This document shows, piece after piece, positions 1 to 64,000 of a stretch of 64,000 bases of DNA (its first letter is position 1; every line of letters begins with the position of its first letter). The translations under genes were made by a program, and so were the position numbers. The notes under the pieces are model-generated. The model saw nothing but the letters and a program-made list of their open reading frames with translations. It was not told the origin of the DNA and did not search any database. The DNA is taken from the NCBI RefSeq assembly GCF_000243315.1, contig NZ_JH597768.1, forward strand, positions 365,322-429,321, in the 5' to 3' direction. The DNA comes from Metallosphaera yellowstonensis MK1. GTDB lineage: Archaea; Thermoproteota; Thermoprotei_A; Sulfolobales; Sulfolobaceae.

Positions 1-47
1 AAATCAATAGAACCGCTTATTAATAATATAGATTTATTTTCAAGGAG

Positions 48-64
48 GTGATTTTGGGTCTACC
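48..64 (+). repeat. Short dispersed repeat (GATTTTGGGTCTA core)
   Basis: The 17-mer GTGATTTTGGGTCTACC recurs exactly at 44501-44517, and its 13-nt core occurs inverted at 43034-43046. The longer 44.5-kb copy continues into a G/C-rich imperfect palindrome, which is missing here. This looks like a solo end of a mobile element lying beside tRNA-Phe; which element is unknown. Confidence 0.45.
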
Positions 65-80
65 GTTTAAGAGAGGGGAT

Positions 81-166
81 GCCGCCGCGGGGATTTGAAC
101 CCCGGACAACCCGGTACCTGAGCCTAGTCTTCAGCCGGGTGCTCTCCCGGGCTGAGCTACGGCGGC
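81..166 (-). tRNA. tRNA-Phe (GAA) with a 13-nt intron
   Basis: The reverse strand folds as a tRNA: acceptor GCCGCCG/CGGCGGC, D stem GCTC/GAGC, anticodon stem CCCGG/CCGGG and T loop TTCAAAT. The anticodon loop reads CTGAAGA, giving GAA. About 13 extra nucleotides lie after position 37, the usual archaeal intron site, so the 86-nt gene gives a 73-nt mature tRNA. CCA is not encoded. Confidence 0.95.
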
Positions 167-173
167 ATGGTTA

Positions 174-698
174 TTGAGATATCTCAAACTTAAAGCTTTT
201 CCGCTGAATGTCTTCCCGGGGCCCGGCGACACCCTGGGAGAGCCCTTATTAGGGGCCTGTGAAATAGGGTCTCCAGGGGCCCCAACATTGGTGAACGTAC
301 TCGTCGCTTCGTTGAACCGGGTGGACAGGAGTTACCTGGAGAAAGTCAAGTCGTGGCTTGAGAGGGATTCTCAGGTCTACCTCATGGTGGAGGCAACACA
401 CGTTGGAGTTGAGAGCTACGATTGGAACGCGAGTAAGTTCGACGGGAGGGCCCTCATGAACCAGATCCTCAAGAGGTTCGATTCCCTCCCCTTCGACTAC
501 GTCCTAGTACTTTTCAACCCCAGTATCACCTTGAACGGCAGGTTGCCTGAGTGTATATCCTCAGGAAAGGTTTACCTCATATCCCTCACCAACTCCTTTT
601 TCAGGAGGAGCAACGAGGGAGTGGAGGGGCTTAGGGAAGTCGTCAGAGGAATACTCTCTGGGAGGAAACCTTGCTTGGAGTTGGCTCAACTCACCTAG
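174..698 (+). CDS. Hypothetical protein, possibly a degenerate archaemetzincin-like protein
   Basis: This is a 174-residue open frame from a TTG codon; later in-frame TTG/GTG starts near 289-292 are possible. No membrane segment or signal peptide is visible. The middle (around residues 75-140, with YDW, RALMNQIL, DYVLVLF and KVYLISLTN) loosely resembles the fold order of archaemetzincins. The zinc motif HExxH is absent: the place where it would lie reads LREVVRGIL. The first codon sits inside the perfect palindrome TTGAGATATCTCAA. The gene ends one base before the convergent archease gene. The family link is an inference from pattern only. Confidence 0.55.
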   Translation: MRYLKLKAFPLNVFPGPGDTLGEPLLGACEIGSPGAPTLVNVLVASLNRVDRSYLEKVKSWLERDSQVYLMVEATHVGVESYDWNASKFDGRALMNQILKRFDSLPFDYVLVLFNPSITLNGRLPECISSGKVYLISLTNSFFRRSNEGVEGLREVVRGILSGRKPCLELAQLT

Positions 699-1109
699 TC
701 ATATGTCGACCACGAAGGTAATCTCGTACCCCCCATCCCTCTTGGTTATCTCCATCTCGTGATAAGTCATGGCCTTCACCACAGTCCTCCTCTCGTGCCT
801 TTCAGGGTCGAACTTCTCCCCTAAGGCTTCTCCCCTAAGCGATAGGCCTTCTATCGTGACCTTAAAGGCACTGAATAGGAGGAGTTCGGTGTCGTAGTAG
901 AAGAGGAGTGACTCTATCCACCTGTAGAGCAAGTTCTTCAAGTCGTACCCCTCCACAGTTACCTCCCTCCTCTCCCTCCTCTCAACCTTGCTCGTGTCGG
1001 TCATGACCTCGAACACCGCTAGGGCAGAGTTCTCGAAGGCCTCCTCCAATGTCTTCCCCCAAGCCCTGATGCCGACGTCTGCCGTGTGATCGAAGAACTC
1101 GAACTTCAT
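699..1109 (-). CDS. Archease, cofactor of RNA ligase RtcB
   Basis: Archease helps the tRNA ligase RtcB become guanylylated and turn over during tRNA splicing and repair. The 136-residue length matches the family. The N-terminal signature FDHTADVGIRAWG (about residues 6-18) and the acidic C-terminal end (FVVDI) are present, as expected for a metal-binding archease. The ATG start has a TATA box about 33 nt upstream. The gene fits a window with many intron-containing tRNAs; rtcB itself is not here. Confidence 0.93.
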   Translation of the reverse strand: MKFEFFDHTADVGIRAWGKTLEEAFENSALAVFEVMTDTSKVERRERREVTVEGYDLKNLLYRWIESLLFYYDTELLLFSAFKVTIEGLSLRGEALGEKFDPERHERRTVVKAMTYHEMEITKRDGGYEITFVVDI

Positions 1110-1139
1110 ATCAACCTTTTAACTCCTGAACCTTTAACG

Positions 1140-1145
1140 TTTATA
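1140..1145 (-). promoter_or_regulatory. TATA box of the archease gene
   Basis: On the minus strand TATAAA lies about 31-36 nt before the archease ATG at 1109, giving a predicted leader of only a few nucleotides. This is typical archaeal spacing. Confidence 0.55.
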
Positions 1146-1152
1146 GATGAAC

Positions 1153-1245
1153 ATGGGAGGACGACAGAAGACAACCATATTCATGAACAAGGAGGTTAAG
1201 AAAGAGAAGAAGGGACAGCAAGCTAACCAGCCCTCCTCGAAGTGA
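1153..1245 (+). CDS. Possible 30-residue basic peptide
   Basis: An ATG-initiated frame encodes a lysine-rich peptide beginning MGGRQKTT and ending QPSSK. A TTTTAA box at 1118-1123 lies about 30 nt upstream. The composition recalls the tails of small ribosomal proteins, but I recognise no family. Its last 23 nt overlap the end of the opposite-strand cedA1 gene, so it could be chance. Confidence 0.3.
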   Translation: MGGRQKTTIFMNKEVKKEKKGQQANQPSSK

Positions 1246-1375
1246 AGAAGGGAAGGAAGTAGATCAGTGCTGCCAGGAAGAGCGAGATCAGAACTATGTC
1301 AAGGTTTTTTGTCTCTGCGTAACTGACCAGGGAAGTGTAGAGGAGTGCTAAGCTGATCAAGATTCGACTCTTCAT
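1223..1375 (-). CDS. cedA1: CedA1-like small membrane subunit of the DNA import system
   Basis: This 50-residue gene begins MKSRILISLALL. It has two hydrophobic segments, about residues 4-20 and 27-43, and a basic C-terminus. The ATG lies 9 nt after the cedA stop and is preceded by GGTGAGAGG, a strong ribosome-binding match. The known Ced system of Sulfolobales has a polytopic CedA flanked by two small two-helix proteins, CedA1 and CedA2, and this gene's size, topology and position fit. Which small partner is A1 or A2 is assigned by gene order only. Confidence 0.75.
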   Translation of the reverse strand: MKSRILISLALLYTSLVSYAETKNLDIVLISLFLAALIYFLPFFTSRRAG

Positions 1376-1383
1376 CCTCTCAC

Positions 1384-2145
1384 CTACACGAAGTCCACCT
1401 GTATGGGCAGCCTTGAGTAACCTCCAGCTATGGCTGACCCGACTCCCAGGGAGAGTGACGTCAGTATACCCAGGTAGGCTGTGGGCATTATCACTGTCCC
1501 CTCTATGTAGTCAGGTATGGCGTTGCTGAGTAGGGAGTTCAGGGCCTGAAGTGAATTAATGTTGGTGGAGAAGTCCTGTATGACGTTAACTCCGAACGTA
1601 CTCAGGAATGCAGGGAGAAGCGGGAGACCCACGTAGAACACTATGGCGAAACCCATGAGACCACCACCAACCGCTCTCCCGATCCTGAACGGGAGCGAGA
1701 GCATGAGAACCCCTAGGGCTATGAGCAATCCAACGTTGTTGTAGATCAACTGGGAGATAACTATCAAGGTACCAGTGATCGTTATGAACCCAGAGAGGAA
1801 GGTGAGGACAAGAGAGAAGGGAACAGAGAGGGGTGTAAATCCTATGATTGTGAGTATTCCCCTCACCACAGTGAAGATGGATAGCTCGTTGGCCAAGAGT
1901 TCGTAAAGCCAGTTCATGTAACTCGGCCAATTAGTTCCCAGTTGATTGCCTATTACCGAGACCAGGTAGAGGATAGTCTCATAGAGGTTCACGAGTATCG
2001 TGGAGTAAATCCCGTCAGATATCATCTTGGGTCCCCACTTTTTAACCCCGTAGAGGGGAATCGGGAGGGCCATGAAGAGTGTTCCCAGAAAGTAAGTCAG
2101 TGCAGCCAAGTCCTGAGATATGGATAGTACCTCGAACGCGTTCAA
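1384..2145 (-). CDS. cedA: CedA, polytopic membrane channel for DNA import between cells
   Basis: CedA is the membrane component of the crenarchaeal exchange-of-DNA system, which takes up chromosomal DNA from aggregated partner cells after DNA damage. I place the start at the TTG at 2145 (MNAFEVLSISQDL), giving 253 residues. The open frame extends further upstream but there runs through the cedA2 coding sequence. About six or seven hydrophobic helices are visible between residues 12 and 245, with no soluble domain. The gene follows cmk at the end of the ribosomal cluster, as in Sulfolobus acidocaldarius. The ATPase CedB is not in the window. Confidence 0.85.
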   Translation of the reverse strand: MNAFEVLSISQDLAALTYFLGTLFMALPIPLYGVKKWGPKMISDGIYSTILVNLYETILYLVSVIGNQLGTNWPSYMNWLYELLANELSIFTVVRGILTIIGFTPLSVPFSLVLTFLSGFITITGTLIVISQLIYNNVGLLIALGVLMLSLPFRIGRAVGGGLMGFAIVFYVGLPLLPAFLSTFGVNVIQDFSTNINSLQALNSLLSNAIPDYIEGTVIMPTAYLGILTSLSLGVGSAIAGGYSRLPIQVDFV

Positions 2146-2156
2146 CTCTGATACCC

Positions 2157-2393
2157 CTAGAACTGCCCAGCCACGTAAGACACCAACGCGAACACTGTAG
2201 TCCCTATGGCTAGCCAAAAGGCAGCCATTATAGCGTCCTCGATGAAGTCCTGACCAGTCCTCTTGACCTTGAATATGGGTATCGGAGAGCCCCTCAGGGC
2301 CCACCCCACAGCCCAAGCCAGTATGAATATACTCCAGGCTATCTCAGTAACTTGAGTCGTGAGTTGTTGCACGAAGGACTCTATTCCAGACAT
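2157..2393 (-). CDS. cedA2: CedA2-like small membrane subunit of the DNA import system
   Basis: This 78-residue protein has two membrane helices, about residues 15-33 and 53-75, joined by a short basic loop (FKVKRTGQDF). It is the first gene of the three-gene ced run, with 11 nt between its stop and the TTG start of cedA. A weak AT-rich promoter (CTAAAATTAGG) lies about 28 nt upstream and overlaps the 3' end of cmk. Function rests on position, size and topology as partner of CedA. Confidence 0.75.
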   Translation of the reverse strand: MSGIESFVQQLTTQVTEIAWSIFILAWAVGWALRGSPIPIFKVKRTGQDFIEDAIMAAFWLAIGTTVFALVSYVAGQF

Positions 2394-2415
2394 CAGTTTG
2401 AGGTTAAGCCTAATT

Positions 2416-2955
2416 TTAGGTGAGAGGTGTCCGAATGTTTTCAGTTAAAAAACTTTCAATGGTTTTCACCACGCCCTCTGGGGAGAGCTTCACGGTATTT
2501 ATGACCAGGTCATAAACAGAGAGGTCCTGGATGTCTATACCGTAGTACCTCCAGAACCTCAAATAATGGCTCTGTTCCCTCTCTATCACGGACTTGAGCG
2601 CCTGTTCGTAGGACATTCCATCCCTAAAGGATATCCTCCTAGCCCTCTCCTCCAGGGGAGCCCAGAGATAGACGCTGAGGTCCGACTTCCCAGCCAAAAG
2701 CCAGCCAGCTATGTGGGACTCTATGACCACGTTGGACTTGTTGGCCTGTCTCATTATCTCCTGATCTATGGCCTTATCTATGTCGAAGCTATTCTCCGCC
2801 TCTCTATTAAGAGATAATATGTCTACCCCGTGTGACCTTGCCATTTCCCTGAATATCTGACCTGCAGAAACGAACTTCAGACCGTACTTCAACGAGAGCG
2901 ACTTCGCCACAGTTGTCTTACCACTCCCAGAGGGACCGCTTATGACTATTATCAT
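2416..2955 (-). CDS. cmk: Cytidylate kinase
   Basis: Cmk phosphorylates CMP and dCMP with ATP. The P-loop GPSGSGKT is at residues 7-14 and a lid-like arginine cluster (EERARRI) is near residue 105. The best start is the ATG at 2955, which overlaps the eL34 stop as ATGA; this gives 179 residues, the normal archaeal length, whereas an upstream in-frame ATG would run into eL34. The gene closes the ribosomal-translocon operon, as in other Sulfolobales. Confidence 0.92.
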   Translation of the reverse strand: MIIVISGPSGSGKTTVAKSLSLKYGLKFVSAGQIFREMARSHGVDILSLNREAENSFDIDKAIDQEIMRQANKSNVVIESHIAGWLLAGKSDLSVYLWAPLEERARRISFRDGMSYEQALKSVIEREQSHYLRFWRYYGIDIQDLSVYDLVINTVKLSPEGVVKTIESFLTENIRTPLT

Positions 2956-3179
2956 GAAATTCCTCTCACAGCTAATTTGATTCCCATTGAAAGGCACTTA
3001 TGACAGAGATAACCCCCATACTGTCTCGATGACGAGTCCATGGATCCCCTGAGCGGTCTCTTGCATATGGAACATTTAGCTACCGAGTCCTTCCTCCTGT
3101 AGAAAATCACTGAGATCTTGCCAGAAGGAGTTCTCCTATACAACTTCCTGAGGGATGTGGACCTCTGGAAGGGCTTCAT
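2952..3179 (-). CDS. rpl34e: Ribosomal protein eL34
   Basis: This is a 75-residue, very basic large-subunit protein. Two zinc-knuckle pairs are visible, C36/C39 and C59/C62 (CSIC and CHKC). Its stop overlaps the start of cmk, which implies translational coupling. Confidence 0.93.
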   Translation of the reverse strand: MKPFQRSTSLRKLYRRTPSGKISVIFYRRKDSVAKCSICKRPLRGSMDSSSRQYGGYLCHKCLSMGIKLAVRGIS

Positions 3180-3196
3180 GGGCTATAATTAGACAG

Positions 3197-3640
3197 TTAG
3201 CTTATATTTGCTTTGGGCCTCCTCAGTGAAAGTGGAGTGAAAACTAAGAAAGAGAGGATATAGAGGAGGAGCGGACCCTCTACTAATACGTTTCTCCCCT
3301 CAATCCTGACAGTAAGGAGGGGCACATAGAAGGGGAAGTAAAGCACGAAGTTCATCGAGAACACAAGGAACAGACCAATCATGTAAAGGGCTAGGAGAAC
3401 CATAGACTGGAGGAGTGAGTAGAAGTACACTGCGTTGTTGTACCTCTTTATGTCCTTGGAGAGCTTCATATAAACCCTGTCTCTCCTCTTGGGAACCACG
3501 GTGTTTATTCTTGCCTGTAATTTCTCGAGCTCCTGCAGGCTCCTAGAAAGTCTCTTGGAAATGAAGGTCCTATAAAGTGCGTAGAGGAGAACGTTTAAAC
3601 TCAGGCTCAAAAAAAGAACTTCCAGGATCTCGACGCTCAT
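3197..3640 (-). CDS. DUF106 membrane protein, YidC/Get1/EMC3-superfamily insertase
   Basis: The family is the archaeal branch of the Oxa1 superfamily and is thought to help insert membrane proteins. The 147 residues show an N-terminal helix (about 5-25), a charged coiled-coil-like cytosolic stretch (about 30-68), then two more hydrophobic segments (about 72-105 and 122-137). Its place just after secY and adk, in the translocon operon, supports the role. No substrate can be inferred. Confidence 0.85.
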   Translation of the reverse strand: MSVEILEVLFLSLSLNVLLYALYRTFISKRLSRSLQELEKLQARINTVVPKRRDRVYMKLSKDIKRYNNAVYFYSLLQSMVLLALYMIGLFLVFSMNFVLYFPFYVPLLTVRIEGRNVLVEGPLLLYILSFLVFTPLSLRRPKANIS

Positions 3641-3641
3641 A

Positions 3642-5623
<1,982 letters not shown>

Positions 5624-5639
5624 AAATTAATCAAAACAG

Positions 5640-6074
5640 TTAGCTTTGAGGGGTTAAAATAACTTGCCCACCAGATTTTTCTATCTTCTCCTTGGCTTTA
5701 TTGGTAATAGCTCCCACTGTGACCAGTAAAGGTCTATCCACCTTTCCTCCTCCCAAGAGTTTATCGTAACCAATCTTGGTCAAGTCAACCACTAGTTTCC
5801 CGTTCTCTTCCTTAGCCTCGATAGCTCCTTTATCCACCAGTTCCAACAACTTCCTAATGGATATAGCTCTAACTACCTTCGAGGTAGGATTGATGAAACC
5901 GTGCTTTCCATACCAGTCCTTTCCGTACTTAACTATCCAGGACCACTTCTCCTTATGCATTCCGATGTGCCTTCCACCCTCAGCTCCTCTATCTCTGTGC
6001 TGACCCTTTGTTCCCCATCCCATAGTTCTATGGCCCCTCATTTTCCTTGTCTTCTTTTCCCTTCTGACTACCAC
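5640..6074 (-). CDS. rpl15: Ribosomal protein uL15
   Basis: This is a 144-residue large-subunit protein. The N-terminus is arginine/glycine rich with the typical archaeal HRTMGWGTKGQHRDRGAEGG region. It starts with GTG one base after the uL30 stop, so translation is probably coupled. Confidence 0.96.
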   Translation of the reverse strand: MVVRREKKTRKMRGHRTMGWGTKGQHRDRGAEGGRHIGMHKEKWSWIVKYGKDWYGKHGFINPTSKVVRAISIRKLLELVDKGAIEAKEENGKLVVDLTKIGYDKLLGGGKVDRPLLVTVGAITNKAKEKIEKSGGQVILTPQS

Positions 6075-6075
6075 G

Positions 6076-6540
6076 TTACACCATCCTCCTGACCAATTCG
6101 TTAATTTTGTCTCCCCTGTAGCCTAACTCTCCTCCTGAACCTAGGAAGGAATTTACCTTTCCCTTAAAGCCCTTCTTGGGTGGGTGAAGCCTTATTGGTA
6201 ACTTAACGAAATCCTGTTTGTTGAGCCTTATCCTACCCTCTACTAAATCCCTCAGAAACTCTTCCAATGTGATTCCCATCTTCTCCTTGATTATCCCTTC
6301 ATCTAGCTTGCCCTTAAAAGTCTCCAACCTAGATATGATGGCCTTGGCCCCTTCCATATTAAGTTCTCCCCACGTCACGTAGGACTGAACCCTCCTTATC
6401 ATTCCAACTATCTGTTCCTCAGCTGGGTAGATCATAGCATTGTAGTGATTATATAATCTGAGCCTGTCTAGAGTCTCCTGAATGTCCCACGGGGTGGAGG
6501 CCCTCCCCCTTATTCTTATGACCAGGATTGAAGCCGTGAT
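6076..6540 (-). CDS. rpl30: Ribosomal protein uL30 with a non-standard start codon
   Basis: The first ATG in this frame (6435) would remove 35 residues that clearly belong to uL30: ASILVIRIRGRASTPWDIQ and RLRLYNHYNAM. Extending the frame upstream reaches the in-frame TGA of uS5 with no ATG, GTG or TTG. The likely start is ATC at 6538-6540, where a single base change would give ATG, or the next codon ACG. A GAGGTGA ribosome-binding motif lies just upstream; its spacing is 3 nt to ATC and 6 nt to ACG. From ATC the product has 154 residues, the usual crenarchaeal length. The alternatives are a sequencing error or genuine non-AUG initiation. Confidence 0.9.
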   Translation of the reverse strand: MTASILVIRIRGRASTPWDIQETLDRLRLYNHYNAMIYPAEEQIVGMIRRVQSYVTWGELNMEGAKAIISRLETFKGKLDEGIIKEKMGITLEEFLRDLVEGRIRLNKQDFVKLPIRLHPPKKGFKGKVNSFLGSGGELGYRGDKINELVRRMV

Positions 6541-6543
6541 ACC

Positions 6544-7185
6544 TCACCTCTTTCTCATCCAATCAACTGGAGTGACGAATCTATAGGTATTATATAGGGC
6601 CATGTAGGCAGCCTTAATGAAGTTGTCTGTAGTCCTAGTCTCTCCTCTGCTGAACGACCAAACGTCCCTCAACCCAGCGTAAGTTAAGAGAGTCTTCACG
6701 ACGTCCCCTGCCACCAGACCTGTACCCTTGGGTGCAGGTCTCAGGATTATCTCCGAGCTTCCAGCCTTGCCGTACACCGTGAACGGAAGGCTGTGCGACT
6801 CTCCACAAGTGCACTCCCAACTGCCGCAGCCTCTCCTCACGGGTATTATATGCATCTTCGCGTCCCTTATAGACTTCTGAATGGCTACTCTAAGTTGTTT
6901 GGCCTTCCCCACACCTATACCTACGTAACCGTCTTGATTTCCCATGACTACTAGAACCTTATACCTTGATAGCTCTCCTGCGTCAGTCTGTTTCTGAACC
7001 ATCCTTATGTCGACCACTTCGTACTTAAGATTCGGAAGGAGCACGTCTATGATTTCAGGTTCCGCTATCGTTAGATTTCTGGCAAAGAGCTCCTTTACGG
7101 AGGTTATTTTACCCTCCTTTACCAACTGTCCTACTTTAGTTCTCGGCTTCCATTCCTCCACGTTTGTAACGGGAACTTCCTCCAT
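6544..7185 (-). CDS. rps5: Ribosomal protein uS5
   Basis: This is a 213-residue small-subunit protein with the archaeal N-terminal extension and the S5 dsRNA-binding region (VDIRMVQKQTDAGELSR onward), plus the CGSWECTCGESHS cysteine cluster typical of archaeal and eukaryotic versions. The ATG is preceded by GGTGATGTAG. Its stop codon lies within the ribosome-binding site of uL30. Confidence 0.97.
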   Translation of the reverse strand: MEEVPVTNVEEWKPRTKVGQLVKEGKITSVKELFARNLTIAEPEIIDVLLPNLKYEVVDIRMVQKQTDAGELSRYKVLVVMGNQDGYVGIGVGKAKQLRVAIQKSIRDAKMHIIPVRRGCGSWECTCGESHSLPFTVYGKAGSSEIILRPAPKGTGLVAGDVVKTLLTYAGLRDVWSFSRGETRTTDNFIKAAYMALYNTYRFVTPVDWMRKR

Positions 7186-7190
7186 CTACA

Positions 7191-7778
7191 TCACCCTTCA
7201 GAAGACTTGATTTTGTTGAGCACCTCTTGGAAGTGTGATGGGAGCTCCCTCGGGTCGAGTCCCCTGGAGATATACCTTGAGAACTGCCTTTTGAACTTCT
7301 CGGGATCCTGTCTTTCCAATAACTCGGCGTACTTTGCAACGTGAGCCCCTGTGAGCCTGGTCTTGTCTATCTTGACGTCTCCTAAGGGGACAGTTAGACC
7401 TGCGTCGATGGCCCCCTTTATTCCGTAGAAGATCCTTGCACCAGGTGTGGGTGTGAAGAGTCCTATATCCGCATAGACCTCCTTTATCCCAGCCTTCCTC
7501 GCTCTTACGCCCAAAAGATATCCAGTCAAATAACACGCTGTGGTATTATTTTCATCCCCTTTCCAACCGTACTTGGCCAGTTCTGACGAGTGTGCTGAAG
7601 CGATCACTATGTCCCCCTTCGGATCGAACTTGACCACCTGGGCGATGAAATACTTGTTAGTCAACCTAACTACAAGCCTGGTCGCCTTATTTATTACGTA
7701 CGTATATCTCCTGTAGTAATTTGTCTTACCCTCTCTCCTTCTCCTGAACTTTACTTTGTAACTAGGACCTGTCGCCAT
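7191..7778 (-). CDS. rpl18: Ribosomal protein uL18
   Basis: This is a 195-residue 5S-rRNA-binding protein. The basic N-terminus GPSYKVKFRRRREGKTNYYRR and the region TRLVVRLTNKYFIAQVV are diagnostic of archaeal uL18. It lies between eL19 (6 nt) and uS5 (5 nt). Confidence 0.97.
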   Translation of the reverse strand: MATGPSYKVKFRRRREGKTNYYRRYTYVINKATRLVVRLTNKYFIAQVVKFDPKGDIVIASAHSSELAKYGWKGDENNTTACYLTGYLLGVRARKAGIKEVYADIGLFTPTPGARIFYGIKGAIDAGLTVPLGDVKIDKTRLTGAHVAKYAELLERQDPEKFKRQFSRYISRGLDPRELPSHFQEVLNKIKSSEG

Positions 7779-7784
7779 TCTTCA

Positions 7785-8240
7785 TCACTCCTTTAGCTTA
7801 CCCATCTGTTTCAGTACACTCTTCACATCAGAGAGGTTCTTAAATGTGCCCCCCTTGGCCTTTAAGTATAGCATCCTGTAAGACCTGCTATCCAGCTTTC
7901 CGTTATCCCGCAACCACTTCAGATATCTCCTTATCTTCCTTATCCTCGCCATCCACAACTCCTTACTGTCAGCCCTAGCTCCCTTTTTACCTTTCCTACT
8001 ACCAGTTCTCCTTCCCTCTCCCTTCCACTTCCTGTTCCTCCTGTTTCTCTTTACTCTCCCCCTGCTGTTTCCCTTAGGCTGAAGTACGATTATCTTACCG
8101 TCTTTGATGAGCTTTCTAATGTCGTCCCTAGTTAGGGCATCTCTAACCTCATCAGCATATTCGGGTGGAATCCTCACTCTACTCTGTCCTACACCTCTTA
8201 TTTCTGCGGCCAATCTTCTCTGAAGCTGAAGATCTGTCAT
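7785..8240 (-). CDS. rpl19e: Ribosomal protein eL19
   Basis: This is a 151-residue basic protein with the family signature RRLAAEIRGVGQSRVRI at the N-terminus and the central RRTGSRKGKKGAR repeat of basic residues. The gene begins 2 nt after eL32 ends. Confidence 0.97.
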   Translation of the reverse strand: MTDLQLQRRLAAEIRGVGQSRVRIPPEYADEVRDALTRDDIRKLIKDGKIIVLQPKGNSRGRVKRNRRNRKWKGEGRRTGSRKGKKGARADSKELWMARIRKIRRYLKWLRDNGKLDSRSYRMLYLKAKGGTFKNLSDVKSVLKQMGKLKE

Positions 8241-8242
8241 AT

Positions 8243-8650
8243 CTACTCACCATTACACACTTTCAAGCCCAACTCCTGGGCCCTCTTAAGAATCTCCCCC
8301 CTTAACCTGAGGCCTACCTTAGAGCTTATCCTTACTATAATTTTATCCTCCATACCTTTCAGCTTATCTAAATCTCTAAGATTGTTTATTAGAACCTCTC
8401 TGAGCCCAGATGGGTGAAGAGCCCTCACTACCTTTGGTGTCCTATATCCTGCACTTACAGGCCTTGGGAAGCCCTTAACCTTGAGTCTAGTTTTATTATC
8501 CTGCCCACGGGTTCTCCTCCACCTATCTTGCCTCTCCAGCCTGTAATACTTGTCCCAGTCGTATCTTTTGAACTCAGGGAGTAAGGACTTATGCTTAAGC
8601 TTCAACCTGTAAATCTTCCTTCTAAGTTTAATCGCCTCCAACTTAACCAT
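8243..8650 (-). CDS. rpl32e: Ribosomal protein eL32
   Basis: This is a 135-residue protein from the ATG at 8650, which overlaps the uL6 stop as TGATG; a GTG one codon earlier is possible. The stretches PEFKRYDWDKYYRL and GFPRPVSAGYRTP are typical of eL32. Confidence 0.96.
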   Translation of the reverse strand: MVKLEAIKLRRKIYRLKLKHKSLLPEFKRYDWDKYYRLERQDRWRRTRGQDNKTRLKVKGFPRPVSAGYRTPKVVRALHPSGLREVLINNLRDLDKLKGMEDKIIVRISSKVGLRLRGEILKRAQELGLKVCNGE

Positions 8651-9204
8651 CACTCCATTACCTCCTTCTTATAAATGAAAATACCATCTGAAAAGATTCT
8701 CCTATCAAAATCGGTTATCTTTGAGGCCAACTCAATGTTCGCAGCCGTCTGTGCTACCTTCTCCACATCGATTCCCTCTACCACTATGTCTTCACCCTTC
8801 ACTGTGACCTTGACTCCTGGAAGTATTGTGGCTCTCCTGATGTTCTTCTCCCCTATTAGATTGGTTATCTGTACTTCGTTTCCTACAACTTTAACCGTTA
8901 TAGGGAAATGTGTGAAGATTATTTTTAGATAATATCTGTAACCCTTTTGAACTCCTATAAACATGTTATTAATATGTCTCATTATGCTGTAAATTGTAGC
9001 CTTCTCTCTCCTCCCAAGGAATGTTGCCTCCAGGATGATCTTGTTGTCCTCAAGTTTCATCTCCAAGAACCTCGCAAAAGAGAAATCTCTGATCAACTCT
9101 CCCTTTTTCCCCTTCACTTTCAGGGTCTTGCCCTGCAACTCCACCTTAACCCCATTAGGTATCTGAACCTCTTCTCTTAGTGAGACTGCCTGCACAACAC
9201 TCAC
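8650..9204 (-). CDS. rpl6: Ribosomal protein uL6
   Basis: This is a 184-residue protein with two S4-like alpha/beta repeats. [23 protein letters not shown] (residues 15-37) opens the first repeat and the archaeal [17 protein letters not shown] lies near the end. The stop overlaps the eL32 start. Confidence 0.97.
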
Positions 9205-9205
9205 C

Positions 9206-9607
9206 TCAATAGACGTAACCTAATACTATTCCACCCAGCCTCTGCCTTGCAGCTTCCTTGTGAGTCATCACTCCCTTAGAGGTGGACACTATTATTACCC
9301 CAATCTCCTTAGATGGAAGATACCTCCTGATGTTATCAGGCAAGCTGATCATTTCCCTGTAGGTCATGGAATATCTGGGAGTTATAGATCCACACTTATT
9401 TATCCTTCCCAGAAGCTGAACCACTATCTTCCCCCACCTTCCATCGTCTATGTGCTCGAATTCTCCTACATAGCCCTCCTTCTGCATAGTTCGCAGGACG
9501 TTAATTATCAGTTTTGATGCGGGTATTATAATGGCCTGCTTATTTCTCCTCATCTCGTTGTTATATATGGTACTTAACGCATTGGAGAGAGTATTAATGA
9601 CCACCAT
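9206..9607 (-). CDS. rps8: Ribosomal protein uS8
   Basis: This is a 133-residue 16S-rRNA-binding protein. I start it at the ATG at 9607 ([18 protein letters not shown]), preceded by AAGGTGAGAAAG. An upstream in-frame ATG at 9616 would overlap the uS14 stop and is absent from homologs. The C-terminal [18 protein letters not shown] is the family signature. Confidence 0.96.
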
Positions 9608-9612
9608 CTTTC

Positions 9613-9777
9613 TCACCTTAACTTCTTAAAGCCTAACGGATAGGCCACTTCCCTAAAGCACTGGCGACACAGATAGATGCCATACTTCTGAATAACGGAG
9701 TCGGTGCTGCCACATCTCCTGCAGACTTGTACGCCTTTACCATGTTTCCTTTCCGCCGGGGGTCTATACTTTCCCAC
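9613..9777 (-). CDS. rps14: Ribosomal protein uS14, zinc-binding type
   Basis: This 54-residue gene has a GTG start preceded by GGTGATGAGGA. The sequence begins [15 protein letters not shown] and has two CxxC pairs, C19/C22 and C37/C40 (CRRC and CRQC), which bind zinc. It sits between uL5 and uS8, the normal archaeal spc order. Confidence 0.96.
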
Positions 9778-9787
9778 TCCTCATCAC

Positions 9788-10318
9788 CTACACGACTGTG
9801 ACTCCAAAGTTATCTTGGAGGAACATTATGGCCTCCTCCTTGGATATCCTGACTGATTTGGGCAGTCTAGCCTTCTTTCTCTTTCGCCTAGCAACCCTAT
9901 ATCCTGCCCTCTCTAAGGTTATGGCAACGTCGAGACCGAAGATCCCTATTTCAGGATCGTATCTCATTCCTGGTATAACTACGTGCTCTGATATTCCGAA
10001 ACTCACGTTACCGTAGTCATCAAAGCTTGATGCCTTTATCTTGTTGTTTACAGCGACGAGAGCTCTCTTAAGGAACTCGACTGCCATATTTCCCCTAAGT
10101 GTAACCATCACCCCGATAGGGGCTCCCTTTCTCACATCGAACTCTTTTATGGACTTCTTAGCCTTGGTGTATACGGGTTTAGCACCTGTCATCTCCTGGA
10201 GGAGTTGATACGCCCTTTGGAGCCTCTCACCTGACTCCCCTAAGCCTATGTTCACAGTGACTTTTGCCAGCTTAACTCTCCTCATAGGGTTTACCTTCAA
10301 TTCCTGCTGAACGCTCAC
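9788..10318 (-). CDS. rpl5: Ribosomal protein uL5
   Basis: This is a 176-residue 5S-rRNA-binding protein with [21 protein letters not shown] near the N-terminus and [25 protein letters not shown] in the centre, both diagnostic. It begins 1 nt after eS4 ends. Confidence 0.97.
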
Positions 10319-10319
10319 T

Positions 10320-11048
10320 TTAGACCACCCTCACCTCTGGTCTCTCTTCCCCTACTACCATGCTGTTCTCTAAGTTTGTCTCGTATTCGGTACCATCTTC
10401 CCCTCTTATAACCACTATTGTGTGTCTCTTCTTCTTGTAGTTGGCCCACTGTATCCTCTTTAATGTTCCAATCACCCCTGCGTTCTTACCGCCTATAGCC
10501 ATAACATAGACTCCTTCCTTCAACTGGTAAGTTCCTAGAATCTGTTGAGACGGTATCGCAATCTTAAATGTGGTGAGAGTAGGCATGTTAAACTGAGAGG
10601 CTTCCTGTTTATCCTTTAACAAGATGTTCCTGCCGTCCTCGAAGTTTAACTGTAGAGCGCTTCCCTTGACCACAGTCTTTCCAGTTAACCTGACTAGCTT
10701 GTATCCTGCCTCCTCAGAGGAAATCTTGACCACCTTAAGAAGTCTAACCCTGTCTGGTACTACACGGTAGTACAACGATGCGGAAGGTATGGTAATAACG
10801 TCCATGAGGCCCACTGGGTACTTATAATCTCTCCTTACCCTCCCGTCTACCATTACTAAACCGTCACTGATGATCTTCTTGGACTCTCTGAGGTTGCTGG
10901 CGATTCCCAGGTAGTCCCTTAGTAATATACCCAAGGGTATGCTTCTGGATAGAGGATGAGGACCAGGGATAGGTTTGACCGTCCACTTGTATTCCTTCTT
11001 GCTTAACCTTAAGAACCAAGGTGCGTTAAGTCTAGTAATATGAGGCAT
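10320..11048 (-). CDS. rps4e: Ribosomal protein eS4
   Basis: This is a 242-residue small-subunit protein. It has the N-terminal [20 protein letters not shown] motif, an S4-type RNA-binding segment (about residues 40-105, with [15 protein letters not shown]) and a KOW-like segment near residue 180 ([15 protein letters not shown]). Confidence 0.97.
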
Positions 11049-11050
11049 CT

Positions 11051-11416
11051 CTAGGCACCTCCCTGAGTTTTCTCAGCCTTTTTACCCTTCCTCTCTATTG
11101 CCTCCTTCCTCCTAGGATCTGCGGTGTTAAGTTTTGTGATCATGACCTTTGAGGCGTGTATCTTAACGAATAGGGGAGTTCCATCAGCTTTCTTCCTGGT
11201 CAGACCTTCTATCGCTATTCTGCCCTCTTCTGGGAAAACCTGAACCACTTTCCCCTCGAATCCCCTATCCTTACCTCTCATGACTATCACTGTGTCGTCC
11301 TTCCTGACCCTTAATCTCTTGATACCGAACTCCTTCCGAATTTCCTCAGACACCCTAGCGGTAAGTTGTTTGACCGAAGCAGCCTTCCTCTGCTTAGAAG
11401 GTTTATGAGATTGCAT
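11051..11416 (-). CDS. rpl24: Ribosomal protein uL24
   Basis: This is a 121-residue protein from the ATG at 11416, which has GAGGTG upstream; a TTG at 11431 would overlap the uL14 stop. The KOW motif (DDTVIVMRGKDRGFEGKVV, about residues 40-58) and a lysine-rich tail are present. Confidence 0.95.
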   Translation of the reverse strand: MQSHKPSKQRKAASVKQLTARVSEEIRKEFGIKRLRVRKDDTVIVMRGKDRGFEGKVVQVFPEEGRIAIEGLTRKKADGTPLFVKIHASKVMITKLNTADPRRKEAIERKGKKAEKTQGGA

Positions 11417-11427
11417 GGTAACACACC

Positions 11428-11844
11428 TCAAATTATTAAGGTAGCTAAGCTAGCCACCTTTGGCCACCTCTCCGCTGCCTCTCTCGCAACTGGTCCTCTG
11501 ATTTCGGTTCCCTTTGCAGTACCGTCTGGATTAACTATCACGACCGCATTGTCCTCAAATGAGATCCACGTCCCGTCCGGTCTCCTAAAGGGCATCCTTT
11601 GCCTTATCACCACGGCCTTGAACTTCTGCTTCCTCATCTCTGGTGTTCCCTTTCTTACTGAGACCATCACTAAATCCCCTACGTTAGCGAAGGGTACTCT
11701 CCTCAAAGCACCCCTGTAGCCGAAGACTCCTATAACCACTGCTTCCTTCCCTCCACTGTTATCAGAAACGACCACACTGGTGTAATTCTGTATGCCCGGA
11801 GTGAGACCCTTTCTCGAACCCAACATCTGCATCTTTTCTGGCAT
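11428..11844 (-). CDS. rpl14: Ribosomal protein uL14
   Basis: This is a 138-residue protein from the ATG at 11844 ([13 protein letters not shown]), the same start as Sulfolobus homologs, with GGTGAGGG just upstream. An earlier in-frame GTG overlaps uS17 and is less likely. [13 protein letters not shown] and the [14 protein letters not shown] region are diagnostic. Confidence 0.96.
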
Positions 11845-11849
11845 TTCCC

Positions 11850-12185
11850 TCACCTCTTACCCAACACTACGAACGAGACTGACTTGGATATTGGCCTCGT
11901 CTCTCCTATTATCACCTTGTCCCCCTCCTTAACGTCAAGGCATGGAGGAACGTGAACGTGAATCTTGCTTGATCTCCTTTCATATCTCTTATACTTACCA
12001 TCATAATACAGGTAAGTTCTCATAACTACTCCGCTCTTAGAGGCCCTGTACTTAATCAAGGTTCCCTCTATGAGGAGACCCCTTACCCTCAAACTCCCAT
12101 GGTATGGGCAATCCCTGTCGTCGCAGACCCTGTTGGGCTGTTGGACGCCAGGGATACCCACATTCTTGGATTGTAGTTGGGACAT
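11850..12185 (-). CDS. rps17: Ribosomal protein uS17
   Basis: This is a 111-residue OB-fold small-subunit protein. The archaeal N-terminus has [16 protein letters not shown], and the C-terminal half has [23 protein letters not shown]. It begins 8 nt after the RNase P subunit gene. Confidence 0.96.
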
Positions 12186-12193
12186 ATGACCAC

Positions 12194-12448
12194 CTATTTT
12201 AACCTCTTGATTGGCTTACCAACTAAGACTTCGCCACATATAGTGATCCGACCTCTTTTAAAATCTAACTCAAAGGTTCCATTGACTTTCAATACCGACA
12301 CTTTCCTACCTTTAGTGAGTAGAACTAGAGTCTTCTCGGTTTCTAAAAAAACCTCTCCAGATAAACCAACTAAAGAGGGGTCAGTGTGAGTGATTACCTT
12401 TGCATAAGCTCCTATCAGGTCAAGATGGCCTTGGAGCTTTTTTCTCAT
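12194..12448 (-). CDS. rnp1: RNase P protein component 1 (Rpp29/Pop4)
   Basis: Rpp29 is an Sm-fold protein that, together with Rpp21, helps the RNase P RNA bind and cleave tRNA precursors. The 84 residues cover the core fold (GAYAKVITHTDPSLVGLSGEVFLETEKTL and the closing ICGEVLVGKP). The gene overlaps uL29 by 29 nt, and its place between uL29 and uS17 is the standard archaeal one. Confidence 0.93.
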   Translation of the reverse strand: MRKKLQGHLDLIGAYAKVITHTDPSLVGLSGEVFLETEKTLVLLTKGRKVSVLKVNGTFELDFKRGRITICGEVLVGKPIKRLK

Positions 12449-12644
12449 TTGTCCTCTTCTTCTCCCACAGAAGAAGGTTTATTCTAGATATCTCCTTCCT
12501 TATGTTCCTCAATGAAGAAGTGTCCTTTAGAGTACCGAGCCTGGCCTCGGCCCTCTTCTTCAGCAGGTCTGCCTTAAGTTCTTCAAGCCTCTTCCTTAAA
12601 TCGTCCTCTGCGAGTTGTCTAAGTTCTTTCATAGATTTACCCAC
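12420..12644 (-). CDS. rpl29: Ribosomal protein uL29
   Basis: This is a 74-residue helical-hairpin protein from a GTG that overlaps the end of uS3; an ATG four codons later (12632) is also plausible. [23 protein letters not shown] and the [13 protein letters not shown] helix match the family. It overlaps rnp1 by 29 nt. Confidence 0.92.
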
Positions 12645-13332
12645 TTCCTGCCCCCTCCGTCGTTCCTGGTTGTTCGTCTATTATCCTAACGTTAGTGACC
12701 CTGACCTCAGCTTCCTGAGGCTGTGGAGAAGTCGGCGTAAGTTCTCTGAGCGACATCTTATCAATGTTCTTCAGAGGTTTAGTTATTATGACTTCGACAC
12801 CATAAATTCCCATCTTAAGTGTTGCTATGGCGATAGCCCTATCCACCATGACATCTAAACTATTTCCAGTTTTATACACTATCCCTTCCTTTAACTTCTC
12901 GAACTTAGCCCTCTCAGAGGTGATTTTGCCACTCACTATAACCTCAGCCCCTAAAGCCCCAGCATTCATTATCCTCCTTATCGTTATGAAGGCAGCCCTC
13001 CTGAAGTGATATCCCCTCTCCAGAGTGACCGCCAGCCTAAACGCCATAACCCTTGCGTTGAGCTCAGGTTTCTCTGGCTGTGCTACAGTTATCTGCGGGT
13101 TCTCAAGATTGAAGTACCTCTCCAGGATTTGATGGAGCTGTTTAATGGTCTTCCCTCCCTTACCTATTATCATAGCAGGCCTCCCAGCGTATATTATAAC
13201 TCTAGTCCCCATGGGCGTCTTTATTATCTCTGAACCAGCGTACTCTGCATTGTAATACTGTTTAGCTAAATATTCGTCTACCATGACCCTAGTAAGGGAC
13301 TTTTGTAGGAAGTACTTCTTTATATCAACCAA
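12637..13332 (-). CDS. rps3: Ribosomal protein uS3
   Basis: This is a 231-residue small-subunit protein at the mRNA entry site. The start is a TTG preceded by GAGGTGTAAAAT, and the N-terminus ([15 protein letters not shown]) aligns with homologs. The KH domain GXXG loop is GKGG, in [16 protein letters not shown] near residue 55. The C-terminal tail is glutamate rich. Confidence 0.96.
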
Positions 13333-13335
13333 ATT

Positions 13336-13806
13336 TTACACCTCACCTATTATGACCTCGATATGAGAAGTTCTGTTAAACTTCTTAGTAGCCCTTCCGA
13401 AGGCCCTGGGCATGAACCTCTTGATCACTATACCCTTATGGGCTGCTATGTGAACCACCGTGAGCCTGTCCTCGTCCAGTCCCTTACCCTGTGCGTTAGC
13501 TTCAGCATTATCAATGGCCTTAAGCACATATTTTATTGCCTTCTCTGGATATCTTCCACTCTTCACCTTCCACCTGGGCGAAATGTTGGACTTGTGAGAG
13601 GCACCGTGAGAATACTTCCAGTAAGGCATGGCCTCTTTGTGCTCCAAAACCCGCTGTAGGAACTCCCTAGCCTCTTTTACCCTCATACCCCTTATTGCCT
13701 TACTGATATTGTATAAGTCCTTTATTGATACTGGAGCGTTTCTGACTACGGCCTTCCCTGTTCTCGAGTCATCTAAACCGACCGAAGGATAAATCCATGA
13801 ACCCAT
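13336..13806 (-). CDS. rpl22: Ribosomal protein uL22
   Basis: This is a 156-residue exit-tunnel protein. [20 protein letters not shown] near the N-terminus and the terminal beta hairpin region ([20 protein letters not shown]) are diagnostic. The stop overlaps the ribosome-binding region of uS3. Confidence 0.97.
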
Positions 13807-13810
13807 ATTA

Positions 13811-14233
13811 TCACCCTTTCATGGCCATGAAGAGGCTTGACCTGGTGGCCTTCAGGCCTGGTTCTCCGTGCTCTACCTTTTGGGTAGTTATGGAGTACTC
13901 TCCGAGGTAGTGTCCTATCATCTCTGGAGCGACTTGAAACTCTGTGAACTGCTTACCGTTATATACTGCGAATCTCAGCCCCACCATCTCCGGGAGTATC
14001 ACCAGACTCCTCACGTGGGTCTTTATGGGTTTATCTAATTTCCCTTCTCTCCTGAGCCTTCTTATTTTCTCTATTAGGGACCTCTGAGACGGAGTGAAAC
14101 CCCTCTGAAGAGATCTTCTCTGCCTGGAGGGCAACAACTTTATGAATTCATCCATTGACATATTCATGAGCTCCTCCAAAGACTTCCCCCTGTACTTAAA
14201 CTTCCTCCATTCAGCTGGAATCTCCTGCGACAT
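13811..14233 (-). CDS. rps19: Ribosomal protein uS19
   Basis: This is a 140-residue protein with the archaeal N-terminal extension ([20 protein letters not shown]), then [18 protein letters not shown] and the closing [17 protein letters not shown]. It begins 32 nt after uL2. Confidence 0.97.
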
Positions 14234-14265
14234 CTAGAACTCAATCCCCCTCTCTTTATTTAAAT

Positions 14266-14982
14266 TCACTTCCTCTCCCTCCTTCCGGTTCTACGTGCTG
14301 CTATGTGACCTACTTTTCTCCCTGGAGGTGTATTTCTAGCTACAGTACTCGATCTGCTCACGCTCTGGTGAAGACCGCCTCCGTGAGGATGCGAGACCAC
14401 GTTCATGGCAACTCCCCTAACGTTGGGCCACTTCCTGGCCTTTACTTTGTATTTCCAATAGTTATTTCCAGCCTTCAGTAACGGTTTCTCCGAAGCTCCG
14501 CTCCCGGCCACTGTTCCTACCGTGACCAGCGCATTAGGGTCGATCTCAATTATCTTTCCGGAAGGTAACCTCACTAATGTTTTATCCCCACTCTTGCCTA
14601 TTACCACGCCGTAGGTTCCAGCTGCCCTAGCGTATCTTCCACCATCTCCCATGTGCAGTTCTATATTACACACTATGGTGCCCTCGATTAGGTCTTTTGC
14701 AGGGAGAATATTCCCTGGAGCTGAAGGAGAACCTTCTCCTACCTCGATTTTCTGTCCCACCACTAAACCCTGGACAGCTGGGACGTAGAATTGGACACCG
14801 TTGTCAAGTTTTATCTTGGCTAAGGGTTCTAGCATCCCTGGGTTGTGAAGTATATCAACCACTTTCCCTATATGATGACCAGATATCCTAGGATACCTTG
14901 CCCTCGCGACCCTAAGCCAACCTGGGCTCCTGAAATTTATGTTCCCCCTACCTGCTCTCTGTTGGAGTAATTTCTTTCCCAT
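14266..14982 (-). CDS. rpl2: Ribosomal protein uL2
   Basis: This is a 238-residue protein at the peptidyl-transferase centre. The conserved [20 protein letters not shown] region, with the histidine near residue 200, and [15 protein letters not shown] close the protein. It lies between uL23 and uS19. Confidence 0.97.
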
Positions 14983-14997
14983 TACGAGTCACCTCAA

Positions 14998-15243
14998 TTA
15001 CGCTATTCCCAACTTCTGGGCTACTTCCGTAGCCTTATACTCTGGCTTCAGTTTAACATAAGCTTTCTTCTCACCGTGTGGAGTTATAACTACGTTCACT
15101 TTCTCCACCTTCACGTTGAAGGTCTTCTCAACCTCCCTTTTGATGTCCTTCTTGGTGAGGTCTCTGTCCACAACTATCACAATAGTGTTAACGTTTTCCA
15201 TCAACTTTACTGCCTTCTCTGTGGAAATAGCCTGCTTGATCAT
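14998..15243 (-). CDS. rpl23: Ribosomal protein uL23
   Basis: This is an 81-residue protein near the tunnel exit, where it can contact SRP and SecY. Its ATG overlaps the uL4 stop (ATGA). [28 protein letters not shown] is typical of the family. Confidence 0.96.
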
Positions 15244-16037
15244 TTCCTAACTACACCTCCTAACCTTTTATCAAGAATATCTAAGGATGACTCAGTAAAA
15301 ATAGTGAGTCTGCCGGGATGACCCCCTGGAGCTAAATGAATAACACTAACGTCGCCTGCATAGACTACATCCACTCCAGGAAGGTTAGATGCGGCCTCGA
15401 TTATCGGAAGTTTCCTGTCGTGAACCACTATTAGGGGACCCACAGTCTTCTTGTACCTTCTCCCTCTCATCTTTCCCTTCCCAGCCCTAATTCTCTTATT
15501 CGAGGCCCTCTCAAGCTCTTCTTTCAAACCTATCTTCACCAAATAGGCTTCCACGTCCTTGGCCTTACTTAGCTTTCCAACATCGTCTGAGACAACTATA
15601 GGCACTTCTCCTTGAGATTTGTGGCCTCTGGCCGTCACCACTTTTACATTTGCGGTGGCTGCTAAAGCACTAATCGTAGCAAGCCTCTTCTCCTTCTCGT
15701 TAATCCTCTCAACTATTCTCTCCCTAGTGCTTGGCGGGAACGCCAATCTCCCCCCGACAGTGTTGGGGGCGAGTGCCGCCTCACCGCTTCCCTTGACACG
15801 GGGAACTCTAGCCAGACCCAAATTTATACCGTAGCTCTCTGCAGTTGTTCTCTTCCCTGCCATCGGATCCCTTCCCTTGGGCTGAAGTCCCCTAGTGAAT
15901 GAGGCATGAAATGCCCTTCTGATTAAGTCAGGCCTCACCGGGTAGCTGAAGAGCTCTGGAAGAGTGATCTCCCTTTCCTTATTTCCGTTCCCATCGAATA
16001 CATGAACCTTAGCTTTAACTAAAGAGACCAACATCAT
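15240..16037 (-). CDS. rpl4: Ribosomal protein uL4
   Basis: This is a 265-residue archaeal/eukaryotic-type protein. Two consecutive ATGs (16037, 16034) follow [36 protein letters not shown] and the [14 protein letters not shown] region identify it. Confidence 0.97.
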
Positions 16038-16041
16038 GACT

Positions 16042-17067
16042 TCACCCTTGTTTACTATTCAGATCTACATAAGTTATCCTGGGGGAGGGCAACTGGGCCG
16101 CATAAGGCCTAATGGGATATCTAAGATATAAGGGCCTCTTTATGGCTCCGATAGTGGAACCCTCGATTATCATATAACTATTCCTCACCAACCCATATCT
16201 TACAAATCCGCCTTTAGGATTTATGGAATTAACATCATTAGAAATCTTGAAAATCCTTTTGTTGTACTCTGTCCTCCTATGATAGCCCGTCTGGCCAGGT
16301 TGCGGCACGTAACTTGGTGTGCCCAAAGAGGGTCCCTTGGTTCCAACTTTCCTACTACCCTTCCTATGTTTATGCCATCGAGGCAACTCCTGTACCCCAT
16401 ACCTCTTTATTACGCCCTGAAATCCGTGGCCTTTGGTCACACCTATTATATCCACTAACTGTCCTTCCTTAAACACGTCAGTTACACTCAAAGTTTTCCC
16501 AAGGATTTTCTCGGCATACTGTAGTTGAGACTTCAAATCACCTCCACCTATTTGAACTTCAACTATATCTGGAGTCTTCTTGCCCAACGAGGGTATCAGA
16601 TACGGCTGGGTGGAAATAAGGAGCCTCAAGAAAGAGACGCTTTCGATGCTCGACTTGATCTTCTCTAAAGCTGGAGCCAGCTTCTCGTTACTCAGCTTTA
16701 ACGTCTTTATCCTCCTCTGAATGTAGTTTAATTGAGAGCCAAGGTCGCCCCAGGCTTCTGCTATTACTGAGTGTTCACCCTTAGAATCGAGGCCATAAGC
16801 CCTTATGGCCAGAACGTTCAGTGGCGGTGTCTCCAAGACAGTGACTGGAACATATATTTCCTTGCCATACGTAGAGGAACTCTTGTTTTCATCGACCATG
16901 AAGACGTGAGTCATGCCCACCTTATACCCCACGAAACCCAAAGGTACAGGATTTTGTAGATTTAATACAGGGAATGATCTAGGGGACGGGAGTAACTCAC
17001 GCGAGCGCTTTCGAGGACGTAATCCAGATGAACCTCTTCTAGGCGAGGATAACTTCCGATGACCCAT
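16042..17067 (-). CDS. rpl3: Ribosomal protein uL3, first gene of the S10-spc cluster
   Basis: This is a 341-residue protein. [17 protein letters not shown] near the N-terminus and [12 protein letters not shown] are diagnostic. It begins the long co-directional ribosomal run. In most archaea a SPOUT methylase gene lies directly upstream; here about 800 bp of mobile-element debris intervenes. An ATTTATTA box at about 17113-17122, on the minus strand, could provide a new promoter 50 nt upstream. Confidence 0.96.
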
Positions 17068-17184
17068 CCTATTCCCCTTCTCCTATGTGTTGGAAGGAAT
17101 ACAAGTAATAAATCTGACTACTCGTTCCCGAGCGATCAAGAGTCCAGAAATTCAAGTGGTAGAATAATACGATTCACAAAGAAG

Positions 17185-17471
17185 ACTGTAAACTCTTTTA
17201 CGTAACTACTCGTTATTTTCAATTTTCTAAATATCGTTTTGACGTCGGTCATGTTCATGCAGTATTACCCAAGAATTCTCTCTTGATGATCTCCCAACTG
17301 ATGACGGGCACTACTCACGATGATGGGTGGGAGAAGTTGGATGGGAGGGTATTGAAGTTTCCCTCGACCAGCCCCAATGACTTGAGGGTGACCGTGTATG
17401 ATCCCTCAGCAGGGTGCCCGTGGCGGAATTAGAAGTGATTAAAGAAGGTAAGTTACGCCACGGGTAAACAC
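17185..17471 (+). repeat. About 0.3-kb dispersed repeat, copy 1
   Basis: This copy matches 43657-43959 over its whole length. The shared left end is ACTGTAA..CTCTTTTACGTAACTA. The right end has an inverted pair, GCCCGTGGCG and CGCCACGGG, followed by TAAACAC. The central GGATGGGAGGGTATTGAAGT block is identical. There are no terminal inverted repeats, which, with the subterminal hairpin, recalls IS200/IS605-type ends. No convincing conserved protein is visible. The copy abuts the 3' remnant of a tnpB gene. Bases 17068-17184 hold nothing I recognise beyond the possible rpl3 promoter. Confidence 0.75.
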
Positions 17472-17491
17472 CTGAATGGCTTGTAGGTGAG

Positions 17492-17641
17492 CTACCCCAC
17501 CCTGAAGGTCGAGGCTTCCTGCTTCCTTGCCCCGCCTTGCCCAAAGGATAGAGGGCGGAGCTCCACAGACACTACGGGCCGCTCCCTCCCTGAAGAGGTT
17601 AAGTCTACGTTACCCAAAAGTACCGTAGGTGGGGCAGAGAC
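17492..17641 (-). pseudogene. tnpB: 3' remnant of an IS605-type tnpB
   Basis: The reverse strand encodes about 49 residues ending VSVELRPLSFGQGGARKQEA then STFRVG and a TAG. This is typical of archaeal TnpB C-terminal tails after the zinc ribbon. An in-frame stop precedes it and no catalytic RuvC region remains. The hairpin-like stretch around the stop (GCCTCGACCTTCAGGGTGGGG) is a decayed transposon right end, the place where omega-RNAs arise in intact elements. TnpB itself would be an RNA-guided nuclease; this copy is dead. Confidence 0.7.
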
Positions 17642-17764
17642 TTACCTCATCGACCCTCGCTTTAAGCGAGGTGCCTCGGTGACGCTTACCCCGTCGGTGA
17701 CTGCCATTATGTGGAAATGTTCAGATCTGGTATTTTAAATTTCTACAAAGGACTATCCGTCCCC

Positions 17765-17803
17765 GCCTCAGAGAGGGGAGGTCTTCCGCCCCTTTGAATC
17801 CCC
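17765..17803 (+). repeat. G/C-rich imperfect palindrome shared with 44.5 kb
   Basis: GGGGAGGTCTTCCGCCCC followed by TTTGAATCCCC closely matches the repeat at 44519-44556 (GGGAGGCGAGGTTTTCCGCTCC, then TTTGAACCC). It is probably a terminal hairpin of a mobile element. The rest of 17642-17870 is AT-rich and holds nothing I recognise. Confidence 0.5.
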
Positions 17804-17870
17804 GATATTTATATATAAGGATAACTCTTATACAAGTACATAATTGTATTGATTATTTTGTAAAAAATAT

Positions 17871-18602
17871 TTAAGAAAGAATATAGTTCAATACGACCAA
17901 CGCCGAGATCAAAGCTTCCTTAGACCTCACGTTAGCGGTACCCTGCTTGGGCAGGAAATTAAGGGATGGTACACCAGGGAAATGCTTAATCACTCCCTCG
18001 GATGGAGGGCCTATTAATAAGGCTAGGCCCTTGCGCTCATACATATCTAATATCTTTGCCTTCTCGACATATGGATCACCTCCAGATCTGGAGGCAACTA
18101 TCAGGTTTTCCCTTCTCCTCACCTGATCTAATGTTTCGAAATTTAGCTCTGGACCCGAGTAAAACAGCGGGATATAATTGATGGAACGACAATTCGCGGA
18201 GTCCACTATCATTACGTAGCCTCGGTTTCCCCTACAACCCTTTATGCCCAAGTCACCGTTCTCACTTAGCCTAACGTCTCCCTCCACTGGGAAGTCAGGT
18301 ACCCTGTGATGGCTAACGTCAATGGGAGATAATACGCCAACCTTAGACAGTAGAGGCATCATTTTAATGTACTTCTTAAGGTAAGGGGGGGTGAAGGCGT
18401 AGGTGAATATTGAACTAAGCTCCTTCCTCACACGATCATCCCCCCTCTCCTCTATCACTGTAAGTTTTGTGACCCTAAAGTCGGCTAAGGCCCTCAGCAC
18501 GTCTGAAATTTCCTTAGTTCTGAGTAACCTTCCCTTAACTATACTGAATATTTCAGAAAATACTATGACTTCTAGTGGTTTCCTCCTAGGAAAAGGAAAC
18601 AT
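17871..18602 (-). CDS. SPOUT-superfamily RNA methyltransferase (SPOUT1/C9orf114 type)
   Basis: This is a 243-residue protein of the family found next to rpl3 in many archaea, predicted to methylate RNA (possibly uridine N3) with S-adenosylmethionine. The C-terminal knot region is recognisable in LIVASRSGGDPYVEKAKIL and LALLIGPPSEGVIKHFPG. The ATG follows the ileS stop directly (TAATATG), so it is co-transcribed with ileS. It is separated from rpl3 by transposon remnants. The substrate cannot be named from sequence. Confidence 0.82.
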   Translation of the reverse strand: MFPFPRRKPLEVIVFSEIFSIVKGRLLRTKEISDVLRALADFRVTKLTVIEERGDDRVRKELSSIFTYAFTPPYLKKYIKMMPLLSKVGVLSPIDVSHHRVPDFPVEGDVRLSENGDLGIKGCRGNRGYVMIVDSANCRSINYIPLFYSGPELNFETLDQVRRRENLIVASRSGGDPYVEKAKILDMYERKGLALLIGPPSEGVIKHFPGVPSLNFLPKQGTANVRSKEALISALVVLNYILS

Positions 18603-18603
18603 A

Positions 18604-21600
18604 TTAGGTAGCCTTTCTCACACCTATAACGTAATTTTCTCCCTCTATGTCCCAGGAGTTTACTAGATCTCCTCCTTCACCGATACTCAACTCCTTAGCT
18701 CTAGTCTCGCTCATTATGTACTCCTTATACTTCTCTATAACTCCCCTACGATCGTCTGGGGGGAGTATATTCACTATGACGTAATCGGTTACGTTAAGGT
18801 TCATGATTTTCCTCATATACTGAATCCTCCTTATTATATCCCTCATTATGCCTTCCTCTTCCTCCTCTGGAGTCACTTGCCTGAGCATTACCAGAATCCC
18901 AGAAGAGAATGCTGAGGATACGTATTCACCCTTGACTTCCTCAGACACGTTAACGTGATCTCCAGTGAGTATTATATCTTCGCCATCGATGGAGGTCATA
19001 TGTTTACCATGCTTGAGTACGTCCTTGGCTACTAAGTCTTTGTTTTCCTCTATGTATCTCAACACTTTGGGGGACAGCCTCTTGAAGTCCCTTCCTATGG
19101 CTCCCCTGTTAGGCTGAACCTTGAGTTCGCTGAATTTCTCAAACTCACTCATCCCGTAAAACTTTACCTCCTTGACGTTAAGGAGGGACTTGAGGAGTTC
19201 AGTCACTCTGGTTAGCCGCTCTCTAACCTCACCATTTCCAATGAAGAGGTGAGCGGTTAAGATGGGCCACCTCAACTTTATGTTAGCCTTAGCTCTGGCG
19301 TTGAGGCCAGCCTCTGCTATCTCCTTCGCTAAACTCACTAACTTTTCCAAATCTGGATCTATGAGGTCTGTCCTAAGCCTCGGTAAATCCTCCATGGAAA
19401 CAGACTGACGTTTGCCGTCGACTACAAAATTCTGATAAACTTTTTCTGCAAAATGCGGTATCACTGCTGAGGCCATTATCAACCAAGACTTTAGCACATG
19501 GTAAAGTACTGTATAGAGCACAGTCTTATCTAGACTACTTCCCTCTTGCCAAGCCCTCTTCCTTGCTAACCTTAGGTAAAACCTACTCACGTCATCGACA
19601 ATGAAGTTTACTAACTCGTTAGCAAGCTCGTGTACCTTAAAGTCCTTCATAGCCTCGATCACTCTTTGTTCCATGCTGTAAAATCTCGACAAAAGCCAAA
19701 GGTCTTCAACCCTGGCGTTCTCTATGGCCTTCTCCAGAGTTAGAGAGGACGGCCTGAATTCGTCCAAGTTCATGTAAAGTGATGTGAAGAGGAATACGTT
19801 CCATGCTATCTGAAGATCCCGGAGATTAAGTTCCAGGTTCCTCCAGGAGAACCTCATGTCCTCCCATGTTGTGTTCCGCAATAGCATGAGCCTTAAGGTA
19901 TCCCTTCCAAATTTCTCTATGACTACTGAAGGCTCAACGTAATTACCTAGACTCTTATGCATCTCTCTACCCTGTTCGTCTAGCATGAAGCCGTGCACTA
20001 ACACTGCTGAATACGGGCTCTTACCCTCAAGGATTACCCCGCTTCTCAGTAAACTGAAGAACCAGCCCCTAAGTTGGTCATGACCCTCCAAAACTAGATC
20101 CACAGGCCCCCACTCCTGCCATTTCTTCTGCCAATCCTCGCCTAGACTGGCGAAGAAGGCGACTCCGCTGTCGAACCACACGTCTGCAACGTCAGGTATC
20201 CTTCTTGCAGGGAGGCCACAAACGCTACACTTAACGGTTACAGAGTCAATCCAAGGCTTGTGAAGCTCCTTAGGTATCTCAGTGAGTGCGATCTCTTTCA
20301 GTTCCTTAACGCTTCCCACCACAGTTACGTGACCTCTATCACAAATCCATATGGGCAAGGGATTCCCCCAAAAGCGTTGCCTACTTATCACCCAGTCCCT
20401 TATCTCTCTGACCATATTACCTATCCTGGTCTTTCCCCACGAAGGAACCCAGTTCACCTTCTCTATCTCGTTTAGAAGGTCCGACTTCAGCACTGATACC
20501 TTGACGAACCACTGTTCTATAGCTCTAAGAATGAGAGGGGACTTACACCTCCAGCATATTGGATACCTGTGAACTATCTTGCTAGAAGCTAGAAGTGCAT
20601 TACGAGCCCTCAGATCTTCGATTATCTTCTCTGAAGCGTCCCTAACATAAAGTCCCTTGTATTTCCCAGCTTGCTCGGTGAACTCTCCTCTGTCATTAAC
20701 GAACATCACCAAAGGAAAGTTGAGACTCTTCCCGACCTCAAAATCAACATCCCCGTGACCTGGGGCTGAATGTACCAGCCCTGTTCCCTCCTGAAGAGTC
20801 ACGTTCTGACCAGCATCTACAACAACATGGTATCGGTCGAGATCCCTCTGAACTTCCACTAAATCTTTGAGCGGATGCTCATATTCGACTCCAAGGAGCT
20901 CATCTCCCTTAAATGTCCTCTTTATACTGTACTTCTGTATTCTTGCCTCTTTCATCACCTCCTCTACCCTGGCTCTCGCTATCACATATACTTCTCCGTT
21001 GGCCTCTACCTCAGCATACTCGTAGTCTTTGTTTATCATGACAAACACGTTAGACGGGAGCGTCCAAGGAGTAGTCGTCCATATTACCAGGTATTTTCTG
21101 TCCTCTCCCCTCAGCTTAAATTTCACGTAAATGGAAGGATCCTCGAGCTCCTTGTATTCTGAGACTTCATAGTCTGAGAGGGTAGTTTCACATCTGGGAC
21201 ACCAGTGAAGGACCTGCACTCCTTTCTCCAAGAGTCCCCTCTCATGAGCCCTCTTTATTACAGCCCAAGAGTTACTGATGTAGTTGGAGTCAAGTGTTAG
21301 GTAAGGATTCTCCCAATCCATAAAGATACCTACATTCCTGAAGTTCTGGGTCATAGAGGAGAGGTTAGTGAGGGCGAAATCCTTACAGGCATTCACGAAC
21401 TTCTCGACACCTATCTGGTAGATCTCCTGTTTCCTTGTTATCCCGAGCCTCTTTTCCACTGCTACCTCTATTGGGAGACCATGAGTATCATAACCCGGCT
21501 GATCGTTTACCTTATAGCCCTCAAGTCTCTTAAACCTCAATATGCAGTCCTTTATCACCTTATTCCATATGGTTCCTATATGAGGAACCGGAGCCGAAGG

Positions 21601-21765
21601 ATAAGGAGGACCGTCTATGAAGAGGAACTTCTTAGACATCTTGGAGTTGTTCTCCTTTAGTTTCGTGTAAATCTTGTTCTCGTCCCAAAACCTGATTACT
21701 TCCTTCTCCACTTCCCTTGGATCAAACTTGGATTCTAACGCTTTTACCACAGATGAGCTCTCCAC
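18604..21765 (-). CDS. ileS: Isoleucyl-tRNA synthetase
   Basis: This class I synthetase charges tRNA-Ile and has the editing (CP1) domain. The HIGH-type motif is HIGT near residue 61. The KMSKS site is the archaeal variant MHKSLGN near residue 610. Two zinc-type cysteine pairs (CPRC and CWRC) lie between them. Length is 1053 residues from a GTG. A TATA-like box (AATTTTATAG at 21772-21781) would place transcription near 21751, which fits a leaderless start at the second GTG (21750) better than the first. Confidence 0.96.
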
Positions 21766-21798
21766 GATGAGGCTATAAAATTGGGAAACTAAAAAACA

Positions 21799-22812
21799 CT
21801 ACGTTAGCTTAGAGTATATAGCGTCTATCATCTCCTTCAACCCCACGCTTCCCCCAACGTCTTTAGTTAGAGACTTCCCTTCCCTATATACGTTGTAAAT
21901 GGCCTCGGTCAGCGCATTTGAGGCCAACCTATATTTTTCCTGGTCACTGAGTTGGTACATCCTATCTAACATCATTGATACTGATAGTAGGAATGCGGTA
22001 GGATTAACTACTCCCTTTCCAGCTATATCGAATGCTGCTCCGTGAACTGGTTCGAAGAGGGACTTGTTATCCCCTATGTTAGCCGACGGTGCCAGGCCTA
22101 AACTTCCTGCTATTTGAGCTGCCTCGTCACTTAAGATATCACCATACATGTTAGTAGTCACGATTACGTCAAACATGTTGGGATCTTTCACTAAGTTCGC
22201 GGCAGCAGCGTCAACGTACATCTCGTTATATTGAACTTTACCCAAAAGCACAGATCTACAGGCCTTGGCGAAGAGACCGTCGGTGACCCTCATGACGTTG
22301 GACTTATGGACACACGTCACCTTTTTCTTTCTTCTCTGAGCCATCTCCAACGCGACCTCTGCTATCCTCCTGGAAGCCTTGTATGTTATCACCTTCATAC
22401 CTACTGCCACATCTTCTGTTAGCTGATACTCCATGCCCTTGTATAGATCCTCGGTGTTCTCCCTCACGATTAGAACGTCCACCTCTCCGTATTTGGTCTG
22501 CACTCCTGGCAAGGATTTTGCAGGCCTTATGTTGGCATACATTTCATACATTTGCCTCAACTTGACTACAACGTCCATGGCCGTCTCGCCAACCGGTCCC
22601 TTAAGTATCATGTCTGATTTCTCTATCGTCTTCAGGGTCTGCTTGGGCAAGGCCTCACCATACTTGGCTAAGGCTGAATCCCCAGCTTCTACCTCAATTA
22701 ATTCCAGATCTAAGTTATAATTTTCAATTAGTCTTCCTAGAATCTTTTTTGATTCAAAAAATATCTCTGGTCCCACACCATCCCCAGGTATGACTGCTAT
22801 CCTAAATGTCAT
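21799..22812 (-). CDS. leuB: 3-Isopropylmalate dehydrogenase
   Basis: LeuB performs the oxidative decarboxylation step of leucine synthesis. The 337-residue protein from the ATG at 22812 starts MTFRIAVIPGDGVGPEI. The substrate motif LIVRENTEDLYKG and the metal region NMYGDILSDEAAQIAGSLG are present, with close similarity to the characterised Sulfolobus enzyme. The upstream in-frame ATG at 22833 would overlap the preceding gene. An isocitrate or homoisocitrate role cannot be fully excluded. Confidence 0.88.
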   Translation of the reverse strand: MTFRIAVIPGDGVGPEIFFESKKILGRLIENYNLDLELIEVEAGDSALAKYGEALPKQTLKTIEKSDMILKGPVGETAMDVVVKLRQMYEMYANIRPAKSLPGVQTKYGEVDVLIVRENTEDLYKGMEYQLTEDVAVGMKVITYKASRRIAEVALEMAQRRKKKVTCVHKSNVMRVTDGLFAKACRSVLLGKVQYNEMYVDAAAANLVKDPNMFDVIVTTNMYGDILSDEAAQIAGSLGLAPSANIGDNKSLFEPVHGAAFDIAGKGVVNPTAFLLSVSMMLDRMYQLSDQEKYRLASNALTEAIYNVYREGKSLTKDVGGSVGLKEMIDAIYSKLT

Positions 22813-22829
22813 GTCGTGGTGTAAGCAGT

Positions 22830-23411
22830 TCAACCCAATTTATAACCTTTGGACCTCAATGTGTTCCTTATTGTTTCGACCTCCCCTCTTAGCTCGGGGT
22901 AGGTTCTCTCTATTACTCCTATCTCATACTCCATTATCTTGAGCAGTTCTTCTTCCCTTTGCCTCGGGAGAATCCCCTGGCCTATTCTCGTGAAGTGAAC
23001 AAGCATATCTATGAAGAGCGCTGCTCCTCTTGAGAATGCAGGGTGAGTACAGGGGCCTAGTTGATGGAGGAGGTCAAGGTCTACCTTGGCTGGTTCTCCC
23101 ATGGAGGAGAACCTGCACCTCGCAATCATGATACAGGGTACGTCCAGTATTGGTAACCCATACGTTATCTTGAAGTTAGTTGATCGCCCTACCAAAGTTT
23201 CATAAAAGAGATGAGGATCGTTTGTTACCATGACTGCACAGAAAGGAAACACACACAGGTTTGAGTAAGTTAAGGTGTTCCGGAAAGTCCTTACCGAGAT
23301 GACCTCGTCAACGTGTAGCCCCAATGGTGATAGGTTAGGCTCCAGGCCATTAGTCCCTACTATAACCTCATAGATGCCCTTGGCGGGGAATAGTTCTTTA
23401 ACGCTCTCCAT
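22830..23411 (-). CDS. DUF447 family protein, probable flavin-binding split-barrel fold
   Basis: This is a 193-residue conserved archaeal protein of unknown role; the family resembles FMN-binding split-barrel flavoproteins. Family-like stretches are YEVIVGTNGLEPNLSPLG and CRFSSMGEPAKVDL. It is divergent from the M28-like gene, with only 10 bp between the start codons, so the two promoters must lie inside the opposite genes. It probably heads the leuB-ileS run. Confidence 0.8.
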   Translation of the reverse strand: MESVKELFPAKGIYEVIVGTNGLEPNLSPLGLHVDEVISVRTFRNTLTYSNLCVFPFCAVMVTNDPHLFYETLVGRSTNFKITYGLPILDVPCIMIARCRFSSMGEPAKVDLDLLHQLGPCTHPAFSRGAALFIDMLVHFTRIGQGILPRQREEELLKIMEYEIGVIERTYPELRGEVETIRNTLRSKGYKLG

Positions 23412-23421
23412 AAACTCTTGA

Positions 23422-24777
23422 ATGTTGAAGTCGGGAAATAAAGCTCGGGGGACAATAACAGGGCTTCTAGCTGGTCATCCATATGAGAAGAGAGTAGTTG
23501 AGAGCATAAGGAGAGATCTAGAGGGTCGAGTAGACGAAGTGAAAGTAGTAGAGTTGCAGATCCTTTTTTGGCAATTAAAATATTCCAGCTTAAGGAATCC
23601 AAAGGGGGAGATAGGGCACGTAGTAATGCCGTATTCTCCTAGTGTGAGAATGACCGGCAAGGCTGTGAGAAATGTCATGGAATGTCGTGACGGAGACGTC
23701 CTGCTTGTTGAAGGAGGGGAGTCCTTGTACGAGATGACCGTCCTAGCATGGGAGAACGGTTGTGGTGCGGTGATAGTGAGAGATAACAAGAGGAGAATCT
23801 CGGTCTCCCCTCCTCTTCTTAACCTTCTACCGACACCCCCTCCAGTTCCTCTGATCTATGTGAACGGGGCGGATTTTCCGAACTTAGAACCGATAGAGAT
23901 AGACGTGGAGACGAAAAGCAGCGACTCCACGGGGTTAATTTTACGTGCAATAAAAAATGGAAATGAGGAAAAGATTATCATATGTTCAAATCACGACACG
24001 TGGCTTAGTGGAGACGACGTTAAGCTCGAGTCACACAAGGTCTTCGAGAAGCTAAAGTCAAATAAATTACAACTCGAGTATATCTCGTTTTCTGGAGTGG
24101 AAACTGGGACTCCAGGATTCGCATCCCTTTACTGGGGACATGGTGTCAGGGAATTTCTGGGGCAGCATCACGACTACAAATTCGCTATAGAAATTGGAAG
24201 GGGAGAATCCATAGTCATGTCACCAGGAATGGAGTTTCCTTCGATCCAAAACGTAACCAGAGGTCTCGATCCCTTCTCCATCACCTTTGAGGCCGTAAGA
24301 GAAGGTATACCCTCCATCTACTTCGGCATCCCCTCGGTAGATAACGTGGAACAGAGCTCTTCTTCTCTAGGTCATTTAATCAACGAATTATCTTTATTGA
24401 AGGGAAGTCTATGGAGAGTCAGTAGTTTTGTGAGGGATTACTTTGATATCTTGCTAACCTTACCAGTGGAAGTTAAGAGTTACCTCACGAATTTGGAAGG
24501 ACTTACAGATAACAAGGCAGTACAGATCCTTTTGAAGAGACTGGGGAGGATAGTGGGCTTGCCTGGAGATTCCGTCGAGTACTACCCTTTTCATAAGCTT
24601 CAGGCAATTAGAAAAGCTAAAAGTAAGGCTAAGGTCTACGCTGAAGGTAAACCTTCTCTAACCGTATTTGGCATTGCAAACAACGAGTATAAGGGAACAT
24701 ATCTCTCCACTTTGGAAAGAGAAATAACCAAGGAGTATATTTATGAGATGTATAACGACCTAAAGGAACTCTTCTAG
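23422..24777 (+). CDS. M28-type aminopeptidase-like protein
   Basis: This 451-residue protein resembles M28 metallopeptidases with an inserted PA-like domain (about residues 80-150, EGGESLYEMTVLAWENGCGAV). The metal-site region reads CSNHDTWLSGDDVKL (about residue 190). The next motif, FSGVETGTPGFASLYW, has a single glutamate where active M28 enzymes have EE, and FAIEIGRGES follows. No signal peptide is visible. It may be active on an altered substrate or be catalytically weak. It overlaps the convergent HAD gene by 18 nt. Confidence 0.7.
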   Translation: MLKSGNKARGTITGLLAGHPYEKRVVESIRRDLEGRVDEVKVVELQILFWQLKYSSLRNPKGEIGHVVMPYSPSVRMTGKAVRNVMECRDGDVLLVEGGESLYEMTVLAWENGCGAVIVRDNKRRISVSPPLLNLLPTPPPVPLIYVNGADFPNLEPIEIDVETKSSDSTGLILRAIKNGNEEKIIICSNHDTWLSGDDVKLESHKVFEKLKSNKLQLEYISFSGVETGTPGFASLYWGHGVREFLGQHHDYKFAIEIGRGESIVMSPGMEFPSIQNVTRGLDPFSITFEAVREGIPSIYFGIPSVDNVEQSSSSLGHLINELSLLKGSLWRVSSFVRDYFDILLTLPVEVKSYLTNLEGLTDNKAVQILLKRLGRIVGLPGDSVEYYPFHKLQAIRKAKSKAKVYAEGKPSLTVFGIANNEYKGTYLSTLEREITKEYIYEMYNDLKELF

Positions 24778-25494
24778 CTCCTTTAGACTATTGACAACGA
24801 AGTCAGCATAGAGCTCTGGAAACTTTACAGCCCCCTTTCTATCTACTAGAATTGACTTAAGGCCTGCCCTTTTGGCTGCAAGGCAATCCTTGACAGGATC
24901 ATCCCCAACCATCACGCAGGACTCCTTAGGTACCTTAAGCTCCTCGCACGCAAAGATGAAGGGTTGAAGACTAGGTTTAGGCTTGACATTATTCTCGCCT
25001 CCTATAATTATCAGGTTGAACTTGTCTAAGTAAGGGAATTTAGAAATCCTTGACCTCTTATCACCACCTTCGCCATCACTGTTAGTGACGAGACCTAGCT
25101 TGTAACCCTTTTTCTTTAGGTATTCAACGATATCTAACGCGTCCTCAAAGGGGGTATTCTGACCCGCGATAGACCAATAGAGGCTAGTCCATTCATACAA
25201 TTGTTCCTTGTCCACACTCTGCACTCCTAGTTCCTTCATCAACTCGCTCCACCACACGTTTCTGTCATACACCCCTTCAGAGTCCAGCTTAGATGATATA
25301 ACTAGGAGTTTTTCCTTTAAGTAAGCCAAAGGGAGGGAGCTCACTCCTGTGTCCTGAAGGAAATTCTGAATATCTTGAGCTACAGACTCCAAGGCCTTCC
25401 TAGAGTTAGCTTCAAAATCTACTAAAGTGTTGTCAAAATCGAACAGTACTGCCTGAGTACCTTGAAATATATTGAATTCTTCCATAAAATTCAC
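24760..25494 (-). CDS. HAD-superfamily hydrolase (phosphatase-like)
   Basis: This is a 244-residue protein. Motif I is FDFDNTLVD (near residue 19), motif II is LVTNSD, and motifs III/IV are KPKPSLQPF and [19 protein letters not shown] helical cap lies between I and II. The GTG start overlaps the EF-2 stop; an ATG three codons later is equally possible. The substrate is unknown. Confidence 0.88.
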
Positions 25495-27701
25495 GTTAAA
25501 AAGTCTTCTACCTTAGGTAGTTCCTTGGGTAGTCCCTTCCTCTCCCTTATCTTGAGAACGACATCGTTTAATAGGCTATCAGGTACTGGAGCCCATCTGC
25601 TGAACTCCGTTCCCCAGAACGCTCTTCCACCAGTAGTACTCCTAAGGTCACTGGCCAGCTCATAGGATTCAGAAACAGGTATCTCTGCTAATACCCTTGC
25701 TACGCTCCCACTCTGGACCATATTGAGCACTTTACCTCTCTTCCTGCTTAACACCGCTGTAACGTTACCAACGAACTCCATTGGTACTCTGATGTCTAGT
25801 TTCTGCAAAGGTTCAAGGAGAGTTGGCCTAGACATGAGGAAGGCTGCGAATATTGCGTTCCTCACTGCTGGATAAATCTGGGCGGGACCCCTGTGTGCTG
25901 GGTCCTCGTGTATAGCGGCGTCGTGCAGTACAACCTTTATTCCCCTTATAGGTTCGTGTGCTAGGGGGCCCTCTCTCATGGCAAGCCTGTAACCTTGGAG
26001 CAGTGTATCCATTATCTCCCTAAGGTGCTGAACACCGCTGGTAGCGTCAACGAAAACGTTCACGTTCTCATCGATCGCTATAATCTTCTTGGCCTCATCG
26101 TAATCCCAGTCTGCTTGATCTCTAAGGATCTTGGCCATCTCTTTCGAATCCATATCCTCCTTTATGGTCCCAGTGGAGATCAGCTCTATGGTCTTCTCAT
26201 TAAGAGGTTCTACACTTATGTAGAACTTGTTATGCTTATTGGGCGACTTCCCCTCAAACACTTGACTCTTATTTCTTACGCTCTCCCTATAGACCACGAT
26301 GGGGGGAGTGGTTACGACGTCTACACCGTAATTATCCTTGAGTAACTGAAGTGACACCTCAAGGTGCAGGAACCCCATACCAGATAGCAGATACTCTCCA
26401 GTTTCTTCGTTTATCTTTACCACTAAGTTCGGATCCTCGATGCTGAGCTTCCTCAGCGCGTCTATCATCTTAGTTAGATCCTTTGGATTCTTGGGCTCAA
26501 CAGCTATTGTCACTACCGGTTCGGACACGTAGTGAAGCTTCTCGAAGCTACCCTGTAAATCTTTGAACCTGACGTCTATTAGGGTCTCACCAGACCTGGC
26601 TCTCTCTAAACCCAAGACTGCTGCTATGTTACCAGCTGGAATTTCGTCAGCCAATTCCCTGAACTGACCCATGTAAATACTTACCTGGAGAACCTTTTGA
26701 GGGGCCTTCGCATTCACCAGCCAAACTTCAGTCCCAGGCCTTATGGTCCCAGAGAATACCCTTCCTGTGGCTACTAGTCCAGCGTGCGGATCAACCTTCA
26801 TATCGGTTATCATCATTACGACAGGACCATTAGGATCAGCGTTTAACATGGATTTCGCCAGTTCGTTATCTAAGTCGCCCTTCCATATTTTAGGTATCCT
26901 GTACTTTTGCGCCTCTATGGGATTAGGAACGAATTTAATTACTGCATCCAGGAGAGCCTCATTTATAGGAACTTGAGCTGCCAGTTCATTAACCTTCGAC
27001 TTGTCTGTTGTCGAATAAGCGTCAATGACATGCTTCATGTTTATTCCTTTCTTTTGAGCCATTGGAATACTGAAACCCCACCTGTCCTTAGCTGAGCCAA
27101 AGACAACGTTACCGAGAGACGGGTTTATGGACCACTTCTCCTTGAGTTCAGGTTCTGCGTAAATATTGATTAGATTATTGACCTCCTTGATAATGTCTAG
27201 AAGTTTCTGCATCATCTCCTGGGGTCCTAACTTGAGCTCTTTGACTAACCTATCAACCTTATTTATGAAGAGTATAGGCCTTACTCTTTCCTCAAGGCTC
27301 TGTCTCAGCACGGTCTCCGTCTGCGTCATTACTCCCTCTACAGAGTCTACTACTACGATCGAGCCGTCTAGCACCCTCAGGCTCCTCGTTACCCTTCCGC
27401 TGAAATCCACATGTCCTGGTGTATCGATTAGGTTAATGACGTAACCTTTCCCGTCTACCTCGTGATAAAGGCTCACGTTAGCTGCCTTAACTGTGATACC
27501 CCTCTGTTGCTCCACCGAGAGATAGTCCAAGGCTAAGGCTTCACCAGCAACCTTGGGCGATATAATTCCTGACGCGGCCAGCAATTGGTCGCTTGTAGTC
27601 GTCTTCCCGTGATCTACGTGCGCTATTATCCCTATGTTTCTCACTCTGGTTCTATCCTTCATGAGACTGAGAACTTGTTCTGATGTCTTGTACTTGGGCA
27701 A
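25491..27701 (-). CDS. fusA: Translation elongation factor 2
   Basis: This is a 736-residue GTPase that drives ribosomal translocation. It has the P-loop [14 protein letters not shown] and NKVD in the G domain. The diphthamide loop [15 protein letters not shown] near residue 600 is archaeal/eukaryotic type. The start is TTG ([10 protein letters not shown]) with GGTGG upstream. A TATA-like TTTAATACC at 27744-27753 suggests a leader of about 20-25 nt, unlike the leaderless genes nearby. Confidence 0.97.
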
Positions 27702-27924
27702 GCCTTACCACCGATCGTAAACCACTTAGTAGTTCGACCTAGGGGTATTAAAGTGTGATTCTGAGATCCGAAAGATTTTCACCCCCTCACAGCTAACCAT
27801 CCCTAAGGTAGAAATAGATTAGCAGTTGTTAGATTTCCCTTGAAAAAAGAGCGGTAGTTAAGAGGAAGTCATATAACCACTGATAGATGTAGGCCAACCC
27901 TTAAAGGGGAACCCTCTGACTGTC

Positions 27925-28051
27925 ACAGCAGTTATGGGATTTTCCCTTACAGCGGTTATTAGATTCCCCCTTGACTGCGAGATGGCTTTCGAGGGAAAGT
28001 GCAATAATTGCTCTCCCTTAGATATCGCCCTGTAAGTAAGGCGAAGTCTAA
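27925..28051 (+). repeat. Miniature inverted-repeat element, decayed nested copy
   Basis: The stretch opens ACAGCAGTTATGGGATTT and closes AAGTCTAATAACTTCTGCG, the two ends of a family also found at 44279-44415 and 61832-61897. A second start (ACAGCGGTTATTAGATT at about 27950) and a partial end inside it suggest insertion of one copy into another. A further fragment (AGCAGTTGTTAGATTTCCC) lies at about 27822-27840. No protein is encoded. The rest of 27702-28307 contains the EF-2 promoter and no gene I can support. Confidence 0.7.
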
Positions 28052-28307
28052 TAACTTCTGCGTATGCCCTGAAAAGGAACCGTAAGATGTGTATTAGTGA
28101 AGTGTCGGAAAATTATTTTCAAAAGTATGAGGGCCTACTCGTCCTTCACTTCAAGGCGTGGATCTTCAGCCTCCCAAATATCCCCATTTAAGATAGATGA
28201 GTTGAGGGCTGGCTCTCCACTTCCTTTATCGGGTCGATGAGAGTCCCTCGTTTGTGATTGGTCTATCCTTAAATGTCATATTATTAACACGCTCCATACG
28301 TAAAATA

Positions 28308-29006
28308 TTAACTTTCTTCACCCTCGAAGTAATCTAGGAGTGAGGCAAAAGACTTGTCAGATTTTTTGGCAAAAGGAGAATTGAACAATTTAAAGAGCAA
28401 TTCGGCTTTTTTCCTACTACCAATAACTTTCTCTAGGTCAGTAACCGAGGCATTGCAGATCCTCCTTATGCTATTGAACTCCGATAAGAGTTTCACAGCA
28501 GTTTTTTCTCCGATCTTGGGGAAGGACTCAACCACATAGAGTTGCATATCTGCCAGGGACTCAAACTTAGGCTTATCGTGAAGGGTGATGGGACTTTCCT
28601 TCCGGGCATCTTGAAATTTCCTAGCTAAAGAGGATAGAATCTCTGCAGATTCTCTCTTATCCGTGGAGTATAGGATCTTGAGGTCGAAATCAACTGCTGC
28701 TGAAACTAGGGAGGAGTTTACCGATTTCCACTTAGCCGTGAGCTGTCTTATCCATTGCAGATCTCCCTCGATAAGTAAGATAGCTTCCCGATAAGAGGAA
28801 GTTAGCCTTTCGAGCTGATCGAAAAATCTCTTGTCAAAAATCGAGTTCACCAAGTCTATCACGTTTTTCCTCTCCACTACAACGTCGTTAGATATCACGT
28901 AATCCCCGACAGTGAGTTGTTCGTAGATCACGACGACTCCAAGTTCCTTAAGGATCTCAGGTACTCCAGATTGCTTCTCCCTAACATCTGCGTAAATTCT
29001 GAGCAT
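28308..29006 (-). CDS. xpf: Crenarchaeal XPF structure-specific endonuclease
   Basis: This enzyme cuts 3'-flap and branched DNA in repair, together with PCNA. The short crenarchaeal form lacks a helicase domain. The nuclease motif is DVREKQSG (residues 7-14) plus VERK (44-47). Tandem helix-hairpin-helix segments cover about residues 150-210. The C-terminus SFASLLDYF fits a PCNA-binding peptide. I use the ATG at 29006 (232 residues); two TTG codons precede it. Confidence 0.93.
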   Translation of the reverse strand: MLRIYADVREKQSGVPEILKELGVVVIYEQLTVGDYVISNDVVVERKNVIDLVNSIFDKRFFDQLERLTSSYREAILLIEGDLQWIRQLTAKWKSVNSSLVSAAVDFDLKILYSTDKRESAEILSSLARKFQDARKESPITLHDKPKFESLADMQLYVVESFPKIGEKTAVKLLSEFNSIRRICNASVTDLEKVIGSRKKAELLFKLFNSPFAKKSDKSFASLLDYFEGEES

Positions 29007-29034
29007 CAACAACTAGAAACTAGGTCAAAAAACT

Positions 29035-29421
29035 TTAAGCTTTGGGTGGAGTCGAAGAGGCTCCTCCTTGAGGATAATACTTCTGCACCAGCTCGTTGAC
29101 CTTCTTTTGTAAATCCTCAAACTGTTTCCTCAGAAGGCCCTCTTGTTTCTGATAGGTTCTACTCTTCAGCTCGAGTAACTCCTTTCTCTCGTTTAATTCA
29201 TTTTGAACGTTGGTCCTGTCCTGTTTCACTAAGAGATTTCCCACTATCTTGTAAATCGGGGAGTCCTGTGGAAGATTGGACAATTCCTTGAGAACTTCGT
29301 TAACCTCTCTCAGCTCTCCTTCTATTACACTCTTTTCGTAAGCTAGTCTTTCTAGTTGAGATTGAAGCTGTTGTAACTTAAGAAGCTGAGTCTGTAACTC
29401 GGGAGGAATCCTTTCAGCCAT
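29035..29421 (-). CDS. pfdB: Prefoldin beta subunit
   Basis: This is a 128-residue coiled-coil chaperone subunit. Two long helices (about residues 5-45 and 80-118) flank a short beta hairpin ([14 protein letters not shown]). It captures unfolded proteins for the thermosome. It overlaps pcc1 by 8 nt. Confidence 0.94.
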
Positions 29422-29644
29422 TATGTTCTACCTCTTCTAACGTTCTCAACACACTGTATATCCAGAATATATAAGAGTTCATTATAGCTCTACATCGAGT
29501 TACGGTTTCGCACTTTATATCTATGGTTGGGCCCTCCGAAATTCTGACGAACTCCTTGTCAATGTCCTCTATTATTAGGGCTTTTGAGAGAGTACGAGTG
29601 ACCTCCTCAGGTATACGATCCATGCTTATAATTATCCTTATCAT
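29414..29644 (-). CDS. pcc1: KEOPS subunit Pcc1
   Basis: This 76-residue protein is a dimerisation platform of KEOPS, the complex that makes t6A37 in tRNAs. The KH-like pattern ([22 protein letters not shown]) matches archaeal Pcc1. It overlaps prefoldin beta and the Brix gene, as in other archaeal exosome superoperons. Confidence 0.85.
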
Positions 29645-30147
29645 TTGACTAATCTCATCCCCAAAACGAGCTGTCCATCCCTGCCTATAAACCTGACCTC
29701 ACATCCATTTTCCTTAGTACTGGTAGTGACAGAGTAGACACAATTTCTCCTCTTCACTACTCCTAGATCTATAAGCATCCTATTTACGAGAGAACAGTTT
29801 GGATCTAAGTTGCCCAGGCACGCGGAGCCAACCCTCATCTGATATTTAGAGGGGAAGTCTGCGAGGAGGGTTACGCCATCTATCTTGAACTCATAGAGAG
29901 GAGAGTGGAGAGTCAAATCGTAGACGACCAACTTGCTGGGATTTCCCTTTCTAGAAGAAACAACGAGCAGTAGCCTCGCGCCCAAGATATTAGAAGCTTC
30001 TATCACTTCTGAGATGCTTCTCCTCCCTCTATTTATTTTCAGCGAACTAGGTATCATAAATTCTAAACCATTTAAAAAACTCCTAACTCTTGTGGAGGGA
30101 TCTCTTGAACTAGTGAGGATTACCTCAACTTGGTGTGTAAGCCGCAC
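29641..30147 (-). CDS. Brix-domain ribosome biogenesis protein
   Basis: This is a 168-residue archaeal relative of Imp4/Brx1, which chaperone rRNA during subunit assembly. It has an early IL(T)SSRDPSTRVRSFLNGL region and ASNILGARLLLVVSSRKGNPSKLVVYDL, both typical. The GTG start lies inside the eL43 gene, giving a 23-nt overlap. Confidence 0.85.
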   Translation of the reverse strand: MRLTHQVEVILTSSRDPSTRVRSFLNGLEFMIPSSLKINRGRRSISEVIEASNILGARLLLVVSSRKGNPSKLVVYDLTLHSPLYEFKIDGVTLLADFPSKYQMRVGSACLGNLDPNCSLVNRMLIDLGVVKRRNCVYSVTTSTKENGCEVRFIGRDGQLVLGMRLVK

Positions 30148-30343
30148 CTGCCCACTTACTCCCGCACTTTCTACATTGCCATACGCCTGAGGCTATCCTG
30201 TAAACCTTCCCTTTTGTCTTACACACTGGACATAAGTGATCGCTATACCTCTTTTCCATTATTTCGCTCCACTTCTTCCTCAAAGAGGAGCCATATCTGG
30301 CTCCGAACCTGCCGGCAATCTTCGACCTCTTATTACCTGTCAT
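30125..30343 (-). CDS. rpl37ae: Ribosomal protein eL43 (L37Ae)
   Basis: This is a 72-residue zinc-finger protein with cysteine pairs CPVC and CRKC near residues 38-41 and 57-60. Its ATG overlaps the rrp42 stop (ATGA). Confidence 0.95.
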   Translation of the reverse strand: MTGNKRSKIAGRFGARYGSSLRKKWSEIMEKRYSDHLCPVCKTKGKVYRIASGVWQCRKCGSKWAGAAYTPS

Positions 30344-31185
30344 CTGTTGTCACCTGAAACGATCGAAACGTACTTTTTAAGCTCTTCGAATAGCCTCTGG
30401 CTCGTAAGGGATGCCATGGATTCTGCTGCTTCGACTTCCTGAGATGAGAAGCTACCTTCACCGCTCTTCTGTATTCCGACTATATGACCATCATTAATGT
30501 AAGAGAACGATATCTTGGCGTCCATAATACCTTCTTCTTCCAGGTCTGGATCTATTACTAAGAACTTACCTATTTTAGCCACAGTGACTGTAACGACCGG
30601 ATACTTGAGTGGAAATGAGACTACTTTCTCCTCCTTGTTTATTTTTACAGATCCATCCTCCTTAACGACCTTAGGTAATTTGGTATCGTAAAGTGCAGCT
30701 ACTGCTGCCAAGGTACAAGCGTCAAGCACATTACCTCCATAATCTAGGACTGAAATGTCCACCCACACGGTCCACACCCTTTTCCCCTCCTCTATTACGA
30801 GAGAGGATAGATCTATCGATTTTGAGTCTCTTAGGCTCCTATCTACAACCCTAGAGAGCTCTATGGCGTTTTCATCTGGTGGGCCCGGCTCGAAGGTCTC
30901 ATACGCCAGAGGAAGGAGCTCTGCGTTCACTACCAGATTTCCTTGGGCTGGAGTATCTGGATACGGTTCGTCCTCCTCAATCTTTACCCCAGCGAGTACG
31001 GTGGTGTCTCCCAATCTCACTAGTGCAGAGCCGTCGGCCTTCTTGGCGTACCCTAACGTAATAGAAATTGGTCTGTAGTCCGTGAATTTTCTGCCATCAG
31101 TTCTAGTTCCCTTTTCAAGCAGACTTACTATACTCTCTTTCTTTATGAGCGGAATTACGTTCTCGTTTGATGGTGTAACAGACAT
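30340..31185 (-). CDS. rrp42: Exosome subunit Rrp42
   Basis: This is a 281-residue RNase PH-fold protein without its own catalytic site. It pairs with Rrp41 to form the hexameric ring of the archaeal exosome. RTDGRKFTDYRPISI and the ring-core regions match Sulfolobus Rrp42. It directly follows rrp41 with no gap. Confidence 0.96.
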   Translation of the reverse strand: MSVTPSNENVIPLIKKESIVSLLEKGTRTDGRKFTDYRPISITLGYAKKADGSALVRLGDTTVLAGVKIEEDEPYPDTPAQGNLVVNAELLPLAYETFEPGPPDENAIELSRVVDRSLRDSKSIDLSSLVIEEGKRVWTVWVDISVLDYGGNVLDACTLAAVAALYDTKLPKVVKEDGSVKINKEEKVVSFPLKYPVVTVTVAKIGKFLVIDPDLEEEGIMDAKISFSYINDGHIVGIQKSGEGSFSSQEVEAAESMASLTSQRLFEELKKYVSIVSGDNR

Positions 31186-31923
31186 CTACACACCCTCCTC
31201 CTTAAGCTCTGACAGTCTGCTCCTAAGTACGTCTTTCTCTAGGTTGTATATCGTGTTAATTCCCTTGTATGCTAAGTCTAGTGCTTGCTTGAATTCTTCC
31301 CTAGACATATGACCATTTAGTTGAATGAGCGTGATCTGGCCCAATGAGGGCATCATTGCCACAGGCATATCAGCTTCTCCCCACATATCCTCTGGTTCAT
31401 TAAGGTCAAGGACTATAACTCCATCAGCTTTTCCAACAGCAACTGCAGCTATTATATCTCTAACTGGTATACCAGCATCAACCACCGCCAACGAGGCTGC
31501 CATGAGTGACGCTAACCTAGTTCCTGCATCCGCTTGTATCACCTCCATGAAGATATCTATGGAGGACCTAGGAAATTGTTCAACCAATATGGAGGACTCC
31601 AAAGCCTCTCTAATAACCTTTGATAACTCTATTTCCCTTCGACTCGGTGCAGGACTTTTCCTCTCATCGGTAGAGAACGGCGTCATGTGGTACCTTACTC
31701 TCAGAACCGCTCTGTTGGGGAGGGCCAAATGTCTCGGATGCATTTCCCTAGGGCCGTACACAGCAGCTATTATTTTCGTGTTTCCTACCTCTACCAAAGA
31801 AGATCCATCTGCGTTCTTGAGAACCCCTATCTCTATCTTCATTGGTCTTAATTCGTCTGGTCTCCTGCCGTCAAGTCTTCTGCCGTCCTCAAGGATCAAT
31901 CTAGGCTTCTGGACTTGCAACAT
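31186..31923 (-). CDS. rrp41: Exosome catalytic subunit Rrp41
   Basis: This is the phosphorolytic 3'-5' RNase of the exosome. [14 protein letters not shown] carries the phosphate-binding arginines, and [14 protein letters not shown] the catalytic acid region. I start at the ATG at 31923 (MLQVQKPRL, 245 residues), which has GGTGA upstream; homologs agree. An earlier ATG lies deeper in rrp4. Confidence 0.96.
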
Positions 31924-32635
31924 TCTTATCACCCAATGCTTCACGGATCAGTTTTTTAATTCTATCAGTCAAACCCTTGGTATGGGACTCCTTCTCAATT
32001 GTTCTTATAGCCATTATGAGTATATTCTCTTTCTCCTTAGAAGGACAGTTAGCCCAAACTCTTCCATTTTGAGCAACTAATATCTCGCAACCAGTTTCTG
32101 AAATCAGCATCTCCAACATACTCTTCCCCTTTCCTACTACTCTAGGAACTTTTACTGGCATGATATCTATTACTATCCCTGAAGATACTCTCCCAAGCCC
32201 CTTACCCTTTACCGACAACACCGGATCAGTAGTTCTATCGAAACTATCTACCTTCGCTATGATATAATCACCTACATCTATGTATCTCCTCAGGTCCTCT
32301 CCTACATTGGCCGGTCTACCCAAGAGCGAGGATGCAGGCAGATATGCAGAGTATGGTGCCTTGATGTCAGTCATCCAGCCGTACAGTTCCACGTCCTCCA
32401 CTAATCCTACAACGGTGTCTCCGACCTTAGGGTAATAGAACGAACCCTCCAGGGGAATGACCTCAAAGGTAGACTCTCTAACTTCCAATAGTCCAAGTAC
32501 AGAAGAGTAGTACTTGTTTCCCTGTTTTATGATGTAGGGAGACCACGGTATTTGAAAGTTACCTTCGGCTATGAGATCCCCAGGAGCGACGATGGATCTA
32601 GACTGGAGATAGATTTTATTATTATTTCCCGACAT
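31901..32635 (-). CDS. rrp4: Exosome RNA-binding cap subunit Rrp4
   Basis: This is a 244-residue protein with an N-terminal domain, an S1 domain (about residues 70-145) and a KH domain ([15 protein letters not shown]). It recruits RNA, favouring A-rich tails, to the Rrp41/42 ring. It overlaps rrp41 by about 23 nt. Confidence 0.96.
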
Positions 32636-32636
32636 T

Positions 32637-33335
32637 TCACTTCACTTGAATTACTCTGACCTCTATTTCTCCTTTAGTTATAGAGTTTAACTTATCTATA
32701 ACATCCTGCTGAGCTCCTGCTGGGATCTCGATTTCGGCTATGAGGGTTCCATCGGCTAACCAATTTGATTTCTTCACGTTCCCCAAAGACTGTAGCTGTT
32801 GTCTAACTCTCCCAGCATATTTCTGTGAAACCCTGATTTCCAGTAATGCCTTGGCGATCTTGATTGGAATTATCTTGGTGAGCTCGTGAATGATTTGCAG
32901 GGCTTGAGACTCTATATCCTTGTTTATGTCTATTTGAACCTTGGTTTGCTCTAACGCCATCTCTAATCTGGAAGGGGGTATTGGTAAGTTAGTCTTTGGA
33001 TCTACAGCGTTCCTATGTATGAAATCTATTATCTGCTTTCTCTTATTCTCTAAGATCTCTTTCCTTTGCTCAGCTGTCACTGGTATTTCGCCCTTGAGTA
33101 TTATCTCCCTTGATATTGCCTCAAAGTCTGTGGTCCCAAAGACCTTCTTAAGAGAAGAAGGAGAAGCCTTTAGGCCCTTCTTAACGTCCTTATATATGGT
33201 GTCTGACACAACGATGTCCGATATCGAAATACTCTTTCCCTGTCTTAGGGCCATTGCTTCCTTTGGTTTAACAAGAATTTCAAACCTCTCTCCGTGACTT
33301 TCGTACTTGGCCACCACGTAGTCCTTTGGCCCCAT
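32637..33335 (-). CDS. SBDS family ribosome maturation protein
   Basis: This is a 232-residue homolog of Sdo1/SBDS, which with EF-2-like GTPases releases anti-association factors from the large subunit. [19 protein letters not shown] and [12 protein letters not shown] are diagnostic of the N-terminal domain. It lies between rrp4 and psmA, the conserved order. Confidence 0.95.
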
Positions 33336-33344
33336 ATATTTTTA

Positions 33345-34073
33345 TCACCCTAATTTCTGGAGGTAACTCGTCCTCTCCTCTAAACTCATTTTCCTAAATA
33401 GTCCTGTGTCCCTCGTGGCATATCCTACTTCGACGTTGCTCGGACTCAGCTTCTCTCCAGGTTTCAGAGTAGCTTTAAGTGAATTGAGTGCTAACATGAC
33501 TGTTTCCTCGACATTAAGGTCCTCTCTATAGTTCTTCTCTAAGTACTCAGTGGCACTATAGCCTCCCTGACCTATCGCTACAGCCTGATAGGGCATAAAC
33601 TGCCCACTGGGTTCAGTCATGAAGAGCTTGGTCACTCCTCTGTCGACTCCCCCTACTATGAGGGCCACACCAAAAGGTCTAACTCCTCCGTGCTGAGTGT
33701 ACATCTGTTTAACGTCCGATATTAACTTAGTGAGGTAGTCTATGCTTATCGGTTCATCGTAGACTAGTCTATGTTGTAGTGAGGAATTCCTGGCATAATC
33801 TATTAAGATCCTTCCATCAGACGCCAAACCTGCGAAGCTACAGCCGACATGGTCATCAAGAAGATACACCTTCTCTATACTATCCACATCGAGCAGTTGG
33901 GACGCCTTCTTCTTTTCGCCTATAATAACTACTGCACTCTTAGTCTTAACTCCGAGGGTGGTCCATCCCTTCTTAACGGCCTCAAAGGCATAGTCGACTT
34001 GATAAAGCGACCCATCTGGGGAAAAGATCGTGATAGCCCTATCGTATCCCATGGCTGCTGGTCCAAAAGCCAT
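33345..34073 (-). CDS. psmA: Proteasome alpha subunit
   Basis: This is a 242-residue outer-ring subunit of the 20S proteasome. The N-terminal YDRAITIFSPDGSLYQVDYA motif (H0 helix and gate) is diagnostic. It is upstream of the exosome genes, as in most archaea. The activating ATPase PAN is at 56.7 kb. Confidence 0.97.
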   Translation of the reverse strand: MAFGPAAMGYDRAITIFSPDGSLYQVDYAFEAVKKGWTTLGVKTKSAVVIIGEKKKASQLLDVDSIEKVYLLDDHVGCSFAGLASDGRILIDYARNSSLQHRLVYDEPISIDYLTKLISDVKQMYTQHGGVRPFGVALIVGGVDRGVTKLFMTEPSGQFMPYQAVAIGQGGYSATEYLEKNYREDLNVEETVMLALNSLKATLKPGEKLSPSNVEVGYATRDTGLFRKMSLEERTSYLQKLG

Positions 34074-34121
34074 TTTTCCTCAGACTATTACGATGGCTAC
34101 AGGCTAATAAAAGTGTCATAA

Positions 34122-34181
34122 ACGAATCAGATCGTCGCAGAGAACATCATAATACAGTCTGGAGCGGCGTCATCATCTATT
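34122..34181 (-). ncRNA. Probable C/D-box guide sRNA
   Basis: On the minus strand the order is ATGATGA (C box, 34170-34176), 12 nt, CTGT (D'-like), ATT, ATGATGT (C'-like, 34144-34150), 13 nt, then CTGA (D box, 34127-34130). Spacing and total size fit archaeal C/D guide RNAs. The D guide TCTCTGCGACGAT would direct 2'-O-methylation of an RNA containing ATCGTCGCAGAGA. The C box begins directly after the Pop5 stop codon, so the RNA may be processed from the rnp2 transcript. Boundaries are approximate and the target is not identified. Confidence 0.65.
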
Positions 34182-34608
34182 GTCTCATGAGGTGTTTGGC
34201 CTTTTTTAAACTTCCGGTGGTCCTAACGGGGACTAGAAGAATCTCCTTATCCTCAACGGACTTGACGAAAGGAAGAGCTGCTAAGACTGCCTTATAACCT
34301 AGACGGTTAGTGGAGATTATTCCGCTCATCCTTCCCGGATCATAGATCACGACCCTAGGGTTAGATATATCGAGCCAGACCTTACCCAAGAGCTCCTGTA
34401 GGGCCATTCTTATCTGTTTTTCCATGTCCTGAACGTTGATGTCATCATGATCCGACAAGACCTTAAATACGATGTACCTTTTTTTGTTCTTTCTCAGGGT
34501 TAGTCTAGGAACCTTGGGTTTTAGCTCCTCACTCTTTCTACGAAATGATAGGTAGGTTAGCGTCACAAGCCATACAATTAATAAGATATCAATAATTAGC
34601 TGAAGCAT
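34177..34608 (-). CDS. rnp2: RNase P protein component 2 (Pop5) with an N-terminal membrane helix
   Basis: Pop5 supports the catalytic domain of RNase P RNA together with Rpp30. The core begins near residue 43 (KRYIVFKVLSDHDDINVQDMEKQI) and ends in KAVLAALPFVKSV. Ahead of it, residues 2-22 (LQLIIDILLIVWLVTLTYLSF) form a strongly hydrophobic helix followed by a basic linker. No later start codon precedes the core, so the extension appears genuine. It overlaps rnp3 by 20 nt. Confidence 0.88.
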   Translation of the reverse strand: MLQLIIDILLIVWLVTLTYLSFRRKSEELKPKVPRLTLRKNKKRYIVFKVLSDHDDINVQDMEKQIRMALQELLGKVWLDISNPRVVIYDPGRMSGIISTNRLGYKAVLAALPFVKSVEDKEILLVPVRTTGSLKKAKHLMRQ

Positions 34609-35140
34609 TTCTATACAGCTCCAAAGGGAAACTGTATATCCACGTTAGGGCTAACGGTGACGATGCTCCTAAGATTAGCAAATAGTTAAGCTTGGAGATC
34701 GGGCTCCAAACTTCAGATATTTTAGAAGGACAGCTCGAGAAAACGGTCTTAAGCCCACGGTTTCCTAACTCTATTGCCCTCCTAACCACTTCGTGCGATG
34801 AGGAGCGGAGCCAAACCTCAACAAATTTTCCCTTCCTGACCATAAGTCTGACCAGAGGTCTCTTGTATAGATGGAGATTCGTATTATCGAGCACGATACA
34901 ACACACTCTTTCATCGTTTATGACCTTGATGAGACTATCCCTAGAGTTAGGTCTGAAGAAGACCAGATGTCCCCTGCTAAAGGCCTTATCTATCTCCCCA
35001 TGTGGATACTTCTCTGCAGTCAACGTGATCCTACCTATTGTTGCAACAGCTCCCCCTCCCTCGATCAGAAACGATGAATAGCCTATTTTCTTCAGTATGG
35101 GGATCAGGGCCTCATTTCGCAGACATGTTTCTACTAACAA
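34589..35140 (-). CDS. rnp3: RNase P protein component 3 (Rpp30)
   Basis: This is a 183-residue TIM-barrel-like partner of Pop5. It is short compared with euryarchaeal Rpp30 but typical for Sulfolobales. FVEVWLRSSSHEVVRRAIELGNRG and the final SPLALTWIYSFPLE match the family. It overlaps both neighbours. Confidence 0.83.
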   Translation of the reverse strand: MLVETCLRNEALIPILKKIGYSSFLIEGGGAVATIGRITLTAEKYPHGEIDKAFSRGHLVFFRPNSRDSLIKVINDERVCCIVLDNTNLHLYKRPLVRLMVRKGKFVEVWLRSSSHEVVRRAIELGNRGLKTVFSSCPSKISEVWSPISKLNYLLILGASSPLALTWIYSFPLELYRNASANY

Positions 35141-35555
35141 TCTCCTTCAGTTCCTCCATAAATCTCTCCTTAGATCCCTTAATGCTTATAATTAGCTTGA
35201 CCACGTCTTCACCGTCCTTTAGAAAGACCCTATTACTCGACAAAAGTGCCTGTTTATCTATCCTGAGATAGATTTTGCTCCCCTCTACTCTGTTGGGCAT
35301 TGTGGAAATCATGAAAATCAGGTCTGCTACTTCCATCCTCTTGATTATTGCCTTTGTCGCGTTAGTTGCACGCTCTCCTCCTAACTCCACCCTTAGAGCA
35401 ATTATGGGATCGCCGTAATGACCAGAGAGCTCTTCCTTATGAAATTCGACACCTTGATAAGTTTCCCCTAAAAGGTCAGCAAGGGCCTTCCTTATCTTTT
35501 CCTCATCTTCCGTAGCATAGCAGAAGGTCGACACGGACAGTCTCTGTACCTTCAT
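35112..35555 (-). CDS. Conserved RNA-binding protein of the COG1325 family
   Basis: This is a 147-residue protein long predicted to be exosome-associated from its gene neighbourhood. It has an N-terminal VQRLSVSTFCYATEDEEKIRKAL region and a C-terminal IKGSKERFMEELKEIV helix. It sits between eL15 and Rpp30. Its function is not established. Confidence 0.8.
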   Translation of the reverse strand: MKVQRLSVSTFCYATEDEEKIRKALADLLGETYQGVEFHKEELSGHYGDPIIALRVELGGERATNATKAIIKRMEVADLIFMISTMPNRVEGSKIYLRIDKQALLSSNRVFLKDGEDVVKLIISIKGSKERFMEELKEIVSRNMSAK

Positions 35556-35560
35556 GACAC

Positions 35561-36211
35561 CTACTTTCCTGGTATTCTATCGTAGTTCTGCAGTCTATAA
35601 TACTTTGAGGCCTCGTGCCTCTTCTTTTGAATTCTCTCCCTCTTCTTCTTCACTATCTTGTAGTGCTGGGTTCCCTTAAGCCCTCTGGATTTAAGCAGGC
35701 CTCTAGCCCTCTTCCCTGCTGACGTAAGACCTCTGAATACTCTCCTAGTGTTAGCGGGATCTCTGAGCCACTTGTATGCTGGATCTGACGCTATAACTGG
35801 GTGATTGGGATCCACTAAAATTACTTCAAAGTACTTGTATAGTCCGTCCTCTGCGACATAGTAACTACCTAAAACTTGCATATTTGGATATTTCCTTGCA
35901 GCCTTTTCTTCAGCTATTAGTTGAAGACTCTTAGCTGGAGAGAACCCGTAGACGCCCATCCTCTTTGGTCTTCTTCCACTGTTGGGTCTAGGTTTCTCCC
36001 TCCCTCCCCTAGTAACCTTCACCCTCACAACAATAAATCCTTGTTTAGCCTTGTACCCCAAAGATCTAGCTTTATCTAACCTAGTAGGTTTCTCTATTCT
36101 AGTAACAGTATGTTGTTTCCTCCATTCTATTAGCCTGTTTCTCAGTACATCCTTTTTCCAATCCTCACTCCTCCAGGTTTCCGCCATCAGCTGATAGGCA
36201 GAAGCGACCAT
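35561..36211 (-). CDS. rpl15e: Ribosomal protein eL15
   Basis: This is a 216-residue basic large-subunit protein. [39 protein letters not shown] and [11 protein letters not shown] are diagnostic. It heads the RNase P-proteasome-exosome run. Confidence 0.96.
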
Positions 36212-36285
36212 TGTTCACTCATCCCATAATGCTAGAAGCCGACTACTTAAAAAACTGAACGGTGCCTCTATTCAGTGATCAAGTA

Positions 36286-37488
36286 ATGATAAGTGTAGGC
36301 CTAATAGGCAAGACAAACGTCGGTAAGAGTACCTTCTTTGCTGCCGCCACCCTAATGGACGTAGAGATAGCGAACAGGCCTTTCGTTACCATCGAGCCTA
36401 ATGTAGGAATAGCCTACGCCAAGAAGAAATGTGTTCATGTGGAGCTGGGGGTGAAGTGTAATCCGAAGAATTCGCTTTGTATTAAGGACTTCAGGTTCAT
36501 TCCCGTGAGACTCATAGATGTAGCTGGGTTAATACCTGGAGCACATGAGGGGAGAGGGCTCGGTAACAAATTTCTCGATGACTTGAGGAAAGCTGATGTA
36601 CTTATCCACGTCATTGACGCTAGTGGATCCACAAACGAGGAAGGACAACCAGTACCTCCAGGAAGTAGGAATCCTGAGGAGGATTTGGCTTTTATTGAGA
36701 CGGAGCTAGACGAGTGGTTCCTGTCCATAATAAAGAAAGACTGGGAGAAGTTCGCTAGGACCACCGATTTAAGCGGTAAAGATATGGTTGAAGCGCTTCT
36801 ATCCAAGATGTCTGGAGTTTCCGTTAATAGAAGGCATATAATTAAAGCGCTAAAACTCAGCAGTCTAGAAAACGTAAAATTGATGCATTGGGGAGAAGAG
36901 GGTCTTAGGAAGTTTAGCCACACTCTAAGAGTGGTCTCTAAACCGATAGTCATAGCGGCGAACAAGTCCGACTTGCCAGTATCCAGGGACAACATAAAGA
37001 GGCTTCAATCCAAGTTTAAACATGTAGTCCCAGTCAGTGCAGAATCGGAGTTGGCCCTCCGCAGAGCCTCTAGGTCAGGAATTATAGATTACGTACCAGG
37101 TGAAGCTAACTTCACTATTCTGAAGAGACTTGACGAAAGACAAACGAAGGCGATGAATTACATAAAGACAAACGTATTAGACGTTTATGGCACAACAGGA
37201 GTACAGGATGCGCTAAATGAGGCTGTCTTCTCGGCACTAGAGATGATAGCAGTATATCCAGTGGAGGACGAAAGGAAATTCACAAACAGAGACGGGGATG
37301 TTCTTCCCGATGTCTTCCTCATGGAGAAGGGTTCTACCCCAAAAGATCTTGCCCTAGCTATCCACACGGATCTAGGTAGAGGTTTCCTTTACGCCATCGA
37401 CGCCAAAAGGAGGATGAGAGTCGGAGAAGAATACTTACTTCAAGATAACGACGTGATAAAGATAGTGTCGTCCACCGCTAGGCCTTGA
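36286..37488 (+). CDS. YchF/OBG-family GTPase
   Basis: This is a translation-associated P-loop NTPase, probably ribosome-linked. G1 is GKTNVGKST, G3 is DVAGLIPGAHEGRGLG, and G4 is NKSD, the form that favours GTP rather than ATP. A TGS domain covers roughly the last 70 residues. I start at the ATG at 36286 (400 residues, MISVGLIGKTNVG), which has GTGAT upstream and matches homologs; a GTG lies eight codons earlier. It overlaps the convergent sugar nucleotidyltransferase by 11 nt. Confidence 0.93.
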   Translation: MISVGLIGKTNVGKSTFFAAATLMDVEIANRPFVTIEPNVGIAYAKKKCVHVELGVKCNPKNSLCIKDFRFIPVRLIDVAGLIPGAHEGRGLGNKFLDDLRKADVLIHVIDASGSTNEEGQPVPPGSRNPEEDLAFIETELDEWFLSIIKKDWEKFARTTDLSGKDMVEALLSKMSGVSVNRRHIIKALKLSSLENVKLMHWGEEGLRKFSHTLRVVSKPIVIAANKSDLPVSRDNIKRLQSKFKHVVPVSAESELALRRASRSGIIDYVPGEANFTILKRLDERQTKAMNYIKTNVLDVYGTTGVQDALNEAVFSALEMIAVYPVEDERKFTNRDGDVLPDVFLMEKGSTPKDLALAIHTDLGRGFLYAIDAKRRMRVGEEYLLQDNDVIKIVSSTARP

Positions 37489-38698
37489 AGAGTTCTCCTT
37501 TACCCACATCCCTGTTTACTACAGCCCCTGGATATACTCTCGCATATGCGCCTATCTTTACTCCTGGAAGAATTGAAACATTTATCCCAGTCCTGACATG
37601 TCCTCCAACCACGGTGCCCATCTTTTTCCTGCCGGTATTTTCTCTCACTCCCTTAACGATCATGTATACTTCCTTTTCATCGAATCTCAGGTTCGCAACT
37701 AGAGTTCCGGCCCCGAAATTCACATCTTCACAAATCACGCTATCTCCTATGTAGCTGAGGTGAGGGATCTTGGTATTCTCCATTATCACTGATTCTTTGA
37801 CCTCCACAAAAGAGCCCACCTTTACATTCTCCACTAATACAGTGTAAGGTCTGACGTAGGAGTTGGGCCCTACAGTAGACCCCCTCCCTATATAGGCTGG
37901 ACCTTCTATCCTGGTACCTGAGAGTACTTTAGCGCCTTCCTCAACTATTACTTTTCCGACTATTCTCACCCCATCCTCTATTTCGCCCTCTATTTTACCT
38001 TTCTCCTTATTCAGAGCCTTCACGTTTGCCTCCAAGAGATCCCAAGGTCTGCCGATATCAACCCAGTCCCCTCGATGTTCAATAACCTTAATTTTCTCCT
38101 GTTTCGCCATTTTCATCACAGCGTCGGTTAATTCGTACTCCCCTCTAGGTGAGACTTGAAGCCCATCTACATAAGAGAAGATTGAGGAAGAAAGCTTGTA
38201 CACACCTCCGTTAATCAAACTTGATGGGGGATTAGGACTCTTCTCCAAAATGGCTTGAAGATAACCTTCTGAGTCCACGAGAAGCGAACCGTACTTTGTG
38301 GGATCCTTGACCCAAACACCTAACATTGCATTGCCCTCATGTATAACTAGTTTCTCTAGGGCCTCCCTTTCCACAACCACATCGCCGTATATCACCAACA
38401 CATCTTCGCTAGAGGGTTTAACGTAGGAAAGAGCGCCTCCGGTTCCCCTTCTCTCTCCCTGTTCTACTATCTCGAGACCCTCGAGCCTTGAAAAGAACTT
38501 ACCATACTCTTCCCCGCCTTCATCAGACCCTTTAGAAACAACCACGGATATCTTTGCATCATTGATTACATCCTTCACGATCCTAATTGTCCTCTCTATC
38601 AAAGAACTTCCTAAAATGGGGACGAAGGGCTTCGGTCTAGTGTGGGTTATAGGTTCTAGTCTCTCTCCTTTACCCGCCGCTAGGAGCACTACCCTCAA
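37478..38698 (-). CDS. Bifunctional sugar-1-phosphate nucleotidyltransferase/acetyltransferase (GlmU-like)
   Basis: The N-terminal half (residues 1-235) is a nucleotidyltransferase with GKGERLEPITHTRPKP and the metal aspartate in IYGDVV. The C-terminal half is a left-handed beta-helix of hexapeptide repeats (VGSFVEVKESVI, GAGTLVANLRF, TGINVSILPGVKIGA). Domain order and length (406) match the characterised Sulfolobus enzyme that makes UDP-GlcNAc and dTDP-glucose. It overlaps the end of the eS1 gene by 29 nt. Confidence 0.9.
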   Translation of the reverse strand: MRVVLLAAGKGERLEPITHTRPKPFVPILGSSLIERTIRIVKDVINDAKISVVVSKGSDEGGEEYGKFFSRLEGLEIVEQGERRGTGGALSYVKPSSEDVLVIYGDVVVEREALEKLVIHEGNAMLGVWVKDPTKYGSLLVDSEGYLQAILEKSPNPPSSLINGGVYKLSSSIFSYVDGLQVSPRGEYELTDAVMKMAKQEKIKVIEHRGDWVDIGRPWDLLEANVKALNKEKGKIEGEIEDGVRIVGKVIVEEGAKVLSGTRIEGPAYIGRGSTVGPNSYVRPYTVLVENVKVGSFVEVKESVIMENTKIPHLSYIGDSVICEDVNFGAGTLVANLRFDEKEVYMIVKGVRENTGRKKMGTVVGGHVRTGINVSILPGVKIGAYARVYPGAVVNRDVGKGELFKA

Positions 38699-39326
38699 TA
38701 GGCTGCTTTACCTCCTCCGCCTCTTTCTCTGGGATCGAGAGGACTTTAGATTTCTCTATCTCTGCCTTCCTGAGGGGGGCTATCTTTTTGGCCTCGTTAA
38801 AAATATCGTTAGCCAGCTTGCCAAATATCATCTCTTGGACGAACTCGTTGAACGTATGGACTTCAGCACTCTTTCTCATCATTTCCTCCATTATTCTCCT
38901 TATTTCTGTGGCTTGAGCCCTGTGAACTCTGTACGCTGTGAGGGCCAAACCCTTGACCCTTATAACATAACCGTCCTTCGTAGTTACATCTATAACTTTG
39001 TTTATCTTCGAACTCTTCCTCCTAACTAACGATCGCACATAATCCCTCGATAACTCATGTCCAGCAAACCTTGTAAACAGCTTGTCCCCCTCATTCCTAC
39101 TGACCTTAAAGTAAAGGTGAACATATACCGTGCTAAAGTCTCCAGTTAGATCGTAAAGTGTGGTCTCCACTTTTCTATTCATGGCCTGAGAGGCGTCAAA
39201 TGCTGGCGTTGATCCTAGGGACACTTCGCCAAAGATTTTGGGAGACAGTATGGTGAACCACTTCTTCATTTTCCACTTATCTCTAATTGCTGATGAGCTT
39301 TGCTTGCCGCTGGATTTAGACGACAT
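38670..39326 (-). CDS. rps3ae: Ribosomal protein eS1 (S3Ae)
   Basis: This is a 218-residue small-subunit protein (DKWKMKKWFTILSPKIFGEV, and DYVRSLVRRKSSKINKV). The ATG at 39326 is favoured over an earlier in-frame ATG at 39365, because TTTTTATACC lies 26-34 nt upstream, giving a leaderless mRNA. Confidence 0.95.
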   Translation of the reverse strand: MSSKSSGKQSSSAIRDKWKMKKWFTILSPKIFGEVSLGSTPAFDASQAMNRKVETTLYDLTGDFSTVYVHLYFKVSRNEGDKLFTRFAGHELSRDYVRSLVRRKSSKINKVIDVTTKDGYVIRVKGLALTAYRVHRAQATEIRRIMEEMMRKSAEVHTFNEFVQEMIFGKLANDIFNEAKKIAPLRKAEIEKSKVLSIPEKEAEEVKQPIEGSAPSGG

Positions 39327-39350
39327 GTCAAGCAGAGATCTTCTCGAGTC

Positions 39351-39360
39351 GGTATAAAAA
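39351..39360 (-). promoter_or_regulatory. TATA box of the eS1 gene
   Basis: TTTTTATACC on the minus strand is centred 29 nt before the eS1 ATG. It lies inside the intergenic start of the preceding reading frame, which shows that eS1 can be transcribed independently of trmJ. Confidence 0.7.
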
Positions 39361-39361
39361 C

Positions 39362-40048
39362 TCATTCCTCCTCATGAATGAGTCTCATATAGGTCTTCCT
39401 AAGGAATCTAATCACGGCCCTAGCTTCCTCCTCGTCTTGAATACCCCTGAGTAAGACTCTCCTCAGGGCAACGTACATGTCTAAGTCTCCTTCTGATCTC
39501 TTAACGTGCTCATATACGGTCCTGACATACTTTTCTATCAACATAACACTATCCTGAGAGACCTTAGGTCTAGTTTCTTTCCTTCTCAGTTTCCAGAATT
39601 CATATAGTAATATCCCAACAGCGTGAGAAAGATTAAGGACGGGATAGTCTGGGGTAGCCGGTATGTGCACTAAAAAATCGGTCATTTCTATTTCTTCTCT
39701 AGTGAGCCCCACGCTCTCCCTCCCAAAGACCAAAGCGACATGTCTGTCCCCAAAGGCCTTGGCCGCCTCTTCCGGGGTCACGGACTTCCTTAGCATGTCG
39801 CCTTGGGAGTCTGCAATGCTGGAGGTAGAGAGGGAGACGTCTACGCCCTGCAGTGCTTCATTTAAGTTGTTGACTATCTTGGCCTTAGACAGATATTCGA
39901 GACCTTTTGCAGAGAAGTTCTTTGCCTGTTCCAAATCGCACTTAGGCCTAACTATGTAGAGTTCCTTTACGTCAAAGTTTCTACAGAGACGCGCAATAAA
40001 ACCTACGTTATATTCTCCTTCAGGTTCCACGAGAACTACTCTTATCAA
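39362..40048 (-). CDS. trmJ: tRNA 2'-O-methyltransferase TrmJ (position 32)
   Basis: This SPOUT-class enzyme (228 residues) methylates the ribose of nucleotide 32 in tRNA; the Sulfolobus acidocaldarius ortholog is characterised. The N-terminus VVLVEPEGEYNVGFIARLCRNF and the knot motifs ALVFGRESVGLT and PVLNLSHAVGILLYE identify it. It begins at a TTG and overlaps the upstream methylase gene by 29 nt. Confidence 0.9.
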   Translation of the reverse strand: MIRVVLVEPEGEYNVGFIARLCRNFDVKELYIVRPKCDLEQAKNFSAKGLEYLSKAKIVNNLNEALQGVDVSLSTSSIADSQGDMLRKSVTPEEAAKAFGDRHVALVFGRESVGLTREEIEMTDFLVHIPATPDYPVLNLSHAVGILLYEFWKLRRKETRPKVSQDSVMLIEKYVRTVYEHVKRSEGDLDMYVALRRVLLRGIQDEEEARAVIRFLRKTYMRLIHEEE

Positions 40049-40574
40049 CTAACTCCACCGCCTTCAGTACCTCGTAACCCTTTACTAATTCCCTTGAGTT
40101 CGTCACTTCCAATCTCCTACTCTTGATCGTGGTTAAAAGAGCATCTTCATCAGTGAAACTGGAATAGACGAGGTAAATTCGTTTAGCCTCAATTTGGCTC
40201 AAGAACCTCTCCATTTCCACTACACCACCCGCACCCCCAGACCAACTGTAGCCTATCCATTCCTGCTTTTCGTCTACAGGGAGATATGGGGGATTAAAAA
40301 TGGCAACGTCAAATCTTACTTTCCTAATGCAACTTAACAGGTCACAGTTAATCACATTGACGTGAACGTTATTTAGGTTGGAAGAACAGAGAGTAGCTAC
40401 CGAGGCGAAGGGATTAATGTCTACAGAAATGGTTTGACCGCCCATCTTTGCGGCCAAGATTCCGAGAATCCCAGTCCCGGATCCAACATCTATCACTCTC
40501 TCGCCAGGAACTACTCTCAGGATGGAAGCTAACAGTTCTGAATCCTCGGCTGGTTCATAGACCTGGTCGCTCAT
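40020..40574 (-). CDS. HemK2/Mtq2-type methyltransferase
   Basis: This is a 184-residue class I SAM methylase. Motif I is VIDVGSGTGILGI and the catalytic motif is NPPY (FNPPYLPVD). This compact archaeal/eukaryotic form is expected to methylate the GGQ glutamine of release factor aRF1. It overlaps ksgA by 4 nt and trmJ by 29 nt. Confidence 0.87.
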   Translation of the reverse strand: MSDQVYEPAEDSELLASILRVVPGERVIDVGSGTGILGILAAKMGGQTISVDINPFASVATLCSSNLNNVHVNVINCDLLSCIRKVRFDVAIFNPPYLPVDEKQEWIGYSWSGGAGGVVEMERFLSQIEAKRIYLVYSSFTDEDALLTTIKSRRLEVTNSRELVKGYEVLKAVELVDKSSSRGT

Positions 40575-41227
40575 ACAGAGTTTAACCCCAAGGAATTCAG
40601 TAACTCTCCAACCATTTGAGGCTTGAAGTCTCTGATCCTCCTCGTCTCTGTGGAGACCAATCCGCAGAGTTCACCAGCCCTCCTAACAGTCTTGTTCCTG
40701 TACCTTGATATACATTTCAGTTTTTCGTTAATAATAGAGTCAAATGGTCTAACCCTCTCCAAGATTAATAGGGAGGAGAGAACTTTGGGGGGAGGCTTAA
40801 ATGATGAGGGAGGTATCAGGAATTCTCTTCTAATGGAATAATAATAGTTAAGCAAAAAAGAGATGTACGTGGGGTATTCCATAACCTTCCTCGTAAAGTC
40901 CTCCTGAAGGACTAAGACCAACCTCTTCACGCCATCAAGTTTCACTATCTCTTCAAAAAAGTCGAAAGTTATGGAGTAAGGTAAGGATGAGACTACCTGC
41001 CCCCTAACTACCGGCATCCTCCTTCCATCTCCATGAATTGGGTTATAATTTCCTAGGTATACCAGTAATCTAGGATCGATCTCAATGCATATATCAGGGT
41101 TTATCACCTCGCTCAGAAAGCCTTTACCGCATCCTACCTCTATTATGGGTCTGATCTTCTTGTCTATAAGGAGAGATATCTTCTCGGCTACTTCTTGATC
41201 TACTAAAAAGTTCTGGGAGAACCTCAT
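40571..41227 (-). CDS. ksgA: 16S rRNA dimethyladenosine transferase KsgA/Dim1
   Basis: The enzyme dimethylates two adjacent adenines near the 3' end of 16S rRNA. FSQNFLVD opens the protein, IEVGCGKGFLSE is the SAM site and SSLPYSITF the catalytic NLPY-like motif. At 218 residues it is shorter than bacterial KsgA, with a reduced C-terminal domain, as usual in Sulfolobales. Confidence 0.93.
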   Translation of the reverse strand: MRFSQNFLVDQEVAEKISLLIDKKIRPIIEVGCGKGFLSEVINPDICIEIDPRLLVYLGNYNPIHGDGRRMPVVRGQVVSSLPYSITFDFFEEIVKLDGVKRLVLVLQEDFTRKVMEYPTYISFLLNYYYSIRREFLIPPSSFKPPPKVLSSLLILERVRPFDSIINEKLKCISRYRNKTVRRAGELCGLVSTETRRIRDFKPQMVGELLNSLGLNSV

Positions 41228-41844
41228 GTACTCTGCTTGATCTTATCAAGATAGCCTATATATTTCTGGTCCGCAGTTTTCTTATCGGTTTCAGAGGGAT
41301 ATACGAAAAGGAAGTACTTGTCCTCCCTCTTTATCTCAATGATAATCCTTTGGACTATAATTTCCTTCACATCCTTGAGGCCTACCCTCTCCTCTATTTC
41401 CTTGAAACTCGTGAAAGGCTTCTTTTTCCTCTCCTCTATTATGCTCCACGCGGTTTTCTTCCCTATGTTTGGGAGAAGCTCGAGGGCATGGAGCTTTAGT
41501 GTGAGAGAGTCAGCTTTATTGAAGAAATCCACAAAGAATTTTTCTTTTTCACTCACTATTTTATTAAGTACCCTGAGCAAGGTATCTCTAGCTACTGTAG
41601 TGAGATCCTCGTAGTTGATGAGAACGTCCACTTTCAGGGAAGTGGGATCGGAGTCCCTATCCACTCTCTCTTCCAATTGAAAGAGTTCTCTATAAGGATA
41701 TGCTTCCATCAAAATGAAGTGATCCTCCCCTATGAGCTGTAATAGGGGCTTATTTCTATGCCACGAATGCCTATCCAGAGGATTCCCATCCTTCAGATAG
41801 TCCAGCACATACACGAACCTCTCTCTGGGCCCTCTCTTACTCAT
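41224..41844 (-). CDS. DUF655 family RNA-binding protein
   Basis: This is a 206-residue archaeal protein with an OB-like N-terminal half (FVYVLDYLKDG) and a helix-hairpin-helix in the C-terminal half (LELLPNIGKKTAWSIIEERKKKPFTSFKEIEERV). It sits upstream of ksgA and downstream of rpoF in many archaea, suggesting a role in rRNA handling; the exact function is unknown. Confidence 0.87.
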   Translation of the reverse strand: MSKRGPRERFVYVLDYLKDGNPLDRHSWHRNKPLLQLIGEDHFILMEAYPYRELFQLEERVDRDSDPTSLKVDVLINYEDLTTVARDTLLRVLNKIVSEKEKFFVDFFNKADSLTLKLHALELLPNIGKKTAWSIIEERKKKPFTSFKEIEERVGLKDVKEIIVQRIIIEIKREDKYFLFVYPSETDKKTADQKYIGYLDKIKQST

Positions 41845-41886
41845 AGTGCCACAATGATGATTGTGTTTTTAACTTATTAAAAACAA

Positions 41887-42225
41887 CTAGTTATTCTTGT
41901 ACCTTTTCACTGCCTCTATAATTTTTTGTACCTCCTCCTGAGTCAGGTTCCTTCCCTCCAAAATAGAGATCGCCCTAACTTCGTCTGGCGTTTCTGGACA
42001 GAGGCTACTGATCATTGCCTTCACTTCAGGCTTCTGAATTATGGAAGAGATCTCCTCCATGAGCTTTATAGCGTTCTCTGCACTGCACTTCTCCAAGGAA
42101 TTAAGATACTCGAAGGTCTTCTGAAGCACTGAGGAAGATATACCCGAAGATATCACTTCTCCAAGAATCTTTTTTGCGACAGAATATGGGACGAACTCCT
42201 CCTCTATTACCTGAATGGAAGGCAT
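41887..42225 (-). CDS. rpoF: RNA polymerase subunit Rpo4 (F)
   Basis: Rpo4 forms the polymerase stalk with Rpo7. The 112-residue protein from the ATG at 42225 contains an HRDC-like helical domain (TPDEVRAISILEGRNLTQEEVQKIIEAVKRYK). GTGAT lies just upstream; a GTG three codons earlier is the alternative start. Confidence 0.93.
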   Translation of the reverse strand: MPSIQVIEEEFVPYSVAKKILGEVISSGISSSVLQKTFEYLNSLEKCSAENAIKLMEEISSIIQKPEVKAMISSLCPETPDEVRAISILEGRNLTQEEVQKIIEAVKRYKNN

Positions 42226-42235
42226 AAAAATCACT

Positions 42236-42535
42236 TTACGCCAGGACGGGGGCTAAGTGTTCTGGTCTGATGACGAGTATCTTCTCTTTGTCACCTAGCT
42301 TTACCTTCACCTCGTATGACTTGCCTCTTACACCCAAAATAACTCCTGTCTTTCCTTGATATCTCCTGTGTGGCATGCCGCTGTGAACAGATGGGTTAAT
42401 TTTTATCGATACCTTGTCTCCTTCTCTGTATTCCCTCATGAGTTTGCTCAGCGATGGGACGGCACCTCTCTCTCTGGGAGATTTCCTTAATATCTTCCTA
42501 CCTCTAGTCCTATTGCCCTTAGAATGTGTAACCAT
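42236..42535 (-). CDS. rpl21e: Ribosomal protein eL21
   Basis: This is a 99-residue protein with the KOW-like core GDKVSIKINPSVHSGMPHRRYQGKTGVI. It starts the rpoF-DUF655-ksgA-methylase-trmJ run. The 230 bp upstream contain no gene I can identify. Confidence 0.95.
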   Translation of the reverse strand: MVTHSKGNRTRGRKILRKSPRERGAVPSLSKLMREYREGDKVSIKINPSVHSGMPHRRYQGKTGVILGVRGKSYEVKVKLGDKEKILVIRPEHLAPVLA

Positions 42536-42740
42536 AACAAATCCACGCTATTGTGAACTGTTCATTAATTAAATTTTCCGTCTCTATTTCAGACAGGGAG
42601 TAACTTGGTTGGGATGATCTACCCCGACCTCACGGACTGCGCTTTCTACTTCCTAGCTCCGCACAGACTCCACTTAATGCAGGATATAGGGAGTATCCAT
42701 TCCATGGATAGTCGCGTCTTGAAGTCCCATTAAGATAAAC

Positions 42741-42748
42741 CTATAAGG
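42741..42748 (+). promoter_or_regulatory. TATA box of tRNA-Leu(UAA)
   Basis: CTATAAGG lies 21-28 nt before the 5' end of the tRNA-Leu gene, a normal promoter position for an archaeal stable RNA. Confidence 0.5.
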
Positions 42749-42768
42749 TGGCTTTCGAAGATTTACGT

Positions 42769-42866
42769 GCGGGGGTGCCCGAGCCTGGTCAAAGGGGGCG
42801 GACTTAAGATCTGGATAGGAGATCCGCTGGTGTAGACCTGCGCGGGTTCGAATCCCGTCCCCCGCA
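42769..42866 (+). tRNA. tRNA-Leu (UAA) with a 13-nt intron
   Basis: Acceptor GCGGGGG/CCCCCGC, discriminator A, anticodon stem GCGGA/TCCGC and loop CTTAAGA give anticodon TAA. About 13 nt intervene at position 37/38. The long variable arm (TGGT/ACCT) is class II. The T loop is TTCGAAT. Confidence 0.94.
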
Positions 42867-43033
42867 CCTCCAGCACTATAGTATCTTGTCTATACAGTTA
42901 TCTTGCGTGGGGGGTTAAGGAGGTTGAAATCCCGCATCGTGGGGGGAATGGATAACGCCGGAATCTTTTAATCGATTTTCTCCTCTCGCAATAGTTAATG
43001 AATATCATAGGTGACAGACCTCCTCCCTGACGA

Positions 43034-43046
43034 TAGACCCAAAATC
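43034..43046 (-). repeat. Inverted copy of the GATTTTGGGTCTA repeat
   Basis: TAGACCCAAAATC on the plus strand is the reverse complement of the core at positions 50-62 and 44503-44515. It lies in the otherwise featureless 42867-43162 stretch, which has several runs of six to ten Gs. Confidence 0.4.
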
Positions 43047-43162
43047 TCTCTCCTAAAAATATTTGATCTGGAATTTCAATTGTGAACAAACGGGGGGTTG
43101 AAGACGGGGGAGGTGTCGTTTTACTCATGAACAGAACGGGGGGGGGGTAATATGATCGATCC

Positions 43163-44226
43163 CCCGCCGAGAACTTCGGTGTTACTGCAGGTAAGATAGA
43201 GTCTTACCTGAACTTTCTGGGAAGGCGAGGGAGGTGGCTGGGCTCTGATCTCGCCCCAGACCGTGAGGAACTACGCGGGGAAGGTTGTGGCCGAAGAGAT
43301 GCTGAGGAGGACTAGGGAGGTGAGAGTGAGACTGCGTGGGGTCAAGGAGGTCCAAGTGTCACTGGACTGGACGGGCGTGAAGTTCTGGGTAAGTACGTGG
43401 AGAGCCTCAGGGGCTGGGAGAACTGCGTCCCTGGAACTACGCCACGACCGTGACCAGGTGAGGAGAGAGACCTGCTGGCTGTGGTGAGACACGTGGGGAG
43501 GCGAGGGAGGGTGAGGTCACTCATGGAACGATCCTCTCCCTGGAGGTCAGACTCGTGATCCTAGACGCCGGGTTCTACAGCATCGAGATACTTCACCACG
43601 TCTTAGTTAACTAAGTCCTCGTAGTCCTAGTCGGGGATGTGAAGGTCTACCGCGAGACTGTAACTCTTTTACGTAACTACCCGTTATTTTTAATTTTATA
43701 AATATCGTTTTGATTTGAGTTATGTTTATATGGTATTGCCATTGAGTACTTTATTGATGATCTCCCTAACTGATGACGGGCACTGCTCACGAGGTTTGGG
43801 GGGGGTGAAAAATCGGATGGGAGGGTATTGAAGTTTCCCTGGACTAGCCCCAATGATCTGGGGGTGACCGTGTATGATCCCTTAAGAGGGGTGCCCGTGG
43901 CGGAATTAAAAGTAATTAAGTAATTAAAAATAAGGAGAAGTTACGCCACGGGTAAACACTGAGAGTACACGACCAAGGGCGGGAGGCATGAGGCGGAGGA
44001 GCAGGTGAGCTCCAGGCTCCTGGTCCACGGCCGTCCCGTGGAGAGGAAAACCCGAGTGGCCAGGGCCACCGACCTCCCTTGGGAGGTCCTCAAGCTCCAC
44101 GGCGAGGTCAGGACCACCACAGACCTCCTAAGAATCAGGGCCTTCCCGCCCCTCATGAGTTTCGCCAAGTGGCGCTTCAGGTTCCTCACCTTCACGCTTG
44201 CATGCCCTCCTGCTCTGTCCTCGTGA
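43163..44226 (+). pseudogene. DDE-type transposase remnant, frameshifted and interrupted
   Basis: Reading across several frameshifts gives one transposase: PAENFGVTAGKIESYLNFLG at the N-terminus, VQVSLDWTGVKFW (first catalytic D region), ENCVPG, then VRLVILDAGFYSIEIL (second D region), VGDVKVYRE, and after an inserted repeat EYTTKGGRHEAEEQ and TDLPWEVLKLHGEVRTTTDLL. The motif order is that of IS4-like Sulfolobales transposases. In-frame stops, frame changes and the insertion at 43657-43959 show it is dead. The third acidic residue is not clear. Confidence 0.75.
43657..43959 (+). repeat. About 0.3-kb dispersed repeat, copy 2, inside the transposase
   Basis: This is the counterpart of 17185-17471, with the same left end (ACTGTAACTCTTTTACG), the same central block and the same right-end hairpin (GCCCGTGGCG/CGCCACGGG, then TAAACAC). 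The transposase reading is continuous on either side (VYRE before, EYTTKGG after), so this copy moved into the gene. GAG is present on both sides, but that is too short to prove a target duplication. Confidence 0.78.
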
Positions 44227-44278
44227 CCTTCAAGGGCGTGTGGGCATTCTAATTCCTCGTGACCTCACTTTTCATTAA

Positions 44279-44415
44279 GCAGTAGTTATGGGATTTCTCG
44301 TTAGGTGTAGCCTTGAAGTCAAGGCAAAATCTAATACAGCAGTTATCAGATTTTACCTTGATTACAGGGCGCTAACTAAGGAAAAATCCCACAACTGCGG
44401 TCTAATAACTGCTGC
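44279..44415 (+). repeat. Miniature inverted-repeat element with a nested second copy
   Basis: The first 60 bases (GTTATGGGATTTCTCGTTAG and following) are nearly identical to the solo element at 61832-61897. Its right half stops at AATCTAATA, a second unit runs from CAGCAGTTATCAGATTTT to AAAATCCCACAACTGC, and then the missing end TCTAATAACTGCTGC resumes. This is one copy inserted in another. No coding capacity is present. Confidence 0.75.
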
Positions 44416-44500
44416 ATTAAGAAGATAACAGATCATCTGGGCATCCATGGGGTTGAATTATCAGAATTATTTCGATTTAATTCTGACTTATTTTAGAGAA

Positions 44501-44556
44501 GTGATTTTGGGTCTACCACAGGGAGGCGAGGTTTTCCGCTCCTTTGAACCCATTCT
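44501..44556 (+). repeat. GATTTTGGGTCTA repeat with G/C-rich palindrome
   Basis: GTGATTTTGGGTCTACC is identical to bases 48-64 and is followed by an imperfect palindrome (GGAGGCGAGGTTTTCCGCTCC region) related to 17765-17803. It is likely a solo terminal hairpin of a mobile element. The rest of 44227-44706 outside the repeats holds no gene I can support. Confidence 0.5.
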
Positions 44557-44706
44557 TTTATAAAGAACGACTAAGAGTTTTTAACGGATTTAGCGAAAGT
44601 GGTTCACCCGATAGATGTTAATTCGACCAGTACGATAGTGGGAAAAGAAATCGTCTCGTGGCAATTCTCTCTAAATCGAGACATGGCCTTATAGATAGTG
44701 TATTAA

Positions 44707-44805
44707 TGCGGGGGGCGGGACTTGAACCCGCGCAGGCCTACGCCAGTAGGGATCTCACTTGAGGTCCTGAGCCTACCCCCTTTGACCATGCTCGGGCACC
44801 CCCGC
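44707..44805 (-). tRNA. tRNA-Leu (CAG) with a 14-nt intron
   Basis: Acceptor GCGGGGG/CCCCCGC, anticodon stem GTAGG/CCTAC and loop CTCAGG plus one base give anticodon CAG; about 14 nt are inserted after position 37. The variable arm is long (class II). It lies inverted to the tRNA-Leu(UAA) at 42769 and shares its acceptor and D-arm sequence. Confidence 0.93.
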
Positions 44806-44846
44806 ACAAGTAATCATCCTTTATGACCTTAAAAAGCTAAAGTGCG

Positions 44847-44955
44847 CGCCGGGGACGGGATTCGAACCCGCGTGCCCCATAGGGGCAGTAGGTCGCTCAC
44901 CGTTTCGCTGGAAAGGTCTCGAGCCTACCCCCTTGGTCCGCTCGGGCACCCCGGC
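44847..44955 (-). tRNA. tRNA-Ser (CGA) with a 24-nt intron
   Basis: Acceptor GCCGGGG/CCCCGGC with discriminator G, anticodon stem GTAGG/CCTAC and loop CTCGAG plus A give anticodon CGA. About 24 nt lie at position 37/38. The variable arm TGCCCC/GGGGCA marks a class II serine tRNA. Confidence 0.93.
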
Positions 44956-44985
44956 AGTAATAAGTTGAGCTTAGAGCCTTAAAAA

Positions 44986-45894
44986 CTACGCTGGAACAGT
45001 AATAGGAGTTTGCTCCGTTGATACCCTCGTTTCATTGAGGATTCTATCCCTAATATGTTTAGGGATGTTAAACAACGCAGAATGTGTCTCCCCATCGTAG
45101 AACTTCAAGCTAACTGTGACCCTATCTCTCAGTCTATCATCCACCTGAGCTGGAGTAAGTAGGTTAGGTGAAGACTCTTCCGTGCCGTATACGAAGCCCC
45201 AAAGACCATCAAAGGAGGGAACGTAGGTCACAGATGCACTTACGTGAGGAAAGACATTCCTAAATGTATTGAAGATTCCTGAAAACGTCTCGAGGCTAAA
45301 GGAAGGAGAAGTCGCCTGCGTGACCACTCCGCCGCCTGGCCTCAATATTTTTCTAATACTTTCATAGAACTCCTTAGTGTAAAGTTTATATGAGGAGTTA
45401 CCGCTTATTGGATCCGTGAGGTCGAGTATTACCGCATCGAACTTATTCTGGGAGTTCTCTACATAGTTTCGTGCATCATCTATGATCACTTCAGCCCTAG
45501 CATCATCAAAGGCACCTTGATGCCATTCCTTCAGGTACTGTTTAGCGAAATCAACAACTTTCTGATCTATATCTACCATGACTGCTCTCTTTATGGAGTT
45601 GTGCCTCAGTACTTCTCTGAGGGTAGCACCTTCTCCTCCTCCCAAGATTAGAACGTCCCTCGGAGCTTTAAGGGTTATCAGGAGAGGATGAACCAACGTC
45701 TCATGATAGATATACTCGTCAGAAACTGTAGATTGCACCTTTCCATCTATTATGAGAGACTTTCCGAACCTGGAAAGGTAGGCAACCATGACTCGCTGAT
45801 ATTTAGTTACTACGTCTTGAACTACTTGTTCTATATGATGACCGTGAAATTCGTAGGGGGACTGCCACTCTATGTGCCAACTCCAGCCAAACAT
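44986..45894 (-). CDS. speE: Spermidine synthase family aminopropyltransferase
   Basis: The enzyme transfers aminopropyl groups from decarboxylated SAM to a polyamine. The 302-residue protein has the signature [18 protein letters not shown] (about residues 81-98), [13 protein letters not shown] and the catalytic [12 protein letters not shown]. The substrate may be agmatine or putrescine, which sequence does not settle. Its ATG overlaps the eL37 stop (TAATG). Confidence 0.92.
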
Positions 45895-46079
45895 TACCTT
45901 AGCCTGACCCCGTTAATCTTCTTGTTTTGCCAACTATACCTCTTTAGCTTTTTGGACTTACCGAAGCCGCAGGCAGCACATTTATGCTTGTTGGGGTTAT
46001 AGGCGTTCCTCCCACACCTTCTACATCGTATGTGAGAGGCACCCCTATTCATCTTACCGAAGGAAGGAGTTCCCTTCAT
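45894..46079 (-). CDS. rpl37e: Ribosomal protein eL37
   Basis: This is a 61-residue zinc-finger protein: [22 protein letters not shown] holds two CxxC pairs. It lies between the Lsm and speE genes, with the Lsm-eL37 pair conserved across archaea. Confidence 0.96.
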
Positions 46080-46092
46080 TTCTCATCACGTT

Positions 46093-46320
46093 TTATTGTT
46101 GGATTGGCGAGATTAGAATAACGTTATCTCCTCTTATAACTATCGTACCCATCTTCTTTCCGCCACCGTCGCTCTGTATCTCCTCAGAATCTGAAAGAAC
46201 CAAATTCATGTGTTGATCGTAACTCTTGAGAAGACCTCTCACTTCCTTGTTCCCTTTAAGTTTTACTAGAACTAAGTTACCTAACGACTCAGCGAGCAAC
46301 TTATGTGCGGTCTCAGCCAT
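46093..46320 (-). CDS. Sm-like archaeal protein (Lsm/SmAP1)
   Basis: This is a 75-residue RNA-binding protein that forms heptameric rings. Sm1 motif: [32 protein letters not shown]. Sm2 motif: [13 protein letters not shown]. The ATG at 46320 follows GGTG; the frame extends further upstream but would run through tRNA-Tyr, so that extension is rejected. Confidence 0.95.
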
Positions 46321-46404
46321 GCGATACACCTGTTCAAGAGTTAGGTCTCCTACATGTTTATAAATTAAGTGGATAAGGAACGCAGTATAAGAGTGTCTAT
46401 GAAG

Positions 46405-46496
46405 TCCCGCCGCGGGGACTTGAACCCCGGACCACCCGGTCACCACCAGCGCCAATCTACAGCCGGGCGCTCTAAACCGGGCTGAGCTACGGCGGG
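46405..46496 (-). tRNA. tRNA-Tyr (GTA) with a 16-nt intron
   Basis: Acceptor CCCGCCG/CGGCGGG, anticodon stem CCCGG/CCGGG and loop CTGTAGA give GTA. About 16 nt are inserted after position 37. The T loop is TTCAAGT. Confidence 0.94.
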
Positions 46497-46649
46497 TCGT
46501 GGTAAATGTTAGAAAGGGAACGGATAAAAGTTTTGTGTAGAATGCCATGGGCCTTAGGAATCTATGGACATTTGATGTTTGTTGCCATGATGTTCTTCAC
46601 CACGCTTCGATCCTAAATTTTTTAAGTCATTAGGAATGTAAGGATGAGG

Positions 46650-46726
<77 letters not shown>

Positions 46727-46838
46727 TTCTAGTTATGTCTAACGTGAAATCTCGCTACCGGCCTAAGAAATTTTCATGGTCCGTAGATAGAGATCCAGGA
46801 ATAATTTCTTCAACGTACTTTCAAATAGATATAAAATA

Positions 46839-46896
46839 TAGATCAGCAATAATTTCATCCTCATCCGTTCAGCTGAAACACGGCTCATCATCCCGT
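46839..46896 (-). ncRNA. Probable C/D-box guide sRNA
   Basis: The minus strand reads ATGATGA (C box, 46885-46891), GCCGTGTTTCAG, CTGA (D'), ACGG, ATGAGGA (C', one mismatch), TGAAATTATTG, CTGA (D box, 46843-46846). Order, spacing and size (about 55 nt) are those of archaeal C/D sRNAs, which guide ribose methylation. The surrounding 46725-46992 gap contains no other gene I can see. The predicted guides pair with CTGAAACACGGC and CAATAATTTCA; the targets are unknown. Confidence 0.72.
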
Positions 46897-46992
46897 AACA
46901 TATGGAGGTTTCTTTTACAAACGTATTCCTGTCTTTGCGTTATTATTTAAGATGAACCGCAGCTGTAGTCGAAGAGTTTGAGTACGCTGAAC

Positions 46993-48912
46993 TCATGCCA
47001 CTCTTAGGCTATCTAAGATGGAAGGTGCATAGATGTTACTACTCCTTATCCCTAGCCTATCCCTCTCCCTGGGATTCTCAAGAACCTTGCTAAAGGCCCT
47101 TATGGCTGACGACTCGCCATGATTAAGTATTATATTCCTAGGCTTGGGGACCATATCTTCCAAGAATTTCAGAAGCTGCCTCCTGTCGGAATGACCTGAA
47201 AACCCATCTATTGGAGTGTGCTCTAAGTTTACCTTAATGCTCTCAACTCTTCCGTCTCTACCTACAACCTGGATTTCCTTTGCACCGTCCCTTACTTTCC
47301 TACCTAGAGTACCTTCAGCCTGATAGCTCACGAATACTAACGAGTTCTTTGGGTCTGGCGCCAAATACTTAAAGAATTCCACAGCCGGTCCTCCGTTGAG
47401 CATACCAGAAGTTGCCAGAATGATGCTAGGTTCACCTTGTGCTATATCTTCCCTAAATCCCTCTATCCTCTTAAAGTAATCCGAAGTGAAGGGGTTTTCG
47501 TCCCTGAAAAGGATCGAGTCCCTCACCTCTTTACCCAACCATTCCGGATATGCAGTATGTATAGCAGTAACTTCATCAAACAGTCCGGTAACATAAACTG
47601 GAATCTCGGGAATTAACTTCCTCTTCATGGCGTCGTTTATGACCAACATTATCTCCTGCCCTCTCCCCACAGCAAGCACAGGAATCAGAACTTTTCCTCC
47701 CCTGTTGATGGTCTTATTTATGACGTCTATAAGTTGCTTTTCTGACTCCTCCCTGTTTGTTTGGCCCTGTGCTCCATAGGTTGTCTCCATGATTAGAGTA
47801 TCAACCCTAGGAAACTCTGCCACTGCCCTGTCTAGGAGTCTAGTTCTAGCATACTTGAAATCACCAGTATAAACTAGATTATGAGTACCATCCCCTATAT
47901 GTAGATGGGCCATGGCTGAGCCTATTATGTGACCTGCGTTATAGAAGGTTAGTCTTATGTCTGGGGCTATGTCGGTCACTTCTTCATAGTCTAGCGTGAT
48001 TGTGTGGAGAAGCTCCTTCCTCACCTCCTTGGCAGAGTAGGGTAGAGGTCTTCCCTCCTTCTCTGAGATGTCCAGCATGTCCAGTTGCATTAACGCCATT
48101 ATGTCCCTTGTTGGTTGTGTCGCATAAACAGGGCCCTCATAACCGTATTTGAAGAGAAAAGGTATCATTCCGCTATGATCCAGATGGGCATGAGTCAGGA
48201 CCACGGCGTCTAAGTCCTCCAGTCTCAGTTGGTCTATGTCGAGCTTAGGAAACATTCTCTCCCCAGAATTAACACTCGGGTTTACTCCTACGTCTAGAAG
48301 GACTCTGCTCTCGGGGGTCTCAACCAGCACAGCTGACCTACCGACCTCCTGGAACGCTCCAAGTGCAGTAATCCTAACGTATCTATCCTTAAAAATGATC
48401 TCCCTATGTATTCTCTCTCCGAAGACCTTCAATATCTTAGCTCTGTATTCAGTCTCATTGTAGATATGAGTTAGGACGCCTTCTACAGTTCTAGACTTAA
48501 TAGGCGGTTCCCTGATGATTATAGGTCTCCAATACGTCTCCATAAATATTTTCTGTTGTATGAGCCCCCTCTTTCCTATGACTAACCCTGGCTTTTTGGC
48601 CTTGATGAGAACCTCGCCCAGCTCCTCATCGAACTTTACGTCTGAGATCTGAGCCTCTTGGGGGACAGAACTCTTTATTATTTCAACTGTCTCCTTCTGG
48701 TCTTTCCTTATGCTACTATCAGCCTTTATGACTATCCTCTTCTTGATCTGCTTGGCTATGTTCCTGATAACGTCCATTTTATCGTTTAGAATCGATGGAT
48801 TCTTGACATACACTGCTATCTCAGGGCCCTCAAACTCTATCCTAGTTATTTGGGCCTCTTTAGGAAGGCCATTGTATATGGACGATATTATTCCTAGCCT
48901 AAAATTGGACAC
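46993..48912 (-). CDS. aCPSF1/FttA, beta-CASP ribonuclease for transcription termination
   Basis: This is a 639-residue archaeal CPSF73-like nuclease that cleaves nascent RNA at 3' ends and ends transcription. Two KH-type domains fill residues 1-150 (GXXG loop in VIGKRG, 111-116). The metallo-beta-lactamase motif is HAHLDH (241-246) with later ligands in GHIIGSAM and METTYG; the beta-CASP region closes with [11 protein letters not shown] and LNHGE. It is divergent from egsA with a 71-bp shared promoter region. Confidence 0.96.
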
Positions 48913-48956
48913 TTAACTTCACCAAAACAAAGAAAGCTATAGGGATAGCTAACTCT

Positions 48957-48966
48957 TTTTATATTT
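48957..48966 (+). promoter_or_regulatory. TATA box of egsA
   Basis: TTTATATTTAAAT is centred about 25 nt before the egsA ATG, predicting a leaderless transcript. Confidence 0.65.
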
Positions 48967-48983
48967 AAATCTTCTTACATACT

Positions 48984-50039
48984 ATGGAGATTCAGGAGCA
49001 TATCATTGATCTTCCGAAGAGAATCTATGTCGGTAATGGAATCATAGGGAAGCTTAAGGAATATCTCCTTCAGTTGAACGTTACAGGGCCTCTCCTAACG
49101 GTTACGGGCCCTAACGTAAGGAAGCTCGTGATAAACGATGTAATCAAGGGAGTGGCGGAGGTAGGGGATGTTGAAATCACTGAAATAAGCGACTCCAGTG
49201 TGGATGAGGTGAACAGAGTTGAAGAGATTGCCAAGAGGGTTAAGCCTAGATTTATTCTGGGAGTAGGAGGAGGAAAAGTGATAGATGTGAGCAAGTACGT
49301 AGCATACAAGCTTAACATAAACTTCCTGAGTGTCCCAACAGCACCCTCGCACGACGGTATAACGTCTCCTTTTGCCTCAATAAAGGGATTAGGAAAGCCA
49401 GTATCGGTGAAGGCCAAGACGCCCTTCGCTATCGTGGCTGATATAAACGTTCTATCGTCTGCTCCCAGGAGGTTAATAAACGCTGGCATCGGAGATACTA
49501 TAGGCAAAATAGTTGCGGTGAGAGACTGGAGGTTAGCTGCGAAATTGACCGGCGAGTACTATGGAGATTACACAGCATCCCTTGCTCTTCTCTCAGCAAA
49601 ACACGCACTCAATTGTACTAAGATCATGAACAGGGACCTGAAATATAGCGTCAGACTGCTCACAGAGGCACTAATAAGTAGCGGAGTAGCAATGGGGATG
49701 GCAGGTAGCACTAGACCTGCCAGCGGATCTGAGCATCTCTTTGCACATGCCGTGGATCTCCTTGCACCCAACGTGGCCATGCATGGAGAGCTCGTAGGCT
49801 TAGGAACTATACTGATGGCTTATATTCATGGAATAAACTGGAGAGAAATAAGAAAGGCACTAGAAAGGATAGGGGCCCCAGTGAAGGCTTCAGAGCTAGG
49901 TATCCCAGCTGAAACAGTGATCAAAGCGTTAACTATTTCTCATACAATAAGACCAGAGAGGTATACAATCCTAGGAGATAGAGGTCTCACTTGGTCTTCC
50001 GCGGAAAAAATAGCAAGAGATACTGGAGTTATTGAGTGA
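48984..50039 (+). CDS. egsA: sn-Glycerol-1-phosphate dehydrogenase
   Basis: This is a 351-residue NAD(P)H enzyme that makes the archaeal lipid backbone G1P from dihydroxyacetone phosphate. [16 protein letters not shown] is the nucleotide site; the zinc ligands are in [18 protein letters not shown] and AMHGELVG. It overlaps the convergent FKBP gene by 11 nt. Confidence 0.95.
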
Positions 50040-50739
50040 AAATCGACTTATTATAGATTTCCTGATAAATAATGGAACAGTCCTCCGGTAGGACGTACGT
50101 TATCACGTCTTTCGCGAAGAGTAACTTCCTCGTCTGTAAATCTTCCAATAGGAAGAGCTCCTTTGGAATTGTTACTTTCAGACTCTTCTTATCCTCACTT
50201 AACTCAAAAGCAGGCATGTATTTCCTACTGAACCACCTATCTAATAGGGCATCTATCTTCTCCTTCTCGTCATTTAAGACCTTAACTACCTTGATCTTAT
50301 ATATTAGAGACCTGCCGGCTAAAGGGTGGTTCATATCTATTAGGACTCTTCCTCCAGTGACACTTTTGACGGTACCGTAAGTGCCGTCAGAAAATCGAAC
50401 AGGCATATTAGGATAAGGCGTTATACCTTGTTTCCTCAGTTCCCCTAGCGACACGATCTTTACTTTTGATGGGTCCCTAGTTCCGTAGGCGTTCTCAGGA
50501 GGTATCTCGACCTCTTTCTCCTGATCTGGGTCTAAAGAGTATAGGACTTCCTCTAGACCCTTTATCAGCCTATGTTCCCCTAGTATGACTAACTGCGGGA
50601 CGTATCTCCTATCCGAATCATATATGTTGGCTTTCTTAGCCTCCTCTTCGGAGGTCGTATCTATTACCTCACCTGTATCCTTTATTCTACCTGTATATTC
50701 CACGATAAGAAAGTCCTTGTCCTTGAACATTATTACCAA
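50029..50739 (-). CDS. FKBP-type peptidyl-prolyl isomerase, long archaeal form
   Basis: This is a 236-residue folding catalyst and chaperone. The FKBP core begins [20 protein letters not shown], with the inserted flap ([16 protein letters not shown] and [19 protein letters not shown]). A C-terminal extra domain of about 85 residues is present, typical of archaeal large FKBPs. Confidence 0.92.
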
Positions 50740-51000
50740 CCGACTTACTTAGTTACGGTTTTAAAATTATTTGGATCGAAAGCGGGAGACCAGTGAGTAT
50801 ACCTCATCCAGACCATCTGACAATCTGACCTTCTTCTCCATTTAGTAAGTTAGAAACGAGTTAACGTAGTTGGGTACTCTTCATCTCCTCTCGCGTTCTC
50901 CATGAGATCTAAAGTGGAGTCTTATTACTCGTCAGTAGCGCACACTTCATCTCTCCGAGTGTCAATATAATGGAGCGAAAACTCTCCCTCCTTCTTAGGG

Positions 51001-51072
51001 CAGGCTGAAGGTTCAAACGGTGAAGTCAAGAGTCCCTTGAGGCCTTTATGAAATCCCCATCTTCAGACGGGG
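51001..51072 (+). pseudogene. tnpB: 3' end of an IS605-type tnpB with right-end hairpin
   Basis: An open stretch of 16 codons (QAEGSNGEVKSPLRPL, then TGA) resembles a TnpB C-terminal tail. It is followed by the hairpin CCCCATCTTCAGACGGGG, like IS200/IS605 right ends. It stops 3 nt short of the 3' end of the opposite tRNA gene. The rest of 50740-51000 has no recognisable gene. The assignment is tentative because the fragment is so short. Confidence 0.45.
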
Positions 51073-51074
51073 TT

Positions 51075-51148
<74 letters not shown>

Positions 51149-51190
51149 TCAGGGTTTAATGGAAAGTCTTTACTTTTAAGACTTACTCGG

Positions 51191-52441
51191 TTAGGTACCA
51201 TAACGCCATTGCCTCATATATTCCCTCTGTTGTTGAGTCAGCTCCTCCTTCTCTATTCCCATGGACTCTAACTTAAGCTCTGCAACTCTCTCATCTATCT
51301 CTCTCGGAACATCAAAGACCTTAGGAGTCATCTGACCTCTGTTTTGAACTATATAGACCACTGATAAAGCCTGATTTGAGAAACTAAGATCCATAACCTC
51401 ACTAGGATGACCTTCTGCTGCAGCTAAGTTCACGAGCCTTCCCTCGGCTAGAAGATATACCTTCTTCCCATTGATCAATTCGTACTCTTCTGTGTATGGC
51501 CTTATAACTCTCCTTGATCTAGATACCTGCTTAAGGCCCTCTACGTCTATTTCGACGTTAAAGTGCCCTGCGTTAGCTAAAATTGCACCGTTCTTCATTT
51601 TTAATATGTGTTCCTTAGAGATCACATTTATGTTACCTGTTGCAGTAATGAAAATGTCCCCCATCTCTGCAGCCTTCCTCATGGGTAATACTTCATAACC
51701 TTCCATTACTGCCTCTAGAGCTCTGAGAGCGTTGGCCTCTACTACTATCACCCTGGCTCCAGCTCCCCTTAGCCTTGAGGCTATGCCTCTCCCTACCCAA
51801 CCATACCCAACCACTACACATATCTTACCAGCTAAAAGTACATTTGTAGCCCTCAAAATTCCGTCAATGGCACTCTGACCTGTTCCGAACCTATTATCGA
51901 AAAGATATTTAGTGTAAGCATTGTTAACTGCAATTACAGGATACTTAAGTACTCCTTGCTCCTCCATGGCTTTTAACCTGACCACTCCTGTCGTAGTTTC
52001 CTCAGTCCCACCTATTACAGTGTCAGTGAGATTCTTATCATGGAGTAAAGCGTGAAGATCGCCCCCATCATCCATGACTATTTGTGGTGAATGTTTAATT
52101 ATTTTTTCCATGTTTGAATAATACTCTGCCTCAGTCTCTCCTCTCCACGCAAAAACATTTATCTCGTCGTACTTAGCTAACGCAGCAGCCACATCATCCT
52201 GGGTTGAGAGAGGATTGCTAGCAGCCAAGAACACATCCGCACCAGCCCTCTTGAGAGTCCTGACTAGAACGCCGGTCTCCTTAGTGACGTGAAGGACGGC
52301 TGCCACGGTGATGCCTCTAAGGGGTTTCTTCTCCTCTAGTTCAGCCCTTATTCTCATTAGAGTAGGCATATGCATTTCCGCCCACTCTAATTGATTCTTT
52401 CCCTGCTCTGCTAACGAAATGTCCTTTACCAGGTACTCCAT
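51191..52441 (-). CDS. ahcY: S-adenosylhomocysteine hydrolase
   Basis: The enzyme splits S-adenosylhomocysteine and so relieves product inhibition of methyltransferases, which are numerous in this window. The 416-residue protein has [18 protein letters not shown] and the NAD site [21 protein letters not shown]. The catalytic-site region [11 protein letters not shown] is intact. Confidence 0.96.
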
Positions 52442-52497
52442 ATCTCAAAGCTTGCTAACCTGTATTTAACGTTAGGTTCGTAGAAGCTTGAGAAGGG

Positions 52498-52573
<76 letters not shown>

Positions 52574-52605
52574 CTTAATCCCTTTGTCCTCAGACCATTA
52601 AAAAA

Positions 52606-53046
52606 CTATTTCCTTCCAATAACTGAAGTACAATATAACACCGCACTGGCATACGCTACAGGACCCAGATCGTTCCTAAGTCCCCTATATGTCACGTGCT
52701 CCCCTAGGGACTGCTCCAACTTGGAGAAACCATTTTCCACTCCAGGGAAGACTAGGAGATCCCTATCACTGAAACTTGGGTCTCCTATCTCCTTCTCGGC
52801 AAAGGGAGAGAACAGATAGACGGCGTTGGGAGAAAGTAGAGTAATGGCGTCCTTCAGGTCTGGCAATACTATCAACGACTTTCCCTGCTTTAACGCGAGC
52901 CTCCCAACCTCCGGAACTCCCGCCTGAGCAGCTGTACCTCCTACCTTAGTGACAACTAGATGACTAAAGTTAAGTCCAAAAATCAGCTTGGCGAAATCGA
53001 TAAGTCTTTGGGAACTAGTGACGTTATGTATTCCAACTATCATCAA
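52606..53046 (-). CDS. COG4080-type protein (predicted SpoU-like RNA methylase fold)
   Basis: This is a 146-residue archaeal protein. Features are an N-terminal [19 protein letters not shown] and a C-terminal [21 protein letters not shown] that resembles a SPOUT knot. Annotation of this family is unsettled (SPOUT methylase or nuclease-like). It overlaps the C5 methylase gene by 23 nt. Confidence 0.65.
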
Positions 53047-53986
53047 ATAGTTGCACCATTATATACGAAGCTATAGCTCTTGATAAGACTACTGGGACGG
53101 CTTCCCCTACCTGATTATACTGCTCGTCTTTGCTCCCAACAAAGACATGATCGTCTGGGTATGACATAAGCCTAGCCTGCTCCCTAACAGTAAGATACCT
53201 AGAATGAAAGGGATGTATGAACCTAGCGTTTCCTAATACTGTGGGGGCCACGTCATAGGGATCTAAGCGTACGTGAAGTGGAATTGCCTTCCCATGACCC
53301 CTGAACATGGTTAAATAATCACCTATCTCTACTTTAGCTAATTTCAGCAACTTCCTTTCATTAACTTCCCACACCTCATGATTAGGAAGATATCTATCCT
53401 CGAGATCCTCTATAGCCTCCATAACAGTTACTTTCGTACCTAAGGGCTTTAAATTAAGTCTTATATTCGAGATAAACACTCTGGCCCGTCTTGACGGATT
53501 TCCAAATTCTTCAGCTAAGAGAAAATTGAATATAGGTTCAAAGCCTTCCTTTCTGAACTCGTGGATTAAGGCCTCTCTTAACTCTCTAGTCTCCACTATT
53601 GAGGGTACGTTTTCCATAACGAAGATCTTAGGCCTAAGTTCTGCGATTAACCTTATGAACTCAAGAGTTAAGGAGCCCTTCTCGTCTTCATATAACCTGT
53701 CCAAAGGGTTATTTAGTCTTAAGGGATTAGCTGCGGTGAAAGGCTCACAGGGTGGGCTACCTATCACGACGTCTGGCTCACTCCCTATGAGCTTAACGAT
53801 TTCCTTCCCCGTTACGTCCCTGACGTCCTCCTCCAAAACTAAAGTTTTAGGAAAGTTCAGAGAATATGTCCTCGCAGCTGAGTGATCCAACTCTATCGCT
53901 AACTTAACGTCGAACCCTGAATCCGCAAATCCTCTCCCAAAGCCCCCAGCACCAGAGAACAGATCAACTACCTTCGGAGCTCCCAA
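53024..53986 (-). CDS. C5-cytosine methyltransferase without a visible partner nuclease
   Basis: This is a 320-residue protein with the full motif set: [26 protein letters not shown] with the catalytic cysteine, [56 protein letters not shown]. The target-recognition region (about residues 190-260) is short. It overlaps tfe by 23 nt and the COG4080 gene by 23 nt, so it is embedded in a housekeeping operon rather than a restriction locus. Substrate (DNA or RNA) is not decided by sequence. Confidence 0.9.
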
Positions 53987-54503
53987 CCCTTGTCTCCCTT
54001 GATATTTCTTCCTCTATTTCCTTAATTTTTTTCTCTAAAAGTTCCTTAATTTTACCTGAATCATAATATGTTAATTGAACTCCGCATTTAGGACACTTAA
54101 ACTCGTTCTCGAATGCCTCCTCAAATGTATACTTGTTCTTGTCCTCTGGACAAATGTAAAACTCGTTGTTCGATTCGTACTCTAACCTACTCTTTAGCTT
54201 GTTAAGGATCTCCCTTTTCCTGGCAAGGAGAATATCGTTTATTTGATCAGAGTTGGCCTTCCAATAATATACATACCATCCTGTGTCTTTATCCCTAGTT
54301 CTCCTGTAGCTAACTAAACCGTGCTCGGCTAAGGCGTAAAGTTTCTTCCTAACCTCATTGACCTTTATATTTAGCTTGCTAGCCATACTCTCATCGGTCA
54401 TTTCAGTCTTGCTCTCTAGAAGGAAGGACAAAACTTCTATCACGTCCTCTCCTAATAGTTCCCTCGCTATTTCCTTTAAGAGACCATCTACATCATTGTT
54501 CAT
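53964..54503 (-). CDS. tfe: Transcription factor E, alpha subunit
   Basis: TFE helps open promoters and stabilises initiation complexes. The 179-residue protein has a winged helix (residues 15-90, with [18 protein letters not shown]) and a C-terminal zinc-ribbon region ([10 protein letters not shown], then FKCPKCG). Only three of four expected cysteines are seen: the first knuckle has one. A charged helix ([17 protein letters not shown]) ends the protein. Confidence 0.94.
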
Positions 54504-55020
54504 CTGTTCTGATCACCTTCTTACCTCTTTCTTGAGGGATGATCCTGATCTTGGCATCCCTAAATACTATATTTAGCTCATCTCCCTTATATAGCCTGTC
54601 TAGTAGGATGGCAAGGGCCGCGACTTCTGAGTGAGGCTGATTCGATACCGCTACGTTGAAATCGGCATTAGTATAATACCACCCTTCCACCTTCTCTGAC
54701 CCCACCACTATGAGAAGGTTGTCAATTTCTCTTATTCTGTTCTCTACCTCGGGGAGGTTGATCCCATACATGGTTAAATGGATGACCTTTCCACCGTTCT
54801 CTCTCCACTGTCTCACGAGTCCCTTTGGATCGCTAACCAACCTCACCTCAAAGTAGCTCCCTCCCCAGTACTCCACAGTCTTTCTGACTTTATTTACCAG
54901 GGATTCATCGTATCCGTCTATAAATACACCTCGCGCTCCAAAGGCTCTAGCTACCAGGGCCACGTGAGTGGTTACCCTCTTATCCCTATGAGGTCTGTGT
55001 CCGAGCCTCAGTACGAATAT
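54493..55020 (-). CDS. trm56: tRNA 2'-O-methyltransferase Trm56 with a non-standard start
   Basis: Trm56 methylates the ribose of C56 in the T loop. The first ordinary start, a GTG at 54963, would delete the conserved N-terminus [19 protein letters not shown], which is clearly encoded upstream in frame. Between that segment and an upstream in-frame stop there is no ATG, GTG or TTG. ATA at 55018-55020 is the best candidate start, 6 nt after the HflX stop, giving 175 residues, the usual length. The knot region [14 protein letters not shown] and [19 protein letters not shown] is intact. Confidence 0.88.
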
Positions 55021-55025
55021 GTTCC

Positions 55026-56081
55026 TTAGACCAGAGAGAATATTTTATCCCTCAACGTATTTATATTGAATAAAGTCTTTGCAGAGACTAGGATCGAATC
55101 GATCACAGGATTATAATACTCTTCTGCCAATCCTCTTATTAATTTTAGTTTCTCTTCGTAACTTCCCTCCAATAAATCAACTTTGTTGGCTACGACTAGT
55201 AGGGGTTTGCCAGAAATACCCAGCTCCCTCAGAATAGCGAACGACGACCTGATCATCTCCACTATCATTGACTCCTCTAGGGAGATGTCGAATACCATTA
55301 GAAGGGCTGAGGCATACTTTATTTCAGACAATGTAACGAAGAACGCCTCTATTATCTGAGGTGGAATACCTCTTATGAATCCTACGGTGTCCACTAGCAT
55401 CACCCTCTTCTTATTATGCGTGATCAAGTACCTCTTGGGGGAAGTGGTGGTGAACATTGAGGAGTCTGTCGCTTGCCTTAGATTGGTTAGCGCGTTGAAA
55501 ATAGATGTTTTCCCTGCGTTGGTGTAACCACTGATGGCTACGTATGGTAGCCCTTCCTCCCTAGTCCTCACCACCTGAGCCTCCCTAAATTTCTTCACGT
55601 GTTCTAGCTCCTTGGTGATCCTGTTTATCTTTCTAGAGAAGAGCCTTATCTGGGACTCGACACCATAAACGCCTGCTCCCAGAGGACCCTGCTGTTCGCT
55701 CTTCTTAGCTCTACTATATGCGTCCTTAATAATCGGAAGCTCGTGCTTCAACCTTGCTAGTTCTATCTGCAGTTTTGCCTCCTTAGATCCTGCATGGAGG
55801 GCAAATATTTCCAAGAGAAGTAATACTTTATCTACTATTTTCTTTTTGAAAAGTAGTTTATTGAGGTTTATGAAATGTCTGGGCGCGAGGGTATCAAATA
55901 TTATGACCCCCTCCACATTATCTCTTTCTATCAACTTATCCACTTTGTCTTTCGAGATGTAGAAAGACGGATTAGGTTTACGTGGTAATTTGTAAATATC
56001 GATCACGTCGTAACCTGCACTCTCCGCTAGGGACATTGCCTCGTCAAGGTAATCTTCTGACGCGAAGAGGACCGCTCTCAC
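55026..56081 (-). CDS. hflX: GTPase HflX
   Basis: This is a 351-residue ribosome-associated GTPase. It has an N-terminal HflX domain (to about 170, with [21 protein letters not shown]) and a G domain with [14 protein letters not shown] and NKVD. The 351-residue length matches the structurally studied Sulfolobus protein. It overlaps mbf1 by 4 nt. Confidence 0.95.
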
Positions 56082-56587
56082 TTCCTCCCCTCTCTTATGT
56101 TGATTATATCTCCTAATGTGAGGGTAAAGTCTTCGGGTTTAAAAGATTCGACCTTATCTGCCTCAACCTTTACTAAGAGTTTGATGCCGAGTATTTTCTC
56201 GAGATCCCTTGCTTGATCCAGTGTGGGTTTTAGTTTGCCTTGTTCTATTCTTTTTATTACGTTTTCCTGAGTCCTCATCTTATTAGCCAACTCCCTTGTG
56301 CTCATTTTAAGTCTCTCCCTGGCCTCTCTAACCTTTAAGGCATAATTTTCGTCTATCTCCCACTCTTCACTCGTCCTTATGGTCTTTGTCTGTTGGGGTT
56401 TAGCGACGGATGATCTACGAACTGGGGCCGTACTGGGTGCAGACTCAGCATATCTTTTCACACGCTCATAACACGACCTACAGAGTACCATGTGACTTCC
56501 CTCGATCTTTACTGAGTAATAAGGGCCTACTATCCTCTGTCCGCACATTTCACAGTATCTCTCTTCTTCTCTCTTCACGGGAACCAT
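56078..56587 (-). CDS. Multiprotein bridging factor 1 homolog (aMBF1)
   Basis: This is a 169-residue protein with an N-terminal zinc ribbon (CEMCG and CRSC, residues 12-39), a basic linker, and a Cro-type helix-turn-helix ([40 protein letters not shown], about 93-132). It is thought to act in translation and stress rather than simple repression. It is divergent from PAN with 62 bp between. Confidence 0.93.
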
Positions 56588-56649
56588 AAATAATAGATAG
56601 CGATAAACATTTTTAGTCTATCTTAATCAATCACTATATTGGATCTAGC

Positions 56650-57825
56650 TTGTCTGATGAATTAGACTTACCCAGAGAGACTTCTGTTAATGATGAGCAC
56701 ATCATAAGGCTCCTCGAGGAGAAGATAAGAGCCATGCAAATAGAAACCGAGACTTTGAGGAAGGAACTGAATTATTATAAATCAGAAATGGAAAAACTCT
56801 TAAGCCCTCCACTAATAGAGGCGGTGGTCTTGGACATACTTGAGGATGGAAGGGTAGTAGTTAAGAGTTCCTCTGGGCCTAATCTGATAGTCAATGTTTC
56901 AGATAATGTGAGGATGGACTCCATTAAAGTTGGCAAGTATGTGGCACTGAACCAAAGGGGATCCTCCATAGTAGAGGTATTGAGAGACAGGGACGATCCT
57001 TTGGTAAGATCCATGGAGGTTATAGAACGCCCTGACGTGAGGTATCAGGATATTGGTGGGTTAGATCAGCAAATTCAAGAATTGAGGGAAGTCGTCGAGT
57101 TTCCACTGAAGAAACCAGAACTCTTTAAGGAACTTGGAATAGTACCGCCAAAGGGCGTGCTTCTGTACGGACCTCCTGGCACTGGTAAGACTATGCTAGC
57201 TAAAGCAGTGGCAGCAGAGAGCAACGCTGCGTTTATTCACGTTGTGGCGTCCGAGTTCGCACAGAAGTTTGTGGGGGAGGGGGCTAGAGTTGTAAGAGAC
57301 GTGTTTGAACTTGCCAGGAAGAAGGCCCCCTCGATAATATTTATCGATGAGATAGACGCGATTGGTGCTAAAAGGGTGGATTTAGGGACGAGTGGTGAGA
57401 GAGAGGTTCAGAGGACCCTGATGCAGCTCTTGGCTGAAATTGACGGCTTTCAGCCGTTGAACAACGTCAAGATTATAGCTGCAACCAACAGGATTGATAT
57501 CCTGGATCCTGCCTTACTGAGGCCTGGGAGATTTGACAGACTCATTGAGATTCCCCTGCCTAACTTGGAAGGGAGAAAGCAGATCCTAAAAATCTACATC
57601 TCCAAGATGAAGACCAGCGAAGACGTCAATATTAACGAATTGGCTATGATAACTGAAGGATTCAGCGGAGCGGATTTGAAGAACCTGTGTACTGAGGCTG
57701 GCTATGTGGCTATCAGGAATAATGAGGGAACAATAAGGATGACCCACTTTAGGGAAGCTCTGGAGAGACTGAAGGCCAAAAAAATTAGTAAGGAAGTCAT
57801 AGATAGAGGGGAGAAGTATGCATGA
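56650..57825 (+). CDS. pan: Proteasome-activating nucleotidase PAN
   Basis: This is a 391-residue AAA ATPase that unfolds substrates for the 20S proteasome. It has an N-terminal coiled coil (residues 15-50), an OB domain (about 55-112), Walker A GPPGTGKT (174-181), Walker [11 protein letters not shown] and the [20 protein letters not shown]. The C-terminus EKYA keeps the penultimate tyrosine of the docking motif. It starts with TTG. Confidence 0.96.
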
Positions 57826-58334
57826 TAAGGTTCAAGCAACACGTCACTCAGCCAGAGGACGCTACACCCTACATTGATTACATCCATGCTATAGCAGAAT
57901 TTCAATTCGGCAGTGAGATAGCATCCTGTTTATTTAAGAGTGGACTTACATTCAAGATACAACGTTCCGTAAACACTTGGAGGATAAGGAATGTTCTACT
58001 CTCAGACAATTCACTGTTCTTAGTCCTTAGAGCTCAGGATAACCTTTTCTCCCTTACTTTAAAGGCTGGGGAAAAGATAAGGGAATGTGTGCCCGTCCCA
58101 AGACTTCGAGTAATAATAAAAGAAGAAGTGAAGGACATACTAAAGAAACAGGGAAATGTGTTCGCCAAACATGTTATGGAAGCAGATACGAGCCTAAGAG
58201 CTGGGGATGAGGCCATAGTGGTCACAACCAAGGATGAACTTATAGCTGTGGGAAAGATGAGGTTGTCGGGAGAGGAAGTAACGGAATATAAAAAGGGTGT
58301 AGCCCTAACTGTTAGAGAGAGGTCTAAAACATGA
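57822..58334 (+). CDS. PUA-domain protein, detached C-terminal part of archaeosine TGT
   Basis: This is a 170-residue protein. The C-terminal half (about residues 88-168: [44 protein letters not shown]) is the PUA domain that normally ends archaeosine tRNA-guanine transglycosylase, and the N-terminal half resembles the linking domain. The tgtA gene 0.7 kb downstream lacks this part. It overlaps the PAN stop by 4 nt and the PAC2 start by 4 nt. Confidence 0.82.
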
Positions 58335-59047
58335 AGGTAATATTGAAGGATATCAATGAGAGTGAAATAAAGGACGCTAAATTTATCACAGGTTTCAGAA
58401 CAATAGGTGAAGTCGGTTACTTAGCCGTAAGACATATCATCATGAAAAGGAAAATGAGAAGAGTGGGCTTTGTCATAACGAAATTCTTGAGGGACGTAAC
58501 TTTTCTGGACGATTATGGCGTTGCTACTCCATTTGAACTGTTCTATGATGACGAATTTCACGTTCTAGTACTACTTAATCACCTATTACCCTTCCAGAAG
58601 GAGTGGAGCCAATTCTCGCATGGCATGATTAGATGGCTGAAGAGACACCAGATAGAAGAGGCAATACTAGTTGGTGGGCTCGACAAAAGATACAAGGACG
58701 TTCAAGAAAACGTCAGATGGCTAAAAACAAGCAAAAGCGGGATAGAACTAAATTATCCATTACTCAATAAACAGCTAATTATGGTAGGCCCCTTGGCGCT
58801 ATTCACAGTGTACGCGGAGATAGAAGACGTTCCTGCCACGGTAATCTTACCCTATGCAGATAGGGAGAGACTTGACCCAGCAGCCGCAGCGTCCGCGGTC
58901 GAGGCTATTAATTCAATAACTGGATTTAAGATAGGTGTCGAGGAACTATATGAAGATGCCAAGAAAATAGAGCAAGAACTACAGAGGCAATTGGAATTAA
59001 TCCAAAAAGAGATGTCAAGAGGAGGGGTAGATAGACACTATATGTGA
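58331..59047 (+). CDS. PAC2-family protein (proteasome assembly chaperone-like)
   Basis: This is a 238-residue protein with the family regions [28 protein letters not shown] and [25 protein letters not shown]. It lies in an operon with PAN, which supports a proteasome-linked role. A C-terminal charged helix ([20 protein letters not shown]) may be coiled coil. It overlaps the convergent tgtA by 33 nt. Confidence 0.88.
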
Positions 59048-60514
59048 TAGTACGGAACTCTCACATTCTATAAAACTTACTTTCGAGTATTTTTTGTTGT
59101 CTAACATTTTTTTGATTAGAGTTAAAGTCTCCTCGATCAACTCTCCGTGAATGTGGGCTGGAGCCTCGAACTGAGCCATGGGGAAACTCTCGCTACTTAG
59201 AACTGGTATGAGACCGTAAAAGGGAATTGCAACGTAGATATCGGCGTTTTTAGAGTACTTAGAATAGATGGATTTGACTTTACTATCAGTAAAGAAAGGG
59301 CTCTTTAGCCTATCTCCACATATTATTATGGCTTCGTTTCTCCTCGAACTCAACTTAGACACATAGTTTACATGTCTAACCAGTTCTGGTCTAGCCAAAG
59401 AACTCGAGTCGAAAAGGAAGAGGCCCTTAACCTCACCCTTGACTCGAGGATCATATTTCTCAAGGTAATCTGATAGTGTTAGCAAGCTCCTGAAGGCAGA
59501 GTACACTGATGGATGAGAGAACGCCTTCTGCTGAAGATATTCGAATAACCTACCTTCCTTTATGGCTTGCTTGGTTGCGTTTATCTCCTCCCTGATTTTC
59601 CATAAGTTATGGAAGGCGAGCAGCTTCTCCCTGTCTTCCTTGGAGAGCTCCCGTAACTCCTGTGGTGAATATTTGGAACAAACTGGGCAGGAGCACGGAA
59701 AGTAATCCAGTTCTTCAAGTCTATATGTTCTCTCTCTAGTTAAATATCGCTCGTCCCTAGCGAAAATAATGTATGACGCAGAGTCGAAGGAGTCGACTCC
59801 TAAGGCTACAGCAAAGGGCATTACTTGAGGGGTTCCACCACCGAACAGGTGAAATGGTTTCCCTCTACTCACATTGGATTTGGCTACATGAATCATTTCT
59901 ATCAATTCACTGTACCTATATTTCTCCATCAGGACTGTTGGGCTCCCCAAGGCATACATTCCGTAATCGTTTGCTTTAGCAGTCTCTTTAGCTGAAAGCT
60001 CAACCAAGTCGAGAAACGTTCCTCCTTGTATAGGGTGAACCCAGATAATGTCTTGGTTGTTCCTCACTATATCAATTATCTCTCTCCCTCGTTCTAAGGT
60101 GATTTCCACTGTTTTCTTAGCCTCGTCCCAACTGTCCTTATTCCCGGTTGGAACGTCCAAGAAAACAGCGATGTCAGGCCTGATTTTAGCCTGGTATTCC
60201 ACTATTGCCCTATTCGTTTCATTGATATCCCCATACTCTAGGATTTGATAAGCGCCGGAATCGGTCATAATAATTAGATCATCTCCAAACTTCTGATGGA
60301 TATCGCCGTCAGCCAGAGAATTTTTCTTTAAAATAAAGGAATTAGTAATAAAGTTTTTAAAACCAAGATTTACTAAATCATTAACGCCTATCTCCGTCTT
60401 TAACGGATTTATTACTGGGAAAAAAACAGGCGTTTCTATCTTACCGTGCCTAGTCTCTATGATACCTATCCTTCCTGCTAGGTCCTCTTCTTTTATCTCA
60501 AAGTCCCCTATCAT
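59015..60514 (-). CDS. tgtA: Archaeosine tRNA-guanine transglycosylase, catalytic part
   Basis: The enzyme exchanges guanine-15 of tRNA for preQ0, the first committed step to archaeosine. At 499 residues it has the catalytic aspartates in MTDSGAYQ and FLDVPTG and the zinc site CSCPVC with a downstream histidine. A shortened central domain follows. The PUA domain is missing and encoded separately at 57822-58334. It overlaps SmAP3 by 4 nt. Confidence 0.93.
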
Positions 60515-60951
60515 TTGTTGTCTCCTTTCTTTCTTTTAGAAATATAATCATTATAGAGATCATATATCCTCTGTGCCATAGGCCCTGTTCCTTCGACTCC
60601 GCTCTCTGTGACCCTTATTTTCTCCATCACAGTTATAACCCCAACGTCATCATACAACTTTATATCACCTGGCCTTAAACTGAGGTTCCTTTGTAGAATT
60701 TCGGCGAACTCTCTTGCGTCAAAGATTGGCGCAGCCTTGAGTATTATTTCAGATATCACAGATCCATTAAGAATCACTTTATGGAACGAGTTATTCTCAT
60801 TGTCCTTTGCGCTCGAGAGCGATACTAAGAAAGGAGAGATTTCGAAAGAGGAGAGCTGACCTATATATTGCTTGCCGTTAGTCAACCTGACTATAACGCT
60901 CTTGTCCAAAAGCGCATTTAAGTCGGCTTGGATCCGCCTTGTCGCGCTCAT
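60511..60951 (-). CDS. Sm-like protein with C-terminal extension (SmAP3 type)
   Basis: This is a 146-residue protein. The N-terminal Sm fold ([35 protein letters not shown]) is followed by a C-terminal alpha/beta domain of about 70 residues ([41 protein letters not shown]). This architecture is that of crenarchaeal SmAP3. It starts the tgtA transcript. Confidence 0.87.
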
Positions 60952-61010
60952 GATGTCTGACCCACATAAAGTTAAAATAGGGGAATTTAAATAGTGGAGT
61001 GATTCCCTTG

Positions 61011-61379
61011 ATGTCCGTCACTTACAATTTTTCTCAAGAATGTACAGTGGAGAGAATAGAGAAGGGAGAACTTCGAGATCTCTTGGTAGTCAAGATAAAG
61101 TGCGGGGAAATAACCATGAATCTCGACGTCGTGTCGTCCATCAACATCTTTAAGGAAGGAGGTAAGGTAAGAACCATAATATCTCAACAGCCACCGGAGT
61201 ACTCTCCTGATGACTTCTGTGCCCACGGTTACGTGGTGACAGAGAAGAGGAAGGACAGTTTCATCACGCTGATTTCGTTCTTTGGCCCGGTGTTGAGGAT
61301 ATCGTCACAGGAGAGTTTCACAAAGATAACCCAATTGAAAGTGATGGATCACGTCTACTTCTGCGCCTCAAACGTGTGA
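61011..61379 (+). CDS. rpoG: RNA polymerase subunit Rpo8 (G)
   Basis: This is a 122-residue crenarchaeal homolog of eukaryotic Rpb8. CTVERIEKGELRDLLVVKIKC, the LDVVSSINIFKEG strand and DDFCAHGYVVTEKRKDSFITLISFFG match. I use the ATG at 61011, which has GTGAT upstream; a GTG four codons earlier is possible. An AATTTAAATA box lies about 20-27 nt upstream. Confidence 0.85.
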   Translation: MSVTYNFSQECTVERIEKGELRDLLVVKIKCGEITMNLDVVSSINIFKEGGKVRTIISQQPPEYSPDDFCAHGYVVTEKRKDSFITLISFFGPVLRISSQESFTKITQLKVMDHVYFCASNV

Positions 61380-61380
61380 T

Positions 61381-61431
61381 CCCTGAGCCCTAAAAGAGCG
61401 TTGCTGGAGGCCTCAGGGCTGAATCCTTTTT
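61381..61431 (+). terminator. Hairpin and T-tract after rpoG
   Basis: CCCTGAG (61381-61387) can pair with CTCAGGG (61412-61418), followed by a TTTTT run at about 61427-61431. It lies directly after the Rpo8 stop, so it is a plausible transcript end; archaeal termination usually relies on the T-tract and FttA rather than the hairpin. Confidence 0.4.
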
Positions 61432-61488
61432 CACGTTGATAGAAATCTTTATTATATTTGTTTATAATAAATTTTTGTTGATAAAGGA

Positions 61489-61742
61489 TGGCCTCTCACT
61501 CAATGTGGGCTAAGCCCAAAGGGGTGGGAGTGATCTGGGATGTGAGCCCCGTGCCGTTGGGCTCTAAGGAGTCCCGTGACCCACCTACCGTTAAGCTTGG
61601 TAGGTGGTTGAGGGCTAAGTCCCTACACTCCATCATGATTGAACATAAGATGAGTGAAATGAGAGCGTAGGGACAAACGGTTACACCCCTTCTAGGTATA
61701 CCCAATCCGTTTCGCCCCCCTCCCCCCGGTGTTGTGGGGGGA
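61489..61742 (+). ncRNA. Structured RNA-like stretch (candidate ncRNA or decayed omega-RNA end)
   Basis: The stretch contains a perfect 9-bp hairpin CCACCTACC/GGTAGGTGG (61581-61607), a GAGCCC/GGGCTC stem (61542-61564), an 8-bp GTCCCTAC/GTAGGGAC stem (61619-61674) with an inner CACTC/GAGTG helix, and CTCCCCCC/GGGGGGAG (61719-61742). A TATA-like TTTATAATAAA at 61461-61471 is correctly placed for a start near 61489. A frame of about 55 codons crosses it (WAKPKGVGVIWDVSPVPLG), like the tails of some TnpB proteins. So it is either an independent RNA or a tnpB right end. No RNase P or SRP RNA motif is seen. Confidence 0.4.
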
Positions 61743-61831
61743 GATATTGGCTCCCGCTCCTCATCTTTGAGAGTTAACCAGGGGATTCGGGCTTCGATGG
61801 GGCAAAGGTATACTTCACAGGCAAATGTTTT

Positions 61832-61897
61832 ACAGCAGTTATGGGATTTCTCGTTAGGTGTCGCCTTGAAGTCGAGGCAAAATCTAATAACTGCTGT
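61832..61897 (+). repeat. Miniature inverted-repeat element, solo copy
   Basis: This is a 66-bp unit starting ACAGCAGTTATGGGATTT and ending AAAATCTAATAACTGCTGT, so the first 11 bases are the exact complement of the last 11. An inner stem GCCT/AGGC closes the hairpin. The internal sequence is nearly identical to the start of the 44.3-kb copy. It encodes no protein. The remainder of 61743-61989 shows no gene. Confidence 0.8.
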
Positions 61898-61989
61898 GTT
61901 TTATATTCGTTTATCATCTACTAGAAAGATTGTATTAATAATATTTTATACATTTTATACAATTTCTGGCCTTAGGAGTACAGTAGGTG

Positions 61990-62550
61990 CTACATTGTAG
62001 CCGAGGTTCTCACGTGCTTAGGTACTCTTTTAAGTAATTTTCTTAGATATTTTTCATCTATTCCTAGAATTTTTAGTATAATATTGAGTTTCCTTCTATT
62101 TGAGCGAAACACCAAGAATGCCGTGAGTGCCACCCTGGTTTTGAGTCTCAAACCACTGAACCAACCTTCTTTCTCCATATAGGTATAGGTCTTTAACATC
62201 TTTCCGTCCAGACGTAATAGTTCCAATGCCTCTAAACTCTCCTTAGATATGATGTGACCTACGCTAAGTCCTTCTTCTTTTGGTTCAACATAAATTCTTA
62301 ATTGTTTTATATTTCTTATATTTCTTGATTTTTTAAGAAGACTGTTGAATTTTCTCTCGGAATCCCTCTTTACACTACTAACCTCCAAAACTTGGGGATA
62401 ATTTACTAGGATTTGATCAGATTCGTAATAATGTTTCTGATTAAAATAGATTCTCTCTAATACTAGTCCACAATCTCCACATATAACGGTGCCCGACTTG
62501 TTATCCCATACTAGGTTAGTTGAGCCGCATGAATCACATCTTAAGTCCAT
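61990..62550 (-). CDS. tfb3: TFB3-type TFIIB paralog (DNA-damage response activator)
   Basis: This 186-residue protein is a truncated TFB: a zinc ribbon (C5/C8/C24/C27, CDSCG and CGDCG), a middle region with basic stretches, and a C-terminal helical part (about residues 95-180), without the two full cyclin folds of TFB1. Size and layout match Sulfolobus TFB3, which works with TFB1 to induce UV-response genes, including DNA-exchange systems such as ups and ced. A TATA box lies 24-29 nt before the ATG. Confidence 0.82.
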   Translation of the reverse strand: MDLRCDSCGSTNLVWDNKSGTVICGDCGLVLERIYFNQKHYYESDQILVNYPQVLEVSSVKRDSERKFNSLLKKSRNIRNIKQLRIYVEPKEEGLSVGHIISKESLEALELLRLDGKMLKTYTYMEKEGWFSGLRLKTRVALTAFLVFRSNRRKLNIILKILGIDEKYLRKLLKRVPKHVRTSATM

Positions 62551-62573
62551 GAGTGAATATGAAATCTCGCCAG

Positions 62574-62579
62574 CATATA
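62574..62579 (-). promoter_or_regulatory. TATA box of the TFB3 gene
   Basis: TATATG on the minus strand lies 24-29 nt before the ATG at 62550, giving a leaderless mRNA. It falls between the divergent start codons only if the endonuclease subunit begins at 62615, which is one reason for choosing that start. Confidence 0.55.
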
Positions 62580-62614
62580 GTCTCCTACTTTCTCCAGCAA
62601 GTACAGGCCCAGAG

Positions 62615-63037
62615 ATGATCGAAACTGATTTAAGTCATTACCTCATCAACCTTACCTCAGTGAAAGAAGGTCATTACGACGATATAGTCAGCAAGATTAT
62701 CGACGGAAGGATAGATGAAATAACTGACAGGTTAACGGAACTAGCTACGAACGAAGAAAACGGCTGGAACAAATTAGTAGTGTATCTCGATTTACGTATG
62801 AGGGGTAAGAGACTAGCTAATTCTAATATACCTAATGTTGTATCCGTTGTTGACAGGAGCGATAAGCCCACTACATTTGTCATGATAGCCTCTGAGACTA
62901 GGCCTATCAACCTAGTTAGGCTCATAAAATTGCTTGACCTGTCTAAATCCTTGGGGGTTAACGTTGTTCTAGCCATAGTAGATAAGTATGGCGACGTAAC
63001 ATATTATAGTCTTGAAGAGATTAACCTCCTCAAGTGA
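62615..63037 (+). CDS. tRNA-splicing endonuclease, structural (non-catalytic) subunit
   Basis: This is a 140-residue protein. The C-terminal fold VVLAIVDKYGDVTYYSLEEI and TTFVMIASETRPINLVRLIKLLDLSKSL is that of EndA-type endonucleases, but the catalytic tyrosine-histidine-lysine set is not apparent. Crenarchaeal enzymes are heterotetramers of a catalytic and such a structural subunit. I start at the ATG at 62615; upstream in-frame codons overlap the divergent TFB3 gene. It fits the intron-rich tRNAs of the window and is followed by hisS after 4 nt. Confidence 0.72.
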   Translation: MIETDLSHYLINLTSVKEGHYDDIVSKIIDGRIDEITDRLTELATNEENGWNKLVVYLDLRMRGKRLANSNIPNVVSVVDRSDKPTTFVMIASETRPINLVRLIKLLDLSKSLGVNVVLAIVDKYGDVTYYSLEEINLLK

Positions 63038-63041
63038 GTCC

Positions 63042-64000
63042 ATGATCTCTTATGAGCCTGTCAGGGGAATGGAGGACTACTTCGGCGAAAAAGCTCAACA
63101 AATAAGATTTGTAGAAAATACGTTCAGGGCCGAAGTGGAGAAAGCTGGGTATATGGAGGCGATAACACCAGTAGTAGAAGAGTTTAATCTGTTCTCTATA
63201 AAGGGAGGAGAGGAACTTAGGCAAACAATGTACGTATTCAAGGATAAGGCGGATAGGGAACTCGCATTAAGACCAGAAATAACCCCTAGCATAGTTAGGC
63301 TTTTCATGAATTCATTACAGCACTATCCAAGGCCTGTTAGGCTATACTATGTGGGAAGGGTCTACAGATACGATGAGCCTCAATTGGGTAGGTATAGGGA
63401 GTTTAGACAGGCTGGAGTAGAAATGATTGGATCGGATTCTATATTATCGGACTTTGAACAATTCGAAATCCTCAGCAGATTCTATTCGAGATTAGGAATG
63501 AAAGATAAAATAGTTATTAAAATAAATAATATAGGAATATATAGAAGAATTTTTGAACAATCGTCAATAGACGACAACTCTCAAGAGCATATTTTACATC
63601 TAATGGATAAGGGAAAGATTGACGAAACGATAAAGATTTTGGAAAATAGTTTAAAATCTAATGATCTGATTGAATTTATCCGATCATTATTATCTAATAA
63701 ATCAGAAAATTTGAATGAAATAATAAATAATGCTGAAAAAATTGGGATAAGGGGTCTTACCGACGAGATTCAGAGGTTGGTGAGACTACAGAATTTAGTA
63801 GGATCCTTAGGTCTAAGGACGAAGGTCGACCTGTCTTTCGTTAGAGGATTAGCGTATTACACGGGGTCAATCTTCGAGGTGACTGTGCCTGGATTACCCT
63901 TTAGCATAGCAGGTGGAGGGAGATATGATACTTTAGTTGAAATTTACGGAGGGCCTAAAGTTCCGTCTGTGGGTTTTGCTATAGGGGTGGAGAGGACATT
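63042..64000 (+). CDS. hisS: Histidyl-tRNA synthetase, 5' part (cut by the window end)
   Basis: This class II synthetase starts with ATG (MISYEPVRGMEDYFG) after GTGAGTCC. Motif 2 is VGRVYRYDEPQLGRYREFRQAGVE near residue 105. The histidine-specific stretch LSFVRGLAYYTGSIFEV is near residue 265 and AGGGRYDTLVE follows. About 319 codons are inside the window with no stop; the anticodon-binding domain lies beyond. Confidence 0.93.
   Translation, partial: MISYEPVRGMEDYFGEKAQQIRFVENTFRAEVEKAGYMEAITPVVEEFNLFSIKGGEELRQTMYVFKDKADRELALRPEITPSIVRLFMNSLQHYPRPVRLYYVGRVYRYDEPQLGRYREFRQAGVEMIGSDSILSDFEQFEILSRFYSRLGMKDKIVIKINNIGIYRRIFEQSSIDDNSQEHILHLMDKGKIDETIKILENSLKSNDLIEFIRSLLSNKSENLNEIINNAEKIGIRGLTDEIQRLVRLQNLVGSLGLRTKVDLSFVRGLAYYTGSIFEVTVPGLPFSIAGGGRYDTLVEIYGGPKVPSVGFAIGVERT

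Follow-up and report, generated by a model that had tools for sequence, protein, structure and literature searches.

A predicted dual-guide C/D box sRNA gene adjoining archaeal Pop5, with both guides conserved across most of a sampled phylum

Introduction

Archaeal C/D guide sRNAs, as represented by the S. acidocaldarius set (Dennis et al. 2015, PMC4644070), carry their boxes in the order C, D', C', D and have two guides of 12–13 nt with predicted rRNA targets near the peptidyl transferase centre (PTC). The same paper stresses the accelerated evolution of the guides and reports no site common to all seven species; the equivalent of E. coli G2251 was a predicted C/D target in three of the seven. 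G2251 is methylated by RlmB in bacteria, and the human cytoplasmic Gm4196 is formed via a snoRNA-guided route (PMC7379855). Wide conservation of a C/D guide has a precedent, because the Haloferax C/D candidate for G1950 has homologues reported in 25 archaeal genomes (PMC2584109). That paper places its target at E. coli position 1909 and not at 2251, whereas PMC11542601 treats H. marismortui Gm1950 as the equivalent of E. coli Gm2251, so the two papers conflict. As regards genomic setting, Tripp et al. (2017), as cited in PMC7994747, state that 25% of C/D genes overlap the 3' end of an ORF, with the stop codon lying in the C box in almost 50% of those.

Here we describe an element downstream of Pop5 in the window, which is the whole 64 kb stretch of Metallosphaera yellowstonensis MK1 DNA that was analysed. 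The element has the box order of the S. acidocaldarius set, two guides within the same length range and predicted rRNA targets near the PTC. In contrast with the picture drawn in PMC4644070, however, both of its guides are retained through most of the sampled phylum. Its likeness to the bacterial and eukaryotic Gm2251 systems is one of predicted target, as the same P-loop nucleotide would be addressed, whereas the archaeal RNA has a second guide, to H89. Like the Haloferax candidate, it is a widely conserved C/D guide. With the ORF-overlapping genes of Tripp et al. it has in common that the stop codon lies in the C box or adjoins it. It differs from them in that the stop shifts against the box between species while the distance from the box to a TATA-like element is held within a few nucleotides, and in that a promoter-like element inside the ORF is under constraint. 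Thus the layout, a C/D gene at the 3' end of an ORF, is a published common arrangement (PMC7994747), and it is the depth of conservation that is unusual.

The element and its neighbours

Reading of the minus strand showed that Pop5 ends CTC ATG AGA CAA TAG and that the C box follows without a gap. This confirmed the initial annotation, which had placed the C box directly after the rnp2 TAG (34179–34177), and its box layout on the minus strand between rnp2 and psmA was found to be exact. From box C to box D the sRNA occupies 34127–34176 of the minus strand, as judged by sequence reading, pattern scans and homologues; the span given initially (34122–34181) extends beyond it to take in the stop codon and a few neighbouring bases. 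The C box ATGATGA (34170–34176), which adjoins the Pop5 stop, is followed by the 12 nt D' guide CGCCGCTCCAGA (34158–34169), the D' box CTGT (34154–34157), a 3 nt linker, ATT, between the D' and C' boxes (34151–34153), the C' box ATGATGT (34144–34150), the 13 nt D guide TCTCTGCGACGAT (34131–34143) and the D box CTGA (34127–34130), all on the minus strand. Both the C and D boxes agree with the RUGAUGA and CUGA of archaeal C/D sRNAs, and the spacers of 12 and 13 nt agree with the usual ~12 nt between boxes. The C' box departs from the canonical sequence at its last base, as does the D' box, which lacks the A of CUGA. In nearly all copies of the family described below the D' box is CTGT or CTGC, and in Nitrosopumilus-like homologues it is CTGA.

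A relaxed box pattern matched once in the window and in none of 100 shuffles, and the exact pattern had a single match in the entire 2.8 Mb genome and none in the reversed control, so a chance origin of the boxes and their spacing is unlikely. No Rfam family scored above its gathering cut-off over the element. The sub-threshold matches were all to C/D families (sR5, snoPyro_CD, sR48 and GlsR4), the best of them, sR5, having 14.8 vs 40 bits and an E of 0.29. A literature search by guide sequence found no paper. Judged by its sequence, the element downstream of Pop5 is a C/D box guide RNA gene.

The preceding gene, rnp2 (34177–34608, minus strand), encodes the RNase P protein Pop5, matching PF01900 with an E of 2.1e-14 and NCBIfam PRK03717 with 3.6e-9, which is under the cut-off of the latter model. 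The downstream neighbour is psmA, the proteasome alpha subunit (33345–34073, minus strand; Pfam PF00227/PF10584). Along the minus strand, L15e and a gene for a PF01877 RNA-binding protein come first; an ORF in the place of Rpp30 (34589–35140), which had no match in Pfam or NCBIfam, lies between them and Pop5. The sRNA and proteasome alpha follow, and beyond these SBDS, Rrp4 and a pair of exosome proteins of the RNase PH family. An operon that joins POP5 and the adjacent RPP30 to genes of the proteasome and exosome has been published (PMC4919917).

Conservation in relatives and across the phylum

We searched 60 related genomes for Pop5 and took the best loci; 29 loci, the window included, belong to the same family. 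The sRNA with both its guides was present at all 29 family loci, and at 28 of them it stood directly after Pop5. In 25 relatives the box begins at −1 relative to the Pop5 stop and contains that stop, a TGA; it begins at +2 in two relatives and at +3 in the window, where the TAG ends at the base immediately before the C box and lies outside it. At the 29th locus (G011) the sRNA is antisense and upstream of Pop5. Among the family copies the C and D boxes and the two guides hardly vary; the differences lie in the linker, in the base that adjoins the D' or D box and at the distal ends of the guides. It had been stated at the outset that a guide RNA would be refuted if close relatives had the neighbouring genes but not the boxes; on examination the boxes were kept, and conservation in the relatives shows the association with Pop5 to be real and old.

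Two sequence-only models were used for wider searches, one made from the family copies (R1) and a broader one (R2). R1 matched 55 of the 60 relatives, weak partial matches counted, and R2 matched 126 of 147 class genomes at E ≤ 0.01. Positions were tabulated for the 118 strongest of these 126. The sRNA lay within 600 nt of Pop5 in 76 of them: directly downstream in the sense orientation in 64, downstream antisense in seven, upstream sense in four and upstream antisense in one. In the rest it was far from Pop5 or on another contig, or no Pop5 was found.

In a sample of the phylum, 119 of 200 genomes, mesophilic Nitrosopumilus among them, matched at E ≤ 0.001, some over part of the model only, and the copies taken from other classes carry both guides. 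Two genomes of other classes (G264 and G204) keep the order L15e, PF01877, Pop5, sRNA, PsmA, SBDS, and in Nitrosopumilus-like genomes the sRNA directly follows the PF01877-type gene with no Pop5 between. A pattern scan of all genomes had many chance bacterial matches among those listed, together with records of Nitrosopumilus, Nitrosarchaeum, Cenarchaeum, Thermogladius and Desulfurococcales. In relatives from most of the sampled phylum the sRNA adjoins Pop5 or other genes of the same cluster.

Several homologues had further features. Two Nitrosopumilus-like copies (L211 and L212) are flanked by the PF01877-type gene on one side and a FAD-dependent reductase-like ORF on the other. The copies L221–L224 and L226–L228, from f25 and f34 genomes, keep the D guide and have the D' guide replaced by a GATGATGGGTATCAAA-type sequence; most of them are near L15e/PF01877 genes. 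In two f12 genomes (L231 and L232, from G060 and G071) the modules are circularly permuted, with the H89 guide first and the P-loop guide second.

Predicted targets in 23S rRNA

The 23S rRNA of the organism itself is mostly masked, with both target sites readable, and the full-operon scan was carried out on relatives' complete rrn operons, against which the guides of all family members were scored. The site ranked first in the searched operons was CUGGGGCGGC, in the 23S P-loop, for the D' guide and UCGUCGCGG, at the base of 23S H89, for the D guide. Alignment to E. coli 23S showed that the nucleotides at D+5, which are base-paired in both duplexes, are G2251 (D') and U2460 (D). The duplexes have ~10 pairs with G-U wobbles and are not perfect matches. 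When the columns were shuffled, the observed score was reached in 114–192 of 5000 trials for D' and 132–149 of 5000 for D (~2–4% each), and thus each match alone is modest evidence. The stronger argument is that the two guides agree on conserved sites in the catalytic centre and that the conserved guide columns are the pairing columns.

GGGGC can pair with either guide variant, GCUCC or GUCCC. Both target sites are nearly invariant, and both are kept across the phylum. Position 3 of the H89 target changes from C to U in two genomes, G318 and G252, and in G318 the change is matched by a G to A in the guide, a compensatory change. The D guide has only eight uninterrupted pairs in some genera, and in a few outgroups there is a mismatch inside the duplex. 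Taking these observations together, we predict that the sRNA directs methylation at two sites in the catalytic centre of the ribosome.

Other candidate targets were also scored. The nine 16S loci gave weak matches only. Another 23S site, TAGGTCGCAGAGA, with 10 pairs, was dropped, as positions 2–3 beside the box mismatch and the pairing guide bases vary in relatives. No match comparable with the 23S sites was found for either guide in the eight tRNAs of the window. The search of rRNA and tRNA that had been suggested at the start was productive for 23S, although the perfect complements proposed there were not found, the best sites carrying wobbles.

A putative promoter within the Pop5 ORF

The TATA-like sequence TTTAAAAA (34203–34210, minus strand), within the Pop5 ORF, is proposed as the sRNA promoter on the grounds of synonymous constraint and of the recurrence of its position in distant homologues. 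In the family, the Pop5 codons GGA-AGY-TTA-AAA stand ~33 nt before the C box and are the four Pop5 columns of highest codon homogeneity against simulation (z 7.6 to 13.8, the next column having 4.2), values that rank the columns and are not probabilities because the sequences are related. The Leu codon among them is TTA in 25 of 25 family sequences. Between species the spacing of the TATA-like element is fixed, within a few nucleotides, to the C box and not to the stop codon. We further analysed 42 other upstream regions, from more distant homologues except for one from the family (G011). In 27 of the 42, against 8.2 expected if uniform, the best TATA-like 8-mer had its start between −37 and −28 relative to the C box; the significance of this is optimistic, as we set the scoring weights ourselves after viewing the sequences. 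The antisense copies, which are found near Pop5 in eight class genomes, also have TATA-like elements upstream. A reading of T-TTA-AAA as a −1 frameshift site was dropped, since in five family sequences AGC before TTA breaks the slippery heptamer; these five still keep a TATA-like element. The sRNA thus probably has its own promoter inside the Pop5 ORF.

Mechanism and alternative explanations

The best explanation, and in our judgement a very probable one, is a dual-guide archaeal C/D sRNA gene, probably with its own promoter, that would direct methylation of two 23S sites. We infer transcription of the sRNA, its exact start site, its protein binding and the methylation as follows. Transcription would be driven from the TATA box in the final ~35 coding nucleotides of Pop5, and the RNA would start a few nucleotides (about 2–4) before the C box, approximately at the Pop5 stop codon. 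The sRNA would then assemble with L7Ae, Nop5 and fibrillarin. Within this complex methylation would be directed to two nucleotides near the PTC, the P-loop G (E. coli G2251) by the D' guide and a U (E. coli U2460) at the base of H89 by the D guide.

The initial annotation had suggested a different origin, with cleavage of the Pop5 mRNA at its 3' end releasing the guide. Processing from the end of an L15e-...-Rpp30-Pop5 mRNA, with L7Ae, Nop5 and fibrillarin protecting the product, would be in keeping with the adjacent and co-oriented position after Pop5 in 64 of the 118 class genomes. It would also accord with the findings that most archaeal C/D genes are without their own promoter and that in S. 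acidocaldarius the flanks can be changed with maturation kept (PMC7994747). However, the synonymous constraint coincides exactly with a TATA-like element that is suitably spaced from the C box, such an element also stands upstream of distant and antisense homologues, and the antisense copies cannot derive from a Pop5 mRNA. We therefore regard processing as an unlikely origin of the sRNA, though processing of a read-through transcript may be a second source. The idea that such a transcript would link two RNA-modification systems was overstated, because RNase P processes RNA and does not modify it.

The element could also be a guide RNA with other targets (a tRNA, an mRNA or another rRNA site), the 23S matches being simply the best of many weak ones. 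Shuffled guides equalled the best score in 2–4% of trials, and the tRNA scan covered the eight tRNAs of the window. Yet the window tRNAs gave no match, both guides pick conserved PTC sites with pairing in the conserved columns, and the match between guides and targets is maintained throughout the phylum, in one case by a compensatory change, which makes other targets rather improbable. Finally, RIP-Seq of L7Ae in S. acidocaldarius recovered mRNA fragments with C/D-like boxes (PMC5539422), and the element might accordingly be mainly a k-turn at the 3' end of the Pop5 mRNA that binds L7Ae for mRNA regulation, with its likeness to a guide RNA secondary. As the guides are conserved as well as the boxes, even where the copy is antisense or away from Pop5, we consider this highly unlikely. 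The predicted dual-guide sRNA gene with a probable promoter of its own is thus the reading that we prefer.

Significance

Archaeal C/D guides have been described as fast-evolving, yet here two guides, two catalytic-centre targets and one gene neighbourhood are kept through most of the sampled phylum, and the sRNA can serve as a marker for which ribosome methylations are ancestral. It is a candidate archaeal guide for the P-loop methylation known in bacteria, mitochondria and eukaryotes. The putative promoter inside Pop5 provides a test case for a promoter and a coding sequence sharing the same bases, and the guide-swapped and module-permuted genomes show how such RNAs change. More tentatively, and as a possibility that we hold to be somewhat doubtful, the sRNA may be an ancestral part of the exosome–proteasome–RNase P cluster of the phylum, with the same two PTC targets from hyperthermophilic acidophiles to mesophilic marine ammonia oxidisers, and may also chaperone assembly of the catalytic centre by binding H80 and H89.
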